Shown here one piece after another: positions 1 to 53,999 of a DNA stretch of 53,999 nt. The position numbers and the translations under genes are program-made. The stretch's first letter is position 1. Every line of letters begins with the position of its first letter. This DNA is from Clostridiaceae bacterium (GTDB lineage Bacteria; Bacillota; Clostridia; DSM-8532): positions 1-53,999 of the forward strand of contig JAAYKJ010000271.1 in the NCBI GenBank assembly GCA_012522505.1, written 5' to 3'. Below the pieces are notes generated by a model. The model made no database searches. It was not told the origin of the DNA and saw nothing but the letters and a program-made list of their open reading frames with translations.

Positions 1-2
1 CA

Positions 3-749
3 AAGGTGCAGCTGGTTGTCAGCAACGGGCTGGAAGAAGTGGTGATTCCCGAGGATATCAAATTCGGTGATTATCTGGATGTAGAGATCCATCTGCGGGA
101 CGAATTGAAGTTGAAACCCAGAGAGGTTGCAGAATACAATGATGAAGTGGCTCAAGGACGGGTTATCCGCACCGATCCCGAAATGGGAACAAAGGTACGG
201 GTCGGCTCGGAGGTTGTAATTTATAAAAGCCTGGGCCCCAATTTCAAGGATGTGTCGGTTCCCGACCTAACCAATTATTCTCTGGAAGAGGCAAGACACA
301 AGCTTTTGGCCTCTAATCTGAGCATCGGAAGAATCTTTCCGGAAGGTCGTGAAGGCTACAAAGGAACGATCATTAACCAAGAACCAAAAGCCGGAGAGAC
401 CGTGAAGGAACTGTCTCCTGTCAATATTTATTTCAGTGAAGACGAACCCCCTGCTGATGGTGACGGCATAGGAAATAATCCCGTTACTTCCGGGGACAGC
501 CAGGTTACTGAATCTATTGAGCTTCCCAAAGGGGTTCAATTTGGAGAAACCATTCAACTAATGGTTCTTGCATATCCGGGAAAAACAGGTGAAGAGATGC
601 TGTTAACCAATACCCGGGTCGAAAAATCCAAATTCCTGAATGGGCGTTATGGTGTACTGGTTCCAGTTTCCCCGGGATATGTGACCACACTGAAGGTATA
701 TATGGATGGTAATTTGCAATATCAGAAGGATGTCGTAGGTAGGCAGTAA
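3..749 (+). CDS. Serine/threonine protein kinase, C-terminal PASTA part (5' end outside window)
   Basis: This is the C-terminal end of a PrkC/Stk1-type membrane kinase; its kinase domain, membrane segment and start lie off the left edge. The visible part holds PASTA-type repeats that in this family sit outside the cell and bind peptidoglycan fragments. One repeat runs through VIRTDPEMGTKVRVGSEVVI, the next starts VSVPDLTNYSLEEARHKL and reaches VNIYFSED. A Ser/Thr/Pro-rich linker and a beta-rich tail of about 80 residues follow. A kinase directly upstream of rsgA, rpe and thiN is the standard Firmicute arrangement, and RsgA is a known PrkC substrate in Bacillus. The stop lies 19 bases before the rsgA start. 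Confidence 0.88.
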   Translation, partial: KVQLVVSNGLEEVVIPEDIKFGDYLDVEIHLRDELKLKPREVAEYNDEVAQGRVIRTDPEMGTKVRVGSEVVIYKSLGPNFKDVSVPDLTNYSLEEARHKLLASNLSIGRIFPEGREGYKGTIINQEPKAGETVKELSPVNIYFSEDEPPADGDGIGNNPVTSGDSQVTESIELPKGVQFGETIQLMVLAYPGKTGEEMLLTNTRVEKSKFLNGRYGVLVPVSPGYVTTLKVYMDGNLQYQKDVVGRQ

Positions 750-768
750 AGGAAATGGAGGAGTGCCT

Positions 769-1656
769 TTGCCAAGAGGTCTGATTCTCAAAGGTATAGG
801 AGGATTTTATCAGGTTGAGGGAGATACCGGCCTGTATGTATGTAAAACAAGAGGGATTTTCAGAAAGAAGGGGATTAGCCCGCTTCCGGGGGATTTTGTC
901 CATTTTTCGATAACCAATGAAAAACTCCGCGAAGGCTGGATAGAGAAGATAGAGGAAAGGAAGAATTTCTTTATCCGACCTCCAGTAGCCAATGTAAGCC
1001 AGATCGCTTTGGTGATGACAGGGGTAAGCCCCGAACCTGACTATACCCTGGTTGATAAATTGTTGGTTGCAGCTTTCCTAAATGATATACAACCCATTGT
1101 GATTATTAATAAGACGGATCTGCTCGATCGTGAAGAGCTGGCTCGGATGGAAGCTATATATAAGCCCGCCGGTCTTTTTGTTATTCCGATGAACAAGGTT
1201 ACAATGGAAGGATACAGCATTCTTCACGACAAGCTGAGGGGTTTTCGTACCGTTTTTGCCGGGCAGTCCGGTGTGGGCAAATCCACAATACTGAATATCA
1301 TCATGGATAAATGGCTTATGGAAACCAATACTGTCAGTGACAAGATTCAACGGGGGAGACACACGACCAGACATGTTCAGCTTCTTCCGCTGGATTGCAA
1401 GGGTTATGTCGTTGATACACCCGGGTTTAGTTCCTATTCCCTGGATGGTGTTGAACATGACGGGCTTGGCTGGTTGTATCCTGAATTTGAAAAATATCAA
1501 AGCGAATGCCGGTTTAATGGCTGCAGCCATATCAATGAGCCCGACTGTGCCGTAAAGAATGCTGTCGAGGCCGGCGAAATCCATCACATCCGGTATGAAG
1601 GTTACAGGAAAATATATGAGGAGTTAAAGGAAAACTATGAAAAACGCTATCGGTAG
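769..1656 (+). CDS. rsgA: Ribosome small-subunit-dependent GTPase RsgA
   Basis: RsgA is a circularly permuted GTPase that assists late maturation of the 30S subunit. An OB-fold occupies roughly residues 1-65. The permuted GTPase shows G4 NKTD before the P-loop GQSGVGKS (residues 165-172) and G3 DTPGFSS. The C-terminal zinc motif has the Cys/His pattern seen in CRFNGCSHINEPDC. Length (295 residues) is normal. I place the start at TTG 769: GGAGG at 757-761 lies 7 bases before it and the product then begins MPRG, like known RsgA proteins (MPEG). The in-frame GTG at 763 is only 1 base from the Shine-Dalgarno. The gene overlaps rpe by 20 bases. Confidence 0.95.
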   Translation: MPRGLILKGIGGFYQVEGDTGLYVCKTRGIFRKKGISPLPGDFVHFSITNEKLREGWIEKIEERKNFFIRPPVANVSQIALVMTGVSPEPDYTLVDKLLVAAFLNDIQPIVIINKTDLLDREELARMEAIYKPAGLFVIPMNKVTMEGYSILHDKLRGFRTVFAGQSGVGKSTILNIIMDKWLMETNTVSDKIQRGRHTTRHVQLLPLDCKGYVVDTPGFSSYSLDGVEHDGLGWLYPEFEKYQSECRFNGCSHINEPDCAVKNAVEAGEIHHIRYEGYRKIYEELKENYEKRYR

Positions 1657-2320
1657 TAACAGAATTATTATTGCACCATCGATTTTGTCAGCTGACTTCT
1701 CAAGATTGAAGGAAGCCCTTGATTTAATCAAGCAATCTGGCGGGGACTGGGTTCATGTTGATGTTATGGACGGGCATTTTGTACCGAATCTGACCATCGG
1801 ACCGCCTGTTGTTGAAGCACTTCGCAGGGAAACAGACCTTTTTATGGATGTTCACTTAATGATCGAAAAACCCGATCAACTGATTCCGGATTTTATACGG
1901 GCAGGCGCCGATATGATTACGGTTCACGCTGAAGCAGCCACGCATCTGAACAGAACGCTGAACTGCATACGGGAGGCTGGTGTAAAGTCGGGTGTGGCAT
2001 TGAATCCGGCCACGTCCCTTTCAGAACTGGATTATAGTTACGAGCTTTTGGACATGATCCTTTTAATGACGGTAAACCCGGGTTTCGGCGGGCAATCCTA
2101 TATTCCTGAGATGACCGGGAAAATTAGGGAGCTGCGCGGGATGATTCGTCTGAAAAACCCGGATATACTTCTTCAGATTGACGGAGGAATTAGTACTGCC
2201 AATATTGCAGAAGTAACCAGTGCCGGTGCAAACGTTATCGTAACGGGCTCTGCATTCTTTCTTGCACCCGATCCGGCAGGTTTTATCCGGGAAATGAAGG
2301 ATTTATCAGAATATCGATAA
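1637..2320 (+). CDS. rpe: Ribulose-phosphate 3-epimerase
   Basis: The enzyme interconverts D-ribulose 5-phosphate and D-xylulose 5-phosphate in the pentose phosphate pathway. It is a 227-residue TIM barrel with the family signatures APSILSADF near the N-terminus, DVHLMIEKP, and the phosphate-binding VNPGFGGQ, then QIDGGI and a terminal GSAFF segment. Metal-binding His and Asp residues appear in HVDVMDGHFVP. The ATG at 1637 lies inside the end of rsgA, so the two are probably translationally coupled. Upstream AAAGGAAAAC provides the ribosome binding site. The overlap with rsgA and nearness to thiN fit one operon. Confidence 0.96.
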   Translation: MKNAIGSNRIIIAPSILSADFSRLKEALDLIKQSGGDWVHVDVMDGHFVPNLTIGPPVVEALRRETDLFMDVHLMIEKPDQLIPDFIRAGADMITVHAEAATHLNRTLNCIREAGVKSGVALNPATSLSELDYSYELLDMILLMTVNPGFGGQSYIPEMTGKIRELRGMIRLKNPDILLQIDGGISTANIAEVTSAGANVIVTGSAFFLAPDPAGFIREMKDLSEYR

Positions 2321-2395
2321 GACAGTATTTGGTTCGGTTATGGTCAAAGACGCAAAAGTTTTTAAGCTATCAGACCACGCGTGTCGTTGAATAAA

Positions 2396-2442
2396 GCGTA
2401 AATTCACCTGTTTATCCGGATCATTTTACGCAGGGAACAGGT
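2396..2442 (+). other. Possible H-type pseudoknot in the thiN leader
   Basis: Two 7-bp complementary pairs interleave: GCGTAAA (2396-2402) with TTTACGC (2425-2431), and ACCTGTT (2406-2412) with AACAGGT (2436-2442). The order a-b-a'-b' is that of an H-type pseudoknot. It ends 16 bases before the thiN start, next to the Shine-Dalgarno. It does not contain TPP-riboswitch signatures. Whether it forms or controls thiN is inference. Confidence 0.35.
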
Positions 2443-2457
2443 ACCCGGGAGGAAATC

Positions 2458-3093
2458 ATGGATGTTTTGGTTGTGGGCAGTGGAAATATGGAATCAGTTG
2501 AGCTATTGCGGCAGACGGCTGCCCTGGCCGAGCTTTTGATATGCGTTGATGGTGGTGCCCGGTATTTCCAAAAGGCCGATATTACCCCCCATGTGTTGCT
2601 GGGGGATTTTGATTCTATTGAGCAAGACACACTCAGGGCTTATGAAACTGAAGGCGTTGAGGTTGTCAGGTTCTCCCCTCGTAAGGATTACACCGATATG
2701 GAACTGGCGCTCAATTATGCGGTAGAACACGGCGCCACCCGTATTTTCATCATGGGTGCTACCGGCTCACGCGTCGATCATTCCATTTCAAACGTACAGC
2801 TTTTGCACAAGCTGTTGGACGCAGATGTCAGAGGCATTATTCTGGATGATAAAAACAGGATATACCTGATCAAGGATAAGATCACCATTGGAAGAATGGA
2901 AGGATATAAATTATCACTGGTGCCTGCCACACCGGTAGTAGAAGGCATTGTAACAGAGGGCCTGGTTTGGCCGTTATTTAACTATACAATGAAGATGGGT
3001 GCCGGGATTGGAATAAGCAATGAGTTCAGCGAAGACAAGGCGACTGTCCGGATCGGCAGTGGCCGGATGTATGTGATTCTGTCGAAGGATTGA
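2458..3093 (+). CDS. thiN: Thiamine pyrophosphokinase
   Basis: The enzyme transfers pyrophosphate from ATP to thiamine, making TPP. The 211-residue protein has the family layout: an N-terminal catalytic domain with the acidic motifs VDGGARYF, LGDFDSI and KDYTDMELAL, then GATGSRVDH, and a C-terminal beta domain (KLSLVPATPV onward) that binds thiamine. The ATG at 2458 follows GGAGGAAATC. It is the last gene of the kinase-rsgA-rpe-thiN cluster, separated from rpe by 137 bases that hold a candidate structured leader. It converges on the minus-strand gene at 3174. Confidence 0.93.
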   Translation: MDVLVVGSGNMESVELLRQTAALAELLICVDGGARYFQKADITPHVLLGDFDSIEQDTLRAYETEGVEVVRFSPRKDYTDMELALNYAVEHGATRIFIMGATGSRVDHSISNVQLLHKLLDADVRGIILDDKNRIYLIKDKITIGRMEGYKLSLVPATPVVEGIVTEGLVWPLFNYTMKMGAGIGISNEFSEDKATVRIGSGRMYVILSKD

Positions 3094-3173
3094 ACCTTGT
3101 AACGTCAAGTGTCTTAAAATCTAATCCTTTGCGGTTTGCCCCAGAGCAAAAAACCACATAAAGAAGCTGGGCT

Positions 3174-3419
3174 TTACCACTTCTTAAGGACCGCGGGGCA
3201 ACGGGCCTTCTTTTTGGCAGCTCTTGCCATGACAAAGCAGCCGCATACCCGGCAAAGACCCTCCAGACAGTCCGAACACGCAGAGCAGATCTGCAGGCGT
3301 GTTTGATAAAGCCTTTCACCGGCTTTATCATCCGGTGAAAGGTTTTGTACATATTCCTCGATGGTCTTTTGAAAAACTTCTCTGTCCAGATCGAGACAAT
3401 TACGGCAAAAGTGCTTCAT
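3174..3419 (-). CDS. Small Cys-rich protein of the DUF6171 type
   Basis: An 81-residue protein with regularly spaced cysteines: HFCRNCLDL at the N-terminus, then CSACSDCLEGLCRVCGCF in the C-terminal half and one late Cys, a pattern expected for a small zinc-binding protein. The family resembles DUF6171 of Clostridia; its function is unknown. The ATG at 3419 overlaps the TAA of the arabinofuranosidase gene as TAATG, with GGAG a few bases upstream inside that gene, so it is probably translated by coupling. A longer reading beginning at 3440 has no ribosome binding site. No terminator was seen between this gene and convergent thiN. Confidence 0.72.
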   Translation of the reverse strand: MKHFCRNCLDLDREVFQKTIEEYVQNLSPDDKAGERLYQTRLQICSACSDCLEGLCRVCGCFVMARAAKKKARCPAVLKKW

Positions 3420-4897
3420 TATTGCTCCAACGTAAGGCAAACCACACTCTTGGCCGGTATTTCCATTGTTAAGCCTTTGCCCGTCAATGAAAAAGAATCA
3501 AATGCAGAAGGTTTGATGTTATCGGGTGCTTCAAAGGTATTGTGATCGGCCATATTTCCCGATAACAGGCGGCCTTTTCCACTCTTTGGACTAAACCCGA
3601 CAATCTCGGTATCGATCCTGCAATCCTCCTCCAGAGATAGATTGCATAGGGTAATATGGAGTTTTCCATCAGCAGATAGCGAGACCGATTCATGCAAATT
3701 GGGTACGGTGTTTCCATTGGAACCGATTGTGCTTGTTTCAATGTAGCTTTCCAAAAGAGTGGCGTCCTGGTGATCCTTGTACATGTCAAAAACATGGTAG
3801 GTTGGTGTCAGGATCATTTGATCCCCTTCTGTAAGGATGACAGACTGTAGTACATTAACCATTTGGGCGATATTGGCCATAACCACCCTATCACTGTGTT
3901 TATTGAAAATATTTAGGTTGATCCCGGCTACAAGGGCATCCCGCAGCGTATTCTGCTGATAAAGAAACCCCGGATTGGTGCCTGGCTCAACATCAAACCA
4001 GGTTCCCCACTCGTCAACAATCAGACCGATCCGATTCTTCGGATCATGGCGGTTCATGATCTCGATATGGCCAGTCACAAGCTCTTCCATTCGTAAAGTT
4101 TTGTAAAGGGTAATATACCATTCATCTTCTGAAAAACGGGTAGCACTACCCTTGTTCTCCCAGGATGGTCCCGTTACGGTATAGTAATGCAGAGTAATGG
4201 CATCCATAAACCTGCCCGCCAGACGTACAACGGTGTCGGTCCATTCGTAATCGTCGGTATTCGGGCCGCAGGCGATGCGGTAGATCTTGTTTTCCCCAAA
4301 GTTTCGCACATAGGTTTGGTATCTGCGATACATGTCCGCATAGAATTCAGGGCGCATGTTTCCACCGCAACCCCAGTTTTCATTGCCTATTCCAAAATAT
4401 TTCAGCCTGTAAGGTTTTTCATGACCGTTTTTGCTGCGCAACTCTGCCATGGGAGAGATCCCGTCAAAGGTCATATACTCAACCCAGTTCTGCATTTCTT
4501 CAACAGTTCCGCTGCCAAGGTTTCCGTTGACATAGGGTTCGCATTCCAACTGCCGGCACAGTTCCATAAATTCATCTGTTCCAAAGCTGTTATCCTCTAC
4601 AACACCACCCCAGTGCGTGTTGACCATTCTCTTTCTTTTTTCCTTCGGGCCAATCCCGTCCATCCAATGGTATTCATCGGCGAAACAACCTCCAGGCCAG
4701 CGTAATACCGGAATTTTCAGATTTCTAAGCGCTTCGGTCACATCCTTGCGCATTCCGTTGATATTCGGGATGGGTGAGTTTTCCCCCACATAGATTCCCT
4801 CATAAATGCACCGCCCCAGATGCTCTGAAAAATGCCCGTAAATCTCTTTGTTGATACGACTTTTTTTGTTGAGAGCATTGATCACATACCTTGCCAT
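3419..4897 (-). CDS. abfA: Alpha-N-arabinofuranosidase, GH51 family
   Basis: A cytoplasmic exo-acting enzyme that releases L-arabinofuranose from arabinoxylan- or arabinan-derived oligosaccharides. The 492-residue product has the GH51 signature [14 protein letters not shown], the acid/base Glu in GNEN (E173) and the nucleophile Glu in VDEWG (E296), within a TIM barrel followed by the C-terminal beta-sandwich. There is no signal peptide, which fits intracellular processing of imported sugars. ATG 4897 is preceded by GGGAGA at a 7-base distance; the alternative GTG at 4903 sits too close. It is transcribed with the small Cys-rich gene downstream. No arabinose metabolic genes are nearby. Confidence 0.95.
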
Positions 4898-5010
4898 ATA
4901 CACTTCTCCCTTTCTTCACATAATAATTCCTCAAAGTTATTGTATCATGAATGATGGATAAATCCATCCATATATAAAAATGCTTTTAAATATTACTATG
5001 TTGCATTTTT

Positions 5011-5130
5011 GTTCAAACAGTCGGCTTGCATTTCCTCGCCCGATACATCTCTAAGCTGCATCACACTGAAGTTTCCTGCTTTGCACATCTATCTCTAAGT
5101 AGATACTTCTGAACAGTAACGTGCAACGGT
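5011..5130. repeat. Dispersed intergenic repeat, copy 1 (long variant)
   Basis: The right part, from GTTTCCT (5071) through TTGCACATCTA to GAACAGTAACGTGCA, closely matches copy 3 at 29656-29760. TTGCAC (5081-5086) can pair with GTGCAA (5121-5126). The left part is more diverged. It lies between the divergent abfA and patatin genes. Confidence 0.6.
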
Positions 5131-5156
5131 TTCGCATGAAAAAAAACATCGTATCA

Positions 5157-5173
5157 TATTATACAGTATAATA
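5157..5173. promoter_or_regulatory. Perfect palindrome overlapping a -10 box upstream of the patatin gene
   Basis: TATTATAC-A-GTATAATA is a perfect 8-bp inverted repeat. Its right arm includes TATAAT (5167-5172), a good -10 element 18 bases before the patatin start codon. A repressor site is plausible but unproven; no convincing -35 was found. Confidence 0.35.
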
Positions 5174-5189
5174 AGTTCTCGAGGTTGCC

Positions 5190-6212
5190 ATGAGAAAGTT
5201 TGTAGTCCTATCCATTGATGGAGGAGGTATCCGCGGGATTATCCCATCGGTCTTTCTCGCTACTCTGAAGGATATGCTTGAGAACCAGGGTCAAATAAAA
5301 CCATTTCACAAGGTGTTCGACCTGATGGCGGGAACGTCTACAGGGGGATTGATTGCACTTGCTTTAAGTGTTCCCCTGTTCAGCAGCTCTGATGGAGAGA
5401 TTTACGACAAAGAGGGGGGAGTGATTCCTCAACAACTGCCGGATTTATACCAAACTCTTGGAGACAGTGTCTTTCCGGACAACCGCCATCGGGTGAGAAA
5501 GACCATACGCCAGATATTCACCAGCAAATACAGCTCTCAGCCGTTTTTTATGGTTCTGAAGAATATTTTTAAGAATTGCACGATAAAAAACGCATTGACA
5601 AATATTTTGGTCCCTGCCTTTGATATGGAATCCATGCAGCCCATATTCATCAAAAAGAGAACAACCGATGCCGGGGGAAATACCGATCCCGATTTTTATA
5701 TGGCAGACGCAGCGTTGGCAACTGCAGCGGTGCCCACCTATTTTCCTCCTGCATATATCGGCCACGTGAACGACACATGCACACGGTATTGCCTTGTGGA
5801 TGGCGGAATATTCTGCATCAATCCAGCCATGAGTGCTCTAACCGAAGCGCGAAAGATGTGCACGGACTGTGAATACATAATCTTATCGCTGGGTACAGGA
5901 ACTCAAATTGAAGACTACAAGTCGCAATCAATACGACGATGGGGCTTTTTTGATTGGATTGCGCCATGGCTTGGTGTTCCGTTAATATCGGCAGTTGGTG
6001 AGGGGCAAAGGATCAGTACGAACCATATGCTGAAAAAATATCCTCAGGTTACTTTGTATCGTTTTGATATTGAACTTGATAAGGGGAAGGGGCTTATCGA
6101 CGATGGCAGCAGTGAGAACCTGATATATTTACGGGAAAAAGCCGGGGAGATGATCCGGAACAACAGGGCTAAATTTGACGCATTTGCGGAGGAACTGATA
6201 AGAAAACAATAA
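5190..6212 (+). CDS. Patatin-like phospholipase / lipid acyl hydrolase
   Basis: A 340-residue patatin-domain protein, expected to hydrolyse acyl esters of phospholipids or other lipids through a Ser-Asp dyad. The oxyanion loop DGGGIRG is at residues 10-16, the nucleophile is Ser50 in GTSTGG, and the catalytic Asp is D204 in VDGG. No signal peptide or membrane segment is apparent, so it is probably cytoplasmic or peripheral. The ATG at 5190 follows GAGG at 5180-5183. It is a single-gene unit with its own candidate promoter. Physiological substrate is unknown; the family includes defence-system effectors, but no cyclase or other defence partner is adjacent. Confidence 0.9.
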   Translation: MRKFVVLSIDGGGIRGIIPSVFLATLKDMLENQGQIKPFHKVFDLMAGTSTGGLIALALSVPLFSSSDGEIYDKEGGVIPQQLPDLYQTLGDSVFPDNRHRVRKTIRQIFTSKYSSQPFFMVLKNIFKNCTIKNALTNILVPAFDMESMQPIFIKKRTTDAGGNTDPDFYMADAALATAAVPTYFPPAYIGHVNDTCTRYCLVDGGIFCINPAMSALTEARKMCTDCEYIILSLGTGTQIEDYKSQSIRRWGFFDWIAPWLGVPLISAVGEGQRISTNHMLKKYPQVTLYRFDIELDKGKGLIDDGSSENLIYLREKAGEMIRNNRAKFDAFAEELIRKQ

Positions 6213-6304
6213 GCGGTTTCAGACGTAAATCATCTTCCTTATATCGAAGCCTTTGCATATAAATTACAACAAGGGTTCAGGCCATTTCGTATCAAGAAAC
6301 ATAC

Positions 6305-7155
6305 TTATACCTGGTTGAGCATATTTTGAGACTGGAATTCCCTTGGGGAAAAACCAGTATGCTTTGAGAAGGTCCTTGAAAAATTGGAGTAATCGTTAAA
6401 ACCCGATAAAAAGCAGGCTTTGTTTGGGCTGCACCCTTCACACAAGTATTTTTTTGCCAGGGTTACTCTTTTCTGAATAATATATTGTTGTAATGGTATA
6501 CCCGTTATTTTTTTAAAGCATCTGCTGATATAGGTTCCATTATGATGGAAAACATCGGATAAAAGATCAAGTGTAATCTCTTCAGTAATGTTTTCTTCTA
6601 TGTAGGCGATAGTATTGGAGACCAGAGAGGGCATGATGTTATTGATACTGTTGTTATCCTTCTTCTCAAAAATACGGTTGACCATGATAAGAATCTGTTT
6701 AATATATGCATCTACCAGCATGCCACTTCCATATTCACATGATTCCAGCTCTTGGCTAAGGCGCTGCGCAGTAAGTGTAAATTCCACGATCTGTTGTTCA
6801 TTCAGCTTTAGAAGATGATTATTATTTTCGGTCATCTTATGGAAGCAAGCCGATAGATCGGTTTCTTCAGAAGATAGTACGTCGATGTATGAGTCCTTGA
6901 TATTAATGACAATTCTTTCATAAGAGCTCCCGCTAACGATCTCCCGCCGATGAAAATCATATGGCTTTATGAGGACAAGATTCCCATACTCCAAATGCAT
7001 CCCGACCCGTTCAATATAATAGTTAAGTCCCCATTAAGCAAAAGGAAAAGTTCATACCCGTCGTGATTATGAAAAAAATTACCACGATATGAAATGGTTT
7101 TGTGATTACAAAGAATGTTTTCGTTCAATGCATCAAGCTCTTTTTCTATATTCAT
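6305..7155 (-). pseudogene. AraC/XylS-family transcriptional regulator broken by a frameshift
   Basis: Two overlapping reading frames form one AraC-type regulator of about 283 residues. The upstream frame (from ATG 7155, after GGGGAGCGCA) encodes the start of a cupin sensor domain with HNHDGYELFLLLNGD; it then hits a stop at 6967-6969. The other frame carries on with NYYIERVGMHLEYGNLVLIK, the normal continuation of such cupins, and ends with a full two-helix-turn-helix domain (THR-to-FSPREF segment, ending 6305). The join requires one extra base near 7022-7032 in the GGGGAC run. It could be a real loss or a sequencing error. It is divergent from the sugar importer at 7354 and probably was its regulator. 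Confidence 0.8.
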
Positions 7156-7263
7156 TGCGCTCCCCTCTAAAGATAAAAAAGAAAAAAGTCGTAATTCGCA
7201 AAGAAAAAGTCAAATAACACCATTAATGCTTTGCTACCTACATATTATACTAAACATATGAAG

Positions 7264-7285
7264 TTTTCTACATTAATTTAGAAAA
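7264..7285. promoter_or_regulatory. Inverted repeat in the divergent regulator-importer region
   Basis: TTTTCTA (7264-7270) and TAGAAAA (7279-7285) form a perfect 7-bp inverted repeat in the AT-rich 198-bp region between the AraC-type gene and the importer. TATACT is seen at about 7249-7254 as a possible -10. An AraC-type operator is plausible but not demonstrated. Confidence 0.25.
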
Positions 7286-7353
7286 TTTATTTTACTATGT
7301 TTGTTTCAACTTTGAAATACCAACATTTGCAGTCAAAGTATAGGGAGGAACTA

Positions 7354-8286
7354 ATGGATAATTTAGTAATAAGAAGGCGTCTTCCGAAAAAGCTGAAACT
7401 GGTATGGAGTTGCAGAACACTCTATTTAATGCTGCTTCCAGTTATTGCATACTATGTAATATTTAAGTACATACCTATGTACGGCGTTACCATTGCTTTT
7501 AAAGACTATAACATCTTTAAGGGGGCATTTGGCAGCCCCTGGTGCGGGTTTGATGTGTTCCGGAAAATTTTCTCAAGTGAAAATTTCTGGAAGGCCATTA
7601 AAAACACATTGGTATTGAATCTATCAACCCTGATCGCATATTTTCCTCTGACCATTATCGTTTCTCTAATGCTGAACGAAGTGAGCCACAAGGGCTATAA
7701 AAAAACGACACAATCAATTTTGTATCTTCCACACTTCATCTCTTGGGTGGTTGTGGCGGGCATCGCAACGAACATGTTTTCACAGCAAGGAGGAACAATT
7801 AACCAGATGCTTAAATCCGTTGGGTTTGAACCGGTGCCTTTCCTCAGTGACAATGGGTGGTGGATATTTACCTATGTAATCTGCAATGTCTGGAAGGAGA
7901 TCGGATGGGGCACGATTATATACCTGGCTGCATTGTCCGGAGTAGATGAAACCCTGTATGAGGCAGCTTATTTGGATGGAGCCTCCAAGCTACAAAGATT
8001 GTTCTATATCACGATACCATCCATTAAATCTGTGATGGTTGTCATGCTAATCCTTCAGCTGTCCAGAATGATGACAATTGGTCTGGATGCTCCGCTTCTA
8101 CTGGGAAATGATAAGGTTATGTCGGTTTCACAGGTTATCAGCACCTATGTTTACCGTCTGGGTATTGAAAATGCAAAATACGCTGAAGCTACTGCGATCG
8201 GCCTGTTTCAGTCAATCGTTAATATTATCATATTATTGGCTGCAGATAAATTCACCAAAGCTATCGGTGAAGAAGGAATCATTTAA
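7354..8286 (+). CDS. ABC sugar transporter permease, LplB/UgpA type
   Basis: One of the two membrane subunits of a CUT1-type importer for oligosaccharides. The 310-residue protein begins with a short basic cytoplasmic stretch and about six membrane segments, the first around residues 22-45. The EAA loop that docks the ATPase is EAAYLDGASKLQRLF followed by ITIP. I chose ATG 7354 because GGGAGGA lies immediately upstream; a longer reading from 7297 lacks a ribosome binding site. The partner permease follows after 15 bases, and the binding protein after that. No ATPase gene is present, so an unlinked MsmX-type ATPase is probably shared. Confidence 0.92.
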   Translation: MDNLVIRRRLPKKLKLVWSCRTLYLMLLPVIAYYVIFKYIPMYGVTIAFKDYNIFKGAFGSPWCGFDVFRKIFSSENFWKAIKNTLVLNLSTLIAYFPLTIIVSLMLNEVSHKGYKKTTQSILYLPHFISWVVVAGIATNMFSQQGGTINQMLKSVGFEPVPFLSDNGWWIFTYVICNVWKEIGWGTIIYLAALSGVDETLYEAAYLDGASKLQRLFYITIPSIKSVMVVMLILQLSRMMTIGLDAPLLLGNDKVMSVSQVISTYVYRLGIENAKYAEATAIGLFQSIVNIIILLAADKFTKAIGEEGII

Positions 8287-8301
8287 GGGGGAACATGAGA
8301 G

Positions 8302-9186
8302 ATGTACGGAAGTTTTTCGAGAATGAGAAAAATACCAATAGGCACAATTATACTATATATCTTCCTGGCAGTAATCGTATTTGTTTGTCTCTATCCCTTT
8401 CTAAACGTTATTGCTTATTCATTAAGTGGTTATAATGCGGTGCTCTCGGGAAGGGTCACATTTTATCCTATCGATTTCAATCTATCGGCCTATAAACAGA
8501 TTTTAGGCAGAACCCAAATGTGGGTATCAATGAGAACGACTGTTGTGGTTACTTTGTTGGGCACTGCCACCAGTCTGGTACTCACCCTCTTCGCAGCATA
8601 TGCGCTTTCGAGGGATTACCTTCCCGGGAAAAAGGTATTTTCGGGTTTGATCCTGTTTACGATGTATTTCAGTGGTGGAATGATTCCTACCTTTCTGGTG
8701 GTAAAAGGGTTGGGGTTGTATGATAAGCTGGGAGCGCTGTTCATTCCGCAGGCAATTAATGTGTTCAACTTTATTGTTATGCGGACATTCTTCAGAGAGC
8801 TTCCAAAAAGCCTGGAAGAAGCTGCGACAATCGACGGCGCTTCTGAAACGCAGGTTTTGATGAAGGTCGTACTACCGTTATCAATGCCCATTCTGGCAAC
8901 AATGGCTTTATTCTATGCAGTAGGTTACTGGAACTCCTATTTCGAAGCGTTACTTTACATTCAGGATCCGAATAAATATACCCTGCAGCTACGGCTACGC
9001 AGTTTGCTGTTTGGGGAGGAACTGAATACCTCAGGAAGAAATATAGAAGGTGTTGGCAGCGAGGTTATGGCACAATCTTTGAAAATGGCTACTGTAGCAG
9101 TCTCAACAATTCCTATTTTAGTCGTCTATCCATGGCTACAGAAGTACTTCGTAAAAGGGGTGATGTTAGGCTCTTTGAAAGGCTGA
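8302..9186 (+). CDS. ABC sugar transporter permease, LplC/AraQ type
   Basis: The second membrane subunit of the importer, 294 residues with about six membrane segments; the first spans roughly residues 14-36 (ILYIFLAVIVFVCLYPFLN). The EAA loop is EEAATIDGASETQVLMKVV followed by LPLS, as in the LplC/YtcP branch. The ATG at 8302 follows AAGGGGGAAC 8 bases upstream. It is tightly linked to the preceding permease and to the binding protein, as in lipoprotein-LplABC loci used for pectin- or hemicellulose-derived oligosaccharides in Gram-positive bacteria. The actual sugar cannot be deduced, because no glycoside hydrolase is in the operon. Confidence 0.92.
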   Translation: MYGSFSRMRKIPIGTIILYIFLAVIVFVCLYPFLNVIAYSLSGYNAVLSGRVTFYPIDFNLSAYKQILGRTQMWVSMRTTVVVTLLGTATSLVLTLFAAYALSRDYLPGKKVFSGLILFTMYFSGGMIPTFLVVKGLGLYDKLGALFIPQAINVFNFIVMRTFFRELPKSLEEAATIDGASETQVLMKVVLPLSMPILATMALFYAVGYWNSYFEALLYIQDPNKYTLQLRLRSLLFGEELNTSGRNIEGVGSEVMAQSLKMATVAVSTIPILVVYPWLQKYFVKGVMLGSLKG

Positions 9187-9192
9187 GCAATG

Positions 9193-9217
9193 AAATATAT
9201 AAAACATTTATATATTT
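9193..9217 (+). other. AT-only hairpin between permease and binding-protein genes
   Basis: AAATATATA (9193-9201) pairs perfectly with TATATATTT (9209-9217) around a 7-base loop. Intercistronic hairpins at this point in sugar importer operons often lead to higher mRNA levels for the binding protein; here that role is inferred. Confidence 0.4.
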
Positions 9218-9249
9218 AAAAAACTCAAAAAAAGGAAGGTTGGATTTTT

Positions 9250-10923
9250 ATGAAGAAAAGAATGATCGTATCCCTACTGGTTATTTCTTTATTGCTTCTT
9301 GGGTTATGCGGATGTGATAATACGAAAGCACAGGGTGACGGACCTGAGCAGGTGGTTGGAGTGGAGGACCCTGGAAAGGCCGTTGATAATACTCCTCAAA
9401 AAAGCTCCAGCAAATACCAGACTACATACGGTTCCAAAAATTTCAATAATGTAAAAATTACGGTCGAATTGTTCGACCGCAGCAATGCACCAGAGGGCTC
9501 TACAATAACAGACAATAAATGGACAAGATACGTCAATCAGGAAATGAATAAGGTGGGAATTACGGTTGATTTCATACCCGTACCGAGATGGGATGAGGTT
9601 CCCAAAATGCAGACCATGATGGCTTCGGGAACAGCCCCTGACCTCACTCTTACCTATACTTATGCCCATGCAGAGGATTATTTTAATCAGGGTGGAGTAT
9701 GGGAGCTGTCTGAATTCATTGATGGCCCTGACCAAGCTTTGAACATGAAAGCGTATCTTGGTGAGAGCGTCATGAATATAGGCAGAAAACCTGATAAGCA
9801 GTTATACGGGATTGTTGCAAAGCGAGCAACCACAGCAAAGTCGAACTTGTTTATCCGTAAAGACTGGCTGGATAAATTGGGGCTGTCGCTGCCTCAAACG
9901 ACAGATGAATTATATAATGCGATTTATCAAATGGTAAAAAATAATCCTGATAGCAGAACGGATGCAATTGGTATCCACCTTTATAATATGTGGAATATGA
10001 AGATTGCCTTTTCGCAAATCGCAAATGATCCAATGAAGGCGGCTGTTGCCAATGGGCTGACCGACAGGGATGATGCCTATGGTGATTATTACGACAAGGG
10101 TAACCGTGAGTTTTATCGGTTCATGAACAAAGCGTATAATGAGGGCTTAATGCATAATGAATACTACACACTGTCAGAGGACAACTTTAAGAGTTATATT
10201 GTATCAGGTGCACTTGGATTTTTCGAATACTCTGTAAACGGTAGTGTTGATGTACTCAGAGGTTCCTTATTGAAAACTTTGCAGGAAAACGAACCTGATG
10301 CTGATATTGTTTCGCTTCCGGCACTAAAAAATGTAAACGATGGCAAGCAATATAGTGCTGCTTATGCCGCGGGTGGTCTTATCAATTTCTGTCCGCTTAC
10401 AGCCTCTGCTGAAAAGGTTGAAGCTTGTATGACTTATCTGGATTGGCAGTGTACCACAGATGGCGGATTTGTTTTGTATCATGGTTTTGAAGGAGAACAC
10501 TTCAACTTTGATGAAAAAGGTGTACCTGTTGTCAAAGATTCAACGTATAACAGCCAGGATAAAGATTGGATTCGTACCGATATCTTTCTTGTAGGAAATC
10601 AGGGTTATTTTGCAACAGTTGATGATTTCAATGCCTGTACAGCAAAAGAAGCCCCTGGATATGAACAGCATGTTATTGATAACTATGTAAATGCCCTTAC
10701 CGGGACAATTGTTAATGATACTACATTTACATCACCCTCAACACCGGATTTGATTACTGATATTGGGATTGTAAGAGATGAATACACCGTTCAATGCATC
10801 ACCTGTCCAGAAGCCGAGTTTGATGCGACATACGACAAATATATGGCCGAATTGGAAAAGGTAGATGTAAAAACAATCATTGATGAGCGGACAGCATATT
10901 TTACCGAGTTTTATGGTAAATAA
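9250..10923 (+). CDS. Extracellular sugar-binding lipoprotein, LplA-type family 1 SBP
   Basis: The 557-residue substrate-binding component of the importer, anchored outside the membrane. The N-terminus is a lipoprotein signal: basic MKKR, a hydrophobic stretch, and the lipobox LCGC with Cys22 as the modified residue, followed by a polar linker. The rest is a large periplasmic-binding-protein fold typical of the LplA/YtcQ group, longer than ordinary maltose-binding proteins. The ATG at 9250 follows GGAAGG. Two hairpins after the stop (10943-10960 and 10994-11037) end the operon. Many aromatic residues fit carbohydrate binding, but the ligand is unknown. Confidence 0.92.
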   Translation: MKKRMIVSLLVISLLLLGLCGCDNTKAQGDGPEQVVGVEDPGKAVDNTPQKSSSKYQTTYGSKNFNNVKITVELFDRSNAPEGSTITDNKWTRYVNQEMNKVGITVDFIPVPRWDEVPKMQTMMASGTAPDLTLTYTYAHAEDYFNQGGVWELSEFIDGPDQALNMKAYLGESVMNIGRKPDKQLYGIVAKRATTAKSNLFIRKDWLDKLGLSLPQTTDELYNAIYQMVKNNPDSRTDAIGIHLYNMWNMKIAFSQIANDPMKAAVANGLTDRDDAYGDYYDKGNREFYRFMNKAYNEGLMHNEYYTLSEDNFKSYIVSGALGFFEYSVNGSVDVLRGSLLKTLQENEPDADIVSLPALKNVNDGKQYSAAYAAGGLINFCPLTASAEKVEACMTYLDWQCTTDGGFVLYHGFEGEHFNFDEKGVPVVKDSTYNSQDKDWIRTDIFLVGNQGYFATVDDFNACTAKEAPGYEQHVIDNYVNALTGTIVNDTTFTSPSTPDLITDIGIVRDEYTVQCITCPEAEFDATYDKYMAELEKVDVKTIIDERTAYFTEFYGK

Positions 10924-10942
10924 GTGAGAATTGATTCAGGTT

Positions 10943-10960
10943 CCTTCGGGAAACCGAAGG
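10943..10960 (+). terminator. Hairpin after the importer operon
   Basis: CCTTCGG, a GAAA tetraloop and CCGAAGG form a perfect stable hairpin 20 bases after the stop codon. It lacks a T run, so it may protect the mRNA 3' end rather than terminate. Confidence 0.5.
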
Positions 10961-10993
10961 GATCTGTACTATGCTAATTTGTTTAATCCCCTC

Positions 10994-11044
10994 AACCTCC
11001 AGGACCCCCGCCCGTAAAGGGAGAGGTCCTGGAGGTTTTATTTG
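10994..11044 (+). terminator. Intrinsic terminator of the importer operon
   Basis: AACCTCCAGGACC (10994-11006) pairs perfectly over 13 bp with GGTCCTGGAGGTT (11025-11037), followed by TTATTTG. Confidence 0.85.
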
Positions 11045-11057
11045 TTGGTAAAATGTC

Positions 11058-11100
11058 ACTGTTCACACCCTATATCTCAAGTATATAGGGTGTGAACAGT
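11058..11100. repeat. Dispersed intergenic repeat, copy 2 (perfect palindrome)
   Basis: ACTGTTCACACCCTATAT (11058-11075) and ATATAGGGTGTGAACAGT (11083-11100) are perfect 18-bp inverted arms around CTCAAGT; AACC follows. The loop and right arm recur at 26911-26940 and 39853-39883. It sits just after a strong terminator and before the T-box promoter. Confidence 0.8.
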
Positions 11101-11141
11101 AACCTTTTCAATTTACGAGCGGAAGAAAAATGTGATTAGGA

Positions 11142-11170
11142 TTGACAAATACTAATCGATCCGTTAAAAT
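11142..11170 (+). promoter_or_regulatory. Sigma-A promoter of the T-box/trpB2 transcript
   Basis: TTGACA (11142-11147), a 17-base spacer, and TAAAAT (11165-11170). Transcription should start near 11177, at the beginning of the T-box leader. Confidence 0.75.
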
Positions 11171-11176
11171 ATGTTC

Positions 11177-11446
11177 ATATATGTTAAACCGTTGACTGAA
11201 AGTAGTAGCATAACAAGCTTTACCCAAAGAGAGCCGCAGGTGGTGGAATTGCGGTGTTAAAGCCTATGACGAATGGACTCATGAGGGCGTGGCAGAAATG
11301 ATTCAAGAGTATGCCAGCCGGGAACTTCACCCGTTATCCATGAAGCGTGTATGTCAGTACATGAAACAAGTGGCGCGATGCGCAATTTGGGTGGTACCGC
11401 AGAGATAACAGTCTTTGTCCCTTATTTTGGGGGCAAGGGCTTTTTT
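11177..11446 (+). promoter_or_regulatory. T-box leader responding to tRNA-Trp
   Basis: A complete T-box riboswitch. Stem I starts with AGAGAG (11229-11234) and GCCGCA, the specifier loop reads GAA-TGG-ACT with the Trp codon TGG at 11274-11276, and the conserved T-box sequence GGGTGGTACCGC spans 11389-11400. The terminator stem CTTTGTCCC (11413-11421) with GGGGCAAGG (11430-11438) is followed by TTTTTT (11441-11446). Uncharged tRNA-Trp should stabilise the antiterminator and allow trpB2 expression. The variable base after UGG in the T-box is U, which would pair with A, or wobble with the G73 usual in bacterial tRNA-Trp. Confidence 0.92.
11413..11446 (+). terminator. T-box regulated terminator
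   Basis: A 9-bp stem (11413-11421 with 11430-11438, including G-T pairs) followed by six T residues. It is the OFF conformation of the tRNA-Trp T-box. Confidence 0.85.
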
Positions 11447-11656
11447 GCTTTTTAGAATTCGTTTACCTGCGTAATTGATACATAAGGGTTCCATATCACA
11501 AGAGCCTGAACGAAGTGGAAATTGGTTTATCCCCCGCAGATTAGTGTTTTTAGCCCTCGCGGCTAAATATACAATTCCTCTATTCGTGGCCTTTAGGGCA
11601 CACTAGGAAGGGGTATAATGAGATTTGATAAAAAATAATATATGAAAGGAACGATA
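11447..11656 (+). other. 210-base leader between T-box terminator and trpB2
   Basis: No gene was recognised. It holds a 7-bp hairpin TTTAGCC (11549-11555) / GGCTAAA (11561-11567) and a TATAAT at 11614-11619 without a clear -35. A second promoter independent of the T-box is possible but weakly supported. Confidence 0.3.
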
Positions 11657-13027
11657 ATGATGACAGCAGTACCGTACAAGATTTATTTATCTGAAAAGGA
11701 GCTTCCGAAGAACTGGTATAATTTGAAGGCCGTCATGAAGGAGTTGCCGCCACCTCCACTGCATCCTGCAACGCTGAAACCTTGCACTGAAGACGATCTG
11801 AAGCCGGTTTTTTGTACCAAACTGGTACAGCAGGAAATGAACACGAAGGATAAATATATCGAGATCCCACAAGGTTTGATGGATTTCTATAAAATGATCC
11901 GTCCGTCACCATTGATCCGAGCCTACAACCTGGAGAATATGCTTGATACACCGGCAGAAATCTATTACAAATTCGAAGGCACGAACACCTCTGGATCTCA
12001 TAAGCTTAATTCTGCAGCAGCACAGGTATACTATGCAAAGGAACAGGGCATTACCAGGCTGACCACCGAAACCGGTGCTGGACAGTGGGGTACAGCTCTG
12101 GCTATGGCTTGTGCGTATTATGGCATTGACCTGACGGTATACATGGTCAAGATTTCGTCTCAACAAAAGCCATACCGAAAAGCAGTGATTGAAACCTATG
12201 GTGGAAAGGTAGTCCCTTCACCGTCTGATACAACCGAAGCAGGCAGGAAAATTCTTGCCGACATGCCGGGTACGGGCGGGTCATTGGGTTGTGCCATTTC
12301 GGAGGCGATCGAGATGGCGCTGAAAACCGAAAACTGCCGATATGTTCTAGGCAGCGTTTTGGATCATGTGTTGCTACACCAGTCCATCATCGGTGAAGAA
12401 ACCAAAGTCGCATGTGAAAAGTACGGGATTGTACCGGATGTGATCATCGGTTGTATGGGCGGTGGATCCAACTTTGGTGGTCTGATTGCACCCTTCATGG
12501 GGGACAGGATCGCTGGGAAGAACAACATCCGTTTCATCGGTATAGAACCCGCTTCTTGCCCATCATTGACTCGAGGAAAATACGCCTATGACTTTGGCGA
12601 TACAGGAAAGACAACACCATTGATGAAAATGTATACGCTGGGCTCAGGTTTCATACCTTCACCAAGCCATGCTGGTGGCCTGCGGTATCACGGAATGAGA
12701 CCGATTCTGTCCAAGCTGTCCGACGATGGTTATCTTGAAGCTGCAACCGTTACGCAAACAAAAGCATTTGAAGCTGCAACAACTTTTGCACGCTGTGAAG
12801 GTATTCTTCCTGCACCCGAGTCGTCACACGCACTGTATGCTGCTATTGACGAGGCGAAAAAATGCAAGGAAGCCGGCGAAAAGAAGACCATCATATTTGG
12901 ATTGTCAGGTACGGGATATTTTGATTTGTCTGCTTATATGAGCTACAATGACGGTTCTATGAAGGATTATATTCCTACCGATGAAGAGCTTGAAAAGGGT
13001 TTTGCCACTCTGCCAAAAGTGGAATGA
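11657..13027 (+). CDS. TrpB2-type tryptophan synthase beta-like enzyme
   Basis: A PLP enzyme of the TrpB2 (TIGR01415) branch, which condenses indole with serine to make tryptophan without needing the usual TrpA partner. The 456-residue protein has the TrpB2-type extended N-terminus (VPYKIYLSEKELPKNWYN), the PLP-binding lysine K116 in GSHKLN, ETGAGQWG, and the phosphate-binding loop GCMGGGSNFGG. Length exceeds canonical TrpB (about 400). ATG 11657 follows AAAGGA; an in-frame ATG at 11642 overlaps that site. No other trp genes are present, so it probably salvages indole. Control is by the Trp-specific T-box upstream. Confidence 0.93.
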   Translation: MMTAVPYKIYLSEKELPKNWYNLKAVMKELPPPPLHPATLKPCTEDDLKPVFCTKLVQQEMNTKDKYIEIPQGLMDFYKMIRPSPLIRAYNLENMLDTPAEIYYKFEGTNTSGSHKLNSAAAQVYYAKEQGITRLTTETGAGQWGTALAMACAYYGIDLTVYMVKISSQQKPYRKAVIETYGGKVVPSPSDTTEAGRKILADMPGTGGSLGCAISEAIEMALKTENCRYVLGSVLDHVLLHQSIIGEETKVACEKYGIVPDVIIGCMGGGSNFGGLIAPFMGDRIAGKNNIRFIGIEPASCPSLTRGKYAYDFGDTGKTTPLMKMYTLGSGFIPSPSHAGGLRYHGMRPILSKLSDDGYLEAATVTQTKAFEAATTFARCEGILPAPESSHALYAAIDEAKKCKEAGEKKTIIFGLSGTGYFDLSAYMSYNDGSMKDYIPTDEELEKGFATLPKVE

Positions 13028-13064
13028 GTGCTTCCGATATCATTTGATTCGAAGTTTGATGTAT

Positions 13065-13107
13065 AATGGGTGTGTACATGCAATAATTAGCCTTGTATGC
13101 ACCCATT
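13065..13107. terminator. Imperfect hairpin between convergent genes
   Basis: AATGGGTG at the left and CACCCATT at the right, with further pairing between CATGCAA and TTGTATG, form an imperfect stem between trpB2 and the minus-strand splB. It may terminate either transcript; no long T run is present. Confidence 0.35.
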
Positions 13108-13183
13108 TACTGTTCCTGTGGTTGCTTTCAACGAGCTTGGCTTATCAGGTTATAGTCTGTTAACCGCATTCACGCGCATTGCA

Positions 13184-14203
13184 CTATCCCTTCCAGATAA
13201 ACAGCTTATCTTCCGGGAGGTATTTCCGAAGCTGTTCAAAGGCAAATGAAATCATCCTTTCAGTCAGCTCGTGCCCATAATGGCATACACCGCTATCATT
13301 TATAAAGGGGTACTGGACCACCGCAGAGTTCGGCCTTTGTTTTCTTAGTCTTTTCAGGTAAGCCTGGGTGATTCGGAATACACCGACGCTTGCATCCTTG
13401 ATTCGGTGGGAAGGAATCATCCGGAATGTGGTTTCAACAAGCTCCTGAAACAGGAACGCCCAATTTTTTGTATAGAGTAGCGGGTCAAAGCAGATTCGAA
13501 CAGGAAATCCTTTTTCCAGGACGATTTGAATACAATGGAGCCTTTGTTCCAATGAGGGTGTATGATGCTCAAATTTTTCCCGTATGCTGTCAGGGGAGAG
13601 GGTCCAAGCCAGAATAACATTCTCTTGGGGATTTAGCGTATTTAATATTTTTGGGTTGGCGCTTTTTGTCCTAATTTCCAGTACCAGCTCTGGATGACGG
13701 CCGGCAAAGGATAGCCATTCCTTCACATATCCCAGAAACGCTTCCATCGCCAGCAAATCCGTATCATAAGAAATGCACAAATACACGGGATGCTTTTTAA
13801 GCTCCCTTTCAACAGCGGAAAAAAAGTCCTTCAGGTTGACAAAAACGACGATATGAGCTGAAGGGTGCATGCCTTGCAAATAACAGTATTCGCAGTCATA
13901 GATGCAGTTCATTGCCAGAGAGGCATAATAAAAATGACGGTATCCAAAGTCCTGGCACACTGCTGCACCTTCATAAAGCCAGTGTTCTTTTTTTTCTGCA
14001 AGGATGAGGGAGGGAGATTTCTTCTGAAGACTGTAGTTTTGCCGGCTTCTGCAAAAAACGTCCTTGTAGTGAGCTATTTCCACCTGGCGGGATATCGGAA
14101 AACGGGACAGAATCCTTGTTGTAATCGGATGATCCAGGATTGCTTTTTCAATATAAATATGAGAAAAAGCTGGATTAAGTAAATCGCTGCTTAAGTGCTT
14201 CAA
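13184..14203 (-). CDS. splB: Spore photoproduct lyase family radical SAM protein
   Basis: SplB reverses the spore photoproduct (a thymine dimer made by UV in spores) during germination, using a radical SAM reaction. The 339-residue product has the SPL-type cluster motif CIYDCEYC (Cys 100, 104, 107) and YLQ after it. The conserved Cys in VYLCISYDTD (about residue 143), which aligns with the hydrogen-donor Cys141 of Bacillus SplB, is present. I chose TTG 14203, preceded by AAGGGA at 9 bases; upstream starts at 14221 and 14236 lack a Shine-Dalgarno. It overlaps the end of the nucleosidase-like gene by 29 bases, so the two are coupled. Some SPL-family relatives do other chemistry. Confidence 0.88.
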   Translation of the reverse strand: MKHLSSDLLNPAFSHIYIEKAILDHPITTRILSRFPISRQVEIAHYKDVFCRSRQNYSLQKKSPSLILAEKKEHWLYEGAAVCQDFGYRHFYYASLAMNCIYDCEYCYLQGMHPSAHIVVFVNLKDFFSAVERELKKHPVYLCISYDTDLLAMEAFLGYVKEWLSFAGRHPELVLEIRTKSANPKILNTLNPQENVILAWTLSPDSIREKFEHHTPSLEQRLHCIQIVLEKGFPVRICFDPLLYTKNWAFLFQELVETTFRMIPSHRIKDASVGVFRITQAYLKRLRKQRPNSAVVQYPFINDSGVCHYGHELTERMISFAFEQLRKYLPEDKLFIWKG

Positions 14204-15005
14204 AATATTTTTTCCCTTCATTTTTCGTTGTGACAATGGGTGGGTTTATATCCATGTAAACGTTCAAATCCTGAAGAAGGGTACCATGCTGTAGATTATA
14301 AAATTTCAGCATGCGCATCAGCTGGTTTTCCATCGAAACCGAAAGCTTCAGTCTCTCAGACAATTCCCTAACTGCCTGTTCTTCATTTTCGGTTAACACC
14401 TTCTTAAAACCCGAAAACGCACCATGGATCTGGTATATCCAGTTGGTTATAGGTAGCAGATTCGTATTTACCAGTTCCGAGACCATATCCTGTGAAATTC
14501 TTTTTCCATCCAAATGATCCGATACAATTTTCAAGAAAACCATCTGGTGCGTCTGAAGGAACAATGCAGCCGCCTGAAAGATCCCCGACGCTTCCATGTC
14601 TGCAAGTAAACCGCAAATGTCCTGCTTGTTGTTCACGATCGCACAACAGGTGGTTAGTTCTGCTTCGCGAAATGGGTGCCTGAAAAGGATATCTGGATAA
14701 AAACTGCGGTTTGTTCCATGTTCATTAATCTTGTTGCACAGGAAGAGCGTTCCCACCGGTATGTTTTCCTGTTTTGCACCACAAACCCCTACATTGATTA
14801 AGACATCACTTAACTGTGGAGGATAAACAGCAAATTGATAGGCCGTAGCTGCAGCTGCTTGAACCGGGCCTGTACCTGTAACCGTCAAAACGGTATCTTT
14901 TCCGCAGAAAACCTGAAAGGGACGGATATCCATCTGTCGTTTCAAACCGAAAAAATGAATAAAGGGCTGAGCTTCACAATAAAGGGCGGTAAAAATTCTG
15001 ATCAT
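14175..15005 (-). CDS. Nucleoside phosphorylase/nucleosidase-like protein (MTAN/PNP superfamily)
   Basis: A 276-residue member of the PNP/UDP phosphorylase fold, the group containing MTA/SAH nucleosidase. Supporting segments are FTALYCEAQPF at the N-terminus, TGTGPVQAAAA, the NVGVCGA glycine-rich turn, and the acidic active-site stretch DMEASGIFQAA followed by KIVSDHLDG. About 80 C-terminal helical residues extend beyond the usual fold. ATG 15005 follows AAGG at 8 bases. The overlap with splB suggests a linked role; removal of 5'-deoxyadenosine formed by radical SAM turnover is one possibility, but that is inference and the substrate is not known. Confidence 0.8.
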   Translation of the reverse strand: MIRIFTALYCEAQPFIHFFGLKRQMDIRPFQVFCGKDTVLTVTGTGPVQAAAATAYQFAVYPPQLSDVLINVGVCGAKQENIPVGTLFLCNKINEHGTNRSFYPDILFRHPFREAELTTCCAIVNNKQDICGLLADMEASGIFQAAALFLQTHQMVFLKIVSDHLDGKRISQDMVSELVNTNLLPITNWIYQIHGAFSGFKKVLTENEEQAVRELSERLKLSVSMENQLMRMLKFYNLQHGTLLQDLNVYMDINPPIVTTKNEGKKYFEALKQRFT

Positions 15006-15098
15006 GGTATAAACCTTCCACATTGTTTTCTCTTCTTAATTATGTTTTGCAAAAATGGGTGTGTCAATAGACACTGGAGAAATGTTCACCATATAACC

Positions 15099-15130
15099 AA
15101 AAAAAATACCGGATCAGAGACCTGATCCGG
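15099..15130 (-). terminator. Intrinsic terminator of glgCD
   Basis: CCGGATCAG (15109-15117) and CTGATCCGG (15122-15130) form a perfect 9-bp stem with a 4-base loop; on the minus strand it is followed by TA and eight T residues (15106-15099). Confidence 0.9.
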
Positions 15131-15170
15131 CTATAATCCCAGAAACGAATGGAAGGCAAAGCATAGCTTG

Positions 15171-16292
15171 CTATACCCGAACGTTTTTGCCGACAATCAG
15201 CGGCCAGTTCTGATCTCCGTTCAGGTGCTTGTCAAAGCTGATGGCAACATTTTTGTCCAGAATACAGTTATTCAATGACGCATTCTCGAAAACCTCTGCA
15301 TTCTGCATGACAATACTATTACGGACAACTGCGCCCCTGCGGATCCTAACACCTCTGAACAGGATGCTGTTTTCCACTGTTCCTTCAATGATACACCCAT
15401 CAGCAACGATTGAATTTTTCACAACCGCCTCTTCGTTGTATTTTGCAGGGGTTTCATCCTTGACCTTTGTAAAAATCTTACCATTTTTCACAAACAACTC
15501 GTACCTGACGGATGGATCCAAAAGCTCCATGTTTGCCCGGTAGTATAACTGAATGGTGCTTAATGGACGCCAGTATCCTTTGAATTCATATGAATACAGT
15601 CGCAGTTCATTCAATTTTCGTATCAGGATATCCTTTACAAATTCAAAATAACCATGAGCGGCGCTGTCTTCCAATAGAGATATGAGAAGTTTGCGTTTGA
15701 TAATGTAGATTCCCAAAGAAGCAAAATTGCTTTTTGGGTTTAAGGGTTTTTCCTGAAAATCGATGATCTTCTCATCGCTGTCCCGCTCCACAATTCCTAA
15801 AAGGATTAGATCCTCTTTGGGTAAATCATCCATATGCCGGCAAGCTACAGTGATATCCGCATCCTTGTCCACATGCTGCTTTAGCATATCGGTATAGTTC
15901 ATATTGCAAATCGCATAACCTTGATTGATGACCACGAATTCTTCATTACTGCGCTTCAGGAACGTCAGATTCGCATACATGGCATCTGCTGTACCTTTAT
16001 ACCAGCCCGTACCGTATTCGGACAAATATGGTGGAAAAATGAAAAGTCCATCGGTTTTTCTGTCCAGGTCCCATTCTTTGCCCGATCCCAGGTGATCCAT
16101 AAGGGAGCGGAAATTATACTGCGTTGGGATACCCACGTTTCGGATGCCCGAATTGATCATATTGGACAGGGCGAAATCAATCGCGCGGTATTTTCCGCCA
16201 AAGGGAACCGCAGAAATGGAACGCTCCATCGAAAGCTCCTTCAAACGGTTATTCTTTCCACCGGTCAAGATAATGCCCATCGTGTTATTCAT
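15171..16292 (-). CDS. glgD: Glucose-1-phosphate adenylyltransferase, GlgD subunit
   Basis: GlgD is the second, largely regulatory subunit of ADP-glucose pyrophosphorylase in Firmicutes; with GlgC it makes ADP-glucose for glycogen synthesis. The 373-residue protein has the nucleotidyltransferase fold with a degenerate substrate loop ([12 protein letters not shown] instead of the active LAGGEGSRL) and the left-handed beta-helix C-terminal domain. ATG 16292 lies 8 bases inside the end of glgC, with GGGGGTGAG as Shine-Dalgarno. The pair is one operon, closed by the terminator at 15099-15130. No glycogen synthase or branching enzyme is in the window. Confidence 0.94.
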
Positions 16293-17565
16293 TGATCTCA
16301 CCCCCTTTGATAACCGCTGAGCCCGATGGGATATCCAACCCTTTGAAATCCTCGGGCATCAAATAGTTATCCAGCACCACATTGCAGCCAATTCGCGCAT
16401 TATCAGGTACGTAGGAGTTGGATCCGATCACGGTTATCCCCGATTGGTATACCTTTGGATTATAGGTGTTTTCCGCATACTCCCCAAATCCGGACTGCAC
16501 ATTGGCACCAACAGCGGTTTTCTCCCCGACGATTGAACGTATCAGCGTTGATCCGGCTTTGATGATGCTGTTGGACATGATAATGGAATCTTCAACAACA
16601 ACATCCTTTTCGATGGTCACCCCGGGAAAAACCACGGAATTCTTTATACTTCCATAGATCATACAACCTTCTGCAATAATGGAGCGGGTTACATGTCCGG
16701 TATCGCCGATATAATGTGCAGGTTTCACTGGATTGGGTGTATAGATTTTCCAGTCTGGATCAAACAAGTTGAATTGGGGAATCCGGGTGATCAGATCCAT
16801 ATTGGATTCCCAATAGGCTTGGATGGTTCCCACATCCCGCCAATAACCGGTAAAGGGATATGCCCAGATGCTTCGCTTATCGGCCAGTAGTTTCGGGATG
16901 ACATTTTTGCCGAAATCATGATCGGATTGTTCATTTTGATGATCATAGATCAGAAATTCCTTCAATACATTCCATTTGAATATGTAAACCCCCATCGACG
17001 CCAGATTACTTTTAGCTTGCGCTGGTTTTTCCTCGAATTCAAAAATCCTTCCGTCATCAGTCGCGCTCATGATGCCATACCGGGAAGCTTCTTCCAAAGG
17101 AACATGAATGACCGATATCGTTGCGTCCGCGTTGTTTCTTTTGTGAAAATTCAGCATTTGTGCATAATCCATTTTATAGACATGATCGCCGGATAGGATG
17201 ATCACATAATTTGGATTAAGTTCGTCCACATAGTGGATATTTTGATAGACTGCATCGGCTGTACCTGAATACCACTCCCCTTTTTGCTGTTTGGTAAACG
17301 GCGAGAGAATTGTAACCCCCCCGTTCATTCTGTCCATGTCCCATGGTTTCCCGATTCCGATATGATGATTCAATTGTAGGGGCCTGTATTGTGTAAGCAC
17401 ACCCACTGTGTCAATGCCCGAGTTTATGCAGTTGCTCAGGGAAAAATCAATGATCCGGTATTTTCCTCCGTACAAAACTGCCGGTTTGGCGATAAGGCTG
17501 GTCAAAACTCCCAGTCGACTTCCTTCTCCTCCAGCCAGTATCAGAGCAATCATTTCCTTTGCCAT
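16285..17565 (-). CDS. glgC: Glucose-1-phosphate adenylyltransferase, GlgC subunit
   Basis: The catalytic subunit of ADP-glucose pyrophosphorylase: glucose 1-phosphate plus ATP gives ADP-glucose, the committed step to glycogen. The 426-residue protein keeps the active nucleotidyltransferase loop [13 protein letters not shown] and K-P-A-V in the sugar-phosphate region, plus GGKYRIIDF, the [12 protein letters not shown]-type segment with the metal Asp, FEEKPAQ, and a C-terminal beta-helix domain for allosteric control. ATG 17565 follows GGGAGG. TATAAT is seen upstream on the minus strand near 17712; the intergenic palindrome TGAACGTTCA lies at 17688-17697. Confidence 0.95.
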
Positions 17566-17764
17566 AGATTTGCCTCCCGCCTAAATTATCTTCCGTTTTC
17601 TTGTGTCATACGTTCTCCAAGGCTTCTGCTGTATCCGTAATGCTCTTGTCTCGTGCACATGTTCAAGTTACACTGGTAATCGCTTGTTGAACGTTCACAG
17701 TGCTTTCATTATATTCTTATTCATTTATAAAATACCCTTCTTTTACTGAAAATAAAATATAGGA

Positions 17765-17793
17765 TTGATTTTTATAGAAAATATTTGTATAAT
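17765..17793 (+). promoter_or_regulatory. Sigma-A promoter of the J-protein/clpB operon
   Basis: TTGATT (17765-17770), a 17-base spacer and TATAAT (17788-17793). The expected start point, about 17800, coincides with the CtsR operator. Confidence 0.8.
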
Positions 17794-17800
17794 AGATAAT

Positions 17801-17817
17801 AGTCAAAGAAGGTCAAA
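17801..17817 (+). promoter_or_regulatory. CtsR operator
   Basis: AGTCAAAGAAGGTCAAA matches the CtsR heptad direct-repeat consensus RGTCAAA-NAN-RGTCAAA at every defined position. It sits at the predicted transcription start of the J-protein/clpB operon, so CtsR binding should repress it until heat stress. The ctsR gene itself is not in the window. Confidence 0.88.
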
Positions 17818-17831
17818 GTCGGAGGGATGCT

Positions 17832-18755
17832 ATGAAGTATTTAGATTATTACAAAGTTTTGGGTGTTGATAAAACAGCCACTCAGGACGCCATCAAAAAA
17901 AGCTACCGTAAGCTGGCAAAAAAATATCACCCCGACGCAAACCCCGGCAATAAAAATGCTGAGGAGAGATTTAAAGAGATTAACGAAGCCTACGAAGTAT
18001 TGGGAGACCCGGATAAAAGAAAAAAGTATGACCGTTTTGGGCATTCAATGAATTTCCAAAATGGTATGGATTTTGATCCGTCCCAGTTTGGTCAATATGA
18101 ATTTAAAAGCAGCCATAACGGGTTCAGTGACTTTTTCAACATGTTTTTCGGTGATGGCGGAATTGATATAGATGATCTTTTCAGAGGCAGCACCGGGACC
18201 CGTGGTTTCAACACAGGGTTTTCATCGGGGCATCGGAGTCTGCGCGGCGAAGATATGGAAGCTGAGATGTACATTACACCGGAGGAAGGACTGGAAGGGA
18301 GCGAGAAAACCTTTTCAATAAGGACTGCATCAGGCACAAAAACGTTGTCTGTTCGTATCCCCAAGGGAATTCCGGAGGGCGGAAAGGTAAAGTTATCCGG
18401 ACAAGGGCATCCTGGTGTCGGAGGAGCTCCAAACGGAGATTTATATATTGTCATCCGGTTTAAAGAAGGGAAATACAAGCTGGATGGGAATAACCTTGTC
18501 CAAAGGGTTGAGCTGTACCCCTGGGTTGCCGCGCTTGGTGGTGAGATGAAGATACAGGCTCCGGGGGGCGCGATACAGGTAAAAATACCCGCTGGAATCC
18601 AAAGCGATCAGAAAATCAGGATACCGGGCAAAGGCTACGGCAAAACCAATGCAGGCCGGGGTGATTTGATGCTGCAGATAAAAATAGTGAACCCGCGGGT
18701 CTTAACCGGAGAGCAAAGGAAACTGTATGAACAGCTGAAAGATACTGTATTGTAG
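17832..18755 (+). CDS. DnaJ-class J-protein without zinc finger (CbpA-like)
   Basis: A class B Hsp40 co-chaperone of 307 residues. The J domain occupies residues 1-70 with HPD in [11 protein letters not shown] Gly/Phe-rich linker follows and then the two C-terminal beta domains; the Cys-rich zinc centre of DnaJ is absent, which separates it from the true dnaJ at 44041. It should deliver substrates to DnaK and perhaps support ClpB disaggregation. ATG 17832 follows GGAGGG. It is the first gene of a CtsR-controlled operon, with clpB starting 54 bases downstream. Confidence 0.9.
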
Positions 18756-18809
18756 TTTACGTCAATACCTTTTCAGGCTGTCATGAAGTTGCGAAGGAGG
18801 GGATAAAAC

Positions 18810-21401
18810 ATGAATTTCGAAAAATTTACCGATAAAGCACAGGAAGCAGTTGTTCAGGCACAACAGCTGGCAATCAAGATGGATCATCAGCAGGTGGATG
18901 GTGAGCATCTGCACATGGCTTTTTTAGAGCAGGAGGACGGTTTGATTCCAAAGCTGTTGCAGCTTTGCGGGGTTGATACGCACAGCCTAAAGAAGGATTT
19001 GAAAGGGGAACTGGATAAGCTGCCCGCTGTTTATGGCAGCAATTCCAGCCAGGTTTACGCCTCCAGACGCTTTAATCAAATCTTGCTGAAAGCCGAAGAT
19101 GAAGCGAAGCAATTTAAGGATGAGTTTGTCAGTGTTGAACATCTATACCTGATCATGCTGGGGGAGAGAAATACACCTTCAAGCCGACTGTTTACGAAGT
19201 ATGATCTGGATCGGGAGAAGATGCTTTTGGCGTTGACAAAAATTCGGAAGAATGAACGGGTTACCAGCAAAAATCCGGAGGAAGGATATGAGGCTCTAAC
19301 ACGGTACGGAAGGGATCTGGTGGAGCTGGCCCAACTTGGAAAACTCGATCCGGTAATTGGCAGGGATCAGGAAATCCGCAGGGTGATCCGTATTCTTTCC
19401 AGAAGGACGAAAAACAACCCGGTGCTGATAGGTGAACCGGGTGTAGGAAAGACAGCTGTTGCCGAAGGTCTGGCTCAACGCATTTTGAAGGGAGACGTTC
19501 CCGAAGGGCTGAAGGACAAGACTGTTTTTGCTCTTGATATGGGCGCGCTTATTGCCGGCGCAAAGTTCCGCGGTGAATTTGAAGAACGGCTGAAGGCTGT
19601 GCTCAAGGAAATAACCCAGTCTGAGGGCCGTATTATCCTGTTCATCGATGAACTGCATACCATTGTCGGCGCCGGTAAGGCCGAAGGCGCCATGGATGCC
19701 GGAAACATCCTGAAGCCCATGCTGGCCCGTGGAGAGCTGCACTGCATCGGCGCCACAACACTGGATGAATACCGGAAATATATTGAAAAGGATGCTGCTT
19801 TGGAAAGAAGGTTCCAGACAGTGCTCGTCGATCAGCCCATTGTGGAAGACACCATATCCATTCTACGGGGTCTGAAAGAACGGTTTGAGATCCACCATGG
19901 CGTCCGAATCACGGACAGTGCCATTATCGCCTGTGCCGTCCTGTCCAACCGGTATATAACCGATCGCTTCCTTCCGGACAAGGCCATCGATTTGATGGAT
20001 GAGGCAGCGTCGATGCTGCGTATGGAGATCGACAGCATGCCCTATGAGCTGGACGAAATTAACCGGAAGATCATGCAGTATGAAATCGAGCAGCAAGTAT
20101 TGGGAAAGGAAAAAGATAAAGGTACCATCGAGCGAAGAAACATGCTCGAACAGGAACTCAGCAGTCTCAGGCAGGAAGCAGACGGGATGAAAGCCCAGTG
20201 GGAGATGGAGAAGAGCTTTATCCAGAAGGAAAAGGCTTTGAAAGAGGAAATTGAGCAAGTGAAACTTGAAATAGAGAAGGCCGAACGGGTCTATGATCTG
20301 GAAAACCTTGCAAAACTGAAGCATGGTCGCTTGCCCGAGCTGGAAAAGCAGATGGAGGACTACAAAAAGCGTCAGGCCGGAGCGGGGCGACAGCTTCTGA
20401 AGGAAGAAGTCACCGAACAGGAAATTGCGGAAATTGTGGCGAGGTGGACCGGTATTCCGGTAGCCAAACTTGTGGAACAGGAAAAGGAAAAACTGTTGAA
20501 CCTTGAAAGCATACTGCATCGGCGGGTTATTGGACAGGATGAAGCTGTGAAGGCTATTTCAGATGCTGTTATACGGGCAAGGGCAGGATTGAAGGACTTG
20601 TCAAAGCCCATCGGTTCTTTTATCTTTTTGGGTCCAACCGGTGTGGGCAAGACCGAGCTGGCAAAAGCATTGGCCGAGGCTTTATTCGACAGCGAGGATA
20701 ATATGGTCCGCATCGATATGAGTGAATACATGGAGAAGCATTCGGTTGCAAGGCTTATTGGTGCTCCTCCGGGATATGTCGGATATGAGGAGGGGGGACA
20801 GCTGACCGAGGCGGTGCGGCGAAAGCCTTATTCGGTAATCCTTTTTGATGAGATTGAAAAAGCCCATCCTGATGTCTTTCATGTCCTGCTACAATTGCTG
20901 GATGACGGGCGGCTGACTGACAGCCAGGGCAGGACGGTGAATTTCAAAAACACCGTAGTGATCATGACCTCAAACATTGGAAGCCCGATCCTTCTTGATG
21001 CGGCACCTGAGGGAGGAGATTTTTCAGAAGAAATCAAGAATGCCGTCATGGACGCCCTAAAAGTCCAATTCAGGCCTGAGTTTCTAAACCGGGTCGATGA
21101 CGTGATTCTGTTCAAGCCACTGAGCAGGAAGGAAATGTATGGCATTATCGATCTTATCATCGATGAACTGCGCGAAAGGCTGAAAGACAGGAGCATCAGC
21201 CTGGACATTACAGACAGGGCAAAGGAAAAAATTCTTGACATGGCATATACACCTGCATATGGAGCCAGACCGCTGAAAAGGTTTATCCAGAAGGTGGTTG
21301 AAACCGAACTGGGAAGAAAAATTATAGCGGGAGAGATCCATGAAGGGAACAGGGCAGAGATAGACGCCCAAGAGGGCGAACTAAGGATCAACGTTCAGTG
21401 A
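18810..21401 (+). CDS. clpB: ATP-dependent disaggregase ClpB
   Basis: Hexameric AAA+ disaggregase that pulls aggregated proteins through its pore with DnaK and J-protein help. The 863-residue protein has an N domain (residues 1-150), NBD1 with Walker A GEPGVGKT (near 207-214) and the Walker B region FIDELHT, a coiled-coil middle domain (about 405-530, rich in K/E heptads), and NBD2 with GPTGVGKT (near 610) and pore motif GYVGYEEGG. The middle domain separates it from ClpC and ClpA. ATG 18810 follows AAGGAGGGG. It shares the CtsR-controlled promoter at 17765-17793 and converges on the minus-strand amidohydrolase. Confidence 0.97.
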
Positions 21402-21440
21402 ACTCGTTTATCTGAACTGAAGAACAACCGGGATTTTGCG

Positions 21441-22307
21441 CTATCTCCCCAAAAAGTTTTCCAGCTTCGGGAATACCCGGATGGCGTTGTGATAAAAAAC
21501 ATCCTCATGGTATTTCTCGGGTATCATATTCCGGACAAATTCAATGTACGGCTTTACGGGCGCCAGGGGCCAATCCGAGCCAAAGAGAAGTTTATCATAT
21601 CTTTCTTCATAAACGAGTGCCTGCATGAAGCGATCCATTACCAGCCTGTTGGTCTGGGCTTTTAGGATCCTTTGTCCACAGCCCACAATCAATCCGGACA
21701 GATCGGCATAGACATGATCGTTTTTCCCTATAATGGCTGCTGTATCCATTACCCAAGGTTCTCCCATGTGCGCGATGACAATGGGAAGCCTTGGGTACAT
21801 GACAGCCAACTGATCCACTTCAAGGGGATGAGAATACTTCAGGAAGTACCGATCCGAATACAGTGCTCCGCCGTGGATTACAACCGCCAATTGGTACTCC
21901 TCTGCCAAACGATATACGGGTTCATAGACCCTGTCATGAACATAATAAGGATAGTAGCCGGCATATATCTTTATTCCAACAGTTTCAGGCCGGGAAAGGA
22001 CAGCTTCGATCCTGTCCAATTCCCCGGTTCCTCCGCTTTCCAGCCTTACCGGATTTATTCCGGGACACAAGGCCATTCTTTCAGGCATATCGGTCAGATC
22101 CAACAGCATTGGATTGGGAGATGCTTTATCGGGAAAACCATTCGGACTTTGTTCGGTCAGGCCCATGCCGATAGCGGCTGTGATGCCGGCTTCTCCAAAC
22201 TCTTTCAGAAAACCTGCTTTGGAATAATCGACAAAAGATATAGCCTCGGCGGTTTGCTTAAAGCTTTCAATATTGGAAAAATGAATGTGCGTATCAATGA
22301 TCTTCAT
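21441..22307 (-). CDS. Metal-dependent amidohydrolase (Amidohydrolase_2 type)
   Basis: A 288-residue TIM-barrel hydrolase of the amidohydrolase_2 group. Metal and active-site candidates are DTHIHF at the N-terminus, HGGA near the middle, IVIAHMGEPW, and FGSDWP near the C-terminus, the typical order for this group. Members hydrolyse or decarboxylate diverse small molecules, so the substrate cannot be named. ATG 22307 follows AGGGGAGAGCGCA. The start overlaps the end of the upstream GNAT fusion gene by 14 bases, so both proteins are probably made together and act in one pathway. Confidence 0.85.
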   Translation of the reverse strand: MKIIDTHIHFSNIESFKQTAEAISFVDYSKAGFLKEFGEAGITAAIGMGLTEQSPNGFPDKASPNPMLLDLTDMPERMALCPGINPVRLESGGTGELDRIEAVLSRPETVGIKIYAGYYPYYVHDRVYEPVYRLAEEYQLAVVIHGGALYSDRYFLKYSHPLEVDQLAVMYPRLPIVIAHMGEPWVMDTAAIIGKNDHVYADLSGLIVGCGQRILKAQTNRLVMDRFMQALVYEERYDKLLFGSDWPLAPVKPYIEFVRNMIPEKYHEDVFYHNAIRVFPKLENFLGR

Positions 22308-25300
22308 TGCGCTCTCCCCTAAAATCGAACCGAATATTTTTCAGATCCCGAAAAAGGTCTGCATTCATGTATTCCTCTGTAAAGATTAGAAATACAGGCG
22401 GAACAGTAATGACGTCCCGATTTTTCAATTCGCGGCGTATTCCGGCAAACCCCATCAAGAGACTGTTATTTGTACCAGCTTCGAGCCACTGATTGTTGAT
22501 ATCGGTATAGACCATCAGCTTCTCTTTTCTGTTGGGGGAATGATACAAAATCGGCTCATCGGTTAAGACATAATTCTGACTTTTACCTGCCTTCATGCGC
22601 ACCCTGTCACCATCCATTGTGATTAGTTGCAGCTGATTGTTGAAAATATCGGGGTCTGCTTTGAAGAAAAGCGACCATTCAATATATTTCCATGGAATGT
22701 GGAGGCCTGTATTCTGATGAATGCGGTAAAAGCTGATAAGCAGGGGAACACCTGGTAAAGTCAGGTAATAAAAATCAAACGTCAACCCTTTATATCGTTC
22801 GTTTTTTTCAACAGCAACCGATACTTTGATTCCCTGCCAACGATTCCCCCAGTCATCCGCTAAGGAAACAAAAGCAGCTTCGCATCTTTCTTCCAGCATA
22901 GAAATCGGTGATATCCCTTCAAAATGCAAACAGATGCCACCAAACCATGGATTCCACCATGACTTCGTACTGGGGGTAGGGAAGGAGGAATCCAACCACT
23001 CGTTTCCGCTATACTGTAATGAAAATAGTGCATGATAAAAATCAGGGCTTGCTTTCATTGTCAGAAGGCCATTGTCCAGCCATAGCACTTTTTTCCCCGA
23101 AACAGATTCAGTTCCGGTATGAATGTCATTTTTGCCCTTGCGGAATATGGCCGTTTGAACATCCTTGATAAAGCTGTCGATTTCAACCTCAGCCATGACA
23201 ATATCCGGGTTGCGGCCTGAACCCTTAGACAATGAAAGCACAGGCTTGCTGCCCATATTGCGGTATTCGTTAAGAGTGACTTCGAAATCATCTCCCACAA
23301 AAGGATTACCGCCGTTAACTTCAATGGATGTATGCCCGCAAGCTTCCGGAACTTCCACGACATCCCGTTGGAGTGCGTAAGCTCTGAAATCTTGCCACCT
23401 GTCAAAAACACCTATGGCAAACGTTACAGGACTGGTGGCAACCTTACCACCGTAAGGAATTTTACCAAGGTTAAATTCGAAAAACATGCTCCAGTCATCG
23501 AACTTAATAAGCTGATCCGGTTCCCAGCAGATCCCTCGGTTTGTATATTTTCCACAGGCAAAAACCCAGTTCTCTGTGATTTTGCTGTTCTCCCAGAAGG
23601 AGGATGTCCATTCGGTATCTGCGCCGACATGAACAAATCGGTTCTCATAAGGGAGGACGCCCCGGAACAGAGGTTGAATGAAGGAATCGCTTAACCATAC
23701 CTCCTGACTGGTTTCAGTCTCAGAAAGGTTTTCGACCTCGTAATAACGCTTGATGATACCGCTTGCTTCAAGGCGGGTAATGACAAAAAGCCTGAGCCCG
23801 GGGAAATCATTTAGCGTGTATGTAGCCTTCATTACCGCAGCATCATCATCACGGGAGCATTCTATATGATCCGCCTTTCTGTCCGCCAGCTCTGAAGAGA
23901 AAGGGTGTCCGATCTTTGGAAATACCCAAACCGGATTGAATTTGTCCGAATATATCCGTCTTGACCACATCCAGTTATCCTGCTTGTTCAGATGGAGCAT
24001 GAAGGGGCCGTTGAAAATTTCACAGAAATCTTCGCTTTCACCCCATAAGATTCCGTTTCTTCCCCGAAAAGCCTTGTCGAGACGCTTGCTGAAGGAGATC
24101 ACCGCGCCATCGGCCAGTTTGGCCTTTACGTTGAGAACTTCCGAATAGAACAGGTACTGGTTGAGAATATAGGGGATATCAACTGTAGTTCTCTCTCCAG
24201 GTTTCAAAGAGATGGAATGCGTTGGTTCAAGGAAATGAATTCCATGCCTGTCCTGTAGTGAGAAGGCAAAAACCGCAGTTTCCCTGAATTTGTTTTCCAA
24301 ATCCAGAATGCAAAGAGCTTCCTTATTCAGATAGCATTGATGTCCGGGCACGTGCAGCGTAATGCTGGCAGGATATACCGGAAGTACGCCTGTTTTGAAA
24401 ACCGCCTTGCGCCCGTTAATGAAAACCTCGGTTACTACACCCGGATGGGTGCGGCCAGGCTTTTGATCTTCGGTTACTTCACCCAGGTGAAACCGGCCTG
24501 TAATGGATTCGGTATCGGTAACCTCTGCCGAATGCTGCAGCGAATAAGTGATGTTTTTATCATTCCTGCCATATAGCTCCACCTTCAGCGGTCTCCCGGT
24601 TTTATTGATGATGCTGTAGGTGATGCTGTAATCCCTGCCGAATACCAACTCATGGTTTTCTATCACAGCGGAGATCAGGTAATCATCGGTTTCAATCAGC
24701 CGCATGCCCCTGCCGGTCCGTTCAAATTCGACACGAAGGTTTTTCCCGGAATGCTCCCAATTGTATTCAAAGTAATCAAATCCGTTTTCCTTTCTACCAT
24801 CGGGTTTGACTTCGATCTCTCTTTTTGAGTCTTCATACCAGTCTGCTTCACTGAAGAAATCCTGAATGGCTTCGGTTTTCAATACGGAGGGCATGTAATT
24901 CATCAAATGTGTGGTATCTTCGCGTTTTTCCCAGAAGAAACCGCACTTTTTATACAGGGGAACTGCCTTTGTGTTGCCCGGCCAGGTATACAAATCCAGC
25001 CGTGGCCAATCAAGCTCCATTGTTCTTTTCACGCACGCCAGGACAAGCATTTTACCGACTTTTTTTCCATGGTAATCTGGGCGTACATTCAACGTATTGA
25101 TATAGAGTGCACCTTCATCCTGGGTATATTTATCCAGACTGCAGTATCCGATGACTTCATCCTGGCTGTTTATGGCCAGGAATACATTCAGGTGATAGGC
25201 ATTGCTGTGTTCACTAATAATCTTTTCAGCTGTTCTGCTGGTATTCATGCCGTTCCAGCCTTCTGCACTCTTGTTCCACATGTCTGCAACCTTCTCCGCG

Positions 25301-25338
25301 AGGGAATGGCTGTATTCCACTATTCTTATCTCTTGCAT
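22294..25338 (-). CDS. GNAT acetyltransferase fused to a large beta-sandwich domain protein
   Basis: A 1014-residue two-part protein. Residues 1 to about 160 form a GNAT acetyltransferase with the acetyl-CoA binding stretch VRPDYHGKKVGKML and the closing segment AVPLYKKCGFFWEKRE. The remaining 850 residues contain no motif I can assign; they are beta-rich, with many Trp and aromatic residues and segments (FPTPSTKSWWNPWFGG, LTLPGVPLLISFYRI) that recall carbohydrate-active or mutarotase-like sandwich domains. No signal peptide is present, so the whole protein is cytoplasmic. ATG 25338 follows GGAGGTGCC; an upstream ATG at 25353 would lie before that site. It overlaps the amidohydrolase gene by 14 bases. 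A composite activity on sugars is a guess only. Confidence 0.75.
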   Translation of the reverse strand: MQEIRIVEYSHSLAEKVADMWNKSAEGWNGMNTSRTAEKIISEHSNAYHLNVFLAINSQDEVIGYCSLDKYTQDEGALYINTLNVRPDYHGKKVGKMLVLACVKRTMELDWPRLDLYTWPGNTKAVPLYKKCGFFWEKREDTTHLMNYMPSVLKTEAIQDFFSEADWYEDSKREIEVKPDGRKENGFDYFEYNWEHSGKNLRVEFERTGRGMRLIETDDYLISAVIENHELVFGRDYSITYSIINKTGRPLKVELYGRNDKNITYSLQHSAEVTDTESITGRFHLGEVTEDQKPGRTHPGVVTEVFINGRKAVFKTGVLPVYPASITLHVPGHQCYLNKEALCILDLENKFRETAVFAFSLQDRHGIHFLEPTHSISLKPGERTTVDIPYILNQYLFYSEVLNVKAKLADGAVISFSKRLDKAFRGRNGILWGESEDFCEIFNGPFMLHLNKQDNWMWSRRIYSDKFNPVWVFPKIGHPFSSELADRKADHIECSRDDDAAVMKATYTLNDFPGLRLFVITRLEASGIIKRYYEVENLSETETSQEVWLSDSFIQPLFRGVLPYENRFVHVGADTEWTSSFWENSKITENWVFACGKYTNRGICWEPDQLIKFDDWSMFFEFNLGKIPYGGKVATSPVTFAIGVFDRWQDFRAYALQRDVVEVPEACGHTSIEVNGGNPFVGDDFEVTLNEYRNMGSKPVLSLSKGSGRNPDIVMAEVEIDSFIKDVQTAIFRKGKNDIHTGTESVSGKKVLWLDNGLLTMKASPDFYHALFSLQYSGNEWLDSSFPTPSTKSWWNPWFGGICLHFEGISPISMLEERCEAAFVSLADDWGNRWQGIKVSVAVEKNERYKGLTFDFYYLTLPGVPLLISFYRIHQNTGLHIPWKYIEWSLFFKADPDIFNNQLQLITMDGDRVRMKAGKSQNYVLTDEPILYHSPNRKEKLMVYTDINNQWLEAGTNNSLLMGFAGIRRELKNRDVITVPPVFLIFTEEYMNADLFRDLKNIRFDFRGERNEDH

Positions 25339-25569
25339 GTGGCACCTCCGCATAAAACCCTTGTTATTTTTCGAAATCTCCGATTTCGGTAACGGGTTAG
25401 GTTATTATATCATGCCAAAAATTTGATGCCAAGAGAAAAACTAGTTATAAAGCGTTTTCTACACTACCATTGTTTCTTCGTACTCTTTATATTACAATAC
25501 AATTGCAAACAAATATTGGTTTTGCCAAATGCGCCCTAAGGCCGGGCCCGAAGAAGAATGGAGGAAATT

Positions 25570-25995
25570 ATGAAGTGGGATTTCTTGGTGAAAAAAGCTC
25601 TTGAAGCAAAGAAGTTTGCATATGTACCTTACTCCGGTTTTCACGTCGGAGCTGCAGTTTTGACATCTGATGGGAGAATATTTACTGGCTGTAATGTAGA
25701 GAATGCCTCTTATGGGGCGTCGATTTGTGCAGAGCGGACAGCTGTCGTGAAGGCGGTATCTGAGGGTGAAACAAAAATCAGTGCCATCGCGATTACCAGC
25801 GACAGCAATACCTTAACCTTCCCCTGTGGTATTTGCCGCCAGGTTATTGCAGAGTTTGGAATACCAGAAATCAGTCTGATTTGCAGCAACAAAAATGGAG
25901 AATATAAAGAATACAGTATGACCGATATTCTACCGCATGCTTTTACAAGGACAGATTTGGAAAAAGCGGGCGAGTCGGTCGGAAAGGATGGTTGA
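25570..25995 (+). CDS. cdd: Cytidine deaminase
   Basis: The tetrameric, zinc-dependent enzyme that converts cytidine and deoxycytidine to uridine and deoxyuridine in pyrimidine salvage. The 141-residue length is typical. Zinc ligands and the catalytic Glu are in CAERTA and PCGICRQ, and substrate-binding residues in CNVENASYG. ATG 25570 is preceded by GGAGGAAATT; an earlier ATG at 25558 overlaps the Shine-Dalgarno and is less likely. The stop lies directly before era, a common clostridial order. Confidence 0.95.
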   Translation: MKWDFLVKKALEAKKFAYVPYSGFHVGAAVLTSDGRIFTGCNVENASYGASICAERTAVVKAVSEGETKISAIAITSDSNTLTFPCGICRQVIAEFGIPEISLICSNKNGEYKEYSMTDILPHAFTRTDLEKAGESVGKDG

Positions 25996-25996
25996 T

Positions 25997-26887
25997 ATGG
26001 GTTTTCGTTCAGGCTTTGTTGCCATCATTGGCAGACCCAATGTTGGAAAGTCGACCCTGCTGAATTTACTAACCGGGGAAAAGATCGCAATCATGTCAGA
26101 CAAACCACAGACGACTCGAAACACGATCAAGACCATTGTAACAACGGATGACTGCCAGATTGTTTTTATGGATACCCCAGGGCTGCACCGTCCCAAGAAC
26201 AAGTTGGGAGATTATATGGTAAAATCCGCGATGTCAACACTTCGGGAAGTGGATGCTATCCTCTACTTGGTGGAAGCAAAGGATAAAACCATTGGACCGG
26301 GGGATGCAAGAATAATAGAGGACCTGAAAAAGGTTGAAACGCCGGTTCTGTTGCTGATAAACAAGGTTGATCTTGTGGAAAAACCCAGTCTTCTTCCTCT
26401 GATCGAAGCATATAGCCAGGCAATGGATTTTGTGCAGATCATCCCTGTCAGTGCGCTCCTTCCACAGACAAAGGAACTGGTTATGGATGAAATTATAAAG
26501 CTTCTACCTGAGGGAGAACCATTTTTTCCAGAGGATATGTTAACCGATCAGCCCGAAAAGGTATTGGTTCAAGAAATCATCCGGGAAAAAATCCTGCATC
26601 TGATAAGCGAAGAGATCCCGCATGGTGTAGGAGTTGAAGTTATCTATTTCAAGGAGAGTGACGGGAAGCAGCTTCTGGAAATCCATGCAAATATATATTG
26701 TGAAAAGAAGAGCCATAAAGGCATTATCATAGGAAAAAATGGGGATATGCTTAAAAGAATAGGCACACTGGCCAGGCGTGATTCCGAAAACTTGCTGGGC
26801 ACCAAAGTATTTTTGAAATTATGGGTGAAAACGAAAGAAGACTGGCGTAACAGTGATTTTATGCTGAGCGAGCTGGGATACAAATAA
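25997..26887 (+). CDS. era: GTPase Era
   Basis: Essential GTPase that binds 16S rRNA near its 3' end and couples 30S assembly to growth. The 296-residue protein has G1 GRPNVGKST, the switch and G3 DTPGLHRPK, G4 NKVD, and a C-terminal KH domain with KGIIIGKNGDMLKRIG. The ATG at 25997 follows GGAAAGG by 9 bases; an in-frame ATG at 25988 overlaps the end of cdd and is too near that site. Downstream lies a copy of the dispersed repeat. Confidence 0.96.
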   Translation: MGFRSGFVAIIGRPNVGKSTLLNLLTGEKIAIMSDKPQTTRNTIKTIVTTDDCQIVFMDTPGLHRPKNKLGDYMVKSAMSTLREVDAILYLVEAKDKTIGPGDARIIEDLKKVETPVLLLINKVDLVEKPSLLPLIEAYSQAMDFVQIIPVSALLPQTKELVMDEIIKLLPEGEPFFPEDMLTDQPEKVLVQEIIREKILHLISEEIPHGVGVEVIYFKESDGKQLLEIHANIYCEKKSHKGIIIGKNGDMLKRIGTLARRDSENLLGTKVFLKLWVKTKEDWRNSDFMLSELGYK

Positions 26888-26892
26888 AGTTC

Positions 26893-26940
26893 CTGTTCAG
26901 AAGCATCTATATCTCAAGTATATGGGTGTGAACAGTAACC
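26893..26940. repeat. Dispersed intergenic repeat, copy 4
   Basis: CTGTTCA (26893-26899) pairs with TGAACAG (26928-26934). The segment CTCAAGTATAT and GGGTGTGAACAGTAACC is the same as at 39855-39883 and nearly the same as at 11076-11104. It begins 5 bases after the era stop. Confidence 0.75.
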
Positions 26941-26976
26941 AAATAAAGTGATATTTTATGACGCCTGTTTCTCCCC

Positions 26977-27006
26977 TTGTCATGGGGTAAGCTCGAATGG
27001 TATACT
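26977..27006 (+). promoter_or_regulatory. Promoter of the DUF1846 gene
   Basis: TTGTCA (26977-26982), 18-base spacer, TATACT (27001-27006) with an upstream TG, making an extended -10 (TGGTATACT). The predicted start, about 27011-27013, is the first base of the structured leader. Confidence 0.65.
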
Positions 27007-27010
27007 TAGA

Positions 27011-27080
27011 AGGGCACCCTGTATAGTGAGCGTCTCCACATGTGAGACGCTTGTTTATTTGCAGGAAACGGCGTGCCCTG
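27011..27080 (+). ncRNA. Structured 5' leader of the DUF1846 gene
   Basis: AGGGCAC (27011-27017) pairs with GTGCCCT (27073-27079), enclosing a hairpin AGCGTCTC (27029-27036) / GAGACGCT (27044-27051). The outer stem begins at the predicted start of transcription. No known riboswitch consensus is matched. It could be a cis-regulatory element or an mRNA stabiliser. Confidence 0.4.
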
Positions 27081-27134
27081 GGATATATTAACAAGGTTAC
27101 ATTATTGAGATAATACTGTTATGGGAGAAGAGAT

Positions 27135-28619
27135 ATGAGCAAAATTGGTTTTGACAATGACAAATACCTGCGTCTGCAATCGCAAAAAATTCTTGAGAGG
27201 ATCGCATACTTTGGCGGAAAGCTGTATTTGGAATTCGGCGGAAAGCTGTTTGATGATTATCATGCCTCCAGAGTGCTTCCCGGCTTCAAACCGGACAGCA
27301 AGGTGAAAATGCTTCTAGAGCTGAAGGAGCAGGCCGAAATCGTTATCGCCATAAATGCAGATGATATTGAAAAGAACAAACTCCGGGGAGATTTGGGAAT
27401 TACATATGATTTGGATGTGTTGCGTCTGATCGATGCTTTTCGTGATATTGGACTTTATGTTGGAAGTATTGTTATTACACACTACCGCTCACAAGCGACA
27501 GCCGATCTGTTCCAGAAACGGCTTGAAAATCTTGGGATCAAGGTGTTCAGGCATTATCCCATTCAGAATTATCCGTCCAATATTCCTCTGATTGTCAGCG
27601 ATGACGGATATGGAAAGAACGACTATATTGAAACCACCCGTTCCCTGATCATCATAACAGCCCCCGGGCCTGCAAGCGGGAAAATGGCAACCTGCCTGTC
27701 ACAGCTGTACCATGAGTACAAACGCGGAGTTAAGGCCGGGTATGCGAAATTTGAAACATTTCCCATTTGGAACCTGCCGCTGAAGCATCCTGTCAACCTT
27801 GCTTACGAAGCGGCCACAACAGACTTGAATGATGTCAACATGATCGATCCTTTCCACTTGGAGGCTTATGGCGAAACTGCGGTCAATTACAACAGGGACA
27901 TTGAAATTTTTCCTGTGTTGAACGATATATTTCATAAAATTGCCGGGCAATCACCCTATAAAAGCCCGACGGACATGGGTGTTAACATGGTAGGATACTG
28001 TATCACCGATGACGGGATCGTATGTGAAGCCTCCAAACAGGAAATCATTCGCAGATACTTTAACACCCAGTGTCTGCTGCGTCAGGGGCTGTCTGAACGG
28101 GCTGAAGTCTATCGGCTGGAGCTTCTGCTGAAACAACTGGAAATTACAACCAGCAACCGTCCTGTTGTTGAAGCTGCCATAGCCCGTGCACAGCAAACCG
28201 ATGGTCCGGCAGTTGCGATGCAGTTGAATGACGGAAGAATTGTGACTGGAAAGACGACATCATTGTTGGGAGCATCAGCCGCGCTTTTACTCAATGCGTT
28301 GAAAGAATTGGGCGGGATTCATCATGACATTCACTTGATCTCACCCATCGTGATTGAACCCATACAGGTTTTGAAAACAAAGCACATGGGGAATCGTAAT
28401 CCGCGTCTGCATACCGATGAAATCCTTATCGCTCTGTCAATCTGTGCAGCCACCAACCCCACAGCTGCGCTTGCAATGCAGCAATAGTCAAAACTATCTG
28501 GATGTGAGGCTCATTCTACAGTTATATTGTCCAGAGTAGATGAAAAAATCTTTCAAAAGCTTGGAATCAATATAACCTGTGAACCACAGTATCAGACGAA
28601 AAAACTGTATCACCCTTAA
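27135..28619 (+). pseudogene. DUF1846 (UPF0371) protein gene interrupted by in-frame amber codon
   Basis: A conserved protein of unknown role, usually about 495 residues. Here 450 codons run to TAG at 28485-28487 (after NPTAALAMQQ). Reading on in the same frame gives SKLSGCEAHSTVILSRVDEK and then QKLGINITCEPQYQTKKLYH before TAA at 28617-28619, exactly the family's normal C-terminus. The residue expected at the stop is Leu, so TTG to TAG by one change would explain it. Other genes here end in TAG, so recoding is unlikely. The 450-residue product may or may not be stable. Start ATG 27135 follows GGGAGAAG. Confidence 0.85.
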
Positions 28620-28626
28620 ACTCATT

Positions 28627-28642
28627 GCCGGATTTCCCGGCA
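28627..28642 (+). other. Short GC-rich hairpin after the DUF1846 gene
   Basis: TGCCGG and CCGGCA flank a 5-base loop, 8 bases after the normal stop. There is no T run directly after it, so it is at best a weak terminator. Confidence 0.35.
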
Positions 28643-28710
28643 TGGAACAACATCTGCCTTCAACGGTTTGTTTTCTTCACTGTATTTAATGCCCTTGATA
28701 TGGTTCTAAT

Positions 28711-28719
28711 TGGTATACA
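28711..28719 (+). promoter_or_regulatory. Extended -10 promoter for yqzL-recO
   Basis: TGGTATACA matches an extended -10 (TG then TATACA, 28714-28719). No good -35 is seen at the usual distance. Confidence 0.4.
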
Positions 28720-28777
28720 TAAATCAGTCTGGATTGCAAAAAATATAGGAAGAAACAATAGGAATGAGGGGGATAAT

Positions 28778-28951
28778 ATGTTGAAGAATATCATGTGGCA
28801 GATGTTCGAAAAAACCGGAAATATTGAATATTTTATGCAATACAGAGATGTGAAAAAGCCTGATTTCCTGACCGAAGCAGGAACAGAAACTGCACTGGAT
28901 GGTGAACAATGGCGTATATCAAAGCGAGAGGAATGGTCGTCCGGGAAATAG
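28778..28951 (+). CDS. yqzL: YqzL family protein
   Basis: A 57-residue protein of the YqzL family, short conserved proteins encoded between era and recO in Firmicutes. It begins MLKNIMWQMFEKTGNIEYFM, the family's characteristic N-terminus; function is unknown. ATG 28778 follows GGGGGATAAT. A longer in-frame reading from 28625 has no ribosome binding site and no homology upstream. The end overlaps recO by 43 bases, so the two are probably coupled. Confidence 0.82.
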   Translation: MLKNIMWQMFEKTGNIEYFMQYRDVKKPDFLTEAGTETALDGEQWRISKREEWSSGK

Positions 28952-29649
28952 CCGTAGGAGATTACGATAAGATACTGACGGTGGTCACGGATGAGATGGG
29001 CAAAATATCGGTTTCTGCGAAAGGTGTGCGTCGCAGTGGGAACCGGTATTCTGCCGGAACCCAGGTGTTATCTTATTGCGATTGGGTTTTATACAAAGGT
29101 AAAAATACATATATACTTAATTCCTGTGACATTGCATATTCTTTTTATGAGCTTAGGCAGGATCTGACCCTTCTTGCGTATGCTGCCCATATGCTTGAGT
29201 TGATTCAGGATACAACCTTTGAAAATCAACCTGCGAGAGAACCGCTGAAGCTTTTACTTCATGCCATGCATGCCTTGTCAAATGAAAAACGGAACCCTGA
29301 ATTGATCATTCGTGTTTTTTCACTGAAGCTGCTGCAACTCATAGGATATACGCCTTTTCTGGCTGGATGCTGCCGATGTGGGACAAAGCAAATCGAAGAT
29401 ATTTGTTTCAGCTTTGATGGTTGTGGATTGATTTGTGAGCAATGCAGAAGCAAGAGCAAAAGTTCCCTCGAAATCGATCCTGGTTCAGCGAAGGCATTGA
29501 TTTATGTGACTTTGTCAGGTATTCGTGAAGCATTTGACTTCGAATTGTCTGAAGAGGCATTAAAGAATTTCATCAAAGTGGTTGACAAGTATATGGCGGA
29601 TCGGTTAGAAAAGAAATACTGCAAGCTTTCCTTCCTAAGGGAACTTTAG
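28909..29649 (+). CDS. recO: DNA repair protein RecO
   Basis: RecO works with RecR to load RecA onto single-stranded DNA coated by SSB in gap repair. The 246-residue protein has an N-terminal OB fold (residues 1-80, with YIKARGMVVREIAVGDYDK), a helical middle, and a zinc-binding motif CCRCG ... CEQC in the C-terminal half. ATG 28909 is inside the end of yqzL; a weak GGATGGTG precedes it. It follows the usual era-yqzL-recO order, though DUF1846 is inserted here. Confidence 0.94.
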   Translation: MAYIKARGMVVREIAVGDYDKILTVVTDEMGKISVSAKGVRRSGNRYSAGTQVLSYCDWVLYKGKNTYILNSCDIAYSFYELRQDLTLLAYAAHMLELIQDTTFENQPAREPLKLLLHAMHALSNEKRNPELIIRVFSLKLLQLIGYTPFLAGCCRCGTKQIEDICFSFDGCGLICEQCRSKSKSSLEIDPGSAKALIYVTLSGIREAFDFELSEEALKNFIKVVDKYMADRLEKKYCKLSFLREL

Positions 29650-29655
29650 CTGTGC

Positions 29656-29760
29656 CTGTTCACACCCAATATAGTTGAGAGATAGATGTGCATTACGCCA
29701 ATGTTTCCTATTATTGCACATCTACCTCTCTCATCAGATACCTCTGAACAGTAACGTGCA
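29656..29760. repeat. Dispersed intergenic repeat, copy 3 (long variant)
   Basis: It starts with CTGTTCACACCC and ends with GAACAGTAACGTGCA. Inner arms GAGAGATAGATGTGCA and TGCACATCTACCTCTC pair around a 20-odd-base centre containing GTTTCCT. It starts 7 bases after the recO stop. The right half resembles copy 1 at 5071-5130. Confidence 0.75.
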
Positions 29761-29790
29761 TAACGGAAACGCTTCATTTTAAATTTGTAC

Positions 29791-29819
29791 TTGTGTTACC
29801 GTAGGGTTTATGTTAAAAT
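29791..29819 (+). promoter_or_regulatory. Promoter of secG
   Basis: TTGTGT (29791-29796), a 17-base spacer and TAAAAT (29814-29819), the latter with an extended TG. Confidence 0.6.
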
Positions 29820-29867
29820 AATTAATACTGGTTTAAAACATATTGATGTTATTATGGAGGTTTTGGA

Positions 29868-30101
29868 ATGAATATCGTTATCAATATTCTGCATATAATC
29901 GTTTCTGTTTCTATTATTGCGATTGTTCTGTTGCAATCGGGACGTTCAGCTGGAATCAGCGGGGCTATCGCCGGAGGGGCTGAAACATTTTTTGGAAAAC
30001 ACAAAGGTCGCACAATTGATGCCAAGCTGGGTAAATACACAAGCGTCGCAGCAATTTTGTTCCTTTTTACCTCCATTATTTTGACATTGCTATTAAAATA
30101 A
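29868..30101 (+). CDS. secG: Preprotein translocase subunit SecG
   Basis: Small membrane subunit of the SecYEG channel that aids SecA-driven export. The 77-residue product has two membrane segments (about residues 3-21 and 56-76) separated by the conserved glycine-rich loop GRSAGISGAIAGGAETFFG. ATG 29868 follows GGAGG. It has its own promoter and is ended by the hairpin and T-rich tract at 30120-30160, before uvrB. Confidence 0.93.
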   Translation: MNIVINILHIIVSVSIIAIVLLQSGRSAGISGAIAGGAETFFGKHKGRTIDAKLGKYTSVAAILFLFTSIILTLLLK

Positions 30102-30119
30102 TTATTATTGCAAGGCAAC

Positions 30120-30160
30120 AGACTGTACATGCTTTGGTATGTATGGTCTTTTTATTTATT
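30120..30160 (+). terminator. Intrinsic terminator after secG
   Basis: AGACTGTACAT (30120-30130) and ATGTATGGTCT (30139-30149) pair at 9 of 11 positions around an 8-base loop; TTTTATTTATT follows. It overlaps the uvrB leader. Confidence 0.6.
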
Positions 30161-30179
30161 GCAAGCAGGAGAAATTGAT

Positions 30180-32159
30180 ATGCCCGAGTTCAAAATAAAA
30201 TCAGACTACCGCCCTTCAGGAGATCAGCCTGAAGCCATAGCGTCCCTGGTCGATTCCATTAACAGGGCAAATCGGCATCAGACCCTTCTGGGGGTTACCG
30301 GTTCGGGTAAGACCTTTACGATTGCAAATGTAATAGAAAAGGTTCAAAAGCCCACTCTTGTCATAGCCCACAACAAAACACTGGCGGCACAGTTATGCTC
30401 CGAGTTTCGGGAGTTTTTCCCTGATAACGCCGTTGAATACTTCGTCAGCTATTACGATTACTATCAGCCAGAAGCCTATGTTCCTTCCACCGATACTTAT
30501 ATTGAAAAGGACTCGTCCATTAACGATGAAATCGATAACCTTAGACATTCGGCCACTGCCGCACTGTTTGAACGAAGAGATGTTATCATCGTTGCCAGCG
30601 TATCCTGTATTTATGGTCTGGGCGATCCGGAGGATTATACCGAGCTTATGGTTTCCTTGAGGCCTGGAATGCAGAAGGACAGGGATGAAGTGATCAAAAG
30701 GCTGGTGGATATACAGTATACCCGAAATCAAATCGATTTCAAAAGGGGCACCTTCCGAGTAAAAGGAGATGTGCTGGACATTTTTCCGTCAGCGTCTTCC
30801 GGAGCAATTCTTCGGGTTGAGTTTTTTGGAGATGAGATTGAACGGATTACCGAAGTGGATCCTCTGACAGGAGAAATCATCGGAACAAGGACGTATATCG
30901 CTATATTCCCAGCTTCCCACTATGCCACCACAAGGGAGAAAATGAAACGTGCCGTATACACGATTGAAGCCGAGCTTGAGCAGCGGCTGAAATATTTCAG
31001 GGAACAAGGTAAGCTGTTGGAAGCACAGCGTCTGGAGCAAAGGACCCGGTATGATCTGGAGATGATGCGTGAAGTTGGTTTCTGTTCCGGTATAGAAAAC
31101 TATTCCAGGCATATCAGCGGAAGGAATCCCGGTAGCGCTCCCTTTACCCTGATGGATTATTTTCCGAAGGACTATCTCGTTGTTATCGATGAATCCCATG
31201 TGACCGTGCCTCAGATCGGGGCGATGTACAATGGGGACCGTTCCCGAAAGGAGTCTCTGGTGGAATACGGATTTCGGCTGCCTTCGGCCTATGACAACCG
31301 GCCACTGATGTTTTCAGAGTTTGAACAAAGGGTGAAACAAGCCATCTATGTCAGTGCCACACCCGGAAAATATGAGCGGGAAAGATCGAAGATCGTTGTG
31401 GAGCAAATCATCCGCCCAACGGGATTGCTGGATCCAGAAGTGCTGGTAAAACCGATTCAGGGCCAGATCGATGATCTGATGGAGGAGATTCGAATACGGG
31501 TTGCGCGCAAAGAGCGTGTTCTCGTTACGACCCTGACAAAGAGAATGGCAGAAGATCTGACACAATACCTTGGAGAAGTGGGCATTAAGGTTCGCTATCT
31601 GCATTCGGACGTAGAGACCATGGAACGTATGGAGAGCATACGGGAACTGAGGTTGGGAGTTTTTGATGTATTGGTGGGCATCAATCTGCTCAGGGAAGGT
31701 CTGGATTTACCTGAAGTATCTCTGGTGGCGATCCTGGATGCTGATAAGGAAGGCTTCCTGAGATCCGAGACTTCGCTGATACAGACCATTGGCAGAGCGG
31801 CCAGGAATGTTAACGGCAAGGTGATCATGTATGCCGATCACATCACACGATCCATGGAGGCTGCGATCAGTGAAACGAATCGCCGTAGGCATTTGCAACT
31901 GGAATACAACGAAGCGAGGGGAATAACGCCAAAGACAATACAGAAATCGATCCATGCGGCCATTGAAACATTAAAGGCAGCAGAAGAAGGTGCGGAATTC
32001 AAGGTTGATGACCGGGATGAAACTTTGGAAGGTTTGCCTGTTGAACAACTGATAGAAAAGCTGACTGCTGAAATGAAGACCGCGGCCAAAGAGCTTGAAT
32101 TTGAAAGAGCAGCGACACTCCGGGATCAGATCAAGCAGTTGAAGAAACTGAAGTCCTGA
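30180..32159 (+). CDS. uvrB: Excinuclease ABC subunit UvrB
   Basis: UvrB verifies DNA damage handed over by UvrA and recruits UvrC in nucleotide excision repair. The 659-residue length is standard. It has Walker A GVTGSGKT, the beta-hairpin with [12 protein letters not shown], helicase motifs DESHVT and IGRAARN, and the C-terminal UVR domain [21 protein letters not shown] 30180 follows CAGGAGAAATTG; an upstream in-frame start at 30108 lies in the secG terminator and is rejected. uvrA is not adjacent. Confidence 0.97.
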
Positions 32160-32169
32160 AGGGTTCGGA

Positions 32170-32805
32170 TTATACAAGTTTTTTCCTTACCGCATAGATA
32201 GCGATCTGGACCCGATCGTTGCAGCCGAGTTTTTGCATAATATCGGTGATGATGTTTTTCACGCGTCCCTGGGTAAGAAAAAGAATATCTGCAATTTCCT
32301 TATTCCTCTTACCCTGACCGATCAGCTTGATTATCTCTGTTTCCCGTTCGGTAAAATGGACATCTGGGAGTGTGCTTTCCCGATTGATTTCTGAAAACTG
32401 ATGCACCATTTTCTGATAAATGTTCTGATCGATAATACTCAGGCCGGACATTGCACTTTTTATGGTAAGGATCAGTTCAGTTGGGTTCACATCCTTCAGA
32501 ACATAGCCATCAGCGCCGTTTTTCATGGCATTGCGAATATTTTCGTTATCACTGGACGCCGTTAACATGATTATTTTTATCCATCCGTATTTTTCCTTGA
32601 TCAGGCGGGTGCTTTCAACGCCATCTTTCACTGGCATGATAATGTCCATTAGAACAATGTCGGGCAAATAGCGATCACAGCATTCAATTGCTTCATTGCC
32701 GTCTGATGCGCATGCGACAACATGAATATCTTCATCATGCTCCAGAATATTTCTGATCGCTTCCCGAAATAGCTTCGTATCATCGACCAATAGAACCTTA
32801 ATCAT
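32170..32805 (-). CDS. Response regulator, NarL/FixJ family
   Basis: A 211-residue two-component regulator. The receiver domain starts IKVLLVDDTKLFREAIRN, with the phosphoacceptor Asp in VLMDIIMP and the Lys in VLKDV. A LuxR-type helix-turn-helix follows: TERETEIIKLIGQGKRNKEI, then VKNIITDIMQKLG. ATG 32805 follows AAGGGG; an apparent longer reading upstream is AT-rich without homology. No sensor kinase gene is adjacent, so its input is unknown. It is convergent with uvrB and divergent from the uracil-DNA glycosylase gene, with a 134-bp gap. Confidence 0.9.
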   Translation of the reverse strand: MIKVLLVDDTKLFREAIRNILEHDEDIHVVACASDGNEAIECCDRYLPDIVLMDIIMPVKDGVESTRLIKEKYGWIKIIMLTASSDNENIRNAMKNGADGYVLKDVNPTELILTIKSAMSGLSIIDQNIYQKMVHQFSEINRESTLPDVHFTERETEIIKLIGQGKRNKEIADILFLTQGRVKNIITDIMQKLGCNDRVQIAIYAVRKKLV

Positions 32806-32939
32806 TTTGCACCCCTTCTCAGGTGGGTAATAATAAAAGAAACATTCAGTTGTTATTCCTGACTTAATGCTATTATATGATAAAATAACCAACATTACCA
32901 GATAAGAGAACAAAAAACTAAACCAAAAGGAGAACAGAT

Positions 32940-33650
32940 ATGTTATTGCAGATAAACACATCCCCTTCTTGGAATGATTTTCTAACCGATGAGATGATCG
33001 AAATGCTTGGTTCAATTGGAAAACAAATCGGTTCGAATTATACTCCACACCGGGATAAAATACTTCGATTCCTTACCTGTGATCTGAATAAAGTGAAAGT
33101 ATGCATCATTGGTCAGGATGTATATTATCAACCAAACGTAGCAACGGGAAGATCTTTTGAAGTTGGTGGGCTTCAGTCATGGGATCAGCCTTTCAGACAG
33201 GTTTCACTGAAAAACATCGTCCGCCTGATCCACAAGACATATAAAGGCATTACCTGCTATGAGGATATCTATAAATTTTCCCGGATCCTATCCGAAATAA
33301 AGGACGGATCCTTTCCGATCCTTCCGCCACCTAAGCTGTTTGACTCTCTGGAGAACCAGGGCGTGTTGTTCCTGAACACCTATTTGACCTGTGAACTGCA
33401 TAAACCGAATAGCCACAGACAGATATGGCATGCGTTTTCCATAAAACTGTTGCAATACATATCCATGAAGAAACCGGACCTGTATTGGTTTTTATGGGGG
33501 AATGAGGCGATCTCAAAAGCCGTGTATATTCAGAATGGAATTTTATGTTGCAGTCGACATCCGATGCTGTGTTCAGACAAATATTCCGACGATTTTCTTA
33601 AGTCCGCATGTTTTAAAGACACCATGGATATCATAAATTGGCTGGGTTGA
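32940..33650 (+). CDS. Divergent family 1-like uracil-DNA glycosylase
   Basis: A 236-residue protein that keeps the layout of Ung: motif GQDVYYQPNVATGRSFEV corresponds to GQDPYHGPGQAHGLSFSV, with the general-base Asp (D60), Tyr and Phe kept but Pro and His changed; GVLFLNTYLT holds the uracil-binding Asn (N146); and SRHPML holds the catalytic His (H207) but lacks the SPL part of HPSPLS. So cleavage of uracil from DNA is plausible, though specificity or activity could differ. ATG 32940 follows AAAGGAGAACAG. It is a single gene between the response regulator and spoIVB. Confidence 0.78.
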   Translation: MLLQINTSPSWNDFLTDEMIEMLGSIGKQIGSNYTPHRDKILRFLTCDLNKVKVCIIGQDVYYQPNVATGRSFEVGGLQSWDQPFRQVSLKNIVRLIHKTYKGITCYEDIYKFSRILSEIKDGSFPILPPPKLFDSLENQGVLFLNTYLTCELHKPNSHRQIWHAFSIKLLQYISMKKPDLYWFLWGNEAISKAVYIQNGILCCSRHPMLCSDKYSDDFLKSACFKDTMDIINWLG

Positions 33651-33941
33651 AAGCTACTTACTCCTCTTTTTTATTTTTATTCCCGAATAATTTTTTCTCG
33701 CTCAGGTTAACTTAAGAACACCCGTATATATCGAATGATTTCCGATTTGGCGGGCATTCGATTAAATAGTCAGCTGCAGGCATTCTGTCCAGCCGTAAGC
33801 ATATCCTGCTGTTACAGGAAAGCCCGGAATGCTGCATACCCCTACGGGAGTGTTGCCACATCATGGATGTAGCATGAACGCTTTGAAAGATTCAGAGAGA
33901 TAAGCGTTTTACTACCGAACATCGTGACTGGAGCGTGGAAA
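33651..33941 (+). other. Intergenic region upstream of spoIVB
   Basis: A 291-base region. It has a T-rich stretch after the glycosylase gene that may help termination, and GCATTC (33780-33785) / GAATGC (33827-33832) that could pair. No clear sigma-G or sigma-F promoter was recognised. No coding sequence supported. Confidence 0.3.
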
Positions 33942-35210
33942 ATGAACTTCAAGACAGGGAATTCTTTATTTCGGCTAAGCTTTCTCGTTATTATAATCAT
34001 TATTACTCTATATCTGTCCCTTGTTGCCTTTACACCAAACCAAATGACTGTTCTGGTTGGAGAGGAATATCGCATTGAGTTTTTCTCTCCATTTCAGTTA
34101 CACCTTTCGTCTGGCACCAGTGGCATTCGTGTGGAAAAACTCGACAGCAGGGAGCGAACTGGACTGAAAATGCCATATGTGTTGGAATGCTTCCAGCATG
34201 GCTCCAATAAAATCCATCTCAGACTTTTCGGTATTGTTCCGATAAAAGATATTGAAGTGAATGCCATTCCCGCAAGAGAACTGCTTGTGTGCGGGAATAC
34301 TGTAGGAATAAAGCTATATATCAAAGGGATTCTGGTGGTGGGAGTATCCGGGGTTCTGACTCCCGATGGAAGAGAGATTATTCCGGTTAAAGATACAGGG
34401 ATTGAGCCAGGTGATTTCATTATAGAAGCCAACAGGAAAACGGTGGAAAGTATAACCGACCTGACCAGAATCGTGGAAGAGGCTGGGGATCGGGAAGTGG
34501 AGATAAGGTTCATTCACGACAACCGGATTCTGGAAGCCAAAGCCAAACCTGTTGAGTGTGTTGAAGATGGAAGGTACCGTTTGGGGATATGGGTGAGGGA
34601 TAGTACAGCCGGAATCGGAACACTGACCTATATTGAGCAGGAAACCGGAAAGTTTGGTGCATTGGGTCATGGGATAACCGATATCGATACTGGAATCATG
34701 ATGCCGGTTGAAAGCGGCGAACTGTTAAAATCCTCTGTATATGCGATAAAAAAAGGAATGCAGGGGATGCCTGGAGAACTACAGGGTGATTTTCTTGAAA
34801 GCCCGGAGGTGATTGGGGATATTTTCTGGAATACCGCATTCGGGGTATTTGGGCAGATCAAGAAAAGTGCCATCGACGAATTACAGGGCAGAAGGTATCC
34901 GGTGGGAACAAGAAGCGTTATCCGCGAAGGTCCGGCACTGATCCTATCCAATATACATGGTGAGCATATTGAGGAGTTTCAGGTGGAGATCCAGAAGGTG
35001 GCAAGGAAAAACCTATCCGGTCCGAAGAGCATGATTCTGAAAATAACCGATCCCCGCCTTCTAAATGAAACCGGGGGTATTATTCAGGGGATGTCCGGCA
35101 GTCCGATCATTCAGGATGGCCGTTTGATAGGAGCAGTTACCCATGTCCTTGTCAATGATCCCACCCGGGGTTATGGCATCTTTATTGATACAATGCTTGG
35201 AATGAATTAG
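33942..35210 (+). CDS. spoIVB: SpoIVB peptidase
   Basis: Sporulation serine protease made in the forespore that crosses into the intermembrane space and triggers processing of pro-sigma-K. The 422-residue product has an N-terminal membrane anchor (LSFLVIIIIITLYLSLVAF), a PDZ domain (about 110-190, including GIEPGDFIIEANRKTVE), and a trypsin-like S55 domain with GHGI (His) and the catalytic Ser387 in GMSGSPII. ATG 33942 follows GGAG 8 bases upstream; GTG 33924 is the alternative. Its presence supports an endospore former. Confidence 0.94.
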   Translation: MNFKTGNSLFRLSFLVIIIIITLYLSLVAFTPNQMTVLVGEEYRIEFFSPFQLHLSSGTSGIRVEKLDSRERTGLKMPYVLECFQHGSNKIHLRLFGIVPIKDIEVNAIPARELLVCGNTVGIKLYIKGILVVGVSGVLTPDGREIIPVKDTGIEPGDFIIEANRKTVESITDLTRIVEEAGDREVEIRFIHDNRILEAKAKPVECVEDGRYRLGIWVRDSTAGIGTLTYIEQETGKFGALGHGITDIDTGIMMPVESGELLKSSVYAIKKGMQGMPGELQGDFLESPEVIGDIFWNTAFGVFGQIKKSAIDELQGRRYPVGTRSVIREGPALILSNIHGEHIEEFQVEIQKVARKNLSGPKSMILKITDPRLLNETGGIIQGMSGSPIIQDGRLIGAVTHVLVNDPTRGYGIFIDTMLGMN

Positions 35211-35252
35211 GGGTAAGTGTTTTATCCGTACTATACAACGAACGAAACCCTG

Positions 35253-35261
35253 TGGTATAAT
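35253..35261 (+). promoter_or_regulatory. Extended -10 promoter for lepA-hemW
   Basis: TGGTATAAT is a perfect extended -10 (TATAAT at 35256-35261), about 100 bases before lepA; no good -35 at the usual distance. Confidence 0.5.
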
Positions 35262-35359
35262 TTCAAAATAGAGTCAGAGTGGTATTTCGTCGATAGATGT
35301 ACATGCCCTGTTGTTTGACAGTAAGAAACCAGAAACAATATTTTATTGTGGGGGATTAT

Positions 35360-37171
35360 ATGCCAGATACACGACAAAAGAGAATTCGAAATTTTTGTAT
35401 TATAGCCCATATTGATCATGGCAAATCTACACTGGCTGACAGATTGCTGGAGAAAACCGGTGTTCTGACTGCCCGTGAGATGGAAGAACAGGTTTTGGAT
35501 ACCATGGATCTGGAACGCGAACGCGGAATAACCATCAAAGCCCAGGCTGCACGGTTGATTTATCGCGCGCAGGATGGTAACGAGTATATCCTGAACCTCA
35601 TTGATACACCAGGTCATGTGGATTTCAATTATGAGGTTTCCAGAAGCATTGCTGCCTGTGAAGGTGCTGTCCTGGTTGTGGATGCATCACAGGGTATTGA
35701 AGCACAGACACTGGGTAACGTATACCTGGCACTGGAACACAACCTTGAAATTCTGCCTGTCATCAATAAAATTGATCTGCCTGGGGCAAGACCAGACGAG
35801 ATAAAACAGGAAGTTGAGGATGTTATTGGGCTGGATTGCAGCGAAGCGCCTCTGATCTCAGCAAAAAACGGGGTTAATATTGAATCGGTGCTTGAAAATA
35901 TCGTCAAGGTAATTCCTCCGCCTACCGGGGATGAAGAGGCTCCGTTGCGGGCGCTTATTTTTGATTCCCTGTATGACAATTATAAAGGGGTTATAACCCA
36001 TGTCCGTATCATGGAAGGAAGTGTCCGGGCCGGGCAGGAAATCCTGATGATGAATACGAAGAAGAAGTTTATTGTAACCGAGGTCGGATACTTCAGGCCC
36101 GGAGGGCTTATTCCTGCAGAAACGCTCATTTCCGGAGACGTAGGTTTTATCTGCGCCAGCATAAAAAATGTGCAGGACACCCAGGTTGGCGACACGATCA
36201 CGCTGGCTTCAAACCCTGCGAAAGCACCGCTTCCCGGGTACAAAAAGGCGGTACCTATGGTGTTTTGCGGCATTTACCCAGCAGATGGTGCAAAGTATAC
36301 GGATTTACGGGATGCCTTGGAAAAACTGCAGTTGAATGATGCTTCGCTTCTCTTCGAAGCTGAAACCTCAGCTGCTTTGGGGTTTGGGTTCCGATGTGGG
36401 TTTTTAGGTCTTTTGCATATGGAAATAATTCAGGAACGCCTGGAGCGGGAATTCAATCTGGATCTTGTTACAACCGCACCAAGTGTTATTTACAGGGTTA
36501 TCAAAACCGACGGTGAAGTGTTGCAGATAGACAACCCTGCAAACCTTCCCGATATTTCCACAATCGAGATGATGGAAGAACCATTGGTGAAGGCTTCGAT
36601 CATGACACCGCCCGAATATGTAGGGTCAATCATGGAACTTTGCCAGGAGCGTCGGGGTGAATATATCGGTATGGAATACATTGAAAGCAACCGTGCCGTA
36701 TTAGCCTATGATATGCCCCTGAACGAGATCATCTATGATTTTTTCGATGCGCTGAAATCACGTTCAAAAGGTTATGCTTCTTTTGACTATGAACTGAAGG
36801 GATATAAGAAATCTGAACTGGTGAAGCTGGATATACGGTTGAATGGAGAGCTTGTGGACGCCTTGTCCTTCATTGTCCATGAAAGCAAAGCATACTCCAG
36901 GGGCAGGAGAATGGCAGAGAAGCTGAAAGATACAATCCCCCGGCAAATGTTTGAAATCCCGATTCAGGCTTGTATTGGCACAAAGATAATTGCCAGGGAG
37001 ACTGTACGGGCATATCGGAAAGATGTTTTGGCCAAATGTTATGGCGGGGACATCACCCGTAAGAAAAAGTTGCTTGAAAAACAAAAGGAAGGCAAAAAAC
37101 GGATGCGGCATGTCGGTAATGTTGAATTACCCCAGGAAGCCTTTATGAGTGTGCTGAAGCTGGATACGTAA
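35360..37171 (+). CDS. lepA: Elongation factor 4 (LepA)
   Basis: A translational GTPase related to EF-G that acts on ribosomes, affecting initiation and recovery of stalled complexes. The 603-residue protein has G1 [10 protein letters not shown]3 DTPGHVDF and G4 NKIDLP, and the LepA-specific C-terminal domain in place of EF-G domain IV ([19 protein letters not shown] onward). ATG 35360 follows GGGGGATTAT; an upstream start at 35297 has no ribosome binding site. hemW follows closely, as is common in bacteria. Confidence 0.96.
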
Positions 37172-37232
37172 GACTGCAATGGATTACCGCCGGTTGTCAG
37201 ACCGTTGTGAAGATGAAAACGGAGAGTTGGAA

Positions 37233-38366
37233 ATGGATCCTGTTGGCGTATATATTCATATACCCTTTTGCACCAAAAAGTGTAATTACTGTGATTTCCC
37301 TTCATACCCTGGGTTAGAAGGGATTTTTCACTCGTATGGGGAAGCTGTTTGCCTTGAAATTGAAAGAATCGCCTCAGAATACGGGAACATTTCCGTTCAG
37401 ACGGTTTTCTTCGGTGGAGGTACACCGTCGCTGCTTCCTGTTCCAATTCTCTCCCGCATTGTAAATACGCTTATGCAAAGGTTTCGCCTGTCAGAAGACG
37501 CGGAAATTACACTTGAAGCCAATCCTGGAACCGTCCATCGGGAAAAAGCTGCTGCATGGAGAGAACTGGGTTTCAACCGCATCAGCCTTGGCCTGCAAGC
37601 TGCCCAGGATCGCTTGCTGCAATTGATGGGCCGTATTCATACAAGAAAAATGTTCGTGGAGAGCATTGAGATATTGGACAAGTATGGCTTTCATAATCTA
37701 AATGCCGATATACTGTTTGGGGTTCCTGGTCAAAGTCTTGAGGATTGGCTGGAAACACTGGATTTGCTTTTACAAACAAAGATACACCACATATCAGCCT
37801 ATAGTTTGCAGATAGAAAAAGATACACCGTGGTTTAAACTGCAAAAAAAGGGGGAATTACCATATGTGGATGAATCATTGGAAAGAGAAATGTATTACCA
37901 GGCTATAGAGACACTAAAAAAGTTCGGCTTTCATCATTATGAGATCTCCAATTTTTCAAAGCCGGGTTTTGAATGCAGACATAACCTGAAATATTGGACC
38001 GGAAAACCCTACATTGGGGTTGGAGCTGCAGCGCATTCGTTCATTCGGGATGAAAGGACGGCCAACATAACCAATCCTGCGCTTTATATCCAAAAGATAA
38101 AGGCTAATGTTTCTCCAATGATATCAAGTGAGAAAATTGACCCGGAAGAAAAGCTTTCCGAAAGGCTAATTTTGGGGTTAAGGATTATCGATGGAGTTTC
38201 AATGCTTGAACTGGAACAGGAATTCGGTCCGGAAGCCCTGGACAGGCACAGAGCTGCAATCGAACGGATGGAGAAGAGGAACCTTCTTTACTTTGATGGG
38301 GATATGCTGCGACTGACCACGATTGGGCTGGATTACGCAAATCAGGTTTGGATGGAGTTTCTGTGA
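37233..38366 (+). CDS. hemW: Radical SAM heme chaperone HemW
   Basis: HemW binds heme and S-adenosylmethionine and is thought to deliver heme to target proteins; it was long annotated as oxygen-independent coproporphyrinogen oxidase. The 377-residue length suits HemW rather than the longer HemN. The cluster motif is CTKKCNYC (Cys 13, 17, 20), followed by FFGGGTPSLLP and HNLKYWTGKPYIGVGAAAHS. ATG 37233 follows GGAGAG. It is 62 bases after lepA, a typical pair. Confidence 0.94.
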   Translation: MDPVGVYIHIPFCTKKCNYCDFPSYPGLEGIFHSYGEAVCLEIERIASEYGNISVQTVFFGGGTPSLLPVPILSRIVNTLMQRFRLSEDAEITLEANPGTVHREKAAAWRELGFNRISLGLQAAQDRLLQLMGRIHTRKMFVESIEILDKYGFHNLNADILFGVPGQSLEDWLETLDLLLQTKIHHISAYSLQIEKDTPWFKLQKKGELPYVDESLEREMYYQAIETLKKFGFHHYEISNFSKPGFECRHNLKYWTGKPYIGVGAAAHSFIRDERTANITNPALYIQKIKANVSPMISSEKIDPEEKLSERLILGLRIIDGVSMLELEQEFGPEALDRHRAAIERMEKRNLLYFDGDMLRLTTIGLDYANQVWMEFL

Positions 38367-38507
38367 TTTCAGGTCATTGCCGTTTTGTGGCGGATTAAAT
38401 AAAAGGCGGAGTTTCAGTTTATCCTGTTTCGTAGCCCAGGTTTGTTGAAAAGCAGCCGGATCGTTGCGTTTACTGGATAAATGAAGTATAGCGTCGGAAA
38501 GGATATT

Positions 38508-39773
38508 ATGATGGAGTCAAAGGAAAAAATCCAGCGGAAAGAGTCCAATATCGGCCTTGAATACATCAAGGAAAGTTACAAGGATGACTTTATACAGGAA
38601 ATCCTTGTAACTCTTGATTCAATTGAGCTTGAACTGGTGAATCTTGAGGTTGAACCAGACAATACGGCTTATTTAAACGCAGTATATTCCAATTTTCATG
38701 CGGTCAGGGGCTTATCGGGATTTTTGGAGGATAATTTGGCTACTCAAATTACCGAACAAACCGAAAGCCTGATCGAAAAATGCCGAAAATTCAATCTATC
38801 TGCCACAAGGAACACCATCAATGCGATACTGCAGTCCGTCCTTTTTCTTCGGAAAATCTGCAATCAAGTCCCTCTTGTACATGAAACCAAGTTTCAGGGC
38901 GAAGTGGAGCAACATCTTCTGAACATTCAGCAACTGCGGGATGAAATCATGCTTGAAGTCAAACAACCCGTACGGTCCCCTGAAAATAAGATCGGGGAGA
39001 TCCTGGTTGAAGAAGGAGCTATCGCAAAGCAGGATGTCGATGATGTGCTGCAAAAACAGAGCAGCATCTATCAGAAGATGAAGTTCGGAGAAATCGCTGT
39101 ACGGGAAAAAAAGGTTGAAGCGGGTGAACTCATAAAAGCCATCCGTGCGCAAAAAATTAGAAATGAAAGCAGTGAGCAGCTCGTACATATTCCCATCAAG
39201 CAGTTGGATGAAATTTTAGGCATTCTTATGAAACTGACCTCCATACAAAACAATCTGCAGCATGAATCTGTTTTATTGTTTGGCAGCGATAATGCTTTCT
39301 CTACCGGATTAAAACGGGCTGAGAATATGGTACTGGATATACATAGAATTATTCGTGAACTGAGCATGGTAACCCTGAAACAATCCTTTCAGAAGCTTAG
39401 CCGCGCAGTCAGGGCAATGATAGAAGATGCCGGGCTTCACGTCGCGTTTTCAATCATCGGCGAAAATACTGAATTGAGCAAGGAAGTTGCTGATGAATTG
39501 ACGGTGCCTCTTGCAGAAATTATGGGGTGTATGCTATCAAGCTTTGTTCCGGAACCTGCGGGTAAGAGGGGAAAGCTTGGCAATATTGAAGTTGTTGCTT
39601 ATAATAAGGAAGATTCGGTTATGATAGAAATATCCAACAGCAAAGCCCCCGATATTCTGAATAATCAACACAAGCTTGAAGCGCTCCGGAACAAAATTGA
39701 AAAACTGAATGGACGATTGGAGTATGAAGTTGTTGATGATGGCTGTAAGGTAACAATAATCCTGCCCGCGTAG
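38508..39773 (+). CDS. CheA-like protein with Hpt domain and degenerate kinase domain
   Basis: A 421-residue signalling protein. Residues 15-115 resemble an Hpt domain, with the phosphoacceptor His64 in NFHAVRGLSGFL. A middle segment, GEILVEEGAIAKQDVDDVLQ, resembles modules found in some CheA-like and type II secretion proteins. The last 190 residues follow CheA dimerisation and HATPase domains, but the N-box is changed (DELTVPLAEIMGCMLSSF instead of DxLxHxxRNAxDHG) and the DxGxG box is missing (IEISNSK), so autophosphorylation is not expected. ATG 38508 follows AAAGG. It lies between hemW and the hrcA operon; a stand-alone CheY is encoded 7 kb downstream. Confidence 0.8.
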   Translation: MMESKEKIQRKESNIGLEYIKESYKDDFIQEILVTLDSIELELVNLEVEPDNTAYLNAVYSNFHAVRGLSGFLEDNLATQITEQTESLIEKCRKFNLSATRNTINAILQSVLFLRKICNQVPLVHETKFQGEVEQHLLNIQQLRDEIMLEVKQPVRSPENKIGEILVEEGAIAKQDVDDVLQKQSSIYQKMKFGEIAVREKKVEAGELIKAIRAQKIRNESSEQLVHIPIKQLDEILGILMKLTSIQNNLQHESVLLFGSDNAFSTGLKRAENMVLDIHRIIRELSMVTLKQSFQKLSRAVRAMIEDAGLHVAFSIIGENTELSKEVADELTVPLAEIMGCMLSSFVPEPAGKRGKLGNIEVVAYNKEDSVMIEISNSKAPDILNNQHKLEALRNKIEKLNGRLEYEVVDDGCKVTIILPA

Positions 39774-39832
39774 TCTATCAAATGCTGTCAGGACTTTATT
39801 TTTAGCCCTTGAGGTTGAAGGATGTGTGGGTA

Positions 39833-39883
39833 GTTTCCGTTATGCACATCTGTATCTCAAGTATATGGGTGTGAACAGTAACC
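39833..39883. repeat. Dispersed intergenic repeat, copy 5 (hybrid)
   Basis: Its left part, GTTTCCGTTATGCACATCTG, resembles the long variants (copies 1 and 3), while its right part, from TATCTCAAGTATAT to GGGTGTGAACAGTAACC, equals copies 2 and 4. It lies between the CheA-like gene and the hrcA promoter. Confidence 0.75.
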
Positions 39884-39920
39884 AATTAAGGAAACGATCG
39901 CTGAAATAGAAACCACCCTC

Positions 39921-39949
39921 TTGACAAATAATAAGCAGGGTGGTATTTT
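39921..39949 (+). promoter_or_regulatory. Sigma-A promoter of the hrcA operon
   Basis: TTGACA (39921-39926), a 17-base spacer and TATTTT (39944-39949). The CIRCE operator begins at about +6. Confidence 0.85.
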
Positions 39950-39960
39950 TATAGTAGGTT

Positions 39961-39987
39961 TTAGCACTCGACATGGTAGAGTGCTAA
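39961..39987 (+). promoter_or_regulatory. CIRCE operator (HrcA binding site)
   Basis: TTAGCACTC (39961-39969), 9-base spacer, GAGTGCTAA (39979-39987): a perfect match to CIRCE. HrcA bound here represses hrcA-grpE-dnaK until heat shock. Confidence 0.97.
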
Positions 39988-40068
39988 CAAAGAACAACGT
40001 TGAGTTTCTATCGCAGCAGCCTGCATAGACAGATGATATTGATGACTGTGCCTTCTGGAGGTGAGGTT

Positions 40069-41121
40069 GTGTTCTGGGATGACGAATTGAATGAGCGTAA
40101 GATGCAGATTCTGAAAACACTGATTGATGATTATGTACAAACAGCACAGCCCGTGGGTTCCAGAACGATTTCCAAAAAGTATGAGCTTGGGCTCAGCTCT
40201 GCGACGATTCGCAATGAAATGGCTGATCTGGAGGAAATGGGGTATATTTCGCAACCCCATACTTCTGCGGGAAGAGTTCCATCAGATAAAGGATACCGCT
40301 TTTATGTAGATCATCTGATGCAGGCTCACACGCTGGCGATAGAGGAAATTCAACAGATAAGAAGTGCGATGGAATCAAAGATGAATGAAATTAATGCATT
40401 GGTCAGTCGTGCTTCCAATATTATTTCTATGGTGACCGGATATACTGCCATTGCCACATCACCGAATTTGAATAAGGTGATGTTGAAGACGGTTCAGATA
40501 GTACCGGTAGATGATAAAAAAGCTCTGGTAGTGGTAGTCAGCAGTGGAGGTATTGTAAATAACAAAGTTGTTCGGCTGAATTCCGAAACCTCCCCGGATA
40601 TTTTGCTGAGACTTTCCAACTATCTTCATGATAAGCTGAATGGTCTTGTGATCGAAAACATACAGCTGCCTGAAGTCGAAGACATTGTTCTGGAAACCGG
40701 TGTGGCTTCTGAAACAGCCATATCAGTCCTTGAAGGGCTAAGCCAGTGTATGCATGGAATCGAACAGTCCGAGCTGATCATGAAAGGTACAATGAATTTA
40801 CTGAATCATCCTGAGTTCAGTGACCTTTTGAAGGTCAGAGAAGTGTTGGAGCTGTTTAATGATCAGGATGTCATCAAAGCGATGATGAAATCAGCAATGA
40901 AAAAACATGACCTGAATGTCCAAATTGGTAAGGAAAACGAGGTGGAAACGATGCACGACTGTAGCCTCGTAACTGCAGCTTACCAGCTGAGAAACACGGA
41001 TGTTGGGGCCTTTGGGATCATTGGCCCGACACGAATGTCGTATGCAAAGGTGGTATCGGCAATGCGATACATTCAAAAATTAGTGAATGATGAAATCCTG
41101 AGAATACTCAGTGATGAATGA
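40069..41121 (+). CDS. hrcA: Heat-inducible transcription repressor HrcA
   Basis: HrcA represses class I heat-shock genes at CIRCE and depends on GroEL for folding. The 350-residue product has an N-terminal winged helix (YVQTAQPVGSRTISKKYELG and SSATIRNEMADLEEMGYI), then the HrcA-specific dimerisation and inserted domains. I start it at GTG 40069 after GGAGGTGA (40057-40064); a longer reading from 40000 begins before that site and has no family counterpart. It is the first gene after its own CIRCE. Confidence 0.95.
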   Translation: MFWDDELNERKMQILKTLIDDYVQTAQPVGSRTISKKYELGLSSATIRNEMADLEEMGYISQPHTSAGRVPSDKGYRFYVDHLMQAHTLAIEEIQQIRSAMESKMNEINALVSRASNIISMVTGYTAIATSPNLNKVMLKTVQIVPVDDKKALVVVVSSGGIVNNKVVRLNSETSPDILLRLSNYLHDKLNGLVIENIQLPEVEDIVLETGVASETAISVLEGLSQCMHGIEQSELIMKGTMNLLNHPEFSDLLKVREVLELFNDQDVIKAMMKSAMKKHDLNVQIGKENEVETMHDCSLVTAAYQLRNTDVGAFGIIGPTRMSYAKVVSAMRYIQKLVNDEILRILSDE

Positions 41122-41226
41122 GATATATTAAATTCGTAGACTGGTTATTGTACTAAACGGCTGGATTTCAGCAGTCACGCAAAAGAAGCGTTAGCTTTTG
41201 AGTAAATAATGGAAGGATGAAACCAA

Positions 41227-41781
41227 ATGAGTCATAAAATGGCTGGGAAGAAACAAGAAAAAGAACTGATGAATGAACAGCCCGATCAGCAACCAACTGA
41301 AACGGAAGAGAAAAAAGAAGACATTGTTCAGCAAGAAGACCAGATTGAGAAGAAGGAAGCAGAAATTAAAGAGCTGAAAGAACAAATACAACGTTTGGCA
41401 GCTGAATTCGACAATTATAAGAAAAGGACTGTAAAAGAAAAGGAAAAACTTTATGACATCTCTGTGGCCGACGTCGCAGCTGCCTTTATTCCTGTACTGG
41501 ACAATGTTGAACGAGCGCTGGAGGCTTCCGTAGATAGCGATCAGGGAATACGAGATGGTGTCCAGTTAATTCACAGGCAGTTTATAGATGTTCTGTCCAA
41601 CTTGGATATTCAATATATCGAAACGATTGGCAAGGAATTTAATCCGAATATCCACGAGGCTGTCATGCATGTTCAGGATGACTCCTGTGGCGAGAATGAA
41701 ATTGTGGAGGAGTTTCAGAAAGGATATATTTACAAGGATGAAATCGTCATCCGTCATTCGGTTGTGAAGGTGGCAAACTAG
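41227..41781 (+). CDS. grpE: Nucleotide exchange factor GrpE
   Basis: GrpE releases ADP from DnaK. The 184-residue protein has a charged, disordered N-terminus (1-50), a long coiled coil (about 35-90, KKEDIVQQEDQIEKKEAEIK and onward), and a C-terminal beta domain beginning near FNPNIHEAVMHVQD. ATG 41227 follows GGAAGG. It is the second gene of the CIRCE operon, 105 bases after hrcA, in the standard order hrcA-grpE-dnaK. Confidence 0.95.
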   Translation: MSHKMAGKKQEKELMNEQPDQQPTETEEKKEDIVQQEDQIEKKEAEIKELKEQIQRLAAEFDNYKKRTVKEKEKLYDISVADVAAAFIPVLDNVERALEASVDSDQGIRDGVQLIHRQFIDVLSNLDIQYIETIGKEFNPNIHEAVMHVQDDSCGENEIVEEFQKGYIYKDEIVIRHSVVKVAN

Positions 41782-41919
41782 CAATGCTATGAAACTCCAG
41801 GCCTGCAGACCTTAACATCTGGGAAGCGTATTGTGGATATGAGCGTATAATACACGAATTAAGCAAAAAATTTATTAATGCATTCTTTGACCTTAAATAT
41901 AGAATTAGGAGTGAGTAAT

Positions 41920-43773
41920 ATGGCAAAAGTAATAGGAATAGATTTGGGTACGACCAATTCATGTGTTGCTGTGATGGAAGGTGGAGAACCGGTTGTTATA
42001 CCTAATCCCGAAGGGAATAGGACAACTCCTTCCGTTGTAGCCTTTTCAAAAACCGGTGACCGGCTTGTGGGGCAAGTGGCAAAGCGTCAGGCTGTTACAA
42101 ATCCTGAAAGAACCGTCATCTCAATTAAACGGGATATGGGCTCTAACAAAAAGGTAGATATTGACGCAAAACAATTCACACCCCAGGAAATATCTGCGAT
42201 GGTTCTGCAAAAACTGAAAACCGATGCAGAAAGTTATCTTGGTGAAACGGTAACTCAGGCAGTGATTACTGTCCCGGCCTATTTCTCGGATGCACAGCGG
42301 CAAGCAACAAAAGATGCGGGAAAAATAGCTGGGCTTGAAGTATTGCGCATTATCAATGAGCCAACAGCTGCTGCATTGGCTTATGGTCTGGATAAAGAGA
42401 ATGATCAGAAGATTTTGGTATTCGACCTTGGCGGCGGAACCTTCGACGTATCCATTCTGGAGATCGGTGATGGTGTGTTCGAAGTATTGGCTACCAGTGG
42501 GAATAACCGCCTGGGTGGAGATGATTTCGACCAGAGGGTAATTGACTGGCTTGCCAATGAATTTAAGCGTGACAACGGAATCGACCTGAGAAATGACAAA
42601 ATGGCCGCCCAAAGGCTGAAGGAAGCTGCGGAAAAGGCAAAAATCGAATTGTCCGGTGTTGCGACAACAAACATCAACCTCCCGTTTATAACGGCAGATG
42701 CATCCGGCCCCAAGCACCTTGACATGACACTGACAAGGGCAAAATTCGACGAACTGACCGCTGACCTGGTGGAGAAAACCATGGAACCAACCCGAAAAGC
42801 ATTGGCTGATTCGGAACTGGATCCCTCCTCCATCGACAAGATCCTTTTGGTAGGTGGTTCTACAAGAATTCCTGCGGTTCAGGAGGCTGTGAAGAAATAT
42901 TTGGGCAAAGAGCCCTTCAAAGGTATTAACCCCGATGAATGTGTTGCCGTTGGTGCGGCTATTCAGGCTGGTGTCTTGTCCGGAGAAGTGAAGGATCTGC
43001 TATTGCTGGATGTTACGCCGCTGTCTCTTGGTATTGAAACCCTGGGTGGTGTGTTTACAAAATTGATTGAGCGTAATACAACCATTCCGACGAAGAAGAG
43101 CCAGGTGTTCTCAACCGCTGCAGACGGACAGACCAGTGTGGACATTCGTGTATTTCAGGGTGAACGGGAAATGGCTGCGAACAACAAGCTTATTGGAAAC
43201 TTCCAACTTACCGGTATTCCACCGGCACCCAGAGGAGTTCCCCAGATTGAAGTTGCGTTTGATATCGATGCCAATGGTATCGTACATGTTTCAGCCAAGG
43301 ATCTTGGAACTGGAAACGAACAGAAGGTAACCATCACCGCTACCTCGAACTTGTCCGATGATGAAATTGACAAAGCCGTTAAAGAAGCAGAAAAGTTCGC
43401 AGCAGAAGACAAGCAGAAGAAAGAATCCATAGAAGCGAGAAACCAGGCAGATTCTCTGATCTACCAGACAGAGAAGACCTTAAAAGATTTAGGTGACAAG
43501 GTATCTGCTGAAGATAAAGCGAATATTGAAACTGAGCTGAATCATCTGAAGGAAGTCGTCAAGGGTGATGACACAGAAGCCATAAAAGCGGCATCGGAAA
43601 AATTATCCCAGGCATTTTATGCGGTTTCACAAAAGATGTACCAGCAAAATCCAGGTGCCGCAGGCCCCGGAGGGTTTGATCCGAACGCAGCAGGTCCGAA
43701 TGCTGGCGGGGCTGGCCAGGATGATGTATACGATGCAGACTACAAGGTTGTCGACGACGATGACAACAAATAG
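41920..43773 (+). CDS. dnaK: Chaperone protein DnaK
   Basis: Hsp70 chaperone that binds unfolded stretches of proteins in cycles of ATP hydrolysis. The 617-residue protein has the ATPase domain with [39 protein letters not shown] and LVGGSTRIP, a substrate domain, a helical lid, and an acidic, Gly-rich tail ending [14 protein letters not shown] 41920 follows AGGAGTGAG. A 14-bp hairpin (43866-43897) ends the operon before dnaJ. Confidence 0.98.
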
Positions 43774-43865
43774 AGGTTTCATGAAATAACGCGATGTCTC
43801 CTGTTTGTTACAGCAGCACTCAACCTGTTGGAAACAGCATTTAACTGTATTGTATGTTGATTGCG

Positions 43866-43899
43866 CAACGAGTCAAAGGTTTCCCTTTGACTCGTTGTT
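43866..43899 (+). terminator. Hairpin terminator after dnaK
   Basis: Perfect 14-bp stem CAACGAGTCAAAGG (43866-43879) / CCTTTGACTCGTTG (43884-43897), with TTA after it. The T run is short, so termination may be partial. Confidence 0.7.
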
Positions 43900-43908
43900 A
43901 TAAGCAGC

Positions 43909-43955
43909 CAAGGAACGAGTGTGAACAGTAATGCTGGTCGTTCTTGGCGCGAATC
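43909..43955. repeat. Dispersed intergenic repeat, copy 6 (half site)
   Basis: GTGTGAACAGTAA (43919-43931) matches the right end of the repeat family. It sits in the loop of another weak hairpin, GGAACGA and TCGTTC, between dnaK and dnaJ. Confidence 0.45.
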
Positions 43956-43969
43956 CCTTGGAGGTTTGG

Positions 43970-43998
43970 TTGAAGACGAACATGAAGTGTGCTATAAT
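43970..43998 (+). promoter_or_regulatory. Promoter of dnaJ
   Basis: TTGAAG (43970-43975), a 17-base spacer and TATAAT (43993-43998), 43 bases before the start codon. No CIRCE or CtsR site overlaps it. Confidence 0.8.
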
Positions 43999-44040
43999 CG
44001 GTTGGTTATTGAAAGATATCAATTGTGGGGGTAGGTAAAT

Positions 44041-45171
44041 TTGCCGGAAAAAAGAGATTATTATGAAGTGCTCGGAGTAGATCGCAACGCCAGCGAGGCT
44101 GATTTGAAGAAGGCCTACCGAAAGCTTGCCAAGCAATATCATCCGGACATAAATCCCGATAATAAAGAAGCAGAAGCAAAGTTTAAAGAAATCAGCGAAG
44201 CCTATGCGGTGCTCAGTGATCCACAGAAAAGACAACAGTATGATAGGTTTGGACATGCAGGAATGAATGGCGCTGGGTTTGATTTCAGCGGATTTGGTGG
44301 GTTTGACTTTGGCTTTGGGGACATATTCGAAAGTTTCTTTGGCGGTTCTCCTTTTGGGCGAAGTTCCAGGCAGAGATCAGGGCCGACGCGGGGTGCTGAT
44401 TTAAGGTATGCGATGGAGATTACTTTCAATGAAGCAGCCTTCGGCGTTTCAAAAGAGTTTCGTGTGAACAGGATGCAGTCCTGCCATGTTTGCAGCGGCA
44501 CGGGTGCGAAACCCGGTACCTCCCCACAGACCTGCAAGCACTGTAATGGTACCGGACAGGTCAGATATGCGCAGGCCACACCATTTGGGCAGATGGTCAA
44601 TATGCGGGCGTGTGATGTTTGTCAAGGTCAAGGAACGTTGATACCACATCCTTGTGAAGAATGCCGCGGTTCCGGAAGAGTACAGAAGAATGTCAAGTTA
44701 AATATCGATATTCCCGCGGGTATTGACGACAATCAGACCATTTCCCTGAGAGGTGAAGGCGAGCCTGGCACCAAAGGTGGCCCGTCAGGAGATCTATATG
44801 TCACCATCCGGGTGAAACCCCATCCAATATTTTCGAGAGAAGGGTATAATATTATCTGTGAAGTGCCGATTACCTTTACCCAGGCGGCCTTGGGGGCAGA
44901 ATTGGACATCCCGACGCTGGAGGGAACCATCAAATACTCCATTCCGGAAGGGACACAGACAGGCACAGTTTTCCGTTTGAGAAACAAGGGAATTAAGCAT
45001 TTACGATCCAATTCCAAAGGAGATCTGTATGTTAAGGTAAATGTGGAGGTCCCGACGAAGCTCTCTTCCAAACAGAAGGAAATACTAAGTCAATTTGCAG
45101 AAGTAAGCGGAGATGATGTGTTTGTGCAGCGGAAAAACTTCTTTGAAAAAGTAAAGAACTTGTTTCAGTAA
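44041..45171 (+). CDS. dnaJ: Chaperone protein DnaJ
   Basis: Class A Hsp40 that delivers substrates to DnaK and stimulates its ATPase. The 376-residue protein has a J domain (1-70, HPD in QYHPDINPD), a Gly/Phe-rich region, four CXXCXGXG repeats ([32 protein letters not shown], about residues 142-210) that bind two zinc ions, and the C-terminal substrate domain. The start is TTG 44041 after GGGGGTAGG. It follows dnaK by 267 bases containing a terminator and its own promoter. Confidence 0.97.
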
Positions 45172-45231
45172 CGTGCTGGGAATAACCCTGCAACCGAGAT
45201 CAAACTGTGATCTGAAAGAAGGAGAAATGAT

Positions 45232-46161
45232 GTGAAGTGGCTGGAAGTATCGATTGAAGTTGAGCCTGAAAACATGGAAATCCTGTCCCAGCTTCTTATG
45301 GAGAAGGGAATTCAGGGTTTGGAAATCATTGATCCAGAGGACTTCAGACGTGTCCTCGAAGGGAACCGTTATTTGGACTTTGCTGACGATGGTTTAATTG
45401 ATTGTTATGGAAATAAAACCATTGTGAAAGCATATTTTCAGGCTGATCGTGATGCCGAAACACTAAAAGCCGAACTGCAAAGAGATTTTTTGCATGCTAT
45501 GGAAAACCCTCCGAATAACATTCAGCTTCGTCTCAGGGATGACTCGGAATGGAAAGATAGCTGGAAAAAGCATTACCGAACTTTTTTCATATCAAAAAGA
45601 GTGATCATTAAGCCTACCTGGGAAGATGTTATCGCCGAGGACGACCAAATTGTCATTGAACTGGATCCAGGGATGGCCTTTGGAACAGGAATGCATGAGA
45701 CAACGCGCATGTGTGCCGTTTTACTCGATGATTTGGTGAATGAGCAGGAACGGGTGCTCGATCTTGGCTGTGGCACTGGCATATTGGGAATTATTGCAGC
45801 TAAACTTGGTGCCCGGAAGGTTATTTGTGTGGACATAGATGATGCAGCCTGCAAAACAGCTGAAGAGAACATAGAAAAAAACCATGTGGCAGACCGGGTA
45901 TGTGTCCGGCAGGGTGAACTGAAAAGCCTCAAGGGTCAGAAATTTGAACTTGTTATCATGAACATTATCGCCGATGTGATCCTGTTATTACTCCCCGAGC
46001 TGAAAGAATACTGCTGTCCAGGTACCAATATACTGTTATCCGGTATTATTCGTGAAAGGAAACAGGAGGTTCTGGACGAGGCAGCCAAACAGGGGTATAG
46101 GCTTATCAGGGAACTCAATGAAGGTGAATGGGTGGCTATGCAGTTATGCACAGATTTTTAA
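45232..46161 (+). CDS. prmA: Ribosomal protein L11 methyltransferase PrmA
   Basis: PrmA trimethylates lysines and the N-terminus of ribosomal protein L11 using SAM. The 309-residue product has the N-terminal L11-binding domain and the methyltransferase fold with VLDLGCGTGILGI, then a GARKVICVDID segment and NIIADV. GTG 45232 follows AAGGAGAAATGAT at the proper distance. It is 60 bases after dnaJ and overlaps rsmE by 16 bases, a standard clostridial order. Confidence 0.94.
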   Translation: MKWLEVSIEVEPENMEILSQLLMEKGIQGLEIIDPEDFRRVLEGNRYLDFADDGLIDCYGNKTIVKAYFQADRDAETLKAELQRDFLHAMENPPNNIQLRLRDDSEWKDSWKKHYRTFFISKRVIIKPTWEDVIAEDDQIVIELDPGMAFGTGMHETTRMCAVLLDDLVNEQERVLDLGCGTGILGIIAAKLGARKVICVDIDDAACKTAEENIEKNHVADRVCVRQGELKSLKGQKFELVIMNIIADVILLLLPELKEYCCPGTNILLSGIIRERKQEVLDEAAKQGYRLIRELNEGEWVAMQLCTDF

Positions 46162-46913
46162 TCGAACGTGACAGTACTCAAGATGGAAGAATAACGGTAG
46201 CCCAAGACGATGCAAGGCATATGCTACAGGTTTTGCGATTAAAGGTTGGCGCTACTTTTGTTGGGTTTGACGGCTCTGGTCTTGAACATGAGATAAAATT
46301 AACTTCCATCGATAAAAACAGGGTACAGGGCGAAATCATCAGAACATATGATCCGGGAACCGAACCAGGGAAAAAGGTCATTCTGTTCCAGGGGGTTCCC
46401 AAAATGGATAAAATGGATTGGATCATTCAAAAGTCCGTTGAACTTGGTGTGACTCAGATTGTACCTGTTATCACACAAAATTCCGTCATGCAGTTCAAAG
46501 ATAAGAACATTGAAGTGAAGTTGCAAAGATGGAACCGAATTTCACGGGAAGCTTGCAAGCAATGTGGCAGGGTTACAATACCGGAAGTAAAAGCACCTCT
46601 GTTATACAGGAATGCGCTGGAGTTATGGTCTGAACAGGTAAAAAGTGAACGTAACCATATCGGTGTTTTTTGCTATGAAAACGAGGGAAAAAAATGTTTG
46701 AAAGATTTATTTAAATGTTATAATATAGATTGTGTCAACATGGCGGGCATTTTTATCGGACCTGAAGGTGGTTTTTCCGGTGAGGAAATTCGGATTGCGG
46801 AAGAGTACCATATATCTCCGGTAAGCCTTGGCAAAAGAATATTACGGACCGAAACAGCAGCAATTGCTGTTTTATCTGTTGTAATGCATGAAATGGGTGA
46901 ATGGACTAAATGA
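46146..46913 (+). CDS. rsmE: 16S rRNA (uracil(1498)-N(3))-methyltransferase RsmE
   Basis: A SPOUT-family enzyme that methylates U1498 of 16S rRNA. The 255-residue protein begins MHRFLIE, has an N-terminal PUA-like domain, and the knotted SPOUT domain with GPEGGFSGEEI and SLGKRILRTETAA near the C-terminus. I chose ATG 46146, which lies 16 bases inside prmA, because RsmE proteins begin with MHRF; an upstream ATG at 46128 is not conserved. The stop overlaps the CheY start (ATGA). Confidence 0.94.
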   Translation: MHRFLIERDSTQDGRITVAQDDARHMLQVLRLKVGATFVGFDGSGLEHEIKLTSIDKNRVQGEIIRTYDPGTEPGKKVILFQGVPKMDKMDWIIQKSVELGVTQIVPVITQNSVMQFKDKNIEVKLQRWNRISREACKQCGRVTIPEVKAPLLYRNALELWSEQVKSERNHIGVFCYENEGKKCLKDLFKCYNIDCVNMAGIFIGPEGGFSGEEIRIAEEYHISPVSLGKRILRTETAAIAVLSVVMHEMGEWTK

Positions 46914-47281
46914 AGGAAATCTCTTTTGTAATCGTAGACGATGCAGTATTTATGCGGACCATTATCAGGAAAATGATTGAACAGGTTGAAGGATATAAAG
47001 TATTAGAGGAAGGTTCAAATGGCCAGGAGGCGATAGAAGCAGCGGCACAACACCAGCCCGATATTATGACTCTTGATATTACCATGCCTGAACTCGATGG
47101 AATTCAAGCTGTTCCCGAAATATTAAAGGTCAGTCCCAAAACTCGTATTATTATGGTTTCAGCGATGGGGCAGCAATCTATGGTCCTTGATGCAATTAAA
47201 ATGGGTGCAAAGGATTTTGTTATCAAACCCTTTGAGAAATCAAGAGTATATCAGGCCATCAAGAATGTAATGGTTGAATGA
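46910..47281 (+). CDS. cheY: Stand-alone CheY-like response regulator
   Basis: A single receiver domain of 123 residues without output domain. It has acidic residues VDDAVFMRTIIRK, the phosphoacceptor Asp in TLDITMP, the Thr/Ser switch in VSAMGQQ, and the Lys in VIKPF, which resemble chemotaxis CheY. It starts in a 4-base overlap with rsmE. No chemotaxis gene cluster is adjacent, so it may act with the CheA-like protein at 38508 or with an unlinked kinase; that is inference. The gene symbol is given by similarity only. Confidence 0.82.
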   Translation: MKEISFVIVDDAVFMRTIIRKMIEQVEGYKVLEEGSNGQEAIEAAAQHQPDIMTLDITMPELDGIQAVPEILKVSPKTRIIMVSAMGQQSMVLDAIKMGAKDFVIKPFEKSRVYQAIKNVMVE

Positions 47282-47349
47282 TTAGATTTTACACAAACTG
47301 AAATTACCATCCTGTTCTATCTTTACTTCAATCAGCACCAGCCAACCCC

Positions 47350-47407
47350 GTTCCCATGCGTACAGGTTGGGAACAGTGCATCTGTTCATAACAGATGTGC
47401 ATTTTTT
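47350..47407 (+). terminator. Tandem hairpins and T run after cheY (repeat-like)
   Basis: GTTCCCA (47350-47356) with TGGGAAC (47368-47374), then ATCTGTT (47380-47386) with AACAGAT (47390-47396), then TTTTTT (47402-47407). The second hairpin contains GTGCA and ACAGATGTGCA elements that resemble the dispersed repeat family, so the terminator may derive from a repeat copy. Confidence 0.65.
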
Positions 47408-47468
47408 CATAAGTATAAAATTTTTGCACACAGGTTAACGGTGCGAAGATTTCTGGAGGGTCAGAAAA

Positions 47469-48347
47469 ATGATTAAAAGCATGACCGGTTATGGTCATCA
47501 TGAATATCAGAATGAAGAAATTCGACTGAGCATAGAAATGAAAAGCGTGAATCACAGGTACTGTGATGTTTATATCCGTCTTCCAAGGCATTTGAGCTGC
47601 TTTGAGGATAAGCTCCGCTCTTTGATTACCTCACGGGTTTCCCGGGGTAAAATTGATGTGTTTATTACCTGGGAAAATATAGGTGAAGGATCAAAGGAAG
47701 TGATTCTGGATAAAGGCCTTGCACGCGCCTATTATGAAGCAATGGGTGAAATTGCTCAAAGCCTTGGCATAAGGGACGATATTTCGGCTTCCTCACTGGC
47801 AAGATTTCCTGAAATTCTTCATGTACAGAAAAAAGAAGAGGATAGCGAAACCGTTTGGGGCGTTTTGGAAAACGCTGCGAATCATGCTGTTGATACACTG
47901 ATCTCCATGAGGGAATCGGAAGGAGAAAAGCTCAAGAAAAGCCTTCTAAGCATCTGCGGTTCCATTGAAAGTTACCGTCTGAAAATCCTGGAACGTTCAC
48001 CAGATGTAGTGTCTGAATACAAGGATAAGCTTACGGCACGAATTCATGAGTTGTTGGATAACCACTCGGTGGATGAGATGCGTATGGCCATGGAAGTAGC
48101 CATCTTTGCCGACAAAGCCAGTATCAATGAAGAGCTGGTCCGACTAAAAAGCCATCTCGATCAATTCCGGGAAATACTGAACATGGGTGGTCCTGTCGGT
48201 AAAAAGCTGGATTTTCTGCTCCAAGAAATGAACCGGGAAGTAAATACAATTGGATCAAAAGCCAATGATCTGGATATCACAAGGAATGTGGTGGAACTGA
48301 AGAGTGAGATTGAAAAGATGAGGGAACAGATACAAAATATAGAATAG
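47469..48347 (+). CDS. yicC: YicC family endoribonuclease-like protein
   Basis: A 292-residue member of the YicC/YloC family. It begins MIKSMTGYG, the family signature, and contains the DUF1732 C-terminal region with KLDFLLQEMNREVNTIGSKA. Family members act as endoribonucleases on certain small RNAs; the substrate in this organism is unknown. ATG 47469 follows CTGGAGG. The order yicC-remA-gmk-rpoZ is the standard Firmicute cluster. Confidence 0.92.
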   Translation: MIKSMTGYGHHEYQNEEIRLSIEMKSVNHRYCDVYIRLPRHLSCFEDKLRSLITSRVSRGKIDVFITWENIGEGSKEVILDKGLARAYYEAMGEIAQSLGIRDDISASSLARFPEILHVQKKEEDSETVWGVLENAANHAVDTLISMRESEGEKLKKSLLSICGSIESYRLKILERSPDVVSEYKDKLTARIHELLDNHSVDEMRMAMEVAIFADKASINEELVRLKSHLDQFREILNMGGPVGKKLDFLLQEMNREVNTIGSKANDLDITRNVVELKSEIEKMREQIQNIE

Positions 48348-48406
48348 GCTGTACATAGGTCTACGACAACCTGATGTGCCATAACCAATACTTGGAGGAT
48401 ACTAAA

Positions 48407-48685
48407 ATGAAGCTAATCAATGTTGGGTTCGGGAATATTGTTTCTGCCAGTCGGATAATCGCCATTGTTAGTCCGGAATCGGCACCGATTAAAAGGATCA
48501 TTCAGGAAGCACGTGATCGGGGTATGCTGATTGATGCAACCTATGGCAGAAGGACGCGAGCTGTTATTGTTACAGACAGCGATCATATTGTTCTCTCAGC
48601 TGTTCAGCCCGAAACCGTTGCGCACAGGCTTAGCGATAAGGGAACGGAACCGGTTGTCATGGGTGAAATGGAGCAGGAGGATTGA
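48407..48685 (+). CDS. remA: Extracellular matrix regulator RemA (DUF370)
   Basis: RemA is a small DNA-binding protein that in Bacillus subtilis activates matrix genes and some others. The 92-residue product has the family's [20 protein letters not shown] and the basic [12 protein letters not shown] region. ATG 48407 follows TTGGAGG. It sits between yicC and gmk, as in other Firmicutes. Its target genes cannot be identified here. Confidence 0.9.
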
Positions 48686-48687
48686 TA

Positions 48688-49272
48688 ATGAGTTCGGGTC
48701 TGCTGATTGTTGTTTCAGGTCCTGCAGGTGTGGGGAAAGGGACAGTTGTATCACTTGTTCGCGAAAAAAACAGAGAAGTTGTTTTTTCCGTTTCTGCTAC
48801 ATCCCGCAAGCCAAGACCAGGGGAAATCGATGGCGTGAATTACTTCTTTGTATCAAGGGAACAGTTCGAGGAGATGATCCGGAACAACAACCTTCTTGAA
48901 TGGGTGGAATATTGCGGAAATTATTACGGTACCCCCAAAGATTACGTTGAAAAAGAACTGGAGAAAGGTAAAATTGTTCTTTTGGAGATCGATGTGGAGG
49001 GTGCCCAAAATATTAAAAAGCAGTATCCGAAATGCGTAACAGTGTTTATAAAACCTCCGACCCTTGATGAGTTAAGGAAACGGATTACAAAAAGAGGTAC
49101 AGAACCGCCAGATATCATTGAAAGAAGGATGCATCGCGCACAAAACGAATTAATGCACTCGTCCCAGTTCGATCATATTATTTTGAATGATACTGTAAAA
49201 AAAGCAGCAGACAGGTTTCTTGAAATCATTTGCGTGGAAAGAAATAAACTTACACAAATCTCTGGAAAATAA
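48688..49272 (+). CDS. gmk: Guanylate kinase
   Basis: The enzyme phosphorylates GMP and dGMP to GDP and dGDP. The 194-residue protein has the P-loop GPAGVGKGT, the GMP-binding stretch SATSRKPRPGEIDGVNYFF, and the lid region RITKRGTEPPDIIERRM. ATG 48688 follows CAGGAGG, 3 bases after the remA stop. It is followed by rpoZ. Confidence 0.96.
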   Translation: MSSGLLIVVSGPAGVGKGTVVSLVREKNREVVFSVSATSRKPRPGEIDGVNYFFVSREQFEEMIRNNNLLEWVEYCGNYYGTPKDYVEKELEKGKIVLLEIDVEGAQNIKKQYPKCVTVFIKPPTLDELRKRITKRGTEPPDIIERRMHRAQNELMHSSQFDHIILNDTVKKAADRFLEIICVERNKLTQISGK

Positions 49273-49302
49273 AAAACGACAATAAAGAGGAGTTGATGGA
49301 TA

Positions 49303-49518
49303 ATGATGATACAACCGTCGATAAAAGAACTTTTAAAGAAGGTGGATAATCGGTATACATTGGTTAATGCTACAGCGAAAAGGGCACGTATGCTTACAGC
49401 AGGGGCACAGCCTATGGCTGAACCAAAATCAGATAAAGATGTGAGTATTGCCATTCAAGAGATTTATGAGGGAAAAGTGCAGTATCGTCAAATCAAACGC
49501 GACACCACGAATACCTGA
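49303..49518 (+). CDS. rpoZ: DNA-directed RNA polymerase subunit omega
   Basis: The small subunit that helps assemble RNA polymerase by chaperoning beta-prime. The 71-residue protein has the N-terminal helical pattern PSIKELLKKVDNRYTLVNATAKRAR and the conserved SIAIQEIYEGKV. It follows gmk by 30 bases after AAGAGGAG. Start is ATG 49303 or the adjacent ATG 49306. The coaBC and priA genes that usually follow are absent here. Confidence 0.93.
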   Translation: MMIQPSIKELLKKVDNRYTLVNATAKRARMLTAGAQPMAEPKSDKDVSIAIQEIYEGKVQYRQIKRDTTNT

Positions 49519-49571
49519 CAATCCACTAGTAGAAAAAAGATTTTAGAAGTAAACCGGGAGGAAAATATCAA

Positions 49572-50960
49572 ATGGCTTTTGAAAAAACCATGGAAAAGAT
49601 TGTTGCATTGGCAAAAAACAGAGGCTTCATATTTCAGGGTTCAGATATCTATGATGGTTTGGCGAATACTTGGGACTATGGCCCTTTAGGTGTTGAATTT
49701 AAAAACAATGTTAAAAGGCTCTGGTGGAAAAAGTTTATTCAGGAAAACCCATATAATGTGGGGTTAGATTCCGCCATACTCATGAACCCGATGGTGTGGG
49801 TAGCTTCCGGGCATGTAGGTGGGTTTTCGGATCCGTTAATCGATTGCCGACAATGTAAGTCCCGACACCGCGCAGATACTATGATCGAAAACTGGAATAA
49901 AGAGCGGGATATCAATGTGATTGTTGATGGTCTCAGCAACGAAGAACTGACCCAATACATTAAGGATAACAATATTAGCTGTCCGAAATGCGGTAGCGGT
50001 GACTTTACACCTATCCGCAAGTTCAACCTGATGTTTAAAACCTTTCAGGGTGTTACCGAGGAATCCCAAAATGAAATTTATTTAAGGCCTGAAACAGCGC
50101 AGGGTATTTTTGTAAACTTTAAGAACGTTCAAAGAACCACCCGCAAAAAGATCCCCTTTGGTATCGGGCAAATCGGAAAATCCTTCCGAAATGAAATCAC
50201 ACCGGGTAATTTTATCTTCAGAACACGAGAGTTTGAGCAGATGGAGCTGGAGTTTTTCTGTGAACCAGGCAAGGATATGGAATGGTTCTTGTACTGGAAG
50301 GACTTCTGTAAAAATTTCCTATTGTCGCTGAACATCAAGGAAGAAAACTTGAAGATGCGGGATCACACAAAAGCCGAGCTAAGCCATTACAGCGTTGCTA
50401 CAACCGATATCGAGTACAAATTTCCGTTCGGATGGGGAGAGCTTTGGGGTATTGCCAATAGAACCGATTTTGATCTGAAGCAGCATATGGAACACGCAAA
50501 GGAGGATCTCACTTACTATGATCCGACTACGGGTGAAAAATATGTTCCATATGTAGTCGAGCCTTCTTTAGGCGCGGACAGATTTGCTCTTGCGCTGCTC
50601 TGTGAAGCGTATGACGAAGAAGAGGTTGATAAGGGTGATGTGCGTACCGTGCTACGTTTCCATCCAGCACTGGCTCCGGTAAAAATTGCAGTACTGCCCC
50701 TGTCGAAGAAACTTGGCGAGGAAGCATTTAAGGTTTATGAGAACCTCATCCGTCATTATCCCTGCGAATACGATGAGACAGCCAGTATCGGCAAACGTTA
50801 CAGACGCCAGGATGAAATCGGTACACCGTACTGTGTTACTTTTGATTTTGATTCTCTGGAGGATCAACAAGTGACCATCCGGGAAAGAGATACTATGGAG
50901 CAGGTTCGCATTCCGATATCAGAACTCACTGGTTATTTCAACGGGAAGTTTGATCTTTAG
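49572..50960 (+). CDS. glyQS: Glycine--tRNA ligase, homodimeric eukaryote-like type
   Basis: A class IIa synthetase charging tRNA-Gly. The 462-residue single-chain type differs from the two-subunit alpha2beta2 enzyme of many bacteria. Class II motif 2 is visible at [20 protein letters not shown], motif 3 near [10 protein letters not shown], and a C-terminal anticodon-binding domain. A CXXC at CPKCGSGD may bind zinc. ATG 49572 follows GGGAGGAAAA. There is no T-box upstream in the 53-base gap after rpoZ. Confidence 0.95.
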
Positions 50961-51065
50961 TACGATGGAATTTTAATCAGCGCAAGCGCCCATTATATTA
51001 TTGTAGGGTTAAGACATGGTGTAACAATTGTATACCATAGAAAAAATATAGGAGGATAATAAACT

Positions 51066-53696
51066 ATGGCAAAAAAATATGTTTATTTTTTTAAGGAAGG
51101 CAATGCATCGATGCGGAACCTGCTTGGCGGGAAAGGAGCCAATCTTGCGGAAATGACCGGCCTTGGTCTGCCTGTACCGCAAGGGTTTACGATTACCACC
51201 GAAGCCTGTACCCGCTATTATGAGGACGGACAGGTGATAGCAAAAGAGATTGAGGATGAAATCTATGAATGCCTTACGAAATTGGAAGAGGAAGTGGGTA
51301 AAAAATTCGGGGACCCACAAAACCCGTTTCTAGTTTCGGTCCGTTCTGGTTCCAGAGCATCCATGCCGGGTATGATGGACACCATTCTTAATCTGGGATT
51401 GAATGATACGGTTGTTGAAGGACTGGCTAAGCTTACCAACAATCCGCGGTTTGCATATGATAGTTACAGACGTTTCATTACTATGTTTTCCGATGTGGTC
51501 ATGGAAATTAAAAAAGCGAAATTTGATGAGATTATGGATGCCATGAAAGAGCAGAAAGGCGTCGCTGGAGATACAGATCTTGATGCTGATGATTTGAAAA
51601 GGTTGGTCGAACAGTTCAAGGAACTGTACCAGAAGGAACAAGGTCAACCCTTCCCGCAGGAACCCAGAGTGCAGTTGATGGAAGCTGTCAAGGCGGTTTT
51701 CAAATCCTGGGATAACCCCAGAGCCATTACCTACAGAAGGATGAATGATATCCCTTATGATTGGGGTACGGCTGTAAACGTTCAGGAAATGGTTTATGGA
51801 AATATGGGAGAAGACTCCGGCACTGGGGTTGCTTTCTCGAGAAACCCAGCTACAGGAGAAAAGAAGCTTTTCGGTGAATTCCTCATGAACGCACAGGGAG
51901 AGGATGTTGTTGCTGGTATTCGCACACCACTGTCAATTGATCATCTGCAAGAAACCAATCCTGCAGTTTATCAGCAGTTTGTCGAAACTTCCAATAAATT
52001 GGAAAACCATTATCGTGATATGCAAGATATGGAGTTTACCATCGAACGCGGGAAGCTGTTCATGCTCCAGACCAGAAACGGAAAAAGAACTGCGGCTGCT
52101 GCACTGAAAATAGCAGTTGATTTGGTGAATGAGGGTATGATTTCAAAAGAGGAGGCTGTTTTGAAGGTAGATCCGAAGCAGCTTGATGCTCTTTTGCATC
52201 CACAGTTTGAACAAAAGGCAATGAAGGCTGCAACAGTGATCGCAAAGGGGCTGCCAGCTTCTCCCGGTGCCGCAACAGGCAAGGTTTACTTTACTGCAGA
52301 AGATGCAGTTGCTGCGGTAGAAAAGGGAAATAAACAGGTGATCCTTGTACGTCAGGAAACTTCCCCGGAAGATATTGAAGGTATGCATGTATCCCAGGGC
52401 ATCCTGACAGGCCGCGGAGGAATGACATCTCATGCCGCAGTGGTTGCACGTGGTATGGGCACCTGTTGTGTTGCAGGTTGCGGAGAAATAAGGATTTATG
52501 AGGAGCAAAAATATTTTATTGATAAAAACGGTAAGCGCTATAACGAAGGAGACTGGATTTCTCTGGATGGAACCACAGGGAACATATATGGCGAACAATT
52601 GCCTACCGTTCGGCCTGAAATGACCGGATATTTCAGTACACTGATGCAGTGGGCTGACGAGTTCCGTACACTTAAAATAAGAGCAAATGCCGATACACCC
52701 GCTGATGCTGCCCAAGCCATGAATTTTGGCGCTGAAGGCATCGGATTGTGCCGTACAGAGCATATGTTCTTTGAAAGCGACAGGATTGGTCCTATGCGTG
52801 AAATGATTGTTTCCCGCACTGTCGAACAGCGTAAGAAGGCATTAAGCAAACTGCTCCCAATGCAGCGTGCGGACTTTGAAGGCCTGTTCAAAGAAATGAA
52901 AGGTCTTCCGGTTACAATTCGTTTCCTCGATCCGCCGCTACATGAGTTCCTGCCACAGGAAGATGGAGACATTACCGTTATTGCGAAGGAATTAGGCTTA
53001 ACCAGTGATGAGTTGAAAGGAATTATAGCCGAACTGCATGAGTTTAACCCGATGATGGGTCACAGGGGCTGCCGCTTGGCAGTATCCTATCCAGAGATTG
53101 CCGAAATGCAGACCAGAGCGATTATTGAAGCGGCAATCAATGTGAACAAGGCTGGTATGAGCGTTATTCCCGAGATCATGATCCCACTGGTTGGCGATGT
53201 GAAGGAATTAAAATATATCAAGAGCATTGTTGTTGACACAGCGGATAAGATCATTGAAGAGGCTGGTGTTTCACTCAAATATATGGTTGGTACGATGATT
53301 GAAATCCCAAGGGCAGCAATCACAGCGGATGCGATTGCCACCGAAGCCGAATTCTTCTCTTTCGGAACCAATGACATGACACAGATGACCTTTGGGTTCA
53401 GCCGTGATGATGCTGGAACATTCCTGGAGGAATACTATAACAAGAAGATTTACGAGTTCGACCCATTTGCAAGACTGGATCAGGTCGGTGTCGGAGCACT
53501 GGTTAAGATTGCTGTTGAAAAGGGCAGGGAAACCAGGCCTGATATCAAACTGGGTATCTGCGGAGAGCATGGAGGAGACCCGTCTTCTATCGAATTCTGT
53601 CATAACGTAGGGCTTCAATATGTATCCTGCTCGCCGTTCCGTGTTCCGATTGCCAGGCTGGCTGCCGCACAGGCCGCTATCAGTAACAAAAAATAA
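51066..53696 (+). CDS. ppdK: Pyruvate, phosphate dikinase
   Basis: The enzyme interconverts pyruvate, ATP and phosphate with phosphoenolpyruvate, AMP and pyrophosphate; in clostridia it often runs in the glycolytic direction or for PEP formation. The 876-residue protein has an N-terminal ATP-grasp domain, a central swivelling domain with the phospho-His456 in GGMTSHAAVVARGMG, and a C-terminal PEP/pyruvate TIM barrel with the catalytic Cys in GICGEHGG. ATG 51066 follows AGGAGGATAA. It is a single-gene transcript ended by the hairpin at 53805-53840. Confidence 0.97.
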   Translation: MAKKYVYFFKEGNASMRNLLGGKGANLAEMTGLGLPVPQGFTITTEACTRYYEDGQVIAKEIEDEIYECLTKLEEEVGKKFGDPQNPFLVSVRSGSRASMPGMMDTILNLGLNDTVVEGLAKLTNNPRFAYDSYRRFITMFSDVVMEIKKAKFDEIMDAMKEQKGVAGDTDLDADDLKRLVEQFKELYQKEQGQPFPQEPRVQLMEAVKAVFKSWDNPRAITYRRMNDIPYDWGTAVNVQEMVYGNMGEDSGTGVAFSRNPATGEKKLFGEFLMNAQGEDVVAGIRTPLSIDHLQETNPAVYQQFVETSNKLENHYRDMQDMEFTIERGKLFMLQTRNGKRTAAAALKIAVDLVNEGMISKEEAVLKVDPKQLDALLHPQFEQKAMKAATVIAKGLPASPGAATGKVYFTAEDAVAAVEKGNKQVILVRQETSPEDIEGMHVSQGILTGRGGMTSHAAVVARGMGTCCVAGCGEIRIYEEQKYFIDKNGKRYNEGDWISLDGTTGNIYGEQLPTVRPEMTGYFSTLMQWADEFRTLKIRANADTPADAAQAMNFGAEGIGLCRTEHMFFESDRIGPMREMIVSRTVEQRKKALSKLLPMQRADFEGLFKEMKGLPVTIRFLDPPLHEFLPQEDGDITVIAKELGLTSDELKGIIAELHEFNPMMGHRGCRLAVSYPEIAEMQTRAIIEAAINVNKAGMSVIPEIMIPLVGDVKELKYIKSIVVDTADKIIEEAGVSLKYMVGTMIEIPRAAITADAIATEAEFFSFGTNDMTQMTFGFSRDDAGTFLEEYYNKKIYEFDPFARLDQVGVGALVKIAVEKGRETRPDIKLGICGEHGGDPSSIEFCHNVGLQYVSCSPFRVPIARLAAAQAAISNKK

Positions 53697-53804
53697 GTTA
53701 TCGTGAACATTCCTTTTAGGCATCGAGGCATCGTTTGAGAAGATGCGACACAAATGCCGCGGACAAAGGGTTCATCTTCTGACCGGGAAACTCCCAAAAG
53801 CTAT

Positions 53805-53842
53805 AACAGGCGGCCTGACTCATAATCAGGCCGCCTGTTTAG
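53805..53842 (+). terminator. Intrinsic terminator after ppdK
   Basis: AACAGGCGGCCTGA (53805-53818) and TCAGGCCGCCTGTT (53826-53839) form a perfect 14-bp stem with a 7-base loop, followed by T and A. Confidence 0.85.
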
Positions 53843-53999
53843 GCTAACTATGGTTAAATGGGCTCCATTTTATTCCATTGTTAATTCGACCTTTCTCAAT
53901 TGTAACCACCCTTCACATTATGACATGAAGGTTTCATTATACTATATTTTTGGGTGGGACATAATCACATGTGGTACAATGAGACATTATCACAAACCG
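53843..53999 (+). other. Right-edge region, promoter-like sequence only
   Basis: No gene is supported. TGGTACAAT near 53972-53980 resembles an extended -10, which may serve a gene beyond the window. Confidence 0.3.

Follow-up and report, generated by a model that had tools for sequence, protein, structure and literature searches.

The window, a 53,999-nucleotide stretch of DNA from a Clostridiaceae bacterium (NCBI GenBank assembly GCA_012522505.1, contig JAAYKJ010000271.1), carries two overlapping genes on the minus strand, which encode a 1014-residue protein with an N-terminal GNAT acetyltransferase domain and a 288-residue amidohydrolase. The larger gene runs from an ATG at 25338 to a TGA at 22294–22296; the first-pass annotation had placed it correctly, leaving its strand unstated. 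The features of the locus are as follows.

25404..25432, minus strand: candidate sigma-70 promoter with extended -10, TTGGCA-17-TATAAT (11/12 match, promoter scan)
25372..25388, minus strand: perfect 7-bp inverted repeat CGAAATC-gga-GATTTCG, between the promoter and the start codon
25344..25350, minus strand: ribosome-binding site CGGAGGT of the large gene, a good match upstream of the ATG at 25338
22294..25338, minus strand: coding region of the 1014-aa GNAT-supersandwich protein, including its stop codon (open reading frame; full-length relatives)
24844..25338, minus strand: GNAT N-acetyltransferase domain, residues 1–165 (PF00583, E = 2e-14; identity; model)
24058..24843, minus strand: all-beta segment, residues 166–427, probably Ig-like sandwiches (predicted strands; sub-threshold FixG_C match)
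22297..24057, minus strand: galactose-mutarotase-like supersandwich region, residues 428–1014 (AlphaFold2; Foldseek against the PDB)
23389..24057, minus strand: putative first supersandwich, residues 428–650, ~17 strands (boundary estimated from the strand count of the model)
23068..23361, minus strand: putative seven-strand Ig-like insert between the sandwiches, residues 660–757 (secondary structure of the model)
22309..23067, minus strand: putative second supersandwich with the motif WWNPWFGG, residues 758–1010 (boundary estimated from the strand count)
22314..22320, minus strand: ribosome-binding site AGGGGAG of the amidohydrolase gene, inside the end of the large gene (sequence)
22294..22307, minus strand: 14-base overlap between the end of the large gene and the start of the amidohydrolase gene (ATG at 22307)
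21441..22307, minus strand: 288-aa Amidohydro_2 partner gene (PF04909; putative metal-ligand set)

The promoter-like site ends 66 bases upstream of the start of the large gene and was the top site of the scan, yet the total number of sites equalled the mean of shuffled sequences. The inverted repeat could possibly serve as an operator or leader hairpin. Starting at 25353 instead, 15 bases further upstream, would give a 1019-aa product, and this alternative start has no visible ribosome-binding site. The 14-base overlap with the amidohydrolase gene was found as previously described, and the amidohydrolase is probably made from the same transcript as the large protein; its gene ends ~40 bases from a convergent clpB. 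No second copy of either gene turned up in the same genome. Because full-length relatives of the large protein, with 32–44% identity over ~1000 residues, occur across many Bacillota, the large open reading frame is not a product of chance.

The N-terminal GNAT domain was readily confirmed, with PF00583 matching residues 49–134 at 54.3 bits against a Pfam gathering cut-off of 20.7. It is also conserved better than any other part of the protein, with 52–64% identity to full-length relatives versus 25–37% after residue ~430, which suggests strong constraint on the GNAT active site. The motif TW..N..AVP.YKK.GF.W stays unchanged even in the most distant relatives of the alignment, and the tyrosine of YKK.GF.W is usually the general acid in GNAT enzymes. 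Motif A reads H90-G-K-K-V-G95, in contrast to the canonical R/Q-x-x-G-x-G/A; across relatives, G91 and G95 are invariant, position 1 is H or Q in most, and position 4 is mostly K (G in L087). A conserved loop, MWN.S...W.G (residues 20–30), is placed where GNAT enzymes usually bind their acceptor. When the whole protein was searched by sequence against the PDB, it matched GNAT structures only, and weakly (best E = 8.5e-4), including streptothricin and spermidine acetyltransferases, both small-molecule GNATs. In the structure model the protein begins directly with the first GNAT strand, consistent with a cytoplasmic location.

The remaining ~850 residues, previously described as matching no nameable family, proved empty in all sequence searches: residues 166–1014 gave no Pfam or NCBIfam match above cut-off and no PDB sequence match. 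Scanning residues 428–1014 of 35 relatives singly against Pfam produced only stray single-member matches, and a profile built from the same 35 relatives found no convincing solved structure. The FixG_C matches in the region of residues 166–427 (E = 0.07 and 0.028) were both below cut-off. Structure prediction and fold search, proposed in the first-pass annotation as a check, led to a recognisable fold for residues 428–1014, with no known family emerging. The AlphaFold2 model of this region, based on 35 sequences, was confident (pLDDT 92.4, pTM 0.83), and Foldseek against the PDB returned galactose-mutarotase-like supersandwiches (TMt up to 0.57, ~10% identity). Among its best matches were B. 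subtilis GalM, Salmonella YeaD, GH36 alpha-galactosidases, GH38, LacZ, cyclic glucan synthase, a Parabacteroides TPR protein and the YidC periplasmic domain; parts of PL26 lyase have this fold as well. The predicted model thus has supersandwich topology. The fold was assigned from this model and not from that of the full-length protein (pTM 0.57), which we set aside after its fold search gave mixed multi-domain matches (TM ~0.15).

Given the ~10% identity and a blank hhalign comparison of the C-terminal region with GalM relatives (probability <1%), kinship to GalM is at the level of fold only. PF01263, the aldose 1-epimerase family, matched none of the 35 members, and their alignment over residues 428–1014 contains no invariant or nearly invariant histidine, counted by sequence column rather than structural position. 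The earlier suggestion of a mutarotase-like domain therefore stands for the fold, and fails for the mutarotase sequence family and its conserved histidines; since these histidines are missing, the supersandwich is more likely a module that holds or shapes a ligand than a mutarotase. The strand count of the model suggests a pair of supersandwiches flanking an Ig-like domain; duplication of the two sandwiches was unsupported at the sequence level (hhalign probability 5–8%).

We then considered how constant this fusion is across the phylum. A full-length profile detected the protein in 25 of 398 genomes (17 of 267 genera), and a profile of residues 428–1014, blind to the GNAT domain, found the identical 25 genomes, always in open reading frames of at least 1012 aa. 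The fusion thus looks obligate, and the C-terminal module was never seen apart from a GNAT domain among the 398 genomes. One apparent GNAT-less version (G027) was rejected, as its contig stops within the gene and the end of a different contig matches the GNAT start. More remote versions of the same overall size are present in G249, G305, G045 and G092; those in G045 (L089:8680-11844) and G092 (L090:8792-12235) are very remote, each a GNAT domain with ~900 further residues (18% and 16% overall identity), and they share a gene order that includes a FecCD-type transport gene. Several loci depart from the standard arrangement. In G350 the large gene occurs twice in tandem (1027 and 1022 aa), ahead of a single amidohydrolase (L085:6965-13533). 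Fictibacillus nanhaiensis DSM 23009 has an in-frame stop in the large gene (L031:4971-8087), which is open in close relatives, next to an intact amidohydrolase. In G002, from the same genus as our genome, roughly residues 241–970 are lost and the GNAT part soon reaches a stop, again beside an intact amidohydrolase (L092:3913-4761); a real deletion and an assembly fault are indistinguishable here. A mobile or viral origin was rejected, with a relative in one of 72,556 plasmid records and no viral relative found, as was a defence system, neither protein matching any PADLOC model.

The amidohydrolase matches PF04909 (Amidohydro_2) over its whole length (E = 4.8e-30; 105.8 bits against a gathering score of 26.4), with no NCBIfam match above cut-off; the nearest solved structure is 3irs (BB4693), for which no function is stated. 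Residues H7, H9, H145, H180 and D245 are invariant in 19 sequences and, by their position in the sequence, are putative metal ligands. With these residues kept in the amidohydrolase and the YKK.GF.W motif kept in the GNAT domain, both look catalytically competent.

A survey of gene linkage, also proposed earlier as a check, showed the pair to be conserved in relatives, though not universally. In GTDB family f49, 85 of 199 genomes contain the large protein and the same 85 contain the amidohydrolase; the two are adjacent on one strand in 85/85, with profile matches 20–129 bases apart and no orphan of either gene at the thresholds used. These 85 genomes are related, so the chance figure computed for their adjacency is no true probability. 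All 13 Fictibacillus and Neobacillus loci likewise have the amidohydrolase as the next gene downstream in the same orientation, as do 10 of the 25 carriers in the phylum sample (our genome included) and G001, G002, G011 and G027. In G190, the closest relative outside the genus by path in both protein trees, the two genes lie ~22 kb apart in one genome (L067, L128); the amidohydrolase there is preceded by genes for a carbon-nitrogen hydrolase and a nitroreductase. Twelve of the 25 carriers lack an amidohydrolase of this kind, family f36 has the large protein without it, family f78 has at most a remote amidohydrolase elsewhere in the genome, and related amidohydrolases also occur alone in other genomes. 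The two genes are therefore not strictly interdependent, and each protein can probably act without the other. The two outcomes that would have counted against the original reading, a known family with an unrelated role and an unconserved pair, did not materialise.

Genes around the pair vary between lineages, which marks it as a self-contained two-gene cassette. No constant third operon gene was found across the loci compared; thiO-like, PTS and membrane-protein neighbours each turned up only once, and the neighbours of lone amidohydrolases are mixed (CN-hydrolase, nitroreductase, DegV, nucleoside phosphorylase). In G011 the next gene, 31 bp beyond the pair, encodes an aldose 1-epimerase family protein (L091:14009-14920); this arrangement, seen once, hints at sugars.

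Each part of the system resembles something known. The GNAT domain agrees with its superfamily in its Pfam match, its C-terminal YKK.GF.W motif and its predicted beta/alpha fold, but differs in part of its motif A, its weak similarity to PDB sequences and the 850-residue all-beta extension present in every relative seen. The C-terminal region shares the fold of GalM (4bze/3mwx), YeaD (2htb), the GH36 N-domain and LacZ domain 5, with Foldseek E-values of ~2e-6 to 1e-5 and TMt of 0.54–0.57 for GalM and YeaD; unlike these proteins, it shows no Pfam or profile-profile similarity and probably comprises two sandwiches plus Ig-like domains. The partner resembles cog2159-type hydrolases and decarboxylases such as 3irs in its whole-length match and its invariant HxH, His, His and Asp, but is set apart by being genetically linked, in many genomes, with the GNAT protein. 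Human O-GlcNAcase (GH84 plus a GNAT-like domain; PMC3919268) also combines a GNAT fold and a carbohydrate enzyme within a single chain, although its sugar module and domain order are different, and the likeness is meant as an analogy only. Literature searches combining GNAT with mutarotase, amidohydrolase or fusion returned nothing on such an architecture. The parts are thus of known kinds, while their permanent union and the tightly linked hydrolase are undescribed in the literature searched.

Since the fusion gene frequently has the same hydrolase gene next to it, the pair probably performs an undiscovered two-step reaction. Our working interpretation, which is plausible but which we hold only tentatively, is a two-gene cytoplasmic cassette in which a GNAT-supersandwich acyltransferase and a metal-dependent hydrolase act on linked, carbohydrate-type chemistry. 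We infer a scheme in which both proteins would probably be soluble: in the first, whose GNAT acyltransferase domain is permanently joined to a module of Ig-like and mutarotase-like folds, the supersandwich would hold a carbohydrate-type or otherwise bulky small molecule, and the GNAT domain would move an acetyl group from acetyl-CoA onto an amine of the held molecule; the second, a metal-dependent Amidohydro_2 TIM-barrel hydrolase, would then open an amide, lactone or C-C bond in that molecule or in the product formed from it. Such a pathway may salvage or detoxify an amino-sugar-like metabolite. Against a sugar role, the supersandwich fold is also found in proteins not known to bind sugar, such as the YidC periplasmic domain.

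That same YidC match lends some weight to a different reading, in which the target of the GNAT domain is a protein or peptide and the beta module, with no sugar ligand, provides a scaffold for recognition or assembly; the amidohydrolase would then have a metabolite of its own as substrate or be a structural partner. Supersandwich and Ig-like folds do serve as protein-contact modules, the mutarotase histidines are absent, and 12 sample genomes encode the large protein without the hydrolase. However, the unbroken adjacency in f49 argues that the large protein is linked through its chemistry to a small-molecule hydrolase, and RimI-type profiles score the GNAT domain weakly, far below cut-off, so that we consider a protein modifier unlikely. 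The supersandwich might instead be a second catalytic domain (an isomerase, a lyase or glycosidase-like) whose product the GNAT domain modifies, given that GalM, YeaD-type epimerases and parts of PL26 lyase share its fold and that the C-terminal region has long conserved Trp/Asn/Gly/Pro motifs. The missing conserved histidine, the absence from the model of a helical-barrel or TIM catalytic partner domain, and a conservation lower than that of the GNAT domain make this decidedly improbable.

In a detoxification or resistance cassette, the GNAT domain would N-acetylate a toxic natural product that bears an amino group, such as an amino-sugar antibiotic, with the hydrolase destroying the toxin. 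This would fit the patchy distribution (25/398 genomes), the changing surroundings, the large genomes among the carriers and the streptothricin and spermidine acetyltransferases among the weak PDB matches, but resistance acetyltransferase models gave no match above cut-off, the gene is almost absent from plasmids, PADLOC and viral searches were negative, and the pair is stable within one family; we therefore regard it as rather doubtful.

It is possible, though far from assured, that the protein represents a new enzyme family, in which the GNAT acyltransferase works only with its attached tandem supersandwich presenting a carbohydrate substrate and the amidohydrolase is its dedicated partner in a Bacillota pathway yet to be described.

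The sole annotated record we saw, for the plasmid-borne relative, is named only 'GNAT family N-acetyltransferase', a name that covers the GNAT domain and leaves 850 residues of a widespread enzyme unnamed. The protein offers a clear example of an acetyltransferase combined with a sugar-enzyme fold, and the fusion together with its 85/85 pairing provides a concrete, testable gene pair that could reveal a new metabolic step.
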